The translations under genes were made by a program, and so were the position numbers. Positions 1 through 45,741 of a DNA stretch of 45,741 bases are shown here, in pieces. This DNA is from Bacteroidetes bacterium RIFCSPLOWO2_12_FULL_35_15 (GTDB lineage: Bacteria; Bacteroidota; Bacteroidia; 2-12-FULL-35-15). How positions within the stretch are numbered: position 1 is the first letter of the stretch; each line of letters begins with the position of its first letter. The notes beneath the pieces were generated by a model. It was not told the DNA's origin and did no database searches. It saw only the letters and a program-made list of their open reading frames with translations. The DNA lies in contig MEPB01000081.1 of NCBI GenBank assembly GCA_001769385.1, positions 1 to 45,741 of the forward strand, written 5' to 3'.

Positions 1-58
1 TAATTTCTATTAGTTCCATTTTACAAATATAATAATTCTACCTTATCATATGACATTG

Positions 59-90
59 CCTTTCGGAGAGGGATTAAGGGTGAGGTCAGA
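59..90. repeat. Dispersed GAGAGG-type repeat (solo copy)
   Basis: Positions 64-88 match 21 of 25 bases of the right inverted repeat of the DUF559 element in metH (44371-44395), sharing CGGAGAGGG and GGGTGAGGTCA. It lies in the intergenic space downstream of uvrC. A second common Bacteroidota-type repeat, containing TTCGTTTCACTCAGAATGAC, follows at about 136-160. The rest of positions 1-164 shows no gene. Confidence 0.65.
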
Positions 91-164
91 AAAAAAACTG
101 TTTTTTATAAGCTAATGGTATTATCTTTATTTGGATTCTTCGTTTCACTCAGAATGACAAAAAA

Positions 165-1982
165 TTAAAACGAATAACTTTTATTTTTTCGATAATGATC
201 AACAACAATTTTTGCTTTTGCTTTCCCTATAATTTCGGCTAATTCAGCCTCATTCGCTTCGGTAATTTTTTTCACAGATTTAAAATGAGTTAATAATTTT
301 TGTGCGGTACTTGTGCTGATTCCTTTTATTTCTGTTAACTCTGTTTTTAATGTTCCTTTATCACGCTTACTGCGATGATGTGTAATTCCAAAACGATGCG
401 CCTCATCACGTATTTGTTGAATTATTTTTAAGGTCTCGCTTCTCTTATCTAAATATAATGGAATGGAATCACCCGGGAAATAAATCTCTTCCAATTTTTT
501 TGCAATACCAATAATCGCTACTTTTCCTCGTAAACCCAATTTATCAAGACTTTCCAAAGCTGCACTCAATTGCCCTTTGCCACCATCGATCACAATCAAT
601 TGAGGCATTGATTGATTCTCTTCCAACACCCGTTTATAACGCCTGTAAATGACCTCTTCCATGGAAGCAAAGTCATCAGGACCTTCCACAGTTTTAATAT
701 TAAAATGACGGTACTCTTTTTTATTTGGCCTGGCATCTTTAAAAACTGTCATTGCTGCAACCGGGTATGCACCCTGAAAATTGGAGTTATCAAAACATTC
801 GATATGTCGGGGCTCTTCTTTTAAGTGAAGATCTTTTTTCATTTGCTCCAGGATTCGTTTGGTGTGACGCTCCGGATCAACTAAACTTTCTTGCTTTATT
901 TTTTCCCTTCTGTAATAGTCAACATTACGCTCCGAAAGCTCCAGTAAGTGTTTTTTATCACCACGTTGCGGAATAATAAATTCCACACCCGGAAATTCCG
1001 TTTCAATTTTAAACGGTACAATAATTTCTTTTGCATCGCTGTGAAAGCGTTCACGCAATTCAGCTATAGACAAGGTTAGTAACTCTTCATCACTCTCATC
1101 TAACTTCTTTTTAAGCTCAATAGTATGCCCTTGAATAATCGATCCATTCACCACTTTTAAAAAGTTAACGTATCCGTTTTTTTCATCTGATACAATAGAA
1201 AACACATCAACATTTGTTATTGTAGGACTCACAACAGTTGATTTGCTTTGAAACTTATCTAACAGATCAATTTTTTCTTTAATGATATTAGCCTTTTCGA
1301 ATTCCATTTTTTCAACATGCTCCTGCAACAACCCTTTTAAATGACGTGCAACCGTGTTGATATTTCCTTTGACTATTTCTTTAATGTTGGCAATCGTTTC
1401 ATTGTATTCATCTTCTGTTTCTAATCCAACACAAGGCGCTTTACAATTGCCAATATGATATTCCAAACATACTTTAAATTTTTTTGCTTTTATATTCTCC
1501 GGATTTAAATTCAAATTACAATTCCGGAGTTTATACAATTGTTTTACCAGATCCAAAACCATATTCATGACCCTTACAGAAGCATATGGGCCATAATAAC
1601 TTGAATTATCTTTTACCAAATAACGCGTTGAAAATACTCTTGGGAAGGGCTCGTTTTTAATGCAAATCCAGGGATAGGTTTTATCATCTTTTAATAAGAC
1701 ATTATACCGGGGCTGATATTTTTTTATGAGATTATTTTCTAATAAAAGCGCATCAATTTCAGTATCAACAATAATATACTTTATATCCGAGATTTTTTTT
1801 ACAAGAACTTGTGTCTTTCCATTTTCAGATTGATCTTTATTAAAATAGGAGGAAACTCTTTTTTTTAAATTCTTAGCTTTCCCGACATAAATTATTTTTC
1901 CTTCCACATCAAAATACTGATATACCCCGGGATCACAAGGCATGGTGCGAATAATATTTTGTATATGTTCTGTTTTTTCCAA
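165..1982 (-). CDS. uvrC: UvrABC excinuclease subunit C
   Basis: Makes the two incisions flanking DNA lesions in nucleotide excision repair, together with UvrA and UvrB in the cytoplasm. The 605-aa protein has the complete family layout. An N-terminal GIY-YIG nuclease domain (about residues 14-95, GVYQYF then IIYVGKAKNLKKR) is followed by a UVR motif near 215-250, an RNase H-like second nuclease domain (IECFDNSNFQG, LIVIDGGKGQL) and a C-terminal helix-hairpin-helix pair (LTEIKGISTSTAQKLL). The start is TTG at 1982: an in-frame TAA lies 9 nt upstream, and the first ATG (residue 14) would cut into the GIY-YIG domain. It stands alone behind a terminator. Confidence 0.97.
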   Translation of the reverse strand: MEKTEHIQNIIRTMPCDPGVYQYFDVEGKIIYVGKAKNLKKRVSSYFNKDQSENGKTQVLVKKISDIKYIIVDTEIDALLLENNLIKKYQPRYNVLLKDDKTYPWICIKNEPFPRVFSTRYLVKDNSSYYGPYASVRVMNMVLDLVKQLYKLRNCNLNLNPENIKAKKFKVCLEYHIGNCKAPCVGLETEDEYNETIANIKEIVKGNINTVARHLKGLLQEHVEKMEFEKANIIKEKIDLLDKFQSKSTVVSPTITNVDVFSIVSDEKNGYVNFLKVVNGSIIQGHTIELKKKLDESDEELLTLSIAELRERFHSDAKEIIVPFKIETEFPGVEFIIPQRGDKKHLLELSERNVDYYRREKIKQESLVDPERHTKRILEQMKKDLHLKEEPRHIECFDNSNFQGAYPVAAMTVFKDARPNKKEYRHFNIKTVEGPDDFASMEEVIYRRYKRVLEENQSMPQLIVIDGGKGQLSAALESLDKLGLRGKVAIIGIAKKLEEIYFPGDSIPLYLDKRSETLKIIQQIRDEAHRFGITHHRSKRDKGTLKTELTEIKGISTSTAQKLLTHFKSVKKITEANEAELAEIIGKAKAKIVVDHYRKNKSYSF

Positions 1983-1991
1983 AGGTTGTTA

Positions 1992-1999
1992 CAAAGATA
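1992..1999 (-). promoter_or_regulatory. Probable -7 box of the uvrC promoter
   Basis: The minus strand reads TATCTTTG, a match to the Bacteroidota -7 consensus TAnnTTTG, 9 nt before the TTG start of uvrC. The leader would therefore be very short. A TTG lies about 14 nt further upstream, closer than the usual -33 spacing, so the -33 element is unconvincing. Confidence 0.35.
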
Positions 2000-2037
2000 A
2001 AAACAAAAACGCCCAACATTTTACGTTGAGCGTTTAA
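2000..2037 (-). terminator. Rho-independent terminator of the T9SS cargo gene
   Basis: An imperfect inverted repeat (AAACGCTCAAC / GTTGGGCGTTT on the minus strand, 10 of 11 paired) is followed by a T-rich run, 20-60 nt after the stop of the 2059-2994 gene. It adjoins the uvrC promoter. Confidence 0.7.
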
Positions 2038-2058
2038 AAAGACTTTATGTTATATTTA

Positions 2059-2994
2059 TTATTTATTTATTGTAATTTTTCGGGTAACAGTTGAATTATC
2101 ATTTTTAATGGTAACAAAATAACATCCATTTACCTGGTTTGATAAATCAAGTTGTTGATTATTTGCTGCGCTGATTTCTTTTTCAAGAATTATATTTCCA
2201 ATAATATTATAAACTGTAACTCTTGTTTTACTGGAAGAATTATTCAAATCAACAGTAAATAATCCATTTGCAGAAGGGTTTGGGTAAATGTTAGTGAGTA
2301 TTTCAGAAGTTTTTGTGCTGATAGAAGTAGCCGGGGTGGCAAGTCCATTTACCATTACATTATCAATACTGAACGATCCCGTTCCTGCCTCGGAATTCCA
2401 TCCATAAAAACGGAATGTTATAGGGCTTGAAATAGTTGTAAAGCTAGCGCCTCCGAGTGTTATTTTGCTGCCATTTTGAGCACTTGTTGTTGCATCTAAA
2501 TTCCAAAAGAAAATATCGCCTGTTTGCACACTTAATTTTGTATTTGCCGGATTAATAGATGCCACAAGGTTGGCTGCGTATCCATCAACACTAGATTGAA
2601 CAGCATATGTTCTAATCCCCGTTCCTGAACGTTGAACAGTAAATTTGATAGAATCTAAATCAATTGTGTAATTAACATCTGGGGTAATTGTTACTTCATA
2701 ATACTGAGCAGTATTTATGGCCCCGGTTAATGAAGTATATAAATCATTAGCAGTTGTAGCTCCTGTTGGCCAGCCGGTAAAAGAAAAACGAAATGCTGCC
2801 GTTGAATTTGCAGAAGTTCCGGTAGCTGAAAAGCTACCACAAGTAATACCAGTAGCTGTTGGAACGAATGAAGGGTCAATTAATCCCGAAGTAGATTTTA
2901 CGCTATCAAATGTGTAGAGCGCAGAAAAACTTTGTGCATTTGCATAAATTGAAAATGCCATTGCTGCAAAAAAGAAAGTAATTTTTTTTATCAT
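2059..2994 (-). CDS. Secreted protein with T9SS type A sorting domain
   Basis: A 311-aa exported protein of unknown activity. It has a clear signal peptide (about 20 residues, ending YANAQ) and a C-terminal T9SS type A sorting domain (about residues 225-311) that begins with the usual NIYPNPSANG and ends in a lysine-containing tail. The central part is serine/threonine-rich and probably beta-sandwich: its TLGGASF, ITFRFYGWNSE and SFSIDNVMVNG segments resemble choice-of-anchor or jelly-roll ligand-binding domains of Bacteroidota surface proteins. It probably crosses the outer membrane by the type IX system and is then cleaved or anchored. It is followed by its own terminator. Confidence 0.88.
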   Translation of the reverse strand: MIKKITFFFAAMAFSIYANAQSFSALYTFDSVKSTSGLIDPSFVPTATGITCGSFSATGTSANSTAAFRFSFTGWPTGATTANDLYTSLTGAINTAQYYEVTITPDVNYTIDLDSIKFTVQRSGTGIRTYAVQSSVDGYAANLVASINPANTKLSVQTGDIFFWNLDATTSAQNGSKITLGGASFTTISSPITFRFYGWNSEAGTGSFSIDNVMVNGLATPATSISTKTSEILTNIYPNPSANGLFTVDLNNSSSKTRVTVYNIIGNIILEKEISAANNQQLDLSNQVNGCYFVTIKNDNSTVTRKITINK

Positions 2995-3045
2995 GATTTT
3001 AAGTTTTTAGTTTCCATTAAAGAATATGCAAATATACGCAAAATA

Positions 3046-3612
3046 TTATTTATTGTTGTAAGCTGTCATCGTTCGTTGCAAGCCAATTGTAGAAAAACCC
3101 TGGATCATTTCAATTGCTAATTTGATCCTTGGTACAAGAATTTTCTGTTCTTCCTCATTCCATTTTCCTAATACATAATCTACTTGCCTTCCCTTTGAAA
3201 ATTCACTGCCAACACCAAATCGCAAACGAGGATATTCAGTGGTATTTAATGTTTCCTGAATACTTTTCAAACCATTATGTCCGCCATCACTTCCCTTTCC
3301 TTTCATACGCAGAGTTCCCAGAGGCAATGCAATATCATCAGTTATTACTAATAGATTTTCTTTTGAAATTTTTTCTGCCTGTAACCAATAATTTACAGCC
3401 TTACCGCTCAAATTCATATAGGTTGTTGGTTTGACAAGAACTAATGTTTTCCCTTTAAATTTATAATACGCAACTGAAGCCAGTCGATCTGTTGCAAATT
3501 TTAAATTATTTTCCTGAGCGAGCGTATCCAACACCATAAAACCTATATTATGACGCGTATTGGAATATTCTTCTCCAATATTTCCTAATCCAATAATTAA
3601 AAATTTACTCAT
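3046..3612 (-). CDS. pth: Peptidyl-tRNA hydrolase
   Basis: Hydrolyses the ester bond of peptidyl-tRNAs released from stalled ribosomes, recycling tRNA. The 188-aa length is normal for bacterial Pth. The family residues are present: His21 in NTRHNIGF, Asn67 in TYMNLSG, Asp93 in ITDDIALPLG, and the GSDGGHNGLKS segment. It sits 110 nt downstream of rplY, the conserved rplY-pth neighbourhood of many bacteria. A hairpin terminator lies between them, so pth may also have its own promoter. Confidence 0.97.
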   Translation of the reverse strand: MSKFLIIGLGNIGEEYSNTRHNIGFMVLDTLAQENNLKFATDRLASVAYYKFKGKTLVLVKPTTYMNLSGKAVNYWLQAEKISKENLLVITDDIALPLGTLRMKGKGSDGGHNGLKSIQETLNTTEYPRLRFGVGSEFSKGRQVDYVLGKWNEEEQKILVPRIKLAIEMIQGFSTIGLQRTMTAYNNK

Positions 3613-3660
3613 AAGGAACCTTTAAAACTTCTCAAAAATAGGAAATACAACACTGCAAAC

Positions 3661-3701
3661 AAAAACAAAAAAGTTGGCCTAACATAATGTTAAGCCAACT
3701 T
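3661..3701 (-). terminator. Terminator after rplY
   Basis: A 15-nt inverted repeat (3671-3685 with 3687-3701, 14 of 15 paired, core AAGTTGGC/GCCAACTT) is followed on the minus strand by a T-rich tract. It ends rplY transcription or attenuates it before pth. Confidence 0.75.
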
Positions 3702-3722
3702 AATATAGTTATTGTGACAGAT

Positions 3723-4364
3723 TTATTTTTTTGCAGGTGCTTTTGCAGCAGGTGCAGCAGCTTTTGCAGCAGCAGCCGGAGCAGCAGCAGCAGTAGTAGC
3801 TTTAGGTGCTTCTTCTACAGCAGCACGTGTTACTTCAACAGCAACTACTGTTATGTTTTGTGCATTCAGGATTGTTAATCCTTCAATTTTCAGGTCACTA
3901 ACTCGAACAGAATTACCAATTTCCATTTTATCAATAGGAATAATAATCGCGTCAGGCATTTTTTCAACCAACCCTTTTACTCTTAAAGTCTTTGATTTTT
4001 TTACCAATTTACCACCATTTCTAACACCTGGAGATGTTCCGCTTGTTTTTACCGGAAGACTCATAACAACCGCTTTATTTGGCTGAATTTCTAAAAAGTC
4101 AACATGTAAAAGGTGATCAGTAAGTTTATGGTATTGTGTTTCTTGAACGATTGCATGATATTTTTTACCAGCAATATCCAAATTTACTGTATTCACATCT
4201 GGTGTGTAAATTAAGTTTTTAAAGTCTGCAGAAAGAACAGAAAAGTGAACTTGTTCTTTTCCACCATAAAGTACACATGGAACATGCTTTGAAACTCTCA
4301 AAGCCTTTGCATCTGTTTTCCCTACGTTCGCACGTGGCGAACCGCTAATAGATACTGATTTCAT
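3723..4364 (-). CDS. rplY: 50S ribosomal protein L25 (CTC/TL5 long form)
   Basis: A 5S rRNA-binding protein of the large ribosomal subunit. The 213-aa protein is the long L25/TL5/CTC type: an N-terminal L25 beta-barrel (about 5-95; HVPCVLYGG, QYHKLTDHLLHVDF) followed by the TL5 C-terminal domain (about 100-180; LRVKGLVEKMPDAI, DKMEIGNSVRVSDL). The last 35 residues are a low-complexity Ala/Lys/Pro tail, common in Bacteroidota L25. It follows prs at 88 nt, and the two probably share a transcript. Confidence 0.96.
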   Translation of the reverse strand: MKSVSISGSPRANVGKTDAKALRVSKHVPCVLYGGKEQVHFSVLSADFKNLIYTPDVNTVNLDIAGKKYHAIVQETQYHKLTDHLLHVDFLEIQPNKAVVMSLPVKTSGTSPGVRNGGKLVKKSKTLRVKGLVEKMPDAIIIPIDKMEIGNSVRVSDLKIEGLTILNAQNITVVAVEVTRAAVEEAPKATTAAAAPAAAAKAAAPAAKAPAKK

Positions 4365-4452
4365 TTTTTTATTTTTTTATTTTATTTTGGTTGTTGCACC
4401 TACCAACCAAAGTTATTTAAATATGTTGGTGCAATGTCAATGTATATATATA

Positions 4453-5388
4453 CTAACTTACAATAAAGTTAGAGCTGATCGATTCAAAGCTGTGAACACT
4501 ATGCAATACTTTTGCAAATAATTCGGCAACAGATAAGACTTTAATTTTGCTACATTCCTGCTTTAATGGGATAGTATCGGTTACCACCAATTCCAAAATT
4601 CTTGATTTCTCAATATTCTCATATGCCTTTCCCGACAGTACAGCATGGGTACATACAGCTCTAACACTGTTTGCTCCTTTATCCAGCATCATATCTGCTG
4701 CTTTAGTAAGAGTTCCTCCTGTATCGATCAGATCATCTACTAAAACAATATCTTTTCCTTCTACTTCACCAATTACAGTCATACTATCAATTACATTTGC
4801 CCGTGAACGTTGTTTGTAACAAATAACGATATCTGTTTTTAAAAATTTCGCGTAAGCATTTGCCCGTTTGGTACCTCCCATATCCGGTGCTGCCATGGTT
4901 AAATTTGGCAGGTTCAAACCCTGTATATATGGTAAAAAAATAGAAGAACAATACAAATGATCTACCGGGAAATCAAAAAATCCTTGAATTTGATCTGCAT
5001 GCAGATCCATTGTAACAATTCGAGTAGCACCGGCAGCCGAAAGCAAATTAGCAACCATTTTTGCTCCAATTGCTACACGTGGTTGATCTTTGCGATCCTG
5101 ACGGGCAAAACCAAAATAGGGCATAACAGCAATAATCTGATGTGCTGAAGCTCGTTTAGCTGCATCGATCATCAATAATAATTCAAATAAATTATCGGTT
5201 GGCGGAAAAGTGGATTGAATAATAAACACATCGCTACCACGAACAGTTTCTTCATAAGAAGTCTGAAACTCTCCGTCACTAAAGCGAAGCAATGACACCT
5301 TCCCTAATTCCTGCCCGTAATTACTAGCAATTTTTTCAGCTAAATAACGGGAAGAAGAACCTGAAAATATTTTTACCTGATTATTCAT
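4453..5388 (-). CDS. prs: Ribose-phosphate pyrophosphokinase
   Basis: Transfers pyrophosphate from ATP to ribose 5-phosphate to make PRPP for nucleotide, histidine and tryptophan synthesis. The 311-aa length is typical of class I enzymes. Visible motifs are the ATP-loop region FSDGEFQTSYEETVRGSDVF, the divalent-cation-binding MDLHADQIQGFFD, the flexible loop with KQR, and the PRPP-binding loop DIVLVDDLIDTGGTL. It is the first gene of the minus-strand housekeeping block, divergent from the tRNA-Leu gene 131 nt away. Confidence 0.97.
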   Translation of the reverse strand: MNNQVKIFSGSSSRYLAEKIASNYGQELGKVSLLRFSDGEFQTSYEETVRGSDVFIIQSTFPPTDNLFELLLMIDAAKRASAHQIIAVMPYFGFARQDRKDQPRVAIGAKMVANLLSAAGATRIVTMDLHADQIQGFFDFPVDHLYCSSIFLPYIQGLNLPNLTMAAPDMGGTKRANAYAKFLKTDIVICYKQRSRANVIDSMTVIGEVEGKDIVLVDDLIDTGGTLTKAADMMLDKGANSVRAVCTHAVLSGKAYENIEKSRILELVVTDTIPLKQECSKIKVLSVAELFAKVLHSVHSFESISSNFIVS

Positions 5389-5519
5389 AGCCTGTTTATA
5401 AGGGCTGCAAATGTAATGAAAAATGCTGTTCAGGCAAAAGATTTTTAGAGTTTGGTCACTATTTTTTTGTCATTCCAAAACAAATGAATAGTTTTGCACC
5501 CCGATTCAGAATTTTTATT

Positions 5520-5599
5520 GCCCAGTTGGCGGAATTGGTAGACGCGCTGGTCTCAAACACCAGTGAGAAATCGTGCCGGTTCGACTCCGGCACTGGGTA
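5520..5599 (+). tRNA. tRNA-Leu (anticodon CAA)
   Basis: The sequence folds as a leucine tRNA. Acceptor arms are GCCCAGT and ACTGGGT with discriminator A at 5599. The D stem is GCG/CGC, and the anticodon stem-loop is CTGGT-CTCAAAC-ACCAG with CAA at positions 34-36. An 11-nt variable arm and a T arm GCCGG-TTCGACT-CCGGC complete it. CCA is not encoded. Its 3' side faces the integrase of the prophage, as usual when a tRNA gene is an integration target. Confidence 0.95.
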
Positions 5600-5621
5600 C
5601 TGGAGTACTATTATGATTGCC

Positions 5622-5646
5622 AAAGCCCCTATTTTAGGGGCTTTTT
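5622..5646 (+). terminator. Terminator of tRNA-Leu
   Basis: A perfect hairpin, AAAGCCCCT / AGGGGCTTT with a short AT loop, followed by T residues, begins 23 nt after the tRNA 3' end. Confidence 0.85.
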
Positions 5647-5697
5647 GCTTGTTATAAACAATTCATATCTAATAACATGCCCCTTTGAGGGGACTGT

Positions 5698-5741
5698 ATT
5701 CGGGGACTGGTTCTTATTTTGCAGAAAACAGCCCCCGAATT
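5698..5741. promoter_or_regulatory. Imperfect inverted repeat before the integrase ATG
   Basis: ATTCGGGGACTGGTTCT (5698-5714) and the reverse complement of GAAAACAGCCCCCGAAT (about 5724-5740) pair at 14 of 17 positions around a short loop, ending just before the integrase ATG at 5743. The octamer GGGGACTG also occurs twice in direct orientation (about 5690 and 5702). These could be integrase-binding sites, part of the attachment site, or a translation-control hairpin. The sequence does not say which. Confidence 0.45.
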
Positions 5742-5742
5742 T

Positions 5743-6912
5743 ATGACTACTCGCATGAATGTTCTATTTTTTTTAAGTAAAAAACGTATCAATAACAAAG
5801 GATTTGCCCCTATTTATTGCCGTATAACTATGTTTGGCCAAAGAGCCGAATTTAGTATAGGTGTTTCCGTTTCTCCTGGTGATTGGAAAAACAATGAAGT
5901 AATAAAAGAACATCCGCAATCAGCTATTTATAATGCAAAGCTTAGTTCTATAAAAACAAAACTGCTTTCTATTCAATTAAGTCTTTCGCTTTCAGATCAG
6001 CCGGCCAGTGCCGAAATAATAAAAAACAAAATTTGCACTAAAGAAATTGCCCCTAAAAGCTTTTTAGAATTAATGGATGAACTTATTCAGCAAATAGAAA
6101 ACAATCCCAAGAGAGCAGCAAGAACAAAGAAAAACTACAAAACAGCACAAAAAAACATTGTCATTTTCTTGAAAAAACAAAAACGCCTGCATATCACTTG
6201 TTCAGAAATATCAACAGACTTGTGTAAAAAATTTGAAGATCACTACCGGAACAGGAAAAATAAGTTTTCATTCAACTATATCAATAAACATATACACTTT
6301 ATAGGACAAACAATAAAATTTGCAATTAGAAAAAATGTTATACCTTATAACATTGTTTCATCTTATCAATTTACCAAAGATGAAGAAAAGGTAATCGTAA
6401 GCCTTACAGTTGCCGAATTAACACTAATAGAAAAACATAAATTTGTTTCTTCGAAACTTCAATGCGTAGCTGACTTATATTTATTCCAGTGCTATACAGG
6501 ATTAGCGTATTGCGATTTAATGAATTTCGATTATCAAACACACACTCATTTAATCAATAACAGATTGTGGATTGTAGAAAACAGAGCCAAAACAAATGTA
6601 GAGGCCATGATACCATTATTTGAAAAGGCAAAAAAACTATTGGTGAAATACAAAAGAAAGTTGCCTGTAATTTCAAATCAAAAATATAATGAGTACATAA
6701 AAGAAGTTGCCGAAATTGTAGGAATAGAAAAAAATCTAACAACACACACGGCCCGGAAAACTTTTGGAATGATAAAACTGAATGAAGGATTTAGTATTGA
6801 AAGTGTTTCCCGGATGATGGGCCACAACAGTACAACTATTACGCAAAAAACATACGCACGGGTAACGCACGTAAGAATTGATAAAGAACTTTTATTGCTG
6901 AATATAAAATAG
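5743..6912 (+). CDS. int: Tyrosine recombinase / phage integrase
   Basis: Catalyses site-specific integration and excision, presumably at the adjacent tRNA-Leu gene. The 389-aa protein has the Bacteroidota integrase layout: an N-terminal arm-binding domain (NVLFFLSKKRINNKGFAPIYCR), a SAM-like core-binding domain (about 100-200) and a C-terminal catalytic domain. Catalytic residues seen are His335 and Arg338 in HTARKTF, His361 in MMGHNS and Tyr371 in TQKTYARV. The first Arg position reads TGLAYCDL; Ala there is, from memory, common in this Bacteroidota branch. I chose ATG 5743 over an upstream in-frame TTG at 5719 because the TTG codons fall inside an inverted repeat. It is one of only three plus-strand genes in the element. 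Confidence 0.95.
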   Translation: MTTRMNVLFFLSKKRINNKGFAPIYCRITMFGQRAEFSIGVSVSPGDWKNNEVIKEHPQSAIYNAKLSSIKTKLLSIQLSLSLSDQPASAEIIKNKICTKEIAPKSFLELMDELIQQIENNPKRAARTKKNYKTAQKNIVIFLKKQKRLHITCSEISTDLCKKFEDHYRNRKNKFSFNYINKHIHFIGQTIKFAIRKNVIPYNIVSSYQFTKDEEKVIVSLTVAELTLIEKHKFVSSKLQCVADLYLFQCYTGLAYCDLMNFDYQTHTHLINNRLWIVENRAKTNVEAMIPLFEKAKKLLVKYKRKLPVISNQKYNEYIKEVAEIVGIEKNLTTHTARKTFGMIKLNEGFSIESVSRMMGHNSTTITQKTYARVTHVRIDKELLLLNIK

Positions 6913-6914
6913 AT

Positions 6915-7364
6915 CTATTTTATATTTTCGTCCCGGTCCCTTTTTTTCAAAAAAGGTAGATCTATATTTTTGGTAAGTGTATCTGCAACCTTTTCAACAG
7001 AACGCCCGATCACATAACCACCCATACCAAGTTCTAACAATCCCCAAAACTTTTCTGGCAATTCAATATCCTGTAAATGAAAAAGAGGTGCAATAAAGTA
7101 ATGGTACACAACAATAAATGCAAAAGATAGCATTACAATAGGTCGCCAATTACGTTGCAATGCGTTTCCTTGTATTTCGGCAACTAATACATCACGCTGG
7201 AAACTTATTGCCTCAGTTAATGATTTTTCAACTATTTCGGCTAATTGATTTTTAGCAGTCAACTTTTCGTCATCACTTGTTAGTGTGGCATCAAGAGTTT
7301 TGCCAACCGCTCCGGTAACTTCGCCAACGGCCTTTGCTATAATATTTGCTACAATTGGTATCAT
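6915..7364 (-). CDS. Holin, 3TM (GTA_holin_3TM) family
   Basis: Probable lysis protein of the element. The 149-aa sequence carries the family hallmark, a QRNWRPI motif followed by a hydrophobic segment (about 80-98, VMLSFAFIVVYHYFIAPLF) and a second weaker one (about 108-125, LLELGMGGYVIGRSVEK). An amphipathic N-terminal region starts IPIVANIIAKAVG. It is the last gene of the structural/lysis operon and overlaps the preceding gene by 4 nt (ATGA). It ends 2 nt from the end of the convergent integrase. Holin plus glucosaminidase gives a minimal lysis pair, although the glucosaminidase may instead be a virion entry enzyme. Confidence 0.85.
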   Translation of the reverse strand: MIPIVANIIAKAVGEVTGAVGKTLDATLTSDDEKLTAKNQLAEIVEKSLTEAISFQRDVLVAEIQGNALQRNWRPIVMLSFAFIVVYHYFIAPLFHLQDIELPEKFWGLLELGMGGYVIGRSVEKVADTLTKNIDLPFLKKRDRDENIK

Positions 7365-7669
7365 GCTTTTAATTGTTCTACTGTTACGGTTTTTGATTGC
7401 ATTGTCCAGCCGTTTAAATTAACGATGGATAATATTATTTCTTTTCCTTTGTTTTGAATACCAAAATTGTAATTGCCTTTTATTTCTCCGGTGTTTACTT
7501 GGTCAAAACGAAATGTGCCTTTCGTTTCCTCAAAAGCGGTTTTCATTGTGTAATCAAATGATTGTTGATTTTGATCTATTTTATCAATAGTGATCTTTCC
7601 CCATTTGAAATAATAATAAAGCACAAGGGCCGTAATAATTAAAGTCGATAGTATTAAACTTGCTTTCAT
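7361..7669 (-). CDS. Small membrane-anchored protein, unknown
   Basis: A 102-aa protein with one N-terminal hydrophobic helix (about residues 4-22, LILSTLIITALVLYYYF) and a soluble beta-rich remainder (GNYNFGIQNKGKEIILSIVNLNGW). No family recognised. It starts 1 nt after the stop of the 56-aa ORF upstream and overlaps the holin start by 4 nt, so it is translationally coupled in the lysis end of the operon. It could be a spanin-like or virion membrane protein; both are guesses from position. Confidence 0.75.
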   Translation of the reverse strand: MKASLILSTLIITALVLYYYFKWGKITIDKIDQNQQSFDYTMKTAFEETKGTFRFDQVNTGEIKGNYNFGIQNKGKEIILSIVNLNGWTMQSKTVTVEQLKA

Positions 7670-7840
7670 TTATTTTTTTTGTTTACGTTGTAAATAAAAA
7701 GTGTACCAGCCTATGAATATACCTGAGGCCACACCAATAAATTGAAGTATAGGTAATGCCGTTGTAATAAATGACGAAATAGTGCCACTTATTGAAAGCA
7801 TTGCACCAAGTTGCGGGTATTGAGTTAAAAGGATTTTCAT
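7670..7840 (-). CDS. Small single-pass membrane protein, 56 aa
   Basis: An ORF found by reading the gap between annotated genes. ATG at 7840 overlaps the upstream gene's stop by 4 nt (ATGA), and its TAA directly precedes the next ATG. The protein starts MKILLTQYPQLGAM, has a long hydrophobic stretch (about residues 18-48) and ends in a basic tail (QRKQKK), giving a predicted inner-membrane orientation. The tight coupling on both sides is the main evidence that it is real. Function unknown; it could be a holin partner or virion membrane protein. Confidence 0.72.
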   Translation of the reverse strand: MKILLTQYPQLGAMLSISGTISSFITTALPILQFIGVASGIFIGWYTFYLQRKQKK

Positions 7841-8094
7841 AATGGTATTGTTATAAATTCGGTTTCCAAAACCTCACGAATAAAGGGGTTATCAATTTTG
7901 TGATTGTCTGTTAAAAACTGCTTGAACTCTCTGTAATTTTCATCAGTAAACACTTCCAGTGGAAGTATAAATAAATTGCCTTGAATTTCAATAGGCATCA
8001 AATCAACACCTCTTGAATGATGCAATTCATCAAAGGGGGCTTTGTCTTGTATTAAAAGATTTTTTTGATCTAAGCTGAGTATAAAATAATTCAT
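7837..8094 (-). CDS. Hypothetical protein, 85 aa
   Basis: A small soluble protein (MNYFILSLDQKN start) with no signal peptide or membrane helix and no recognised family. It follows the LamG-like 260-aa protein with no gap and overlaps the next small ORF by 4 nt. Position directly after a spike candidate suggests a structural accessory or assembly protein, but nothing in the sequence proves it. Confidence 0.65.
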   Translation of the reverse strand: MNYFILSLDQKNLLIQDKAPFDELHHSRGVDLMPIEIQGNLFILPLEVFTDENYREFKQFLTDNHKIDNPFIREVLETEFITIPL

Positions 8095-8877
8095 TTAAAC
8101 TTGACGATTTAAAAGGGTTTGATATTGTTGAACTATATTATAAAATATAAGCGTTTCTGATGCATTAAGAGGAGTGCAAAAAGCAGATAGTGCATAATTC
8201 CTGTTGGAATAAAAAGAAGCTACATTGTTATTATTTAAAGCTCCTATATAATAATTGAAATTTGAAGTATTACCCGACCCGCTCCCGGACGTTCCAATAC
8301 TTATTCCATTTTTATAGACGATTTGGTTTGAATCCGAATTACAAGAAAATAAACCAAGGCTATCGGAAATCCCAACAGTTACATTACCCCCATTATGCAC
8401 GTAATAAAGGCTGTTTGCTGCGTTTTTCAGAAATACCCTCGACTGAACTGAGCTAGTGGAATATGAGCCAATATCGACCTGAGATAATGCGTTATTTGTT
8501 CTTGAATAAATTTCTAAATTCAATGGGCCGGAACCATACTCAATAAATGGATTAAAACCAGTATTTGCATATTGCGAAGTTCCATTAAAAGTAACACCGT
8601 TGCCATCCTGAGTAGGCGAATTAATAAATGTTAGCTGAAACTTTGACGTGTCCATTATATTAAAAGAGTGCTTAGTTGCATCACCGCCAACAAAAGGGTG
8701 CAATGCTTTTATTTTTGATAGCAAGCCATTTTTTCTAAGGTTAACACATAAATAATCAATGGCTATTATCTGCGCGGAATTTGTTATTCCGGTAGCAGAT
8801 AAAAATAGTTTTGTGAGCGGGTCCAGTCCGCTGGGAATATTAAATAAAAGTTTTCTATTTAAAATTGTATTCATCAT
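8095..8877 (-). CDS. LamG/ConA-like spike or receptor-binding candidate
   Basis: A 260-aa protein with two parts. The N-terminal ~75 residues (LTKLFLSATGITNSAQIIAI, ALHPFVGGDATKHSFN) resemble the leader of many Bacteroidota phage fibre/appendage proteins. The C-terminal ~180 residues are Asn/Ser-rich and look like a concanavalin-type beta sandwich (GVTFNGTSQYANTGFNP, YYIGALNNNN). It is probably the distal carbohydrate- or receptor-binding spike of the virion. It starts at ATG 8877, with another ATG at the next codon, 5 nt after the previous gene's stop. Confidence 0.65.
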   Translation of the reverse strand: MMNTILNRKLLFNIPSGLDPLTKLFLSATGITNSAQIIAIDYLCVNLRKNGLLSKIKALHPFVGGDATKHSFNIMDTSKFQLTFINSPTQDGNGVTFNGTSQYANTGFNPFIEYGSGPLNLEIYSRTNNALSQVDIGSYSTSSVQSRVFLKNAANSLYYVHNGGNVTVGISDSLGLFSCNSDSNQIVYKNGISIGTSGSGSGNTSNFNYYIGALNNNNVASFYSNRNYALSAFCTPLNASETLIFYNIVQQYQTLLNRQV

Positions 8878-8882
8878 TATTT

Positions 8883-9749
8883 TTAATCTTGCAAAAAGCC
8901 GAATGTTACAAATAAACTTGTTGCATTTGCGCCAAAAGTAGGAGTACCCCCGGCAACAATTACCGCATATAAATCAGTACTTCCACTTGGAGTATAAACC
9001 CTTCCTAGCCCCGAAATTGGAGCGCAAGCCTTTGTATCAATACTTATATAATCGGATGCTGAAATATTTATAATTCCAATCTGTTTTGAAAAATCAGCTC
9101 CATACGCAAATGCAGCATTGTCAGCAGTTGTGGCATTAACCGGATTGCTGTCAAATAATAATATTGAAAATGGCTGTTTTTGGTTATTAGCATCTTTTAC
9201 ATGTAAGCTCTGTAATAGTGTTTGCAAATTCGCAACTCTTGCAGCCATGGCCAATGTTAATACACCCCCAATACAATCACCTATTGAATACGCTACTGCC
9301 GTTGTATTGATTGCAGGCGTAATGTTTTTCGAATGGCCTCCTACGCTACCTAAATGACTTTCGGTGGCTTGTGGGGTTACGGGAATTGAACTTTGGTCGC
9401 TTGCTATTACAACCGGGGAACTATTGGCCATTGTGGCCTGTGAAGTTCCCGGGTGATTCTGATTTAAAGTATATATATGATTGTATATATTGTTTAAGTG
9501 GTTGATAATTGTTGCATCGTTATTTAACTGGCCCGCTTGATTTGTTGCAGTTGAAAAATCTCTATCAGCAATTGATTGAACAGCAATTTTAATAAGTAAT
9601 TGAGTATCTTCTAAGTTTAATTTAGAAACATCTCCTCCTCCTCCTGTGGCAAGTACAGACGTTATTAATTTATATAATAAAATATCTGTTTTTGTCCATG
9701 TATCGTTTGGAACTGGAAGCGATTCTGAAAGTTGTTCGTATAAATCCAT
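8883..9749 (-). CDS. Virion appendage/spike protein
   Basis: A 288-aa protein. The N-terminal helix (MDLYEQLSESLPVPNDTWTKTD) is followed by a Ser/Thr/Asn-rich linker. The C-terminal domain has a pattern I recall from phage structural proteins of unknown function (SIPVTPQATESHLGSVGG, ILLFDSNP, TADNAAFAYG, DLYAVIVAGGTPTFG). Residues of that domain recur in appendage proteins of many tailed and tailless phages. It starts in a TAATG overlap with the frame that extends the glucosaminidase, and lies directly upstream of the LamG-like spike candidate. A penton-base or spike-stem role is plausible. Confidence 0.65.
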   Translation of the reverse strand: MDLYEQLSESLPVPNDTWTKTDILLYKLITSVLATGGGGDVSKLNLEDTQLLIKIAVQSIADRDFSTATNQAGQLNNDATIINHLNNIYNHIYTLNQNHPGTSQATMANSSPVVIASDQSSIPVTPQATESHLGSVGGHSKNITPAINTTAVAYSIGDCIGGVLTLAMAARVANLQTLLQSLHVKDANNQKQPFSILLFDSNPVNATTADNAAFAYGADFSKQIGIINISASDYISIDTKACAPISGLGRVYTPSGSTDLYAVIVAGGTPTFGANATSLFVTFGFLQD

Positions 9750-9843
9750 TATGCGTTTGGTTTAGTATTATCAATGAAATAAATCAAAAGAACCGTCAGG
9801 ATAAGCCCAGCGGTTAAAATTATTAGCAATCGCTTTTTTTTTT
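9749..9843 (-). other. A10 slippery run and out-of-frame membrane-helix extension
   Basis: The glucosaminidase reading frame ends GKKKSDC-stop just after a run of ten A (T10 at 9834-9843 on plus). One extra A, or a -1 shift there, opens a frame that continues without stop through KRLLIILTAGLIL and TVLLIYFIDNTKPNA. It ends in a TAATG overlap with the next gene at 9749. The extension is a textbook single membrane helix. Either the run is miscounted in the assembly or slippage makes a membrane-anchored form. Alternatively, a TTG start just after the run would give a free 27-aa membrane peptide. Confidence 0.6.
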
Positions 9844-10317
9844 ACCCTGATCTCTCAGTATTTGCGGTCCCAATATTTTAGAGAAAAAATCAGCGTTATC
9901 CCTTACGGCTTTTTCGTATGCCGGACGGTTATCACCATTTGTTTCTGAAATATATGGGCTATATGCTATTGCTTTCGCATAAGCTGGAGTATCGAAAGAA
10001 ACTTTTTCAGCATCATTGTAATTATTGCTTGACGTAATTAAACGTGCAAAGTCGCTAATACTGTCTTGTGCAGATGGATAAACACGAAACCATAAACCGC
10101 TTGCTGTGCTTTGATTTTTTTCACCTTTCCAATAAGCATTTGGTTTACCAGCTGCTATAACGCCAAAGAAATTTCTTCTGATTCTTGCACCATAACTATC
10201 ACCCCAACCGCTTTCATGTGCTGCTTGTGCTAAAATGACAACAGGATTAAGATTATATTTTTCTCCAGCTTCTTTTGCCAAAGGATAATATTTGTTTGCA
10301 AAATCTATCTTATTCAT
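9823..10317 (-). CDS. Glucosaminidase (GH73-like) peptidoglycan hydrolase
   Basis: Cleaves glycan strands of peptidoglycan, for cell lysis or genome entry. The 164-aa protein is a single glucosaminidase domain with the motif LAQAAHESGWGDS (catalytic Glu35 by family pattern), then NFFGVIAAG, YWKGEKN, FRVYPSAQDSISDFARLI and YAKAIAYSPY. All are typical of Bacteroidota GH73-like enzymes. It has no signal peptide, consistent with holin-dependent release or virion packaging. Its start overlaps the stop of the 54-aa membrane protein (TAATG). The reading frame ends at a ten-A run after which a shifted frame encodes a membrane helix (see 9749-9843). Confidence 0.9.
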   Translation of the reverse strand: MNKIDFANKYYPLAKEAGEKYNLNPVVILAQAAHESGWGDSYGARIRRNFFGVIAAGKPNAYWKGEKNQSTASGLWFRVYPSAQDSISDFARLITSSNNYNDAEKVSFDTPAYAKAIAYSPYISETNGDNRPAYEKAVRDNADFFSKILGPQILRDQGKKKSDC

Positions 10318-10481
10318 TATTGAATATTTTTAACTATTTTCCAAACAAGAATTAATATTACGCCTGTGATTACTACACCTACGCACATGTTAATTATTGA
10401 TTGAGTTTCGATATTTACCTTCACCTCAGGCAGTTCACCGTCTGAAAGATTTTTAATTAATGGGGAATCTAAAAAGCTCAT
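10317..10481 (-). CDS. Small single-pass membrane protein, 54 aa
   Basis: ORF read directly from the gap between genes. ATG at 10481 is 3 nt after the stop of the 134-aa gene, and its TAA overlaps the ATG of the glucosaminidase (TAATG). The protein starts MSFLDSPLIKNLSDG and has one hydrophobic helix (about residues 28-48, containing GVVITGVILILVW) before a short basic end. Fits the pattern of small virion-membrane proteins in this operon. No family recognised. Confidence 0.75.
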   Translation of the reverse strand: MSFLDSPLIKNLSDGELPEVKVNIETQSIINMCVGVVITGVILILVWKIVKNIQ

Positions 10482-10484
10482 TTC

Positions 10485-10889
10485 TTATTTTATTAGTACT
10501 TTATTTTTAGCTACTACCAACCCTTTTCCTATTGAATAAAAAGCACTTCCGGCAAGTGTTGTATATCCGGTTATTACTCCGATAAACTCTCCTTTATTTT
10601 TTGTTCTGTATGTAGTTGCATCTGCCTTAAATAATACTTTTACACCGTCAGAATTGGCGTAAACACTTTTTCCAATTTCGGAATTTCCGTATGTGTTATT
10701 TGAATCACTATTATTTGTTTGTGTTGGAGGTTTAGCGATTATTACAACTTCATCTTTTTTCGGCTCTTCGTCTTTTTTAGAAAACAAGGCTTTTATATCA
10801 TCCTTAAACAAATAAATTAAAAGTGCAACTATCAAAATTCCAACAATTGAAATAACTAAGGTTTTATTTTTACTCAAAAAATCTTTCAT
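10485..10889 (-). CDS. Membrane-anchored protein with C-terminal beta domain
   Basis: A 134-aa protein with an N-terminal single membrane helix (about residues 10-27, LVISIVGILIVALLIYLF), a charged Asp/Glu/Lys linker with a proline-containing stretch, and a C-terminal ~65-residue region rich in beta-formers (VLFKADATTYRTKNKGEFIGVITGY). The C-terminal part resembles an SH3-like fold in spacing but no family is certain. The N-in, C-out layout suggests a virion membrane protein contacting the capsid or cell wall. It begins 1 nt from the stop of the preceding gene. Confidence 0.75.
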   Translation of the reverse strand: MKDFLSKNKTLVISIVGILIVALLIYLFKDDIKALFSKKDEEPKKDEVVIIAKPPTQTNNSDSNNTYGNSEIGKSVYANSDGVKVLFKADATTYRTKNKGEFIGVITGYTTLAGSAFYSIGKGLVVAKNKVLIK

Positions 10890-10890
10890 T

Positions 10891-11322
10891 TTATGATAAG
10901 TTTAGTTGGTCGAAACGATTGTTTAAATCTTCCACAGTATTAGAAGTGAAGTCAGTGTATTTTTCTGAATTAATCCATTCCCTTAATGTTCCATCTCCAT
11001 CAGCAAAATAAAGCTGATTGAATGCGCTGTAAACAGCGGTAAACATATCTCCGGTTGGTAATGCAAGAAGTTTACTAAATACCGCATCCTTTGTACCTGA
11101 AAGGGTAAACAACCCGTCCATTACCTGATGCAATTCTTTTGCAAGTGGTTTCGGGTCCCATCCCGCAGGAATTCCATTCCCTCCATTTGGATAATGAACC
11201 TCAGGGCCATTTGCTTTTAGCTTCCCGGCACGTTTGCCCCAAAAGTAAATTACCAGTATAATCACCAATGCGATGATTATACCGATAGCTACATTTTTAT
11301 ATTTTCCAAAAATATCAAACAT
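10891..11322 (-). CDS. Membrane-anchored structural candidate, 143 aa
   Basis: Start set at ATG 11322 (MFDIFGKYKN), 19 nt after the previous stop. A longer in-frame reading to 11400 would overlap that gene by about 60 nt and begins with an unlikely sequence. One hydrophobic helix (about residues 11-29, VAIGIIIALVIILVIYFW) precedes a soluble domain (DPKPLAKELHQVMDGLF, TGDMFTAVYSAFNQLYFAD). The soluble part looks helical, like small tail/baseplate-type assembly factors. I recall similar sequences in Bacteroidota phages but can name no family. Confidence 0.75.
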   Translation of the reverse strand: MFDIFGKYKNVAIGIIIALVIILVIYFWGKRAGKLKANGPEVHYPNGGNGIPAGWDPKPLAKELHQVMDGLFTLSGTKDAVFSKLLALPTGDMFTAVYSAFNQLYFADGDGTLREWINSEKYTDFTSNTVEDLNNRFDQLNLS

Positions 11323-11341
11323 GTTAATTTGTTTTTTTGTG

Positions 11342-12259
11342 TTAAGCGGTTTGTTTTTTCTTAGGCTTAAATGCAAGCCATAAACCAACACAAACCACAA
11401 CAGCTACAACTCCAGCGATCACGTAAAATGTCCCGGCTTTTATTCCCATGATAAGTTTATCACCTTCAGCATTACGGCTACCATCTTGTGAACCACCTTC
11501 TGAACCCTCTTCGCCTTCTACGCTTTTCCCTCTGATCTGGCCAACAGTATCACCTACTTGCTTAAGGCCTTCCATAGCTTTACCAAATATGTCATTTCCT
11601 GATCCGGAATCATCCCCGCCCTGAGATTTAATTAATTTAGCCTCTGAACGTTTGTCGCGTGCAGCTGCTTTTGAATTCGCTTTGGTATTTTTACGAGTGT
11701 TTTTATCGGCTTTTTTTGTGGCTTTAGCTGCACGTTTGGCTTCACGTCTTGCTTTTCCTTTGCCTTTAAAATTATCATCGTCATCATCATCATCATCATC
11801 GCCAAGAAACGAATATTCGTATTCGTCTAATTCATTATCTAAATTTTCATTCATGATTTTTAAAATTTTTAATGCGTTATTATTATTATTAATTCCGTAA
11901 TCGTATTCAGCTGCTCTTTCCAATTGCAACTCCAGCCTTTTTCGTTGGTCGTAATTTTCAAGTGGTAAAACTTTACTTATTGCAAATACACTTTGTTTGG
12001 GGCTTCTACCGCTTTCTAAATACAATTCAGATGCGTATTGGTCAGCTTCAAACTCACTATGTGTTTGCAAGTTTATATGTCCAGCCTCATGTGCTATTAC
12101 ATAAAAACGCTGGTCATTATTTAACTTTTTCCAGTACAAAGGATTCACTTTTATAATCCTTGTTCTCAGATTACAGTTTGCAGGCGTTTCTCCTATTTCA
12201 TCAGAAAAAACAACCTTTGCAACTCCTTTGGGAATTGCGAAATTTAACTTAACCAACAT
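11342..12259 (-). CDS. HEAGH metallopeptidase fused to acidic/basic linker and C-terminal TM
   Basis: A 305-aa protein with three parts. Residues 1-120 hold a zincin motif HEAGH (57-61) and a candidate third ligand in EFEAD (69-73), as in small gluzincin-type peptidases. The middle has a run of nine Asp (154-162), encoded by a GAT/GAC microsatellite, then a Lys/Ala/Arg-rich tract and an acidic Gly/Ser tract. Residues about 276-298 form one membrane helix with a basic end. An internal ATG at 11854 (residue 136) could start the non-peptidase half separately. Its place among membrane virion proteins suggests a virion-associated peptidase, for maturation or cell entry. It overlaps the gene upstream by 11 nt. 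Confidence 0.75.
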   Translation of the reverse strand: MLVKLNFAIPKGVAKVVFSDEIGETPANCNLRTRIIKVNPLYWKKLNNDQRFYVIAHEAGHINLQTHSEFEADQYASELYLESGRSPKQSVFAISKVLPLENYDQRKRLELQLERAAEYDYGINNNNNALKILKIMNENLDNELDEYEYSFLGDDDDDDDDDNFKGKGKARREAKRAAKATKKADKNTRKNTKANSKAAARDKRSEAKLIKSQGGDDSGSGNDIFGKAMEGLKQVGDTVGQIRGKSVEGEEGSEGGSQDGSRNAEGDKLIMGIKAGTFYVIAGVVAVVVCVGLWLAFKPKKKQTA

Positions 12260-12572
12260 TTTTTTTCCTTGTTACAAATACAATCACTACCAATACAATT
12301 ATTAAGGCTATGCCCATAACTAAAAAAGGAGTGTTGTCTTTTATTACTTCGGGTTTTGAAAAGAACGATGTTTTTGTTTTGTCAAGATCACCTGAAAAAT
12401 TCACGTTTCCGATATTCCAAAATGAATCAGAAAATTCACCGCCTTTTAAATAAAGAGCGTCCCAAACATTTTGTATCGTAATAGGCAAATCAATGCCATA
12501 CAATTGAAATAATCGGGCTACACGTTCACGGTGTAGTCCGATTATTCTTTGTATGTGGAATCTTTTTTTCAT
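12249..12572 (-). CDS. C-tail-anchored small membrane protein
   Basis: A 107-aa protein with a basic N-terminus (MKKRFHIQRIIGLHRERVAR), a soluble middle (WDALYLKGGEFSDSFWNIG) and a C-terminal membrane helix (about residues 84-101, VMGIALIIVLVVIVFV) ending in RKKN. It lies 2 nt downstream of the capsid candidate and overlaps the HEAGH gene by 11 nt. In the operon context it is probably a membrane protein lying under the capsid shell. No family recognised. Confidence 0.75.
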   Translation of the reverse strand: MKKRFHIQRIIGLHRERVARLFQLYGIDLPITIQNVWDALYLKGGEFSDSFWNIGNVNFSGDLDKTKTSFFSKPEVIKDNTPFLVMGIALIIVLVVIVFVTRKKNVG

Positions 12573-12574
12573 TA

Positions 12575-13327
12575 TTAAGACATACGTCTACGAGCGCTCA
12601 ACAAACGACTTGCGTTTGCCAATGCTTTTTTACGTTTCTTTGGAAGCGCACCTGCTTGGTTATTGATTGCACCCATTTTGAAAGTTACTTGAAGAGATAC
12701 ACCTGTTACAGCTACCGTTTCAGTTCCTCCGATTGGCAATAAGATAATCGCCTGGTCATCCATTTGGAAATCAGGAAATACTTCTTGTACCGGAATGGTA
12801 ATTTTCTTTGATTGAATTTGGTACTGATCTAAATAATCGTTTAAATCCAAATACTTTGTTTCCGCTGGGAAGAAAGGATTTGCTTTAATGATTGTTACTT
12901 TTTCTTTCCAGGCTTCATCAGAATTTGATTGAATTACAATTTCCATTACAGCGGTTGCGTTTTTTCTAACGAAACGTTGTAAGTGAGCAATTGTTAATTT
13001 TGGGTTTGAAGCAACTGCGGTAACGATTGCAGCATCTGCCCCGGCAAGAGTACCGTCTGTCAATAATGCGTCAACGGTTTCGCCTGAATAAGTTGCAACG
13101 GTTGCAGCTGTTGGAAAATCACCGCAAGCAATCGCAATAACTTTTTTAGCTGCTGTAACGTTAGTTAATTTGAATCCGAAACGTAAATCGGAATGTTTCT
13201 CGGTTAAGAATGATCTTGCACCACCTGAGAAAGAAAGTGTATCATCGTTGTCACCAACGTAAGAACTTTCATCGCTACCAACATAATTCAATTCTTCTGC
13301 CAATTTTTCTGCTTTTTCTGTGTTCAT
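12575..13327 (-). CDS. Major capsid protein candidate (double jelly-roll, inferred)
   Basis: 250 aa from ATG 13327 (MNTEKAEKLAEEL). An in-frame TTG at 13393 would add 22 basic residues but overlap the gene upstream by 17 nt. The N-terminus is followed by a Ser/Gly stretch (TLSFSGGARSFLTEKHSDL), then alternating beta-rich segments (FGFKLTNV, KKVIAIACG, AVMEIVIQSNSD, KITIPVQEVFP, IILLPIGG, VSLQVTFKMG). The C-terminus is very basic (KKRKKALANASRLLSARRR). Size is close to the 269-residue PM2 capsid protein. It is the largest beta-rich protein near the start of the late operon, surrounded by small membrane proteins. Capsid role is an inference from size, composition and context. Confidence 0.6.
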   Translation of the reverse strand: MNTEKAEKLAEELNYVGSDESSYVGDNDDTLSFSGGARSFLTEKHSDLRFGFKLTNVTAAKKVIAIACGDFPTAATVATYSGETVDALLTDGTLAGADAAIVTAVASNPKLTIAHLQRFVRKNATAVMEIVIQSNSDEAWKEKVTIIKANPFFPAETKYLDLNDYLDQYQIQSKKITIPVQEVFPDFQMDDQAIILLPIGGTETVAVTGVSLQVTFKMGAINNQAGALPKKRKKALANASRLLSARRRMS

Positions 13328-13376
13328 TTTTTTTGCGTATCGCGCCCGATTTTTTTTAAATGTGTAATTGTTTTTT

Positions 13377-13538
13377 TTATTTTTTACCGCCAAATAAAGT
13401 TGGCTTTACTTTTCCGGTTATTCCGCTACCGTCTGCGTTTTCGATGTTATGCGAAAGTGTAAAGTGTGCGATTGTTGCAACTGCAAGAATCATCACAAAC
13501 ACAATTGCAAAATCCATAAATGTTAATGATGGTTTCAT
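13377..13538 (-). CDS. Small membrane protein, 53 aa, first gene of the late operon
   Basis: ORF read from the region between the composite repeat and the capsid candidate. ATG at 13538, 53 codons, TAA at 13377-13379. One hydrophobic helix (about residues 7-27, FMDFAIVFVMILAVATIAHF) is followed by a polar, Gly/Lys-rich tail (NADGSGITGK, LFGGKK). It is the first gene after the 13598-13665 repeat and ends 49 nt before the capsid candidate's ATG. Presumably a virion membrane protein; no family recognised. Confidence 0.75.
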   Translation of the reverse strand: MKPSLTFMDFAIVFVMILAVATIAHFTLSHNIENADGSGITGKVKPTLFGGKK

Positions 13539-13597
13539 TTTTTTGTTTTTGTTAATGGTTAATAATTATTTATCGGGTACAAATATTAGAAGCCACC

Positions 13598-13665
13598 AAA
13601 CAACGGTTGACGTTAAATGAAGTGAAGTGAAACGAAATGAAGTGAATAGAAATGAATAGAAATTA
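13598..13665. promoter_or_regulatory. Composite repeat copy 1: ACGGTTGACGTTAAA plus GAARYGAA iterations
   Basis: Intergenic region before the late operon. A core AACGGTTGACGTTAAA, with partly palindromic AACG...CGTT on the opposite strand, is followed by a purine-rich tract of repeated GAAGTGAA, GAAACGAA and GAAATGAA-like units. The same order occurs at 19175-19230 (18 of 20 bases identical in the core). The region must also hold the late promoter. Candidate functions are an activator site, iterons or a packaging signal. Confidence 0.6.
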
Positions 13666-13676
13666 AATGCAATGAA

Positions 13677-13699
13677 AAACCCGCTTTATTGTGGCGGGT
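13677..13699 (-). terminator. Terminator of the middle operon
   Basis: On the minus strand GACCCGCC-ACAATAAA-GCGGGT is followed by T residues. The hairpin overlaps the last codons and stop of the small HTH gene, and separates the ATPase operon from the late structural operon. Confidence 0.75.
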
Positions 13700-13874
13700 C
13701 TATTTTAGAAAAGATAATTTTCACTTGCTTGGGCGTGTAACATTTGCCTTTTAGTTCTCCGATTTCACCTTCAAATGGCTTTATCCAAGAAACAAAACAA
13801 CTTCTTGAAACTCCATACAATTGAATTAGTTGAAATTGAGTATATGCCTTTACAGGTGTTTCGGGCTTATCCAT
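13686..13874 (-). CDS. Small helix-turn-helix protein, 62 aa
   Basis: A compact protein whose core FQLIQLYGVSRSCFVSWI has the spacing of a MerR/excisionase-like winged helix-turn-helix, followed by KCYTPKQVKIIFSKI. This resembles the short DNA-binding proteins common in Bacteroidota mobile elements. It overlaps the ATPase gene end by 8 nt and is the last gene of the middle operon, just before the late operon's upstream region. That position suits a late-gene activator or an excisionase-like protein. Neither is shown. Confidence 0.7.
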   Translation of the reverse strand: MDKPETPVKAYTQFQLIQLYGVSRSCFVSWIKPFEGEIGELKGKCYTPKQVKIIFSKIDPPQ

Positions 13875-14436
13875 TTACTTTGGTTTTAAATAATTTCTTT
13901 TTGTAATCATTCGTGTCTAACAATACCAATTTATGAACCTCTGTTAATTGCTCTAAATATGGTGCATCTTTTTTTGTGAACCTACTTTCAGGTGTGTCAT
14001 TTGTTTTGAATACTACATAAGCATCGCAACGCCTTGACAAGTCCAAGGCAACCCAAGCCCAACAGTGATACATAAAAACGAAATCGCAATTTTGTTGTTT
14101 TGCATTAATAATAAAACTTAACATTGGCTTAGTAAATCGGTAGCCTGTGTATTTAAAACAGTCCTCTAAAACGATCAAAGCATTCCAGACATATTTAGAT
14201 ATTGCTGCAAACGCTTCCTGTGAATCGGTATGAATTAAACGGTAAATACCGCTTTTCCAGTATGGTAATTGTGCTATTGTAATTTTAGGAACATCGCGAT
14301 AAGAAGGGTGATCGAAGTCATCATAAATAAGAACTTTCATTCCTTTTTTTATGTATAACAACATAAGTCTTTTTAACTCAGTTGTTTTACCTGTTCCGGC
14401 TCCTCCTACATACGCTGTTACCTTATTAAATGCCAT
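13867..14436 (-). CDS. P-loop ATPase, probable genome-packaging (A32/FtsK/Zot-like)
   Basis: A 189-aa single-domain NTPase. Walker A is GGAGTGKTT (residues 11-19) and Walker B ALIVLED (86-92). They are followed by a conserved-looking polar strand NCDFVFMYHCWAWVALDLSRRCDAY with a candidate arginine finger, then a VVFKT strand. Order and size fit the HerA/FtsK-type packaging ATPases of membrane-containing tailless viruses, and also Zot-like ATPases of filamentous phages. The capsid-candidate and membrane-protein context favours the former. No terminase-type nuclease domain is present. It overlaps the 198-aa gene by 1 nt and the HTH gene by 8 nt. Confidence 0.78.
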   Translation of the reverse strand: MAFNKVTAYVGGAGTGKTTELKRLMLLYIKKGMKVLIYDDFDHPSYRDVPKITIAQLPYWKSGIYRLIHTDSQEAFAAISKYVWNALIVLEDCFKYTGYRFTKPMLSFIINAKQQNCDFVFMYHCWAWVALDLSRRCDAYVVFKTNDTPESRFTKKDAPYLEQLTEVHKLVLLDTNDYKKKLFKTKVNG

Positions 14437-15032
14437 TAGTCAAACATTATAGTTGCTACACGTTTACCAATTTTGTCAATGAATGCACCAGCTAATAATA
14501 AGTTAGGAGAAACGGCTTTTCCAGTTACTTTGTAATACTCTGCAAGTATTTCCTTCATTTCATCTTTTTCAACAGCATTAAAAGGAATAGTTTCCCCTGT
14601 CTTTTCATATTTTGCAAAAGATTTATTGAAGCGTTTTTTTAAACTAACCTCTTCCGGTGTTAATTTGTCATCAGGCAAATCCTCTACACGGTCAACAATT
14701 TCAATTTGATCTTCTGTAAATTTTTTCTCAAATTTTTTATTGAGTATGATATTTAAAATAGTTCGTTGCATTAAATCAACAACGCCAATGGTAACAGTTG
14801 CGGAGGCCTCCGCTTCAATCTGTGTAATTTTCTTTACAATTGATTCCGTTTTTACTTCTTGCTTTACAGGCTGCTTAGTTTGAACAATTACCTGCTCTTC
14901 GCTTGCTTTTTTTGTATCGAAATCATTCCCCCATTCCGATATTGTTTTTTCCGCAGTCGTTTCTATTACAGGGGTTTTTTGTTCGGTGTCCGAACCAAAA
15001 AAGTCATTTATTTCGTTTTCGTCTGAATCCAT
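14436..15032 (-). CDS. Acidic protein upstream of the ATPase, unknown
   Basis: A 198-aa protein with an acidic disordered N-terminal half (MDSDENEINDFFGSD) and a helical C-terminal half (DLMQRTILNIILNKKF, KEILAEYYKVTGKAVSP, LLAGAFIDKIGKRVATIMFD). No membrane segment or known family. It overlaps the ATPase start by 1 nt, so it is strictly coupled to it. Possible packaging adaptor or scaffold; inference from position only. Confidence 0.72.
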   Translation of the reverse strand: MDSDENEINDFFGSDTEQKTPVIETTAEKTISEWGNDFDTKKASEEQVIVQTKQPVKQEVKTESIVKKITQIEAEASATVTIGVVDLMQRTILNIILNKKFEKKFTEDQIEIVDRVEDLPDDKLTPEEVSLKKRFNKSFAKYEKTGETIPFNAVEKDEMKEILAEYYKVTGKAVSPNLLLAGAFIDKIGKRVATIMFD

Positions 15033-15040
15033 TTTTTATA

Positions 15041-15385
15041 TTATTGATTTGTTGCATACTTCTGAACCAAGGGAACTATATCCTTTACGAAGGAAAACTG
15101 CTCTTCTAATTTCTTTTCGTAACGTTTGCCTATTATTGGCATTTTTGATTTCGTAATCAAACCGATAATATCAGAAAGGGAAGTGAGAAGCAAAGAGAAA
15201 ACACTTTCTTCGCCTGAAATTAATTCGGCTTTTATTGTTTTTCCGCTTTCATCCAGCAAACCAAGTACACCAATGATTTGACGAACTAATTTTATTACTT
15301 CGTTTATTTCGGCTTTTAACTCTCCGTTGTGTTTCTCCAGCTCTGCGATTTTTTGATTTAGCTGATCGATTGTAGTTTCTTTCAT
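15041..15385 (-). CDS. Coiled-coil protein, 114 aa
   Basis: Starts with a heptad-rich segment (about residues 5-45, IDQLNQKIAELEKHNGELKA). The rest alternates hydrophobic and charged helices (LLLTSLSDIIGLI) without a clear membrane-spanning segment. Function unknown. It sits 8 nt before the acidic protein and overlaps the basic peptide upstream by 4 nt, within the middle operon. Confidence 0.68.
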   Translation of the reverse strand: MKETTIDQLNQKIAELEKHNGELKAEINEVIKLVRQIIGVLGLLDESGKTIKAELISGEESVFSLLLTSLSDIIGLITKSKMPIIGKRYEKKLEEQFSFVKDIVPLVQKYATNQ

Positions 15386-15522
15386 TTCTTTTTACGTTTT
15401 TTTAACACTGCTTTTTGTGAATTCAAATTCATTTGTTGTTTCCAATCCCCTCCATGATGTAAAGTATTTGGCATAAATGAATTAGAATAATTTAATTGTT
15501 TTAATGTTTTTTTACTTGGCAT
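15382..15522 (-). CDS. Small basic protein, 46 aa
   Basis: Start set at ATG 15522 (MPSKKTLKQLNYSNSF), 4 nt after the stop of the 84-aa gene. A longer in-frame reading overlaps that gene and is less likely. The C-terminus is strongly basic (KKRKKK). It could bind nucleic acid or act in genome condensation, as small basic proteins do in ssDNA phages. No family recognised. It overlaps the coiled-coil gene by 4 nt (ATGA). Confidence 0.62.
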   Translation of the reverse strand: MPSKKTLKQLNYSNSFMPNTLHHGGDWKQQMNLNSQKAVLKKRKKK

Positions 15523-15526
15523 TTTT

Positions 15527-15781
15527 TCATCTTCGTTTAGGATTTTTTTTGGTTGGTTGCCAGTATTTAAGTTTCTTCCATTTTGGAAAATACATTGCAC
15601 CGTTATTAATGAATAAACGAGGCATGTCGAATGATTGTGAAATAATTGGAGTGCTATATTTTGGAACTGTAAACGGCTTAACCATTTCCGAATGTTCTTT
15701 AAAAATAAGTCCTTTGGCTTTCATAAACCAAGCGCAAGTGAGCGCACCAATGCACGCAACTAAGATTGTGAATTTTTCCAT
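15527..15781 (-). CDS. Small protein with N-terminal membrane helix, 84 aa
   Basis: An N-terminal hydrophobic segment (about residues 3-20, FTILVACIGALTCAWFM) is followed by a polar region with a very basic C-terminus (KWKKLKYWQPTKKNPKRR). Could be a virion membrane protein or pilot-like protein. It begins 2 nt from the previous stop. Confidence 0.68.
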   Translation of the reverse strand: MEKFTILVACIGALTCAWFMKAKGLIFKEHSEMVKPFTVPKYSTPIISQSFDMPRLFINNGAMYFPKWKKLKYWQPTKKNPKRR

Positions 15782-15783
15782 TT

Positions 15784-16401
15784 TTAAGAATTAGCTTTAT
15801 TATTTAACCTTCGAATGATACCGGGGAAATTTCTTTCCAAAGTTTTATTAACGGCCAAGTTTACAAGTGCAGAAATGAAGCTGGCATCATTCCCTTTTTC
15901 ATAAGTAAGAACATTCCCCTGTGCAATGAAAGGACGGCACAAACGTATTTTATCAGCGGTTTCGCTACCAAAGGTCACGATCACTTGCGCAGGGGAAAGT
16001 TTTATAGGAATTTCTTTTATTACTTCGATAGTTTTTTCAACTTCTACTTTTTCGGGTTGTTGCTCTGCTAATTTTCGCAAAGCAGAAAAAGCCTCAGGAA
16101 TACTTTCGTATTTCATTTTGAATTCATTCCAAAAATCAAAATCATCTGCGGTAACTCTTAATGATAATTGTTGCGGTTTTTCTGAATTCTTTGCATTCAC
16201 CTTTAAAGATTGGTTGATTGCAGGATTTTCAGTTTTGAATTCATCTGAATTCACGTTTGCATTATCTGAATTCAAGTTTGCATTATCTGAATTCACATTT
16301 AATTCAGATTTTTCAGTTTTGAATTCATCTGAATTCACATTTGCGTTATCTGAATTCAAGTTTACATTATCTGAATTCACATTTGATTTTTTTGCATTCA
16401 T
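15784..16401 (-). CDS. Protein with N-terminal NSDNANL repeats, unknown
   Basis: Start set at ATG 16401 (MNAKKSNVNSD). The longer reading to 16452 runs into the terminator hairpin. The 205-aa protein has two 28-residue blocks (7-34, 35-62) built from 7-residue NSDNANL/NSDNANV units, each closing with NSDEFKTE. After a polar linker comes a helical domain (LSLRVTADDFDFWNEFKMKYESIPEAFSALRKLAEQ) and a beta/alpha C-terminal part (QVIVTFGSETADKIRLCRPF). First gene of the middle operon. The helical part resembles small phage DNA-binding or regulator proteins only loosely; function unknown. Confidence 0.68.
   Translation of the reverse strand: MNAKKSNVNSDNVNLNSDNANVNSDEFKTEKSELNVNSDNANLNSDNANVNSDEFKTENPAINQSLKVNAKNSEKPQQLSLRVTADDFDFWNEFKMKYESIPEAFSALRKLAEQQPEKVEVEKTIEVIKEIPIKLSPAQVIVTFGSETADKIRLCRPFIAQGNVLTYEKGNDASFISALVNLAVNKTLERNFPGIIRRLNNKANS
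16228..16383. repeat. 21-bp and 84-bp coding tandem repeats
   Basis: In the N-terminal part of the 205-aa protein, 21-bp units containing TCTGAATTCA and TTTGCATTA recur about six times and are organised as two 84-bp blocks. They keep the reading frame, so unit number can vary without loss of function. They contain repeated GAATTC sites. Confidence 0.8.
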
Positions 16402-16431
16402 GACGTTGGTTTTATGAATGCAAAAGAATTC

Positions 16432-16486
16432 AAAAAAAAAACACAACCTCATTTAGTACAATTATTGAACTAAACGAGGTTGTGTT
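16432..16486 (-). terminator. Strong terminator between early and middle operons
   Basis: An 18-bp inverted repeat (16440-16457 with 16469-16486, 17 of 18 paired, AACACAACCTC/GAGGTTGTGTT) is followed on the minus strand by nine or more T. It should stop early transcription arriving from ssb and the 65-aa gene. The promoter of the 16401 gene must lie in the ~30 nt after it, or expression relies on read-through. Confidence 0.85.
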
Positions 16487-16509
16487 AATTAATTTTGTAT
16501 ACTATGCAG

Positions 16510-16707
16510 CTACTCTTCTAAAAAAGGTCTTAAATCAACATTGCTTCGAAGCAATTCTGTTAATTCAGAATCAGATTTAGTGTTTTCGATTTCTGTTAGA
16601 TTCGTTTGAAATATTCCCGCCTGTGTGCATTTTTCTAACATTTTTTTTCTTCTTAATTCAAATTCTTTTTTAGAATTCGTTTTCGGTGCTGTTACTTTTT
16701 TTGTCAT
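16510..16707 (-). CDS. Hypothetical protein, 65 aa
   Basis: A small basic then acidic protein (MTKKVTAPKTNSKKEFELRR start; SELTELLRSNVDLRPFLEE end). No known family, no membrane segment. Its leader carries the same 30-nt element as ssb, at the same distance from the ATG, so the two genes are probably controlled in the same way. Confidence 0.65.
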   Translation of the reverse strand: MTKKVTAPKTNSKKEFELRRKKMLEKCTQAGIFQTNLTEIENTKSDSELTELLRSNVDLRPFLEE

Positions 16708-16730
16708 TGTTAATTATTTATTTTATTATT

Positions 16731-16760
16731 AATCCTTTTATACGCAAGGATTTTAGCGGT
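16731..16760 (-). promoter_or_regulatory. Leader element copy 2 (before the 65-aa gene)
   Basis: A 30-nt element identical at 29 of 30 positions to 17202-17231. On the mRNA strand it reads ACCGCTAAAATCCTTGCGTA then an A-rich loop and AAGGATT, so AATCCTT and AAGGATT can form a 7-bp hairpin. It ends 23 nt before the ATG, exactly as in ssb. Confidence 0.65.
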
Positions 16761-16770
16761 AATATTTTTT

Positions 16771-17178
16771 TTAAAATGGAACGTCATCCCCTTGGTTTTC
16801 TGTTGTGGCCAACTCTTCTGTTTTTTCTGTTTTCTCTTCGCCTTCGGCTTTTGGCAATGATGATAACAGCTCTACAAACGATACATTAATTTTTAAATCA
16901 ATTGCAGAAACGTTTTCTTTTGTTTTGTAAAGTTCCGCGCTTGGCTTTCCTTCAACAAAAACCTTTACGCCTTTTCCTAAATACTTTGTGATCTCAGTTG
17001 ATTGAGTGGATTCTTTCCATACTGTACAGTTGTAGAATACTGCCTTTTCAACCTTAATACCTTCTTTGTTTTTATAGCTTTCATTTACTGCTACCGAGAA
17101 ATTAATGGCTTTGCGTCCGTTTGTTTCTCTGATTACGGCATCACGTGTGATGTTTCCGATTACTTGAATTTTGTTCAT
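16771..17178 (-). CDS. ssb: Single-stranded DNA-binding protein
   Basis: Coats ssDNA during element replication. The 135-aa protein has one OB fold (about residues 1-105; NKIQVIGNITRDAVIRET, FSVAVNESYK, VFYNCTVWKE, GKGVKVFVEGKPS), a flexible linker and an acidic tip ending DDVPF, the partner-binding tail seen in bacterial SSBs. A self-encoded SSB beside a rolling-circle-type initiator fits an ssDNA replication phase. It has its own leader with a hairpin element (17202-17231). Confidence 0.95.
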   Translation of the reverse strand: MNKIQVIGNITRDAVIRETNGRKAINFSVAVNESYKNKEGIKVEKAVFYNCTVWKESTQSTEITKYLGKGVKVFVEGKPSAELYKTKENVSAIDLKINVSFVELLSSLPKAEGEEKTEKTEELATTENQGDDVPF

Positions 17179-17201
17179 GTTGTTTTTTGTTTTTTATTTT
17201 A

Positions 17202-17231
17202 AATCCTTTTTTACGCAAGGATTTTAGCGGT
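17202..17231 (-). promoter_or_regulatory. Leader element copy 1 (before ssb)
   Basis: A 30-nt element with the same AATCCTT/AAGGATT hairpin as 16731-16760, ending 23 nt before the ssb ATG. The duplicate at the same spacing suggests an RNA- or ssDNA-level control site, for example autoregulation by SSB. Confidence 0.65.
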
Positions 17232-17255
17232 TTATTTATATTTATATTGAACTCC

Positions 17256-17317
17256 CGATAACATTTAATTGAAGCAAACCAAGTACTGTGTTTTCATGCT
17301 TCAATACATTGTTATCG
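17256..17317. other. Long imperfect hairpin after rep
   Basis: Arms 17256-17276 and 17297-17317 pair at 18 of 21 positions (CGATAAC...GTTATCG outside, TTGAAGCA/TGCTTCAA inside) around a 20-nt loop. It covers the interval between the rep stop (17328) and the ssb leader. It may be the rep terminator (no strong T-run follows) or a structured single-strand origin. Confidence 0.5.
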
Positions 17318-17327
17318 TTAATTCAAA

Positions 17328-18638
17328 TCAATCTCCAAAGGCTGCCGTTGCAAAACTATTTCCATTGCGTTCGGCTAAATCCGAAATGTTTTCATTTGCG
17401 TTTCCAATTTCGTTCATAATGAAATTGAGCGTATCAAGTCGTTCCTTATCGACAAACTTTTTATACTTTTTTTGCCACTCCGGTAACTTTTTTTCTAAGT
17501 ACTCTTCTAACTTATATTTGGCAACTCTATCTTGTATTATTGCAATGGTTTCATTTACTTTAAACTCTTCTACATATCCCTTATGCAAGTCTTGCACAAG
17601 GCCATGTATAGTTAATTTTGCTTTATACAATCCATCCTTTTCAACACGCTTCACTTTACTTATTAGTTTTCCTCCAAACTTATCATAAGGCAATAAATCA
17701 ATATTGGTGCATCTTGTAATGTTTTCATTGTCATTGAAACATGCTTCAAAATATTTTTTGCAATGGGTACGGACTATACTTATTAATCCTTCCGGTGTTT
17801 TTAGAAGAGCAACTGTAAAGTTTTTTATTTCTTTTATGCTTTCTGATTTTAATCGAATTTCAAAACGGTAAATATTTTCCTGACCTTTTATGTAGTATTG
17901 TTGATCTCCTTTTCTTTCCTCTCTGTTTAGTTCTATTGACTGTAATTTTAGATCATTCAGCTTGTTTATTACTCCATTCTTAAGCCAAAACTCTTGTATG
18001 TAATCTTTTCCGCTTTTTACGATCTCTAAACTCTTATTGTAAATGGTAATCATCTTATTGCCTCCGGTAGAACCAATGTTGAAATTTTCAAATAGCCTTG
18101 TTTTCGGGTTAAGAACTTTTGCAGAGAAGAGGGAGCGCTTTTCGCTGCTATTTTTCAATAATATTGTTTCTCTTCCTAGGTTCTGTTTTGCATAAACATT
18201 CATTAGTTTTTGCAAATAACCAACGCCATCAATCGCAATATCTATACGACTGCAACCTGAATACTTTAGTCCTTTGGTTGCTAAGCAATCATATACATTT
18301 TGCCACACTCCACTATATAATGTGTGGTTTGTGAACTCAACCTTTACAACATCTTTAGCAAAGAAAACTTCATTTTTACTATGCATTAAAACATGTGCGC
18401 ACTCTTCTTTTTTATAGAACAAAACAAAATGCGTATTAAAGTGCAACGTTGGTCTATTGATAGCTGTGAGTACTACGTCATCACTTAGTATTATTTCGTC
18501 ACCTTCGCTGTATTTTTCATCAAACAAACCAAAGTTTTTAAAATACATACTTAGCCAATCCAGTGTAATACAGAATTTTCCTTCATGCTGCTCTTTTATT
18601 AAATCTTCGACCTCTGAAAAATCTGATTCTAATTTCAT
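17328..18638 (-). CDS. rep: Replication initiation protein (Rep_trans-like)
   Basis: Probable rolling-circle initiator. The 436-aa protein shows the spacing of Rep_trans-type proteins: an N-terminal WLSMYFK region, YSGCSRIDIAIDGVGYLQKL (R-x-D-x-x-x-D type strand, about residue 150), TGGNKMITIYNKSLE (about 200) with the family-like IYNK, and IYRFEIRLKS (about 265). A basic helical C-terminus follows. I recall related initiators in small ssDNA phages and plasmids of Bacteroidota. The nicking Tyr cannot be fixed by eye. It lies between two hairpins (18662-18689 and 17256-17317), upstream of ssb. No helicase gene accompanies it. Confidence 0.82.
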   Translation of the reverse strand: MKLESDFSEVEDLIKEQHEGKFCITLDWLSMYFKNFGLFDEKYSEGDEIILSDDVVLTAINRPTLHFNTHFVLFYKKEECAHVLMHSKNEVFFAKDVVKVEFTNHTLYSGVWQNVYDCLATKGLKYSGCSRIDIAIDGVGYLQKLMNVYAKQNLGRETILLKNSSEKRSLFSAKVLNPKTRLFENFNIGSTGGNKMITIYNKSLEIVKSGKDYIQEFWLKNGVINKLNDLKLQSIELNREERKGDQQYYIKGQENIYRFEIRLKSESIKEIKNFTVALLKTPEGLISIVRTHCKKYFEACFNDNENITRCTNIDLLPYDKFGGKLISKVKRVEKDGLYKAKLTIHGLVQDLHKGYVEEFKVNETIAIIQDRVAKYKLEEYLEKKLPEWQKKYKKFVDKERLDTLNFIMNEIGNANENISDLAERNGNSFATAAFGD

Positions 18639-18661
18639 TTACTTATTCTCTTGTGAAATTG

Positions 18662-18689
18662 TGCGGTCGGTATAACTCTGCCGACCGCA
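18662..18689. other. Perfect 9-bp hairpin upstream of rep
   Basis: TGCGGTCGG and CCGACCGCA pair perfectly around a 10-nt loop (TATAACTCTG), 24 nt before the rep ATG and 29 nt after the stop of the preceding gene. Candidate double-strand origin or rep leader hairpin; it has no T-run, so a terminator is less likely. Confidence 0.6.
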
Positions 18690-18717
18690 ATGCGAAAAAA
18701 TCGCTAGTTTTAAAATA

Positions 18718-18939
18718 TTACTCTGAAAATAACTTTTCGCTTTGACCTTGAATTGAGGCTTTAGCGATAAGCGTTTCTACACCACCGAAGTAATCCACTC
18801 TTTTAAGTTTTTCCTTCACTGATTGCATTGTTTTGCACATTGCTTTGAAAACTAAATCATCTTCGCGCGTACGCATATTTGATTTATTTCTTAGTTCGGC
18901 TGTTTTGATGAACCAATCTATTGTCTGAGCTTCTGTCAT
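18718..18939 (-). CDS. Small helical protein, 73 aa
   Basis: Start set at ATG 18939 (MTEAQTIDWFIKTAELRNKS). The longer frame to 19125 runs through the GC-rich hairpin region and gives an unlikely protein sequence. The short form is basic-helical (LVFKAMCKTMQSVKEKLKRVDY), with no known family. It sits directly upstream of rep and may be co-transcribed with it. Confidence 0.6.
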   Translation of the reverse strand: MTEAQTIDWFIKTAELRNKSNMRTREDDLVFKAMCKTMQSVKEKLKRVDYFGGVETLIAKASIQGQSEKLFSE

Positions 18940-18973
18940 TTTATATTTTGTTAAAAATGTTTTGTTTGTTATT

Positions 18974-19080
18974 CCGCGCTTCGCGCGGGGAAACTCTTTG
19001 TAAAATTTTAAGCGGAGAAATGTTGGAATTTGTGCTGGGTGTTGGGCACTTACCCCAACTTCCCCAGCACCACCCCGCTT
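18974..19080. other. GC-rich structured intergenic region, candidate origin or packaging signal
   Basis: In an AT-rich element this stretch holds a perfect hairpin CCGCGC-TTC-GCGCGG (18974-18988). It also holds a three-level nested structure at 19010-19080: AAGCGG/CCGCTT outside, GTGCTGGG/CCCAGCAC (19032-19039 with 19063-19070) in the middle, GTTGGG/CCCAAC inside with a short loop. It lies upstream of the rep region, where ssDNA phages and rolling-circle replicons carry origins and packaging hairpins. No gene is supported across it. Confidence 0.55.
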
Positions 19081-19174
19081 ATAAATCCCTGTTTGTTCGC
19101 TGTGGTTTCCAATCACCAGCCACACAGGGCAAAGTCTTTATTCATTTATATTTTTGCGAATTAACCGTATTTGT

Positions 19175-19230
19175 AAATAACGATTGACGTTAAAAGGAAC
19201 GAAACGAAGTGAATCGAAATGAAAATGAAT
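19175..19230. promoter_or_regulatory. Composite repeat copy 2: ACGATTGACGTTAAA plus GAARYGAA iterations
   Basis: Same arrangement as 13598-13665: AACGATTGACGTTAAA, then GAACGAAACGAAGTGAATCG and more GAA-rich units. It lies between the 58-aa HTH-like ORF and the structured region upstream of rep. The conserved order of two distinct parts argues that both copies are bound or processed in the same way. Confidence 0.6.
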
Positions 19231-19235
19231 TATAA

Positions 19236-19412
19236 TTAAGCATTGTTTACAATTTCCTTAATCTTTTCCATAACTGGAGGCAAGCCTTCTTTACCATTCA
19301 AGTAACTATTAAAACAGCCTTTTGAGATTCCGCATTTATTTAGAATCTGCTCTTTAACCTGGCCTTTTTTATTTCTGCCGAAATCATCCTTATACTTAGT
19401 TCTCCAATTCAT
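19236..19412 (-). CDS. Small HTH-like protein, 58 aa
   Basis: ORF read from sequence below the usual length cutoff: ATG 19412, TAA 19236-19238. It begins MNWRTKYKDDFGRNKKG. The core KEQILNKCGISKGCFNSYL followed by EGLPPVMEKIKEIV has the shape of a Cro/CI-like helix-turn-helix (ISKGCFNSYLNG). Probably a small regulator or a replication accessory protein. It directly precedes composite repeat copy 2. Confidence 0.65.
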   Translation of the reverse strand: MNWRTKYKDDFGRNKKGQVKEQILNKCGISKGCFNSYLNGKEGLPPVMEKIKEIVNNA

Positions 19413-19422
19413 AAATATTTTT

Positions 19423-19596
19423 TTAGTTTATTTTTATTAAGTCAATTAGTCTGCAATACATGATTTCGGTTTCGTGTGGATCACCTTCGCTAATCTGAAT
19501 ATGAACCGTAGCAACATCATTGTTTTCGATGTTGTATATTATTCCTTCGTGATATTTGCCGTCACTGTGAGTTCGGACCTTGTCGCCTATATTCAT
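19423..19596 (-). CDS. Small SH3/KOW-like protein, 57 aa
   Basis: ORF read from sequence: ATG 19596, TAA 19423-19425. It starts MNIGDKVRTHSDGKYHEG and continues in short beta strands (GIIYNIENNDVATVHIQI). The pattern of basic loop, glycine turn and paired strands suggests a small SH3-like barrel, common in phage early genes. Its start overlaps, in a TAATG, the stop of the frame upstream. Confidence 0.65.
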   Translation of the reverse strand: MNIGDKVRTHSDGKYHEGIIYNIENNDVATVHIQISEGDPHETEIMYCRLIDLIKIN

Positions 19597-19787
19597 TAGT
19601 TTGGGTTTTGAATTTGTGTTAATTCTGATTTTGTGTAATAACCGTCAAAATCACTTTTGCGAACTCAGGCTTTATTATATCCAAGGCAATAACAATTTAA
19701 AGCATCCACTTGTCTTGCTATCATTAACCTAACATTGTGCAATGCACTTAAACGGCTTTCGTAGAATATTTTTTTAGGTGCGCTCAT
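19596..19787 (-). CDS. Small ORF with in-frame TGA, 40 aa or 63 codons
   Basis: ATG 19787 gives 40 residues (MSAPKKIFYESRLSALHN start) to a TGA at 19665-19667. The same frame then continues VRKSDFDGYYTKSELTQIQ and ends in a TAA that overlaps the next ATG (TAATG). The coupling seen elsewhere in this operon suggests that the original gene ran to 19596. The TGA is therefore a nonsense change, a sequencing error or, less likely, read through. Confidence 0.5.
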
Positions 19788-19788
19788 T

Positions 19789-20064
19789 TTAAAACAATTT
19801 TTCTGTTTGCTCTTTTATTGCATCCGGTAACTGAACTTGAAACGATGAATTTGATCTTGCGATCTGTTCCAGTATTTGAGTTAATGCAACATCCGAAGAC
19901 CGGCCCATCAAAACATTATTGATTAAAATTGCTCCGCTGGGCGTGTTGTATTTCGGGAAATTGGCGTAAATAATTGCACGTAGATTTTTAGGTAAAAGAG
20001 GTTTGATAACTTTTACTCTTTCCTTAAAACTTTCTTTTGGGGACTGGCGTAATGGGTTTTTCAT
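19789..20064 (-). CDS. Hypothetical early protein, 91 aa
   Basis: A basic N-terminus (MKNPLRQSPKESFKERVKV) is followed by LRAIIYANFPKYNTPSGAILINNVLMGRSSDV and a helical C-terminus. The motif FPKYNTPSGAILINNVL recurs, as I recall, in small Bacteroidota phage early proteins, but no function is known to me. It lies in the early operon, 1 nt from the next gene. Confidence 0.65.
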   Translation of the reverse strand: MKNPLRQSPKESFKERVKVIKPLLPKNLRAIIYANFPKYNTPSGAILINNVLMGRSSDVALTQILEQIARSNSSFQVQLPDAIKEQTEKLF

Positions 20065-20076
20065 GTTGTGGTTTTT

Positions 20077-20448
20077 TTATTTTTTACTTGCTTCTTTTAA
20101 TTGCTTAAGTGTAGCACCGTATAGATCACCGGACAACTTAAAATTTCCGGGTAAAGTGATTCCTTTCAAATCGCATCCCCTCAAATCAAGATAACCGCCA
20201 ATTGAAGATGGTAAAGTGATTCCTTTCAAATCGCATCCCCTCAAATCAACATCATTATTACATTCAGTTACTAGGCTGACATCTATTTTGTTTTCTACAC
20301 ACCATTGGAAGTTGTCACCAAGGACTTTTTGTAACTCTTCCATCGTATTAGATGCTAATACTCTTTTAAATTCAGGTTGACAAGCACTCTGTGCTTTTAA
20401 CTGTGGAATTAATTCCTGTTTGTAAGTTTCGAAATCTGTGGTTTTCAT
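20077..20448 (-). CDS. Early protein with duplicated DLRGCDLKGITLP motif
   Basis: A 123-aa protein. The N-terminal ~65 residues form a helical domain (YKQELIPQLKAQSACQPEFKR, NTMEELQKVLGDNF). The C-terminal part has two copies of DLRGCDLKGITLP at a 20-residue spacing, then a third degenerate copy (LSGDLYGATLK), resembling a short pentapeptide-type beta helix. This domain pairing occurs in Bacteroidota phages to my recollection; its role is unknown. The repeats are almost identical in DNA, which points to recent duplication. Confidence 0.68.
   Translation of the reverse strand: MKTTDFETYKQELIPQLKAQSACQPEFKRVLASNTMEELQKVLGDNFQWCVENKIDVSLVTECNNDVDLRGCDLKGITLPSSIGGYLDLRGCDLKGITLPGNFKLSGDLYGATLKQLKEASKK
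20150..20249. repeat. 40-bp identical direct repeat, 60-bp period
   Basis: Copies at 20150-20189 and 20210-20249 are identical over 40 bases (starting GGTAAAGTGATTCC). The period of 60 bp equals 20 codons, so copy number can change without a frameshift. Confidence 0.9.
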
Positions 20449-20460
20449 AGGTTTTTATGT

Positions 20461-20628
20461 TTATTTGTTTTTTAAAGTTTCCTCTATTTCTTTGTTTGAT
20501 AGTATTATTGCAAGTGCTGCTATTCCCATAACTGGATGGTTATAATGAAACAACAATAAAACAGCTACTAATTTTGGAGATTCATATATCCCGATCAATA
20601 CCGCTATTTTTATTAGTATAGTTTCCAT
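20461..20628 (-). CDS. Small hydrophobic protein, 55 aa, first early gene
   Basis: ORF read from sequence: ATG 20628, TAA 20461-20463. Mostly hydrophobic with a short polar turn (METILIKIAVLIGIYESPKL, then VAVLLLFHYNHPVMGIAAL), giving one or two membrane segments and a charged end (EIEETLKNK). First gene of the leftward early operon. Function unknown; small early membrane proteins can act in superinfection exclusion, but that is only a possibility. Confidence 0.68.
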   Translation of the reverse strand: METILIKIAVLIGIYESPKLVAVLLLFHYNHPVMGIAALAIILSNKEIEETLKNK

Positions 20629-20748
20629 TTGCTTTTTATTATTTCATTAAAAGGGTTGGGAAAACGTATATTTAAGCTGCTAAGAAAAAATATTACGTCA
20701 AGTGCTCTGTCGTGAAGTGTGCATATTATTTACTCTAAAAAAATACCT

Positions 20749-20877
20749 ATGAACGGTAGAATAATTAAAAAAGAGTACGATAAAAAAGAATTGAATTATA
20801 TAGCAGCAATAGCTATATTGTCAATAACCTTAGTTATCGTATTGATGCTTTTTGTTGCTCCTAATACGAACAGCTAA
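20749..20877 (+). CDS. Small single-pass membrane protein, 42 aa
   Basis: ORF read from sequence: ATG 20749, TAA 20875-20877. A charged N-terminus (MNGRIIKKEYDKKELN) is followed by one membrane helix (about residues 17-36, AAIAILSITLVIVLMLFVA). It has its own terminator 14 nt after the stop. It lies alone between the divergent early operon and the repressor, on the plus strand. That place in a prophage often holds lysogeny-expressed genes, so a superinfection-exclusion role is conceivable but unproved. Confidence 0.62.
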   Translation: MNGRIIKKEYDKKELNYIAAIAILSITLVIVLMLFVAPNTNS

Positions 20878-20890
20878 AAGAACTCCATGG

Positions 20891-20921
20891 CACGAGCGGG
20901 TAAAACCGTTCGTGTTTTTTT
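20891..20921 (+). terminator. Terminator of the 42-aa ORF
   Basis: CACGAGCGG-GTAAAA-CCGTTCGTG (one G-U pair) is followed by seven T. Confidence 0.85.
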
Positions 20922-20972
20922 AGCATTTCCCAACCTTTTTAAAGAACGTTTACTTTTTATTGATTAAAATCA

Positions 20973-21025
20973 TTTGCTTTTTATACAATTGATTAATATA
21001 TTTGTATTAATGATGCACAAATATA
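20973..21025 (+). promoter_or_regulatory. Repressor promoter with overlapping palindromic operator
   Basis: TTTG (20973-20976), 20 nt spacing, and TATATTTG (20997-21004) match the Bacteroidota -33/-7 consensus, 88 nt before the repressor ATG. The -7 box is one arm of a perfect 9-bp inverted repeat TATATTTGT...ACAAATATA (20997-21005, 21017-21025). The other arm is a TAnnTTTG box facing left. Such a symmetric site is a good candidate operator for the XRE repressor. Confidence 0.6.
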
Positions 21026-21091
21026 TGTTCATTTTAGATTCAAAATGAATACAAAGTAAATCTATTTATTAACAACGAACTGTTTAAAACT

Positions 21092-21508
21092 ATGGAAACA
21101 ACTGTAAACGAAAGAATTGCGCTGTTAAAAACGAAGCTCAATTTAGGTACAAATGAATTTTCTCAGACTGCTGGAATTGCTGCCGGAACTGTTTGGAACA
21201 TTGAAAATGGAGGCAATGTGTCTTCAAAAACAATCAAATCAATATCAAAATCGTTCAATGTAAATATTGATTGGTTGAAAACAGGGAAAGGCAAAATGAT
21301 GATGGAAGTTATCGAAACTAAAGGTTCTAACCCATGGCAAGACGAGGCTTATGTAGCTTTAAAAGACGAGGTTAGTTATTTACGAACCTTGGTAAGCCAA
21401 TTAATAGCTGGCAAAGGGAATCCAAATTTTCTTAAAGCTCTCGATGTTGCCAAAGTTCCTTTGTATTTATTGAAGGGGATTTATTCGGGGGCTAATGCAG
21501 CACATTAA
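21092..21508 (+). CDS. XRE-family prophage repressor
   Basis: Probable master repressor of lysogeny. The 138-aa protein has an N-terminal helix-turn-helix (about residues 5-65; RIALLKTKLNLGTNEFSQTA, IAAGTVWNIENGG, IKSISKSFNVNIDWLKTGKG). The short C-terminal region NPWQDEAYVALKDEVSYLRT / LVSQLIAGKG is typical, as I recall, of Bacteroidota phage repressors and probably mediates oligomerisation. No LexA-type protease domain is present, so induction would not be by RecA self-cleavage. It reads away from the early operon across a palindromic operator. Confidence 0.88.
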   Translation: METTVNERIALLKTKLNLGTNEFSQTAGIAAGTVWNIENGGNVSSKTIKSISKSFNVNIDWLKTGKGKMMMEVIETKGSNPWQDEAYVALKDEVSYLRTLVSQLIAGKGNPNFLKALDVAKVPLYLLKGIYSGANAAH

Positions 21509-21556
21509 GCTGTATGGCAATCATAATGCAGGAGGTTAGACCTCGGCACTTACACT

Positions 21557-21592
21557 ACCGAAAAAGCTGTCATCTCTGACAGCTTTTTCGGT
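21557..21592. terminator. Perfect 16-bp bidirectional terminator at the element's right side
   Basis: ACCGAAAAAGCTGTCA and TGACAGCTTTTTCGGT pair perfectly around TCTC. Inner A/T runs on both arms allow termination in either direction. It follows the repressor and marks the approximate right side of the element. Just before it, 21535-21550 matches the tRNA T-arm (5579-5594) at 13 of 16 positions, a weak attR candidate. Confidence 0.8.
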
Positions 21593-21927
21593 TTTAGTCC
21601 TTCCAAAAACCCTTGCTATTTCTTGTAAAAACCTCAAGTACTTCGTTAATAAGTTTCGTATGCCGGAAAACTTTTTTGTAAACCACATCTATATGTTAGA
21701 TAAAATTATACTTTTGTTAACCATGATATTTATCATGTTTAAAAATGATCTATAACATATATTTTACATAATTACTCCAAAAAACACAAAAAAACTCATG
21801 GATTCATCTAAAACAATCAATAGGTGATTTCATTTTTTTAGACAAATAAATCCTTTTATTGGCTGAAATACAGGCCTTCCGATAGATCTTATCAGCATTC
21901 CATAAAAACAGTTAATGAATTAGATAA
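21593..21927. other. Gene-free interval between prophage and AraC gene
   Basis: 335 bp with no supported gene. It contains a perfect short palindrome, CATGATA-TT-TATCATG (21722-21737), that could be an operator for the AraC-type gene. The right element boundary probably lies in or next to this stretch, but no tRNA-derived direct repeat long enough to fix it was found. Confidence 0.5.
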
Positions 21928-23064
21928 ATGATTTTAGAGCGAATAGAAAAATTTTTATCCGGTTTCCGCAAATACCTTTTTTATTATAAAGATGGTTTTT
22001 TTGAATTGCCTTTCATGGCAAACTCCCCGGAAACAATCGTTAAAAGCCTCACTGGAATGCCTTTTGTTAAACATTATGAACAACAGCAAAAGTTCAGCTC
22101 AAACACCCCATTTTTAAAGGCCGATATATATTATCAAGAGATTGAACATGGGTTATGGATACTGTTTGCAGAAGCTAAATATAAAACGAATGTGCACTAC
22201 AAACTAATCGTTGACAATCAGCTTCCATCGGATTATTATATGTTAGGCCTGGAAATTTCAGCAAATGAAATTAAGGCAAAGCCTGGTTTGGTCAATGGAT
22301 TTTCTTTTTCCAGCTTTTCCTGGCTGCTGTACAAACCCAATGAAAATCTAAATCATTGTCGATTTAAAGGTTCAAGGGCATTGTCTCTCAGTATTTATTT
22401 TAGTGAAAAGTGGCTCAGGGAAGTACTTTATAAAGAACAGCATTTTCTGAACAGCCAACTGAAGCACTTTTTTGAGTCGGATGCCCGGTACATTATGTGG
22501 CCCGAAACCCATGAAGCGGCAGATCGGACCTGTGACCCCATCCGTGGTACATATAATAAACCAGGGGGTTCAAAAGTTCCGGATTTTTCGAACCTCAAGC
22601 AAAAGGCCCGTGATTTTATTTTTAGCTTTGTTGACAGATATAATGCAGATGATATTGGCAAAAACTTTTTTGAAATTTCCGACAGCGACCGGATAAAAAT
22701 TTTCAAAGCCGAGCAACTCCTCGCTGAAAATATCAACGCGCCATTTATGGGAGTTGAAAACCTTTCACGCAGTGTTGGGATTTCACCCACTAAATTAAAG
22801 AGCGATTTTAAACTTGTATTCGGTGAAACGGTATTTCAATACTTCAGGCAAAAGCAGATGGAGTATGCAAAATCAGTTTTACAGGATGGTAAAATTTCAG
22901 TAAAAGGAATAGCTCTTGAAATTGGGTATGAAAACACCAGCAAATTCACTGCGGCTTTCAAAAAGCACATGGGCATTCTTCCTTCTGAAGTTAAATTAAA
23001 AATATTTTGCACAAGCGATAAAGCATATTTGCAATGTTGTTCCCCGCGAACAACGGACAAGTAA
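21928..23064 (+). CDS. AraC-family transcriptional regulator
   Basis: A 378-aa regulator. The last ~110 residues form the two AraC helix-turn-helix motifs (ENLSRSVGISPTKLKSDFKLVFG; then KGIALEIGYENTSKFTAAFKKHMGILPSEVK). The N-terminal ~270 residues are an uncharacterised ligand or sensor domain (FFELPFMANSPETIVK, ILFAEAKYKTNVHYKL, LGLEISANEIK) of a type seen in Bacteroidota AraC proteins. It lies 266 nt upstream of the giant adhesin, in the same direction, and could regulate the adhesin locus; that is inference. Confidence 0.9.
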   Translation: MILERIEKFLSGFRKYLFYYKDGFFELPFMANSPETIVKSLTGMPFVKHYEQQQKFSSNTPFLKADIYYQEIEHGLWILFAEAKYKTNVHYKLIVDNQLPSDYYMLGLEISANEIKAKPGLVNGFSFSSFSWLLYKPNENLNHCRFKGSRALSLSIYFSEKWLREVLYKEQHFLNSQLKHFFESDARYIMWPETHEAADRTCDPIRGTYNKPGGSKVPDFSNLKQKARDFIFSFVDRYNADDIGKNFFEISDSDRIKIFKAEQLLAENINAPFMGVENLSRSVGISPTKLKSDFKLVFGETVFQYFRQKQMEYAKSVLQDGKISVKGIALEIGYENTSKFTAAFKKHMGILPSEVKLKIFCTSDKAYLQCCSPRTTDK

Positions 23065-23329
23065 CCTTAATTTCCAAACGTCCTCCTGCTGTCCAGAACA
23101 AAAAAAATCTTGAAAACCCTATATCAGTGGGAGTCAAGCCATTACTTTAGCGCTGGAACCAAAATTGACAAAAACCATGATTAAAATCATGAAATTGCAA
23201 GAAAAATGTCTTATCGGGCTATACGTGAATTGCCCGGACACGTAAATTTGTCCGCAATATAAATCAAATTTCTGACTACTTATTATCCTTCTACGGTTTG
23301 ATACCAGACATTTCTTAATCCAAATTTTT

Positions 23330-26300
23330 ATGAAAACAAAACTACTTTTACTCGTTGCCATCCTTTCTCTGAAATTCACTTTTACGCTGTTTGCACAAAG
23401 TGTAACGGTTTTACCCGGAGAAACACTGCCGCTCAATTACTCCAAAGTATTTACCGGCAGTGGCTATGATGCCGGCACCATTTGCTACTTTAACAAAGGT
23501 AAGGGTATGCTAACTATTGGTATTGAAGTGCAGATGGATAACTATGCAAGCTGGCCTGAAAACAAAATAGCACTTTACTACAACGGAACCTGGCAACAGA
23601 TTTTTGAAGTTTGGACTGGTAATCCCGGAACCTGGGTTGCCTATGCTAGCTGGGATGTGAATCGGTTTGTTACTACAGGTAATTATGTTAATCTTGGTGA
23701 CGTTACCAAAACTAAAATTACTGAATTCCAAACGTTTGCTCCGGTGACTCAATCTGTCTATCTAAAAAATCTAGGTAACCTTAGGAGATATAACGGTGCT
23801 TACTTACCACTATCCGGAGATGTAGTTAATAGAGTTACTACTGCAGATTACACTAATTTTAACCTCCAAACGATCCCATTTTCCAGTACGTACAATTATC
23901 CTGTAAAAAATCCCGATATTTCTTCCGGAGTGGAGGCTATACCAAATACGTACCTCATAGATCATGCCGGCCAAACTATCGGTAATTTGCCAGGGGTTGG
24001 CGCCTTTCAGGAATCACCCGGTCGTTGTATAGTTTATATTAATTTGGCTAACCTGCCCCCTGATATGCTTGAATCAGGCAACTTTAGGGTGCATTTATAT
24101 CAAAACGCAAACACCGCAAACGATAGGATCTATGAATGGGTGTATACGAACCAGAATTTTATGAATAGTGCTCCCATCAGTTTAGCCGCAACCCAAGATC
24201 TATGCGGAAAAGTTACATTGAATTGGGGGAATTCTTCGAACACATTACCTACAGACGGTGCGCTGGATCTGAAAACCGTTATTTTCAGAAACGGAACTTA
24301 TCTGGCAATGGTTGATGATGCCATTAAAACGTATGATGATGCTACTGCCGTTCAGGATGTGGAATACCAATATAGCTTACGCCACGTAGCGTTTTCAGAA
24401 AGCGGGAAAACTTATTGGAGATCTCCGGAAACATCCTCGGTAAGGGGATATGTGAAAAAATCGCCTGATCAGCCGATCAGCCCGACAGCATCAACAAATC
24501 TATGTACCGGAGAAATTAATATTACCTGGGGTTATAATGGTATCAATCCGCAAAACTTCAGATTGGATTATTCAACCGTTTTGGCAGGTCCTTACACAAC
24601 TATATCCAGTACAATTGCAGGATCTGCCAGAAGCTATAATCAAACAGGTGTAACCAGAGGACAAACATACTATTACAGAATATACGGAATAAGCTCATGC
24701 AGTGTGCTCTCCACTAGTTATGCAGCATGCAATGGAATTTCAATTGCTGATCCTGCAATTGCAACTAATTTAGCGGTTACCTTAAATACCTCATCAGATA
24801 CATCAACGGTTACCTGGACAGATAATGCCAATAACGAAACAAAATACCAGGTTTTAAGACAGGATAATCTTGGGAATCTAGTAACTTATGATGTTAACCC
24901 TAACGTTAGCTCGTTTAAAGACAAGGGAATTGTTGCCTGCCGAGATTATTCCTATTCCGTTAAAGTATTTAATGATTGTGTACAAAGTGGGTTAATATCT
25001 TCTTCTGTTTCATCAGGGCTAATACCTCCGCCAAATTTAAGTTCAACCTTTAACACTACCACAAAAAAATTAACCTGTTCTAAAGGATATTTTGCCAATA
25101 GAATAGAATTGGGCTGGCAGAACAACAACGGACAAAATATAGATCTGTTTAAAATATACAGAAAGATCAACGGCACTTCATTCGATTCTACATTAGTAGG
25201 AACAGCCGGTAACGGAAGCGGGTTTTATGTGGATAATACTGCCGATGCACGCGTGTATTATAAGTACACAATCATTGGGATTAAGTTTTGTAACGGCACT
25301 GATATTCCCTCAAATACTTCTGAGGATATCGGTTTCAGAAATCCAACAGGTGTTGTAAGCGGTCACATCGAATACAACGGTGGCATTGCCCTCACGGGAT
25401 CTAAGGTCATTATTCAACCTGCCGGAGGAGCAACAGGTAGGTCTTTGGATTTTTCTTCAGGAGCAACCTTAACCTTACAAACAGCAAGCACATTAACACT
25501 TACAAATGAACTTCGTTTGGAATTTTGGTTCAAACCAACAGCGTATGCGGCAAGTCAGAACATTGTTGACAAGGCAGGTGTGTTTTCATTCAAGCACATT
25601 GGGTCTAACTATGAGGCAAAAGTGAACGTAGGCGGAACAGATTATACCATTACAGTTCCTGAAACAAACTTCGCTTTAAATAGCTGGAAGCATGTTTCTA
25701 TGCAATATACCGGCAGTTCGAGCATTTTCAAATTATATGCAAATGGCACATCAATCGGAAGCGTTGCCGTTCCAAGCGGTAATGTAGCAAATACATCCAA
25801 CCAAATTGTATTTGGCGGGGCAGGTTCAACCTTTTTAATGGATGAATTCAGGCTCATTGCTAAATCCGGTATTGATACCACTATTTACATTGACCATTCC
25901 CGGTTTTTAAATCCGAACGTTGTGGGTTCAAAGATCAGTCTTCGTTTTGATGAAGGCAATGGGGATTATGCGTATGATGGTTCATCGCAAAGCAATGTGT
26001 ATAATGCAAATCACTTTATTAAAACAGCAGGAGCAACCTGGTCAACCGATATACCAACATCATCCCAATTAAGTTATTATGGTATTACTGATACATTAGG
26101 AAACTACAATGTTTCCGGGATTTTGTTTTCAGGAACAGGAGAAAATTTCACAATAATTCCTTCTTATCTGACTCATACCTTCACTCCTAGTTCTCGTTCG
26201 GTTTATTTGGGAGATGCTTCAACGGTATTCAACAATCAGGATTTTATTGATAACTCCTCTTTTACAGTAACCGGAACTTTATTTTATAAAAATACAACTT

Positions 26301-29300
26301 GCCCTGTTCCCGAAGGGTTATTAAAAATTGATGGATCGGCTGTTATTTCTAATGGCCAGCAAGTTGTAACAGATGCAAACGGAGCTTTCACCATACAAGT
26401 TCCAATCGGACAGCATTTTATTTCAATAGAGCGATACGCACATTACATGGAGGATGGAAGATTTCCTGCCACCGGAACGTATGATTTCCAGGCACCGGTT
26501 TCGGCAATTCAATTTATTGACAGTACTAAACGCTCCATCGTTGGAAGGGTTGTAGGAGGCTTGATAGAGACCAACAAGGCGCCTGGCATGGGACGTTCGA
26601 AAAACAATATTGGAAAAACAAAAATCAGAATCGTTTCTCCGATAGCCGGAATCCCTTGTTATTCAGCGGAAGTGATCACAAATACTTTAACAGGCGAGTA
26701 CCGTTTTGATGTTCCGCCATTGGAATATCGGATAGATTCGGTATATGTGCTAAACAATAAATTTGTTCTGACAAAAGCAATAACTCCATCTCCATTTACG
26801 AATTCCAACCAGTTAATCGATCTTCGAAATTTGTTGGTTACCACAAAAGCGGTCGATACACTGTTTGATGCTTTGGGCGGAGTAGTAAGTGTTGATTCGT
26901 GCGAGTTTCATAAGCGTCATGACATGACTTACAGAATTACCCCTTCTATTGCTGTAACAGATACATTGGGTCAGTTGTTTATTGGGGAAGATTCTTTAAA
27001 ACATGCCGGCACAACGTTTTCAATAAAGCCTACCGGGCTAGGTTGGGGACCTTTTGGATTCCCTGTTTTTAAACAAGGAGAACGTTATGCTGCCAAAATT
27101 TTTGGCAACGAGATCTATAACAATTTCGATAATTCAACGAAAGACACGGTTAAATTATCCGGAAATATATTGATTACAAATGCGCTTGTTGATGGTACAG
27201 ATCCGAATGGTAATATTCCACTTACCGATGGCGAAGCAACATATACATTTACCTGCGGCTCTCCCAACACCTCTACCAATGGAGCCAACCCTGCATTAGA
27301 CTACACAAAAAGTATCCAAATAAATGTTGTTCCTTCAGGAGCAGCAACAGTAGTTTGGGAGCCCAACCCTTCCGTAACACCGCCTGTTTACCATGCGTAT
27401 GTTGAAGGGCAGCGAATTGCAGGAACCGGTATTGCTACCTTAGGACCGGAAAAGGTTGATTTTATTTTAAGAGACCCTCCCGGATCAAATAGTTCATCAG
27501 CCTGGTCAACGGGCACTTCTGTTTCCATCGCAAAAGATTATTCGAGAGCAACCAGTGGAGAATCAAGCATGAGTGTTAATCTTAAACTTGGTACAAAGCA
27601 ATCGGTTGGATTCATGGTTGAAACGGAGGTAGAGGTGGATAACAGTGTGGCACTAGGAATCACTACTAGCGGAACAAACGCATCCGGCCATGGTTGGTCA
27701 GAAACAATGACCTCCAATTATGCTGTTTCTACAAGGGATGATGCGGATAATGTCGGAGCACCGGCAGATATTTTTATAGGCCGTTCAAGAAATTGGCTGG
27801 TTGGACCAACATTAAATATTGAGTTGATAGATGCAACGCAATGTGCAACGGTTGGTGGATGTTTCGGTGCAACTGTTAATGGAAAACGAATGATTAAAAA
27901 GGCCGGCTATGCGATTGCTCCAGCTGATGTTAAAACGCGATTTTCGTATACTCAGAACGAAATTGAAACAGTTGTAATCCCAACACTGGAGAGTTTGCGG
28001 GGCACAAAATTGGCAGGCTCTTTATATACCTCAAACGTTCCCTCTACTCATCCTAATTTTGGTTCGAACAACGATGATCCAATTTGGGGGACGGCAGTTT
28101 CCTCAACGACCCCTGATATTCAGGAGCCAGCTGATGTTACGGGCCCATCCTATACGTATACAGGAAACATCATAACAGGTGTAGATACTGTTAGGTCTAT
28201 GAACAACCAGATTTCTTTATGGAAAAAAGCACTGGCAAGAAATGAAAGAGAAAAAATAGAGTGTATTACCAATACAGGTGGAATATTAATAGATAATTTT
28301 TCTCTCGGTTCGGCCATCGTTACCAACTCCTATTCTACGGATCGTGAGGCCCACAGTTCAGAAACATGGGAGCTTGCCATTGGTGGAAGCGTTAACTTAC
28401 AACTGGGTGCCGTATTTGGTGGGATAGGTGCGCAATTTGAAGGTTCAGTTTCTGTCACCGAAACTGCAGGTGGTGAAGAAAGTCAATCTACAACCAACTC
28501 TACCAGCTTTGAATATACATTGTCAGATGGAGATCCTGGTGATATCATGAGTATTGACGTATATAAATCACCGGAAGGAACGGGAAATATTTTTGTAACA
28601 AGGGGCGGGTTTACTATGTGTCCTTATGAGGGTGCTGTTGTTTCGCATTACTATAACCCTGCAAATCCATCGGCCTATATTGGTTCGCATACCTATAACG
28701 ATGCCGGGTTTTCTACAATTCAACTTGCAACCGTTCAATGCGAAATTCCAGACATAAGTATTACTCCTGCAAATCAATTTAGCATTCCTTCAGATCAGCC
28801 TGCAGTATTTCAGTTATTGCTTACAAATCAAAGCCCACTAACGGTTAACAACGATATAGATTTTGCAATACGTATTGCAAGCGCAAGTAACCCCAATGGA
28901 GCCGTGATTAAGATTGATGGACTAACCCCTAGTAGCACCTACAATATTCCTGCAGGGACTTCTGTAGTTAAAACATTAACTGTAGAACGTGGACCTATTG
29001 AAATTAATTACGATAACCTGATGGTTATTTTTTCATCAGCCTGCAGTGAAGATATTGCAGATACAGCTTATATCTCTGCACATTTCATCCCAACCTGTAC
29101 ACCTATTGACTTGACTGCACCAAGTAACAATTGGGTATTTAACAATTCGGTAAACAATATAGGTAATATCATAACCTCCAATTACAATTACAATTATGGC
29201 GTAGCGGTTGATACCAGTACAAACCCCGACACCCAACTTGGATTAAATAAAATTGGATTGGAAATGAAACCTGGCAACTCCAGTATTTGGACAGAGTTTC

Positions 29301-32300
29301 AAAGTTTCTATAAATATCCAACATTAGGACAGGATACAATTCCTGCTGATGCTATTTATTGTCAACATTTGTGGGATATCTCAAATATACCAGATGGCAA
29401 CTATGAGATTAAAGCAAAATCGTATTGCTTAAATAAAGATGGAAGTTTTTCCACTATTGAAGCTCCGATATTGGCTGGTGTGATGGATCGAATTAATCCG
29501 CATCCGTTTGGAACCCCATCACCTGGGGATGGAATTTTAGACCCGAATGATGACATCTCCATCCAATTTAATGAGCCTATAGATATTGGAAGTTTAGGGT
29601 CAACGAATTTTGACGTGCGTGGTGTATTGAATGGTACAACGATCCGTCATTCGGAAAGTTTGAATTTTAATGGTTCAACTAATTATGCTGAAGTATCCGG
29701 TGGCGCAAATTTGCAAAATCGTGATTTTACGTTCGAGTTCTGGGCGAAATTAAATGCAACCGGAGTTGCTCAAACAGTAATATCTCAGGGTGCAGATGTG
29801 TTACAGCATTTGTACATCGGATTTGATGCAAGCAATAAACTAATCTTGGGATTGGGAAACACCTCAATTACCTCTAACTCGGCTATTGGAAGTGTTAACC
29901 AATGGCATCATTATGCAATAGTATATGACTTCAATTTACAAACGGCAACAATGTACGTTGACGGAGCAATTGCAAACACCGGGAACGAAAGCATTTACTA
30001 CAATTATAACGGTTCCGGAAAATTGATGTTTGGTAAGGAATTACCCGGAAACATAAACTACCTCAATGGTAATATTCATGATATCAGGTTGTGGAGTAAG
30101 ACACGCACAGTAGGTGATATTGTTCAGAATTTTACTACAGAGTTAAATCGTAGCACAAGCGGATTGTTATACAACTGGAAGATGAATGAAGCAGAAGGAA
30201 CTGTTGCAAAAGATGACATAAGAAGCAGAAATGCTAATATCTATGGAGCAACATGGGAGGTAAATCCAAATGGAAGTGCTGCGCAATTTGATGGGCTTGA
30301 TGATATAATACAGGTTAGTTCCAGCACTATTCCTATCCTTAAAGAAATGGATTTTACATTGGAATTCTGGTTTAATTCATCACAAGCTTCAGTAGCCACA
30401 CTTTTCTCAAATGGTAAAGGAGATGGCTTAGGACCTGATTCATTGTTGTCGTGGAACATTCAAAAAGATGCCAGCGGTAATATTCACGTATATCACAAAG
30501 GTCTTGACTTTGTGGCTGCCAGTACGAATTATTTTGATGGTACCTGGCATCATTTTGCCTTGGTAATGCAACGTTCAGCAAACTTATCTTGCTACATTGA
30601 TGGTAATTTACAGAACTCAGTACAAGCGCTTTCCTTCGAACAAATGGGAGGAGCTAAAATGTATTTAGGTGCAAGAGGATACTATATAGCAAGTGTTGAA
30701 ACCTTCGACAATTATTTCAATGGGAAAATAGATGAATTCCGTTTCTGGAATACTTCCAGAAAAGCCGAACAAATAAAACGCGATAAACAATTTAGACTGA
30801 AGGGTGATGAATACGGCTTACAGGCATTTGTACCTTTTGAAAGCTATGCTTTAGTTTTAGGTGTTCCTGTATTAACTCCTTTGTTTAATAATTACTCTAC
30901 AAATACATTAACAGTTTCTGCGCAGAATGGAACCGCCTTAATTTCTCAAACGCCAACAATTAAATTACCACGTCCGGTGCAAGCTGTTAATTATACATGG
31001 TCACTCAATAATGATAAAATTATTTTAACTACAAACACTGCACCGGAGTTGTTAGAAAATGTAACACTTGATATCACTGTGAAGAATGCTTATGACATGC
31101 ATGGTAATAAAATGCAATCACCAAAAACATGGATTGCATATATGAACAAAAACCAAGTGAAGTGGGCAGAGCAAGATTTTTCAATTGATAAATTAGTATC
31201 AGAAGTAAAAACATTTGACGCAACCATTGTAAACACTGGCGGTGCATTAAAAGCCTTTACTATCGGAAACATCCCAAGTTGGTTACAAGCAAGTATTACT
31301 TCAGGGATTATTTCTCCGAACAGTACTCTAACAGTTCATTTTACAATTGATGCAACCGTTAATATCGGAACGTTTGAAGAAGATATTACCTTAACAACCG
31401 ATTTCAATTTCCAAGAAAAACTAATTGTTAAATTAAAAGTCTCGGCTCCTGCACCCGTATGGACAGCTGATGCTACTCAATTTCAATACAGTCAGGGTGT
31501 TATTGGTCAAGTGAAAATTGATGGTATCATAAGTACCAATGCAGATGATAAATTAGCTGCTTTTGTTGGAACAGAATGCCGCGGAGTGACTAATTTGCAG
31601 TACTATCCTCAATATGATAAATATTTTGCAGTATTGGATATATATAGCAATGCCACAACTCCTGAAGTTGTAATCTTTAAAGTTTGGAATGCCGCAGAGG
31701 CAAAAGAACATACCGATGTTACGCCTACTATTAACTTCACAGCGGATAACATTGATGGAACATTTGCGGCACCAATTTTCTTTGAAGCAACAGATAAACT
31801 TAATCGTAACATAGCACTTCACACAGGCTGGAACTGGGTTTCAGTAAATGTTGCATGTGCCGACTCTTCAAATATTAATTCATTCATGCATACCGTTGAA
31901 GCCACCGATGGAGACTTATTCAAAGGTCAAACAGCATTTGCAGATTTTTCTACTTTGAATAACTGGACCGGTTCGTTATCAAATGAAGGTATTAAAGTTG
32001 AAAAAAGTTATAGAATAAAAGTAGCGCACCCTGATACTTTAATTTTTAAGGGGCAACAAATTATTCCTACTACGCGTGCAATCACTATCAATATTGGTTG
32101 GAACTGGATAGGATACATCGCACTGAAAAATCTTTCTGTAACCGAAGCTTTAGGTAATTTAACACCAACGAGCGGTGATGTTATAAAAGGACAATCATTA
32201 TTTGCAATGTACGACACCCAATTAGGTTGGGCCGGAAGCTTAACCACAATGGAACCGGATAAAGGATATATGTATAAATCAGCGAATTCTGCTACATTCA

Positions 32301-33001
32301 CCTATCCACTTAGTGGATTGTATGCAAAAGCATTAACAAATCCAGAACAAGCTTTCACTACAACCTGGAGTATAAACGAATCACAATTTGCTAACGGTTC
32401 GAGTGTGATAGCAAAATTAGATTGTGGTGTAGGACAAATTTCAAACAACATTGTACTAGGCGCTTTTGTAGGAACAGAATGCAGAGGTGTAGCTCCAATA
32501 AGCAACTCAACTCAACAGAATGGAATGTTCTACTTAACTGTTTTCTCAAACACAAACAACGAAACGGTTAACTACAAGTTGATTGATGAAACTACAGGAA
32601 ATGTAATTGATTTAGACAACACAAACACCTTCACAAATAATGGAATTGAAGGAAGCATCACAAACCCAATCGTATTATCATCAAGCAATGCAACAGCACT
32701 TTGCGAGATGACAACAGGAGTAAATACAATTGTTGGAAAAGATGTTTCTGCCAACGCAAAACCAAATCCCTTTAAGGATGAGTTTTCAATAGCGGTTAAT
32801 CTGAAAACAAATAGCGATGTGAACATTATGGTGCGCAACGTTACCGGACAAATTGTGTACACTCACTTCTATTCATCTGTGAATAAAGGAGGAAGCGAGT
32901 TCAATATTAATCTGGGAGGAAAAAACATTGCTTCAGGAGTTTATACTGTCGAAGTAATCACCAACACAGAAGTTGTAAATTTCAAAGCAGTTAAATTTTA
33001 A
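23330..33001 (+). CDS. Giant T9SS type A surface protein with LamG-like domains
   Basis: A 3223-aa exported protein. It has a signal peptide (about 1-22, ending TLFAQ) and fibronectin-III-like segments (about 280-670; ITWGYNGINPQNFRLDYST, YYYRIYGISSCSVLS). A LamG/ConA-like domain follows (about 700-850; LRLEFWFKPTAYAA), then carboxypeptidase-regulatory-like beta domains (about 970-1230) and a long central region with a YDR-like beta body. Two more LamG-like domains lie at about 2105-2255 and 2300-2470 (FTFEFWAKLNATG, FTLEFWFNSSQAS), with a BACON-like Ig domain near 2620-2700. Two copies of a ~110-residue module with GTECRGV (about 2705-2820 and 3005-3120) precede a type A sorting domain (about 3145-3223; NAKPNPFKDEF). 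Presumably a surface adhesin or glycan binder. First gene of a four-gene set. Confidence 0.9.
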   Translation: MKTKLLLLVAILSLKFTFTLFAQSVTVLPGETLPLNYSKVFTGSGYDAGTICYFNKGKGMLTIGIEVQMDNYASWPENKIALYYNGTWQQIFEVWTGNPGTWVAYASWDVNRFVTTGNYVNLGDVTKTKITEFQTFAPVTQSVYLKNLGNLRRYNGAYLPLSGDVVNRVTTADYTNFNLQTIPFSSTYNYPVKNPDISSGVEAIPNTYLIDHAGQTIGNLPGVGAFQESPGRCIVYINLANLPPDMLESGNFRVHLYQNANTANDRIYEWVYTNQNFMNSAPISLAATQDLCGKVTLNWGNSSNTLPTDGALDLKTVIFRNGTYLAMVDDAIKTYDDATAVQDVEYQYSLRHVAFSESGKTYWRSPETSSVRGYVKKSPDQPISPTASTNLCTGEINITWGYNGINPQNFRLDYSTVLAGPYTTISSTIAGSARSYNQTGVTRGQTYYYRIYGISSCSVLSTSYAACNGISIADPAIATNLAVTLNTSSDTSTVTWTDNANNETKYQVLRQDNLGNLVTYDVNPNVSSFKDKGIVACRDYSYSVKVFNDCVQSGLISSSVSSGLIPPPNLSSTFNTTTKKLTCSKGYFANRIELGWQNNNGQNIDLFKIYRKINGTSFDSTLVGTAGNGSGFYVDNTADARVYYKYTIIGIKFCNGTDIPSNTSEDIGFRNPTGVVSGHIEYNGGIALTGSKVIIQPAGGATGRSLDFSSGATLTLQTASTLTLTNELRLEFWFKPTAYAASQNIVDKAGVFSFKHIGSNYEAKVNVGGTDYTITVPETNFALNSWKHVSMQYTGSSSIFKLYANGTSIGSVAVPSGNVANTSNQIVFGGAGSTFLMDEFRLIAKSGIDTTIYIDHSRFLNPNVVGSKISLRFDEGNGDYAYDGSSQSNVYNANHFIKTAGATWSTDIPTSSQLSYYGITDTLGNYNVSGILFSGTGENFTIIPSYLTHTFTPSSRSVYLGDASTVFNNQDFIDNSSFTVTGTLFYKNTTCPVPEGLLKIDGSAVISNGQQVVTDANGAFTIQVPIGQHFISIERYAHYMEDGRFPATGTYDFQAPVSAIQFIDSTKRSIVGRVVGGLIETNKAPGMGRSKNNIGKTKIRIVSPIAGIPCYSAEVITNTLTGEYRFDVPPLEYRIDSVYVLNNKFVLTKAITPSPFTNSNQLIDLRNLLVTTKAVDTLFDALGGVVSVDSCEFHKRHDMTYRITPSIAVTDTLGQLFIGEDSLKHAGTTFSIKPTGLGWGPFGFPVFKQGERYAAKIFGNEIYNNFDNSTKDTVKLSGNILITNALVDGTDPNGNIPLTDGEATYTFTCGSPNTSTNGANPALDYTKSIQINVVPSGAATVVWEPNPSVTPPVYHAYVEGQRIAGTGIATLGPEKVDFILRDPPGSNSSSAWSTGTSVSIAKDYSRATSGESSMSVNLKLGTKQSVGFMVETEVEVDNSVALGITTSGTNASGHGWSETMTSNYAVSTRDDADNVGAPADIFIGRSRNWLVGPTLNIELIDATQCATVGGCFGATVNGKRMIKKAGYAIAPADVKTRFSYTQNEIETVVIPTLESLRGTKLAGSLYTSNVPSTHPNFGSNNDDPIWGTAVSSTTPDIQEPADVTGPSYTYTGNIITGVDTVRSMNNQISLWKKALARNEREKIECITNTGGILIDNFSLGSAIVTNSYSTDREAHSSETWELAIGGSVNLQLGAVFGGIGAQFEGSVSVTETAGGEESQSTTNSTSFEYTLSDGDPGDIMSIDVYKSPEGTGNIFVTRGGFTMCPYEGAVVSHYYNPANPSAYIGSHTYNDAGFSTIQLATVQCEIPDISITPANQFSIPSDQPAVFQLLLTNQSPLTVNNDIDFAIRIASASNPNGAVIKIDGLTPSSTYNIPAGTSVVKTLTVERGPIEINYDNLMVIFSSACSEDIADTAYISAHFIPTCTPIDLTAPSNNWVFNNSVNNIGNIITSNYNYNYGVAVDTSTNPDTQLGLNKIGLEMKPGNSSIWTEFQSFYKYPTLGQDTIPADAIYCQHLWDISNIPDGNYEIKAKSYCLNKDGSFSTIEAPILAGVMDRINPHPFGTPSPGDGILDPNDDISIQFNEPIDIGSLGSTNFDVRGVLNGTTIRHSESLNFNGSTNYAEVSGGANLQNRDFTFEFWAKLNATGVAQTVISQGADVLQHLYIGFDASNKLILGLGNTSITSNSAIGSVNQWHHYAIVYDFNLQTATMYVDGAIANTGNESIYYNYNGSGKLMFGKELPGNINYLNGNIHDIRLWSKTRTVGDIVQNFTTELNRSTSGLLYNWKMNEAEGTVAKDDIRSRNANIYGATWEVNPNGSAAQFDGLDDIIQVSSSTIPILKEMDFTLEFWFNSSQASVATLFSNGKGDGLGPDSLLSWNIQKDASGNIHVYHKGLDFVAASTNYFDGTWHHFALVMQRSANLSCYIDGNLQNSVQALSFEQMGGAKMYLGARGYYIASVETFDNYFNGKIDEFRFWNTSRKAEQIKRDKQFRLKGDEYGLQAFVPFESYALVLGVPVLTPLFNNYSTNTLTVSAQNGTALISQTPTIKLPRPVQAVNYTWSLNNDKIILTTNTAPELLENVTLDITVKNAYDMHGNKMQSPKTWIAYMNKNQVKWAEQDFSIDKLVSEVKTFDATIVNTGGALKAFTIGNIPSWLQASITSGIISPNSTLTVHFTIDATVNIGTFEEDITLTTDFNFQEKLIVKLKVSAPAPVWTADATQFQYSQGVIGQVKIDGIISTNADDKLAAFVGTECRGVTNLQYYPQYDKYFAVLDIYSNATTPEVVIFKVWNAAEAKEHTDVTPTINFTADNIDGTFAAPIFFEATDKLNRNIALHTGWNWVSVNVACADSSNINSFMHTVEATDGDLFKGQTAFADFSTLNNWTGSLSNEGIKVEKSYRIKVAHPDTLIFKGQQIIPTTRAITINIGWNWIGYIALKNLSVTEALGNLTPTSGDVIKGQSLFAMYDTQLGWAGSLTTMEPDKGYMYKSANSATFTYPLSGLYAKALTNPEQAFTTTWSINESQFANGSSVIAKLDCGVGQISNNIVLGAFVGTECRGVAPISNSTQQNGMFYLTVFSNTNNETVNYKLIDETTGNVIDLDNTNTFTNNGIEGSITNPIVLSSSNATALCEMTTGVNTIVGKDVSANAKPNPFKDEFSIAVNLKTNSDVNIMVRNVTGQIVYTHFYSSVNKGGSEFNINLGGKNIASGVYTVEVITNTEVVNFKAVKF

Positions 33002-33062
33002 AATTAATTACTAAACCATCAGCAAACAATTGAGTTTGCTGATGGTTTAAAACCTTGGTACG

Positions 33063-35531
33063 ATGAAGAAAAATTTATTAGTTATGGTGCTTGCACTACT
33101 TGCAAAAATCACATTTGCTGCAGCCCCAACCTGGAGCGCAAATCCGGGACAATTTCAATTCAATATGAGTGTGGTTGCTGTTACCAATTTAAATTGTCAG
33201 GAATTATCCAGCAATGCAAACATGGTAGGAGCTTTTGTAAATGGCGTTTGTAGAGGTGTTGCATACACAAACAATGTTGTAGCGGGCAAACACTTAGCCT
33301 ATTTGTTAATCAACAGTAACAGTGTTTCTGGAGAAACCGTGTTGTTGAAATATTACGATGCAGCTACTGATGTTGTTTATAATTGTAAGGACAGCATTGT
33401 TTTTTCTGATAATGCCAACATCGGAACAAATAACAATCCTTTTAATGTAAGAAACAATGACGCACCTACCAACATGGCATTGTCATCGCTACTTGTTCCT
33501 GAAAATTACAGTGTAGGAACCAATGTTGCCACCATCACAACCACGGATTCTGATTTAGCCGACACACATACGTATTCGTTAGTTGCAGGAAATGGTGCTC
33601 TTGACAATTCTAAATTTATTATTTCAGGAAATCAGCTGGTATTAAACGTAACAGTAAATGTTACGATACAAGATTCCTTATTCATACGATTAAGAACAAC
33701 TGATAACCTTGGTTGTTATTTTGAAAAAGAATTTATACTTCAAGTTGTAAATGCGAATGATGCGCCCACAGCTTTAGTACTTTCTGATACCACATTTTTT
33801 GAAAATGTTACTAATCCAACCATTGGAACATTTACAGCGTTGGATCCCGACCTGAATGAAACATTTACATATTCTTTAGTTGCAGGAACAGGAAGCACAG
33901 GCAATACGAATTTCTCTATCAGCGGATCAAATTTGACTTTTACAGGAAGTGCAAATTACGAAGTGCAAAACAACTACTCGATACGTTGCCGTGTAACAGA
34001 TTTTGGAGGATTATTTTTTGAACGTATTTTTACGATTATAGTAAAAGACGTAAATGAAAACCCAACGGATTTAATCTTGAGCAAGACTACGGTTTTTGAA
34101 AACGAACCGGCAAACCAATTTGTAGCAAAGCTTTCCACCATCGATCAAGATGTGAACGATGTTTTTTCTTACTCGTTCGCAAATATTGGTACCAATAACA
34201 ACACAAGTTTCGTTATATCCAACGATACCTTAAAAGCAAATCAATTATTCGATTTTGAAACAAAAAACAGTTACCAAATTTATCTTACCACCACTGACTC
34301 GTCAGGGCTTTTTTACACAAAATCGATTACCATTTCAATAAAAGATACCTTAGATATGCCAACAGATATATTGATTAGCAATGATTCTGTTTTAGAGAAC
34401 GCAGCCTTCAAAACATTTGTAGGGAAAATATCTACGGTAGATGCCAATCTCCCTGGTCCAAATGTTTATCTATATGCCTTGGTAGCAGGATCCGGAAGCG
34501 TTGATAACACTAGCTTTATGGTGAGCAATGATTCCCTTTATTCGCAAGGAGTGTTTGATTTTGAAACCAAGAATCTGTATCAGATACGCTTGAAAACAAC
34601 TCTTGCAAATGGTATGTTTATTGAAAAACCTTTTGGAATAGTCATCAAAGATACCAATGAGCTACCTACATTGATTACGCTTTCAATTGATACAATTGCC
34701 GAAAACACACTTGATTCAGCCATTGTTTGCTCTCTTACAACTACCGATCAGGAAGGAGGAAGTAATTTTGTTTATACACTAGTTGCCGGTTCTGGCGATG
34801 CCGACAATGCAGCTTTTGGTATCAACGGAAATAAATTGCTGTTGTTGACTGCTGCAGATTTTGAATCAAAGAACACCTACAATGTCCGCCTCAAAACAAC
34901 TGATATTTCAGGAGGTTCGCTGGAAATGCCATTTATAATTTATATTAAAGATTTGAATGAAAACCCTCAAATTAATATAAAGGATTACACGGTTTCAGAA
35001 GCAGCACCTATTGGTAATATCGTTGGAACAATAACGGCTTCGGAATTGGATAGCAATCAAACACAAAAGTTTAGCATTATAAGTTCTTCCACGCCTTTCT
35101 CAATTGATTCGCTAAGTGGTGTAATTAGTTTGAAAAGCACGGTTGATTACGAAACACAAAAAGAATATAGAATTCTTGTAGTTGCTACAGACAATGGAAC
35201 TCCTTCACTTGCCGATACCGCATTGATTAAAATTACTGTTCTGGATGCAATTGAAGAAAACGGATTTTTCCCTTCAGCCGATTTTGTTTCTCCGAATAAC
35301 GATGAAAAAAATGATTACTGGCAAATTACAAATGTTTATTTGTACAAAGATTTCAGTTTGAAAATTGTCGATCAAAACGGACAAATTGTTTACAAAATGG
35401 ATTCAGATTACAATAATGACTGGGATGCTTATTTGAACGGCAATGCACTTCCAAACGGTAATTATTATTATGTGTTTTCAAATGCCAATACTGGTAGGAT
35501 TTTCAAAGGAATCATTGCAGTTGTTCAGTAA
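33063..35531 (+). CDS. Cadherin-like repeat protein with T9SS type B (CHU_C-like) sorting domain
   Basis: An 822-aa exported protein. After the signal peptide (about 1-20, ending FAAAP) comes the ~110-residue GAFVNGVCRGVA module shared with the giant protein. Six cadherin-like repeats of about 100 residues follow (from about 138; each has VPENYS/FENV/VLENA/IAEN-type starts and YSLVAG or FDFETK-like ends). The C-terminal ~90 residues (FFPSADFVSPNNDEKNDYW, LPNGNYYYVF) are the gliding-motility-associated type B sorting domain. Such domains are usually exported with the help of a PorP/SprF protein, which is encoded immediately downstream. Probable calcium-stabilised adhesin. Confidence 0.93.
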   Translation: MKKNLLVMVLALLAKITFAAAPTWSANPGQFQFNMSVVAVTNLNCQELSSNANMVGAFVNGVCRGVAYTNNVVAGKHLAYLLINSNSVSGETVLLKYYDAATDVVYNCKDSIVFSDNANIGTNNNPFNVRNNDAPTNMALSSLLVPENYSVGTNVATITTTDSDLADTHTYSLVAGNGALDNSKFIISGNQLVLNVTVNVTIQDSLFIRLRTTDNLGCYFEKEFILQVVNANDAPTALVLSDTTFFENVTNPTIGTFTALDPDLNETFTYSLVAGTGSTGNTNFSISGSNLTFTGSANYEVQNNYSIRCRVTDFGGLFFERIFTIIVKDVNENPTDLILSKTTVFENEPANQFVAKLSTIDQDVNDVFSYSFANIGTNNNTSFVISNDTLKANQLFDFETKNSYQIYLTTTDSSGLFYTKSITISIKDTLDMPTDILISNDSVLENAAFKTFVGKISTVDANLPGPNVYLYALVAGSGSVDNTSFMVSNDSLYSQGVFDFETKNLYQIRLKTTLANGMFIEKPFGIVIKDTNELPTLITLSIDTIAENTLDSAIVCSLTTTDQEGGSNFVYTLVAGSGDADNAAFGINGNKLLLLTAADFESKNTYNVRLKTTDISGGSLEMPFIIYIKDLNENPQINIKDYTVSEAAPIGNIVGTITASELDSNQTQKFSIISSSTPFSIDSLSGVISLKSTVDYETQKEYRILVVATDNGTPSLADTALIKITVLDAIEENGFFPSADFVSPNNDEKNDYWQITNVYLYKDFSLKIVDQNGQIVYKMDSDYNNDWDAYLNGNALPNGNYYYVFSNANTGRIFKGIIAVVQ

Positions 35532-35581
35532 CAAAGAGATAAGGCATAATTAAAAATTGATTATAAAAATAAAACATCAAA

Positions 35582-36718
35582 ATGAAAATTCTCAATAAAA
35601 TAATAGCAGGTCTAATCGTATTATCAGCGATGAACTCCCAAGCACAGGATTTATCAATGGATTACTATTCGTTCTTGTACAACAAGTACAATATTAATCC
35701 GGCATTTTGTGCAAAGGGCGATAAGGTATCGGCAATCTTAAATGTTCGACAAAGAGCGGGCTTGTCTTCCAACAATTCAATGTTTGGAATCAAAGGCATG
35801 TTGGGCGATAACCAAGGTTTAGGTGCGCGTGTTATTTCTGATAATCGTGGTGCTTTTCAGGTATTAAAGGCTGATGCAACTTACGGTTACAAATTAAAAG
35901 TAACAGATAACCAAAATATTTATTTCGGCTTGTCGGCCGGATTAACAAGTAAATCATTGAACAAATCAAAAATCAAAAATTACGATCAATTGGATCTTTC
36001 TGATCCAGCATTAGAAACGTCAAATTTAAAATCAAATTTATTTTCGGCAGGAGCCGGATTAATCTATGATTTCAAAGCATTTGAGTTTTCAGTGAGTGCG
36101 CCTCAATTAGTGGAAGGCTCCAAAAAAGTTAGTTCGAATATAATTTTTTTGACCAACTATAAATTCGCTGTAGGTAAAGATTTTGCTATCACTCCGGAAT
36201 TGTTCTATTTTAATTTACCAGTTGTGAAAAATTATGCTGGCGCTCAAGTAAAAGGCGAGTATAAAAACATTGTTTGGGCACAAGCAGGTTATCAAACAAA
36301 CTCAACATTTAATGCCGGAATAGGCTTTAAATTCAATGTGTTTGAAGTAGGTTATGGTTACATGTCGACAAATGATGTAATGAAAAATCTGTCCAACGGA
36401 ACACATGAAGTGCTGCTTACTATTCGTATCGCAAATAAAAACAAAAATGATGTGCCTGCAGCGAATAATACGAGTACTGAAAATAATGGCTATGCAAACC
36501 GCTTAAATTTGATTATTGACAAGTTAAACGAGTTAACAGCTACAAACGCGAACGTTTCAAAAGCTGAATTAAGAAAACAGTTGGACTTACTTCGTGATGA
36601 ATTAAAACAAATATCCAACAGTAATTTTTCTTCAGAAGACCCAGAAACATTGGAAAAAAAATTAGTTCTTATTGAAGGAAAAATTCAACAAATTGAAAAC
36701 TCATTAAAGAGTAAATAA
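35582..36718 (+). CDS. PorP/SprF family T9SS outer-membrane protein
   Basis: A 378-aa protein with a signal peptide (about 1-21, ending NSQAQ) and the PorP/SprF beta-barrel (about 22-290; YYSFLYNKYNINPAFCAKG, GFKFNVFEVGYGYM). Family members attach to the T9SS and are needed for secretion of cognate type B cargo. The cargo gene directly upstream fits, so the two probably work as a pair. The C-terminal ~80 residues are an extra coiled coil (AELRKQLDLLRDELKQISN, EKKLVLIEGKIQQIENSL) not usual in the family as I know it, perhaps a periplasmic contact to the next protein. It overlaps the next gene by 1 nt. Confidence 0.9.
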   Translation: MKILNKIIAGLIVLSAMNSQAQDLSMDYYSFLYNKYNINPAFCAKGDKVSAILNVRQRAGLSSNNSMFGIKGMLGDNQGLGARVISDNRGAFQVLKADATYGYKLKVTDNQNIYFGLSAGLTSKSLNKSKIKNYDQLDLSDPALETSNLKSNLFSAGAGLIYDFKAFEFSVSAPQLVEGSKKVSSNIIFLTNYKFAVGKDFAITPELFYFNLPVVKNYAGAQVKGEYKNIVWAQAGYQTNSTFNAGIGFKFNVFEVGYGYMSTNDVMKNLSNGTHEVLLTIRIANKNKNDVPAANNTSTENNGYANRLNLIIDKLNELTATNANVSKAELRKQLDLLRDELKQISNSNFSSEDPETLEKKLVLIEGKIQQIENSLKSK

Positions 36719-37194
36719 TGAAAATTCTGACCTTATTACTATTTATTCCAATAATGTTTTTCGCACAAACGAATCAAGATCGTTTGCAAAAAAACAAGGC
36801 TCATGTGGATTCCTTGCTAAAGCGAGTGGACAAAGCGTCAACGAATATTAAGCAAATACAGCAGGCTGACAATAAGCGTCATGCCGACTCGCTAATTACT
36901 GTTGTTGATCATTTGTCAAATAGATTAAATGAAAATCAAACATCAACAGATAAAGCTGTTTCAACAACAACTAATGCTAAACAGTATTACATTGTTATTG
37001 GTGCTTATTCAACTCAAACATTAGCCGAAATAAATAAATTGTGGCACAAACTGGATGATACCAAAGTTATTAAATCCAGAGGAGGGAAATATTATTACCT
37101 CGCAATTCCATTTAACGATGTTGTCGGCATACAAAAGGCTGTTGAAAAATACAAACAGGAAAACAAGCACGATGCCTGGTGGGTGAAATTGTGA
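36718..37194 (+). CDS. Exported coiled-coil protein with SPOR-like C-terminus
   Basis: A 158-aa protein: signal peptide (about 1-17, ending FFAQT), a coiled-coil/helical stretch (about 20-75, LQKNKAHVDSLLKRVDKA) and a C-terminal SPOR-like domain (about 88-158; YYIVIGAYSTQTLAEINKLW, YYYLAIPFND). SPOR domains bind denuded peptidoglycan, so this periplasmic protein may tether the neighbouring PorP/SprF complex to the cell wall. Start overlaps the previous stop (TAATG). Last gene of the adhesin operon. Confidence 0.82.
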   Translation: MKILTLLLFIPIMFFAQTNQDRLQKNKAHVDSLLKRVDKASTNIKQIQQADNKRHADSLITVVDHLSNRLNENQTSTDKAVSTTTNAKQYYIVIGAYSTQTLAEINKLWHKLDDTKVIKSRGGKYYYLAIPFNDVVGIQKAVEKYKQENKHDAWWVKL

Positions 37195-37531
37195 AAAATC
37201 AATTGACTTGTTTACTGAATCTAAACTCTTTTAGTTTCCTGATGTGAATCCATCAAAGTTTTAAGTACTTGAAAATCATCAATAAAGTTCGATAAACCCA
37301 ACCTGTAGGTACGTAACCGAAAACCCCTGATAAAGTCTTATTTATCAGGGGTTTTTTGTTCGATAAAGTGGCTTCAAAATACAATCCAGTTTATTTTCAT
37401 GCTTTACTGTTCGAGTCTTGAAAACGAGTAGATAAAATATCACATGTATAATTTTTTTAGTTTCTGAATTTATAATCTCGTTCTCAAAGAACATTTTGTA
37501 CTTTTAACTTACAAATAGAAAATAGAACTGG
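37195..37531. other. Gene-free interval with terminator
   Basis: 337 bp with no supported gene. It contains the operon terminator at 37321-37357 and presumably the promoter for the VOC lipoprotein gene. Confidence 0.7.
37321..37357 (+). terminator. Terminator of the adhesin operon
   Basis: AAACCCCTGATAAA and TTTATCAGGGGTTT form a perfect 14-bp stem with a 6-nt loop, followed by T residues. Confidence 0.9.
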
Positions 37532-38041
37532 ATGAAAAGATTATTCACAATAATTTCGCTTGTAACACTTCTTGCAAGCTGTGATTCGACAACTAAAAAG
37601 ACAAAAAATATGGAAGACAAAATAAACCAACCAGACAAGCCAACTACACCTGTTGACACAACACCCAAGGTGACAGGAATTGGCGGCATTTTCTTTTTTT
37701 CAGACAACCCGCAGGAAACAAAAGAATGGTATGCCAAAAATTTAGGACTTGAAATCAATGAATGGGGTTCGAGTAGTTTTGAATCCAGAAACGTTAACAG
37801 ACCTGACGAGATAAATTCTCTTCAATGGAAGGCTTTCAAAAAAGGAGATGAATATTTTTCCCCATCCAAAAAAGATTTTATGATTAATTACCAGGTTCAG
37901 AATATCGAAGGACTTGTAAACAAACTCAAAGAAAACGGAGTAACCATAGTTGACAGCATTGCGACTTACGACTATGGAAAATTTGTGCATATTATGGACA
38001 AAGAAGGCAACAAGATTGAATTATGGGAGCCTGTTGACTAA
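37532..38041 (+). CDS. VOC (glyoxalase-like) lipoprotein
   Basis: A 169-aa protein. A lipoprotein signal (LVTLLASCDS, lipid Cys at about 17) and a short Thr/Lys-rich linker precede a VOC-fold domain (about 48-167): IGGIFFFSDNPQETKEWYAKNLGL ... FVHIMDKEGNKIELWEP. The C-terminal Glu in IELWEP is the usual metal ligand position of the fold. Substrate is unknown. Exported VOC proteins are uncommon, since most are cytosolic. Confidence 0.85.
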   Translation: MKRLFTIISLVTLLASCDSTTKKTKNMEDKINQPDKPTTPVDTTPKVTGIGGIFFFSDNPQETKEWYAKNLGLEINEWGSSSFESRNVNRPDEINSLQWKAFKKGDEYFSPSKKDFMINYQVQNIEGLVNKLKENGVTIVDSIATYDYGKFVHIMDKEGNKIELWEPVD

Positions 38042-38371
38042 CTTAAAAAGGAAATTTAAGTCTCTTTTATCAGGTAAACACAAGTCCCAAATCTGGGCAT
38101 TAGCCCCTGTATCTTCAAGGAGTTCGTTTACATTTAGTCCGATTGGGGTACTTAACAGGGAACCCCCAGATAAAACCTTATTACCAATAGGCAAAATAGT
38201 TTCCCTTATTGCTCATTCTTTAAAATCTTGAAATAAAATTTCCTGCTAAATTCTTTATATTTGTCATATCCCGGCAAGTCTTCCAAGTTTTGTAAAGTAA
38301 TACGGTTTGGAAAGTTTGTATCGGATATACCTTTTTATATGAAAGCAATTTTAAACAAATAATAATTTCAA
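38042..38371. other. Gene-free interval
   Basis: 330 bp with no convincing ORF. A TATATTTG box at 38256-38263 matches the Bacteroidota -7 consensus and may drive the DUF1801 gene, though the nearest TTG upstream is 25 nt away. Nothing else seen. Confidence 0.45.
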
Positions 38372-38797
38372 ATGGCTGAAAAAAAAACAAAACTGGCTGA
38401 GATAAAAACAAAACCAACCTCTGCAAGCGTAGAGGATTTTATCAATAATGTTACGGATGAACAAAAGCGCAAAGATAGTTTTGTGCTTTTGGAAATGATG
38501 AAAAAAGCAACCGGGGAAGAGCCAATACTTTGGAGCAGTTCAGTCATCGGTTTCGGTAATAAAAGATACAAAAGTCCCAGCACTGGCAGGGAAGTTGATT
38601 GGCTCAGAATAGGTTTCTCGCCCCGTAAAGCGGCTCTATCGTTATACATTAGCGTTGGTATTAAGGAGCATGCCGCTGCTCTTAAAAAGCTCGGTAAGCA
38701 TAAGACCGGTGTTGGTTGCCTCTATATAAATAAGTTGGAGGATATTGATATAAAAGTCCTGAAGGAAATGATAGATTCATCATTAAATCAAAAGTAG
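38372..38797 (+). CDS. DUF1801 (YdhG-like) domain protein
   Basis: A 141-aa cytosolic protein of the DUF1801 family. After a Lys-rich start it reads SVEDFINNVTDEQKRKDSFVLLEMMKKATGEEPILWSSSVIGFG, then YISVGIKEHAAALKKLGKHKTGVGCLYINKL, both family signatures. The biochemical function of the family is not established. It lies 18 nt before the DUF4256 gene, so the two are probably co-transcribed. Confidence 0.9.
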   Translation: MAEKKTKLAEIKTKPTSASVEDFINNVTDEQKRKDSFVLLEMMKKATGEEPILWSSSVIGFGNKRYKSPSTGREVDWLRIGFSPRKAALSLYISVGIKEHAAALKKLGKHKTGVGCLYINKLEDIDIKVLKEMIDSSLNQK

Positions 38798-38815
38798 AAT
38801 AGATACTATAAAAGT

Positions 38816-39391
38816 ATGAGCAAAATTAATAGCAATACAAAGAAGTTGTCATCTGAACAACGTGAAGAGCTACTCAGAGCATTGAAATCCCGTTTTGAGA
38901 AAAACATGAACCGCCATAAAGGTATCGAATGGGCTAACGTACAAGCTAAGCTAGAAGCTAATACTGAAAAACTGTGGTCAATCCATGAAATGGAAAGAAC
39001 TGACGGTGAACCGGATGTTGTTGGTCATGATAAAAAGACGGACGAATACATTTTTTATGATTGTTCAGCGGAAAGTCCTAAAGGCCGCAGAAGTGTTTGT
39101 TACGACCGCGAAGGACTAGAGTCAAGGAAAGAACATAAACCGGAAAATAACGCGATTGATATGGCTGCCGCCATGGGCATTGAACTTTTAACGGAAGAAC
39201 AATACCGGGAATTGCAGAAACTTGGAAATTTCGATACGAAAACATCGAGCTGGCTGAAAACACCTTCTGAGATTAGAAAACTCGGTGGTGCCATCTTTGC
39301 TGATTACCGCTACGGCAATGTCTTTGTGTATCACAACGGTGCAGAATCATACTATGGTGCACGGGCGTTCCGTGGCTCGCTAAAGGTCTAA
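38816..39391 (+). CDS. DUF4256 family protein
   Basis: A 191-aa cytosolic protein recognisable by LSSEQREELLRALKSRFEKN, a central MERTDGEPDVVGHDKKTDEYIFYDCSAESP, and SSWLKTPSEIRKLGGAIFADYRYG. Function not known to me. It commonly accompanies small accessory genes in Bacteroidota and Firmicutes. Confidence 0.88.
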   Translation: MSKINSNTKKLSSEQREELLRALKSRFEKNMNRHKGIEWANVQAKLEANTEKLWSIHEMERTDGEPDVVGHDKKTDEYIFYDCSAESPKGRRSVCYDREGLESRKEHKPENNAIDMAAAMGIELLTEEQYRELQKLGNFDTKTSSWLKTPSEIRKLGGAIFADYRYGNVFVYHNGAESYYGARAFRGSLKV

Positions 39392-39550
39392 ATTTGAAGG
39401 GAGACAACAAAGTGGGTGTCCCTTGTTTCGTAATAAGACTTTTTATGTCTCCTTAAGCAGATGAGCTACAATTAGCTGCTCCTAATCACTCTCCACAAAT
39501 AAAATACATGAAGTTCAGCAATAATTATAACCCCTTTCAATATAGCCATA

Positions 39551-39580
39551 TTTGCAGTATAGTTTTTTTAATTACCTTTG
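39551..39580 (+). promoter_or_regulatory. Promoter of the SAM-riboswitch transcript
   Basis: TTTG (39551-39554), 18 nt spacing, TACCTTTG (39573-39580): both boxes match the Bacteroidota -33/-7 consensus. It lies about 80 nt before the riboswitch. The rest of the gene-free stretch 39392-39550 shows nothing firm. Confidence 0.65.
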
Positions 39581-39654
39581 TGCCAGTTCTTTGCATGATC
39601 CCATTTTTGGGATTGTAAAACTACCAGTTTTTATAAAATAAAATTTGTGTTTTA

Positions 39655-39845
39655 CGAGCTTATCAAGAAAGGTGGAGGGACTTGCCCTGCGAAGCCTTAG
39701 CAACCCTTTGATTGGTTGATTGGTTGATTTTTAATTAGTTTTTAGGCTAAGCCTGAATTTCTATTTTAACTTATTTAACCCATTTACTAAATTAAGAAGG
39801 TGCTAAATCCTGTCCTTACAACAATGTAAGAAACAGATAAGTCAG
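39655..39845 (+). ncRNA. SAM-I (S-box) riboswitch aptamer
   Basis: Shows the conserved SAM-I elements: P1 CTTATC (39659-39664) paired with GATAAG (39836-39841), then AAGAAAGGTGGAGGGACTTG, the GAAGCCTTAGCAACC segment, a long AT-rich P3 arm with TTAGGCTAAGCC, and AAGGTGCTAAATCC near the 3' side. Senses S-adenosylmethionine and turns off downstream genes when it is abundant. It precedes a methyltransferase and metH, a standard methionine-cycle context. Confidence 0.93.
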
Positions 39846-39885
39846 AATAATATTTTTGAAATAAACAGTATATCAAAATAATTAT

Positions 39886-39917
39886 ATCCTCTGACTAAAA
39901 AAGTTAGGGGATTTTTT
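39886..39917 (+). terminator. Riboswitch expression-platform terminator
   Basis: ATCCTCTGACT (39886-39896) pairs, with two G-U pairs, to AGTTAGGGGAT (39902-39912) followed by six T. TCTGACT in its 5' arm is exactly complementary to AGTCAGA (39840-39846), which begins in the P1 3' strand, giving a mutually exclusive antiterminator. SAM binding should thus favour termination. Confidence 0.88.
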
Positions 39918-39940
39918 ATGAAATATAAATTATAACACAA

Positions 39941-40726
39941 ATGGATACACTTAATCGTTTTAGTAATCGCGTAGAAAATTACGTGAAATACCGTCCTGCT
40001 TATCCGGTAGAAATCATTCTTTTTTTGAAAGAAGAAGGAATACTTACTTCCCAAAGTGTGATCGCAGATATCGGTTCAGGGACAGGGATTTCTGCGGAGC
40101 TTTTTTTAAAGAACGGAAATGTGGTTTATGGTGTTGAGCCAAACAAAGAAATGAGAGATGCCGCTCAAAAAATATTAAAAACCTATACAAATTTTTGCAG
40201 TATTAATGCTACTGCTGAAGGTACCATGTTGCCCACAGAAGAAATAGATCTGATTATTGTTGGACAAGCATTTCATTGGTTCGATAAGCAAAAAAGTAAA
40301 ATTGAATTTGAACGGATCTTAAAACCCGAAGGATATGTTGTACTAATGTGGAACGATAGAAGAACGGACAGCACATCCTTTTTGCAAGCTTATGAAGCTT
40401 TTATTAAAAAGTTCGCAATCGATTATTTAGAAGTGAACCATAAAAATATTGATGACGTAATTTTTAATGATTTTTTTGCCCGTCCGAATGAAGAAACCGG
40501 GCTGGGGAAAAAGAATTACAAAATGCGATCCTTCGATAACTTTCAATATTTTGATTTGGATGGATTAAAAGGAAGAATACTTTCATCTTCCTACATGCCG
40601 GATCAAGGTCATAAAAATTTTGATAACATGATGCATGAATTGGAAAACCTATTTAACAGTTTTCAAGAGAAAGGGAAAGTAACCATTGAATACGATACAA
40701 AAATTTATTACGAAAAATTAAAATAA
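39941..40726 (+). CDS. SAM-dependent class I methyltransferase
   Basis: A 261-aa cytosolic methyltransferase. Motif I VIADIGSGTGISAELFL (about 42-58), acidic motif II (YGVEPNKEMRDAA), and the motif IV region DLIIVGQAFHWFD, of a UbiE/Methyltransf_11-like fold. N-terminal RFSNRVENYVKYRPAYP is typical of Bacteroidota small-molecule methyltransferases. Substrate unknown. It is the first gene behind the SAM riboswitch and 54 nt upstream of metH, so it is controlled by SAM level and probably linked to methionine or methyl-group metabolism. Confidence 0.9.
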   Translation: MDTLNRFSNRVENYVKYRPAYPVEIILFLKEEGILTSQSVIADIGSGTGISAELFLKNGNVVYGVEPNKEMRDAAQKILKTYTNFCSINATAEGTMLPTEEIDLIIVGQAFHWFDKQKSKIEFERILKPEGYVVLMWNDRRTDSTSFLQAYEAFIKKFAIDYLEVNHKNIDDVIFNDFFARPNEETGLGKKNYKMRSFDNFQYFDLDGLKGRILSSSYMPDQGHKNFDNMMHELENLFNSFQEKGKVTIEYDTKIYYEKLK

Positions 40727-40746
40727 ATAAAATCTCTTCTTTTTTA

Positions 40747-40770
40747 CGGAGAGGGACTGAGGAGAGGTAA
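40747..40770. repeat. Degenerate GAGAGG-type repeat before metH
   Basis: CGGAGAGGGACTGAGGAGAG resembles the right inverted repeat of the DUF559 element with one deletion. It occupies the space directly before the metH start, 10 nt from its ATG. Confidence 0.6.
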
Positions 40771-40780
40771 AAAGAAAATT

Positions 40781-43700
40781 ATGACAGATATTAGAAAAGA
40801 ACTAGAAAAGCGTGTATTGGTGATTGATGGTGCAATGGGCAGTATGATCCAACAATACAAACTGGAAGAAAAAGATTTTCGTGGAAAACGATTTACAAAC
40901 TGGCACAAAGATCTGCAAGGCAATAATGATTTGCTATCCATTACTCAACCGCAGATCATAAAAACCATTCATAAAGAATATTTAAAGGCTGGTGCAGACA
41001 TCATTGAAACCAATACCTTTAGCGATACCGCTGTTGCAATGGCTGATTATGATATGCAGGAATTTGTATATGAATTAAATTTCGAATCAGCAAAAATTGC
41101 AAAGGAAGCAATACAGGAATTTTTTAAAGAATTTCCGGCACAAGCGGCTACTCCCCGATTTGTGGCAGGAGCATTTGGTCCGACCAATCGTACACTTTCA
41201 TTATCACCAAATGTAAATGACCCCGGATTTCGTGCTATTACTTTTGATGAATTGGTAGCGGCCTATACCGAACAAGCACGTGGATTGATTGATGGCGGTG
41301 CTGATCTGTTATTGGTAGAAACTATTTTCGACACCTTAAATGCAAAAGCTGCCTTGTTTGCCATTCAAAATTATTGCGAAAAAATAAACAGAAAAATGCC
41401 GGTAATGGTTTCCGGAACTATTACTGATGCAAGTGGAAGAACACTTTCAGGGCAAACTACTGAAGCGTTTTTAAATTCCATTTCTCATGTTGATTTGTTA
41501 AGTGTTGGTCTGAATTGCGCATTGGGTGCGAAAGATATGCGTCCTTATTTAGAAGAACTTTCTGAGAAAGCTCCTTTTTATGTGAGTGCCTACCCAAATG
41601 CAGGTTTACCGAATCAGTTTGGTGAATACGATCAGGATGCTCATGAAATGGGTCATGAGATCGAAGGATTTTTAAAAGCAGGATTCTTAAATATTGTCGG
41701 AGGTTGTTGTGGAACTACTCCTGAACACATCAAACGTATTGCTGAAATTGCAAAAAATGCTAAGCCGCGTAAAAAGCCACAACCAGACACATTGCTTCAC
41801 CTGAGCGGCTTGGAGCCATTAACGCTTCGCCCCGAAAGTAATTTTATGAATGTGGGTGAACGAACAAATGTGACCGGATCAAAAAAATTCTTACGATTAA
41901 TTAAAGAAGGAAATTACGAGGAGGCCCTTTCTATTGCAAAGGATCAAGTAGATGGTGGTGCCCAGGTAATTGATGTGAACATGGATGAAGGCATGTTGGA
42001 CAGTGAAGCAGCTATGACAAAATTTTTAAATCTCATTGCTTCCGAACCTGATATTTCAAGAGTTCCCATCATGATCGATTCATCCAAATGGAGCGTGATA
42101 GAAGCCGGATTGAAATGCGTTCAGGGAAAAGCAATTGTAAATTCTATTTCCTTAAAAGAAGGTGAAGAAAAATTTATTGAATATGCACATAAAGTAAAAC
42201 AATATGGCGCAGCAGTTATTGTAATGGCTTTTGATGAAGTCGGACAAGCGGATACCTTACAGCGCAGAAAAGATATTTGTAAACGTGCCTATGATATTTT
42301 AGTGAATAAAGTTCATTTTCCTGCGCAGGACATTATTTTCGATCCGAATATATTTCCGGTTGCGACCGGAATGGAAGAGCATCGTTTGAATGCACTCGAT
42401 TTTTTTAATGCAACAAAATGGATCAAAGAAAATTTACCACATGCAAAAGTAAGTGGTGGTGTAAGTAATGTTTCTTTCTCCTTCCGAGGAAACGACCATG
42501 TGCGAGAAGCCATTCATGGTGCATTTTTATATCATGCTGTAAAAAATGGAATGGATATGGGAATCGTTAATCCATCGCAATTGCAGGTGTATGATGATAT
42601 CGATAAAACATTGTTGGAATTAGTTGAAGATGTTTTACTGAACAGAAGAGATGATGCTACCGAACGATTGGTTGAACATGCTGAATCATTGAAAGGGATA
42701 ACAAAAGAAAAAACAGAAAAAGATGAAGAATGGAGAAAAGGAAGTGTTGAAGAACGACTGAGTCATGCTCTGGTAAAAGGATTAGTAGAATATATTGATG
42801 TGGATACCGAAGAGGCGCGAATTAAATTAGGAAGACCTTTATACGTTATTGAAGGTCCGCTCATGGATGGAATGAACATAGTAGGTGATCTGTTTAGTTG
42901 CGGAAAAATGTTTTTACCACAAGTGGTGAAGAGTGCACGTGTAATGAAAAAAGCAGTCGCTTATCTGGAGCCTTTTTTACAAGCCGAAAAAGATGCAAAT
43001 AAATTAGCCGGTATTGTTGGTGATGGAAGAACTAACGCAGGAAAAATATTAATGGCTACCGTAAAAGGCGATGTGCATGATATCGGAAAAAACATTGTGG
43101 GTGTTGTATTAGCTTGCAATAATTATGAGATCATCGATTTAGGTGTTATGGTTTCTTGCGATAAAATTTTAGAAGAAGCAAAAAAACATAATGTTGATAT
43201 TATTGGCTTAAGTGGATTGATCACTCCATCATTGGATGAAATGGTACATGTTGCAAAAGAAATGGAACGTTTGGGTTTTAAAACGCCCTTATTAATTGGT
43301 GGCGCAACTACATCGAAGGTTCATACTGCTGTAAAAATTGCACAAAATTATTCAGGACCTGTGGTGCATGTAAATGATGCAAGTAAATCGGTGCCTGTTG
43401 CAAGTAGCTTAATTTCAGAGGTGCTGAGAGGAGAGTTTATGAGTGGAATAAATCTGGAATACGACCGTGTGCGTGAACAAAATAAAAACAATCAAAGTCA
43501 AAATAAATTTATTTCTATTGAAGAAGCGCGAATAAATAAATTTCCGATTGATTGGAATAAAACAGAAATTGCGAAACCACTATTTATTGGGAATAAGGTT
43601 TTTGATAATTATTCTTTAGCTGAAATTGCTGAATACATTGACTGGACACCATTTTTTCATAGCTGGGAAATGAAAGGTTCGTATCCAAAAATTTTGGAAG

Positions 43701-44926
43701 ACAAAGAACGTGGTGCAGAAGCAAAAAGTTTATTTGCAGATGCACAAAAAATGTTGAAACAGATCATCAACGAAAAATGGTTGACTGCAAATGCGGTGAT
43801 TGGAATTTTTCCGACAAATGCGGTTGGGGATGATATACACCTCTCCCCGACCCTCTCCACAGGAAAGGGAGACGTGGTGTTACATACTTTGCGTCAACAA
43901 ACAAAAAAACCTGCCGGGCAATATAATGTTGCGTTGGCGGATTTTGTAAAACCGAAAGACCTCACCCCTAACCCCTCTCCGAAGGAGAGGGGAACAGCTC
44001 CTAGATACCATACTGCTGATTGGAAGAATTGGAGCAGAAATTCAGAACGCGCTAAACAAATGCGCAAAGAACCAACTTCTGCAGAGGAAAAATTATGGGA
44101 AGCTTTGCGAAATAGAAAATTAGATTCCAAATTTAGAAGACAACACCCTATCGGACAATTTATTGCTGATTTTGTTTGCATTGAACAAAAATTGATTATC
44201 GAAGTGGATGGAGAAATTCATGATCATCAAAAAGAATATGATGCCGGGAGAACTTACATATTAGAAGATATAGGTTATAGAGTAATTCGTTTTTCTAACG
44301 ATGCTGTTTTAAATACAATTGATGCGGTGATTGAAAAAATTAAATCGGAGCTATCTTATCCCCTCTCTCACGGAGAGGGGCTGGGGGTGAGGTCAACGCA
44401 CACTGGAGAGGGGTGTGACTACATCGGCTCTTTTGCCCTAACAACCGGTATAGGAATTGATGAACATATTGCTCGATTTGAAAAAGACCATGATGATTAT
44501 TCTGCTATTATGTTAAAAGCATTAGCAGACCGTCTAGCAGAAGCCTTTGCAGAATTGATGCATAAAAAAGTTCGTACAGAAATTTGGGGCTATTCAAAAA
44601 ATGAAGATCTTTCTAAAGAAGATTTGATTAAAGAAGAATATGCAGGTATTCGTCCTGCACCGGGTTATCCGGCACAACCCGATCATACAGAAAAACCACT
44701 TATCTGGAAATTGTTGGAAGTAGAAAAGAATACTGGAATTACTTTAACAGAAAGTATGGCAATGGTTCCTACTGCTGCTGTGAGTGGATTTTATTTTGCG
44801 CACCCACAATCACATTATTTTGGAATTGGAAAAATTCAAAAGGATCAAATTGAAGATTATGCAAAAAGAAAAGGAATGACTTTGCAAGAGACAGAACGTT
44901 GGCTTGGACCAAATTTAGCGTATTGA
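40781..44926 (+). CDS. metH: Cobalamin-dependent methionine synthase with in-frame DUF559 insertion
   Basis: Transfers a methyl group from methyltetrahydrofolate through cobalamin to homocysteine. Layout: homocysteine domain (about 1-325; Zn ligands Cys246, Cys309, Cys310 in GLNCALG and GGCCGTT), pterin domain (about 345-610), cobalamin cap and B12 domain (about 645-890; DVHDIGKN with His766), and reactivation domain (about 905-1381; [16 protein letters not shown]). At 1381 aa it is about 150 longer than the ~1230 usual. Residues 1060-1205 are a DUF559 nuclease element lying between FVKPK and DYIGSF in the reactivation domain (see 43958-44415). The frame is open throughout, so the gene may still work. 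It is controlled by the SAM riboswitch upstream. Confidence 0.95.
43840..43873. repeat. Solo repeat copy inside metH
   Basis: CACCTCTCCCCGACCCTCTC CACAGG-type sequence encodes [13 protein letters not shown] in the metH reactivation domain. The DNA resembles the dispersed repeat, and the peptide replaces an acidic loop (typically ...DESR) in other MetH proteins as I recall them. It is in frame and lies 86 nt before the DUF559 element. Confidence 0.6.
43958..44415. mobile_element. DUF559 nuclease element with 35-bp inverted repeats, in frame in metH
   Basis: Left arm 43958-43992 and right arm 44360-44394 are inverted repeats, identical at 30 of 35 positions. Each arm has its own hairpin, CCCCTCTCC-GAA-GGAGAGGGG on the left. 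Between them about 120 codons encode a Vsr-like DUF559 domain with an apparently intact core: [39 protein letters not shown] second degenerate repeat piece (CACTGGAGAGGGGTGTG, about 44400-44416) follows. The arms encode [12 protein letters not shown] and [10 protein letters not shown], so the frame is kept. No intein splicing motifs are seen. It may be a REP-like element mobilised by, or carrying, the nuclease. Confidence 0.8.
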
Positions 44927-44994
44927 TAATTATTATTTTAAAAATGAAATTAACTTTTTGAGCAAGAATTATCTTTGTCTTGCGTTAGGGATAG

Positions 44995-45085
44995 CAGTGG
45001 AAAACCCGCAGCGCAGCGAGGATTTGAAGCCCTTCGACTTCGCTCAGGATAAACTCCTAGCCCGACCCGCAGGGGAACGCCCAAA
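44995..45085. repeat. Dispersed Bacteroidota-type intergenic repeat
   Basis: Sequence containing CCCTTCGACTTCGCTCAGGA and CCCGACCCGCAGGGGAACGC, unlike the surrounding AT-rich DNA. It matches repeat sequences I have seen scattered between genes in Bacteroidota genomes. No gene is supported between metH and the oxidoreductase. Confidence 0.55.
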
Positions 45086-45123
45086 TAATTATTTAAAGCT
45101 AATAGAAAAACAAAATTTCGATC

Positions 45124-45650
45124 TTGAAAACATTTTCCACATATAAATTTCAATCATCCGGGAAAACAGCTATAAATCGCATTGTATTAGCTCCAATGAC
45201 AAATGGCCAAAGCAACGAAGATGGAACATTGGGCGATGATGAATACAACTGGCTTGTAAGAAGAGCAAAAGAAGGATTTGGAATAATTATTACGTGTGCT
45301 TCCAACGTATCTGAAGAAGGAAAAGGATGGAAAGGAGAACTGGGCATTTATGCTGATAAACATATTGAAGGACTAACTCGATTAGTAAAAGGAATAAAAC
45401 TCTATAACTCATTAGCCATCGTTCAAGTTTTTCATGGCGGAGCCAGAAGTCCGGAAAGTGTTACAGGAAAACAACCCTGGAGTGCAAGTGCTCACTCCAT
45501 GAATTCCCCGCAAGGAACAATTGAAATTCGTGAAGGGAATGAAACTGAAATTTTAAAAGTTATTTCTGATTTTGTTGCTGCAACGAAACGTGCCCACACA
45601 GCAGGATTTGATGGAGTTGAATTACATGGTGCCCATGGTTATTTATTACA
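45124..45650 (+). pseudogene. NADH:flavin oxidoreductase (old yellow enzyme) fragment, split by an intron
   Basis: The N-terminal ~175 residues of an FMN-dependent ene-reductase. From TTG 45124 it reads MKTFSTYKFQSSGKTAINRIVLAPMTNG (FMN-barrel start), then QVFHGGARSPE and FDGVELHGAHGYLL, the catalytic-loop region. The frame is broken after HGAHGYLL by a group II intron, whose sequence supplies a TAG. The remaining part of the barrel is expected beyond the intron, outside the window. Because the intron is antisense to the gene it cannot be removed from this mRNA, so the gene is probably inactivated. Confidence 0.88.
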
Positions 45651-45741
45651 GTAGAGTAGGCAAAGGCATTTCAGCCTAAGCCTCTCACAGAACCGTACGT
45701 GAAGCTCTCACTTCATACGGCTCTTCTTGACAGTTTAGCCT
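45651..45741 (-). mobile_element. Group II intron, 3' end (domains V and VI)
   Basis: On the minus strand, 45723-45690 is a 34-nt domain V, GAGCCGTATGAAGTGAGAGC / TTCACGTACGGTTC, with the AGC catalytic triad and paired arms. It is followed by domain VI with GGC/GCC pairs, a probable branch-point A about seven nt from the end and a 3' terminus ...CTAC at 45651. The intron continues out of the window, where its reverse transcriptase should lie. Its orientation is antisense to the oxidoreductase it interrupts. Confidence 0.9.

Follow-up and report, generated by a model that had tools for sequence, protein, structure and literature searches.

A 437-bp segment lying in frame within the metH gene (43958-44394, plus strand, arm end to arm end, as delimited by empty-site relatives) is probably a selfish, homing-type mobile element, consisting of a DUF559 endonuclease ORF between inverted arms with a build capable of triplex folding. 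The segment belongs to the window, by which we mean the whole stretch of 45,741 nucleotides that was analysed. More tentatively, and staying slightly on the side of doubt, we propose that DUF559 proteins are the mobility enzymes of the BoxC/PIT/TM repeats, those of E. coli included, and that elements of this kind form a new triplex-ended class, one lineage of which would be an unspliced in-frame parasite jumping between essential enzymes.

The host ORF, metH (40781-44926, plus strand; 1381 aa; ORF list and Pfam), encodes B12-dependent methionine synthase. Pfam finds S-methyl_trans, Pterin_bind, B12-binding_2, B12-binding and a split Met_synt_B12 domain in its product, the two pieces of the last (43616-43960 and 44414-44875) flanking DUF559 on either side, and in G000 metH is the sole ORF with a Met_synt_B12 domain. 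An earlier note on this DNA had described a DUF559 domain with an intact-looking core, placed without loss of frame in a loop of the metH reactivation domain and free of intein motifs, and on these points it was borne out. The domain (PF04480; 44039-44353, plus strand; MetH aa 1087-1191) is matched with a Pfam E-value of 2.5e-37 and has its conserved residues, the reading frame is open all through metH, and comparison with the E. coli activation domain 1MSK puts the insertion between residues 154 and 159. From the extent given there, 43958-44415, the start holds and the end does not: read in frame, the insert spans 153 codons, 43958-44416.

No intein or Hint family was reported in the window MetH (Pfam, E <= 1e-3), nor in a further 22 fused ORFs searched at thresholds that a weak match could escape (E <= 1e-15 for NCBIfam, E <= 1e-10 for Pfam), and with Hint and splicing families absent from all these matches an intein was rejected. 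An insertion sequence was rejected as well: the element codes for DUF559 alone, and no DDE, serine or tyrosine transposase was found in it. As to target-site duplications, which the earlier note had hoped to find, none was noticed by eye at the compared sites, although divergence among the relatives is too great for this to carry much weight. Between the right arm and MetH lies a residue, AACGCACACTGGAGAGGGGTGT (44395-44416, plus strand; by eye), and the bases directly past the right arm, GGAGAGGGGTGTGAC, are by eye similar to the end of the arms of type B, the second of two element types found at this site in relatives. The residue is possibly the trace of an earlier type-B occupant, on whose old scar a type-A element would have landed, a suggestive observation from a single case.

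The inverted arms (43958-43993 and 44359-44394) are 36 nt long, 86% complementary and 365 nt apart, which agrees with the 35-bp inverted repeats, each itself a hairpin, that had first been described. On the plus strand, the left arm consists of GA and the tail CCTCACCCC (43960-43968), the linker TAA (43969-43971) and the hairpin CCCCTCTCC-GAA-GGAGAGGGG (43972-43992); on the minus strand it reads hairpin-TTA-GGGGTGAGG, a potential purine-motif intrastrand triplex. The right arm is inverted and is read on the minus strand, with the tail CCTCACCCC (44392-44384), the linker CAG (44383-44381) and the hairpin CCCCTCTC-CGTGA-GAGAGGGG (44380-44360). Hairpin folding of the two arms gives -10/-9.9 and -8.7 kcal/mol, respectively, and out of 200 shuffles, 0 and 0 fold as well on the two strands for the first arm, and 7 and 3 for the second.

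Other claims about the repeat fared less well. The solo copies placed at 64-88, 40747-40770 and 43840-43873 proved weak: the first is a half arm (61-88) adjoining an IS-like end, no hairpin fold was found for the second (40744-40776), and the third folds no better than shuffles. The third (43840-43873, plus strand) is, on our reading, an in-frame arm that has degenerated; it lies in an adjacent loop of MetH, where L006, L013 and L022 have intact arms. A custom detector, run on 375 kb sampled from this genome, found two intact mirror arms, both the element's own, a count on which we reject an abundant repeat family here; the stem pattern has 12 matches in the 5.39 Mb of this genome. The earlier note took the repeat for a REP-type family; the arms are not Y1/RAYT REPs, have the build of a triplex motif and are rare in this genome. 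The IS-like end, GGCAATGTCATATGATAAGG..., adjoins half a TM-type hairpin in three of the five copies observed (window 1-90, the end of L003 and the start of L187), the neighbour in the other two being another C-rich sequence, a hairpin in one of them. It breaks contigs at these places and may represent an IS targeting such hairpin loops. The exact tail-linker-stem string of the window 1-90 and L187 copies has 12 hits in the genome.

All arms follow one plan of tail, linker and hairpin, and of 85 unique arms 57 have a linker of 3 nt. The stem is mirrored in the tail, not complemented (z 12.5 against permutation; 83 unique stems); treating A and T as equal raises the mirror match to z 13.4, and a direct-repeat reading gives z 2.1 (3.3 with A and T equal). 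Stem C is paired with tail C in 484 of 497 cases, a count that arises partly by construction because the C/non-C register was selected beforehand, and the 196 stem T are paired with tail T (104) or A (86), a split that was not selected. The triads implied by this covariation are G.G-C and A/T.A-T, and in a variant present in this genome (12 exact hits of CCTCACCCTTAATCCCTCTCC) both sides change together, as CCCT-TAA-TCCC. On the G-rich strand, the stem-tail rule is, as judged from covariation, the rule of the antiparallel purine triplex, and the arms may form such triplexes in cells.

The class II purine motif has stems between 6 and 15 nt and loops between 1 and 6 nt, with a third strand that mirrors the purine strand in G.G-C plus A/T.A-T triads. 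By eye, the left arm of the window fits them, with a stem of 9, loops of 3 and 3 and all triads allowed, and departs from the exact TMECO consensus in that its stem is shifted by one base. Arm orientation relative to the gene is mixed, with 115 distal and 71 proximal tails. In L132, L171 and L232, the linker between tail and stem is by eye itself a hairpin, an arrangement in which tail and stem would still be held together. The BoxC, PIT and TM motifs of E. coli fold as intrastrand triplexes in vitro and occur as inverted pairs with TTA/CCG loops, and the copies reported in E. coli are intergenic only (Holder et al., 2015; PMC4666352). For the motif in cells, the same paper reports no DMS protection, though a polymerase stop, so that footprinting did not reveal a stable triplex, and relates that mobility activities were never found near it (PMC4666352).

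Turning to the nuclease, Q35, D44, E55, D57 and H61 (numbered from 44039) are all present in the window domain; Q, D, E and D are retained in 53/53 fused domains, and H in 52/53. The dN/dS ratio is 0.05-0.19 in the fused groups where it was computable, and 0.04-0.19 over all groups computed, many dS values being above 1 or saturated. A Foldseek search with a model of the domain (pLDDT 84) returned 3HRL (NGO0050, E 1.4e-6) first, I-Bth0305I next (TM 0.71) and Vsr at rank 7. In a profile search, 3HRL and I-Bth0305I were again the top two matches, and the profile match to 3R3P (E 6.9e-7), taken with the Foldseek TM of 0.71, points to kinship with homing endonucleases. This reading of the fold is based on the domain model; the model of the MetH C-terminus is moderate (pLDDT 63, pTM 0.50). 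The nuclease looks active and is under purifying selection. In L114, a DUF559 ORF ends, at its C-terminus, in a run of about seven tandem peptides that are nearly identical to one another and of the type encoded by arms (IPLTPFFKGEEQEVTL...).

In-frame insertion into essential genes, as claimed for metH, was upheld and can be widened to many conserved enzymes. Our loci were chosen best-scoring first, not at random: 59 of the 67 rows of the genus listing were taken, 170 of 296 genomes of the phylum Bacteroidota have a DUF559 match, and 83 further loci were taken from at least about 150 rows. Among the 142 unique DUF559 domains sampled from Bacteroidota, 55 are accompanied in their ORF by 120 or more additional residues on one side, and 47 by 60 or more on both sides. 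The hosts are MetH (two sites), LeuRS (two sites; a named case is that of Arenibacter sp. P308M17, L197), acetate-CoA ligase, HsdR, HsdM, IcmF, IleRS, PaaZ, RecB/UvrD-like helicases and DNA methylases, and there are terminal fusions to PurL, HutG, HisF and HemF. Ribonucleotide reductase, our by-eye guess for the host in L135 and L138, was rejected, as NCBIfam gives IcmF for L138.

The interrupted ORF is the only one that passes the LeuRS cut-off in 10 of 11 LeuRS genomes; in the eleventh, G021, nothing passes, and the LeuRS pieces are split over two contigs. Each of the 10 MetH genomes checked likewise has one ORF with the MetH activation domain. Because the interrupted gene is thus the sole copy, MetH and LeuRS are probably functional with the domain in place, and the domain apparently stays unspliced within its host enzymes. 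In a tree of 133 domains (the 142 minus 9 with a short flank or a partial domain), built by a quick method from few columns and rooted at the midpoint, a group of 37 (SH-aLRT 94) comprises 35 fused and 2 free domains, and is, to judge from its members, a lineage living in frame inside host ORFs.

A conserved nuclease could also be serving its host. DUF559 would then be a Vsr-like repair or defence enzyme, the arms recombination hot spots that shuffle it, and fusion merely a means of securing expression. The low dN/dS would fit a host function equally, several of the hosts are R-M or repair-type proteins, and the Caulobacter protein VsrA, which has a DUF559 domain, is described as necessary for a methyltransferase mutant to mount its SOS response and is proposed to be a repair enzyme (PMC12907096). 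We nevertheless consider this explanation unlikely: PaaZ, AcsA, HisF and HemF are hosts without an obvious link to DNA, cognate arms are found on many elements, and at one metH site the nuclease is patchily present and differs between types A and B.

The selfish-element reading draws on the company that DUF559 genes keep, which is general in the sets that we sampled, so that the first refuting case named in the earlier note, DUF559 genes lying mostly apart from the repeats, does not hold. An intact mirror arm lies within 250 nt of 89 of the 133 Bacteroidota elements (43/53 fused and 46/80 solo), on both sides in 52, and is missing at that distance in 44; in far windows about 1 kb away, a mirror arm was found in 1/256. 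The inverted-repeat score between left and right flank is at least 14 in 95/133 real pairs, 89/1330 mismatched pairs and 0/123 far pairs. A second set, drawn from two listings (30 + 10 loci) and amounting to 38 unique elements with enough flank, 3 of them from Arenibacter (a Bacteroidota) and 2 from a bacterium without a stated phylum, had a mirror arm near 22/38 elements (far, 1/74), and 21/35 (far, 1/68) with the Arenibacter elements removed. For 30 elements from the phylum of an alphaproteobacterial MAG, the arm was near in 19 (far, 1/59). The score reached 14 in 9 of 15 named loci, those of Alphaproteobacteria, Buchananbacteria, Oscillospiraceae and Gallimonas remaining below it. Nuclease identity and arm similarity are weakly correlated overall (Mantel r 0.078; maximum of 1000 permutations 0.087), and clearly so only above 60% identity.

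At the level of genomes, a DUF559 match (E <= 1e-10) occurs in 51/64 Bacteroidota genomes with the TM pattern and in 75/232 without it (Fisher p 1e-11; 296 genomes), a comparison that includes the elements' own arms and is uncorrected for shared ancestry; a reversed control pattern gave 0 in the rows scored. The 13/64 TM-pattern genomes without such a match would be natural if the arms were the mobile part, moved by some other enzyme or by replication slippage, with DUF559 a passenger between them, and the same can be said of arms elsewhere in genomes and of the solo in-frame arm pieces without nuclease in L020, L023 and L031. Such a passenger would, however, leave unexplained why the arms lie beside one gene family across both the Bacteroidota sample and the second set, and intact arms are rare elsewhere in G000, so that we judge it quite improbable.

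Mobility is best seen at the metH site itself. The MetH C-terminus was searched in 59 genomes, with no MetH match in G007 and G021, and of the 34 genomes from the same genus in which MetH was matched, 9 have DUF559 at exactly this site. The MetH tree and alignment cover 30 of the 34; in the other four (G004, G019, G023 and G029), the coordinates of the match leave no space for an insert. We labelled the 30 aligned MetH as 9 occupied, 16 empty, which provides the empty sites that had been sought, and 5 remnant, the remnants being an in-frame internal deletion (L015) and leftover arm pieces (L020, L022, L023, L031), of which those in L020, L023 and L031 are the solo in-frame pieces mentioned above. 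Two element types, A and B, which differ in nuclease sequence and in arms, share the site, and in the tree of nuclease domains each comes out as a single group (SH-aLRT 90 and 86). On the MetH tree, from which sparse columns (the insert) were dropped, type A requires as many changes as it has rows (4 and 4), and so does type B (5 and 5); moreover, the sisters L007 and L010, of types A and B, are 98% identical over the 50 bp leading up to the site and 100% over the 50 bp that follow. With the types scattered in this way and the sisters differing in type, simple vertical descent fails as an explanation. The insertion in metH is not ancestral, and it is not fixed either, contrary to the second refuting case of the earlier note; occupied, empty and remnant alleles occur scattered on the host tree at one site, as expected for a homing element. 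Exchange of metH segments by horizontal transfer and homologous recombination, without any site-specific mobility, is conceivable among related taxa with alignable flanks, but is a very improbable source of the pattern given that L007 and L010 carry different elements between near-identical flanks and that many unrelated genes, as well as another site in metH, have insertions.

We infer mobility, homing and cutting at the arms from these patterns, and the nuclease may well drive the spread of the element. In the cycle that we envisage for a selfish homing-type element, the nuclease would be translated either independently, with a start codon of its own, or as an added domain of the host enzyme, the latter in the in-frame lineage. 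Its target, to be nicked or cut, would be either an arm, possibly while extruded during replication, or a cognate site that is still empty, and repair on an element-bearing template would copy the element in. Losses would leave solo arms or in-frame deletion remnants, and in one lineage frame-keeping insertions in loops of conserved enzymes would persist. A place in frame in a conserved enzyme would provide free expression without a promoter and make inexact loss costly to the host; the in-frame habit itself would follow from selection, as essential genes tolerate only frame-keeping insertions in permissive loops. Such a cycle, with the arms or the sites that bear them as substrate, would account for cognate arms, for differing occupants at one site, for remnants, and for the conservation of the nuclease where no other transposition genes accompany it.

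Among known systems, REP/RAYT comprises hairpin repeats whose inverted pairs flank a nuclease-type gene, RAYTs being Y1 HUH enzymes with tagged REPs. Flanking hairpin pairs are common to both, whereas the DUF559 element has a Vsr-fold nuclease and mirror tails; REP/RAYT was rejected because no Y1 HUH transposase is present, the gene between the arms being DUF559 with a Vsr fold. Rickettsia palindromic elements are palindromic DNA lying in frame in protein genes, and they are not known to encode a nuclease. In-frame palindromic insertion is shared; the nuclease gene sets the DUF559 element apart. The BoxC/PIT/TM motifs have in common with our arms a hairpin, a mostly 3-nt second loop (TTA or CCG), a G-rich fold-back tail and inverted pairs, but the E. 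coli copies are reported to be intergenic only and without mobility genes nearby (PMC4666352), while those described here form the boundaries of a nuclease gene and occur inside enzymes without loss of frame. The EDxHD homing endonucleases, represented by I-Bth0305I, offer the nearest solved fold after NGO0050 and share the patchy occupancy of a site in a conserved gene; I-Bth0305I differs in being phage-encoded, residing in mobile introns and having an added DNA-binding region (PMC3943268). In the DUF559 element, by comparison, no intron was found, there is no splicing domain and the ends are triplex-type arms. The WHO elements of yeast home into a conserved enzyme gene, FBA1, and are intein-like without protein splicing, but they encode intein-zinc finger fusion proteins and replace the FBA1 3' end, whereas DUF559 stays an internal domain (PMC7282813).

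No known kind fits all of these tests, since no intein domain was found, the element is not REP/RAYT and it has no IS transposase. We therefore regard it as a new kind, with the caveat that its mobility is read from sequence patterns; its behaviour is nearest to WHO-type homing without splicing, and its ends are nearest to BoxC/PIT/TM. Among the matches listed in a literature search that covered mainly open-access papers, no title or abstract opening tied DUF559 to such repeats. For the origin of the BoxC/PIT/TM repeats, DUF559 provides a candidate enzyme, and the question becomes testable in E. coli K-12. The insertions also show that a nuclease domain enters single-copy enzymes such as LeuRS naturally and recurrently, without a splicing domain, which has a bearing on protein engineering and on how selfish DNA evolves within coding regions. 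For annotation, DUF559 fused to an enzyme should be read as an element and not as part of the enzyme.

In E. coli K-12, the TMECO consensus has a single match in the 15 kb around the gene ycjD, 168 nt past the gene end. With 23 such motifs in the genome (PMC4666352), our arithmetic puts the chance of a motif this near ycjD at about 0.4%. A fabI-ycjD-sapF query was at least 80% covered in 3333 of 5426 E. coli genomes. A clean empty ycjD site was sought and not found: in DSM 30083, the one ycjD-less strain inspected, the space between fabI and sapF is taken up by an efflux operon.

Lastly, a repeat of another kind, CCCTTCGACTTCGCTCAGG, follows metH at 45028-45049. Its near-identical reverse complement occurs in frame in the metH loop of L029, so that this loop accepts other repeat families too. 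A further in-frame repeat-like peptide, NSPLLRRGAGGE, is found in another MetH loop of L010 (the MetH of G006). The ORF at 45124-45654 looks by eye like a flavin oxidoreductase, and the sequence at which it stops, at the contig edge (45654-45741), resembles the end of a group II intron (domain V-like).
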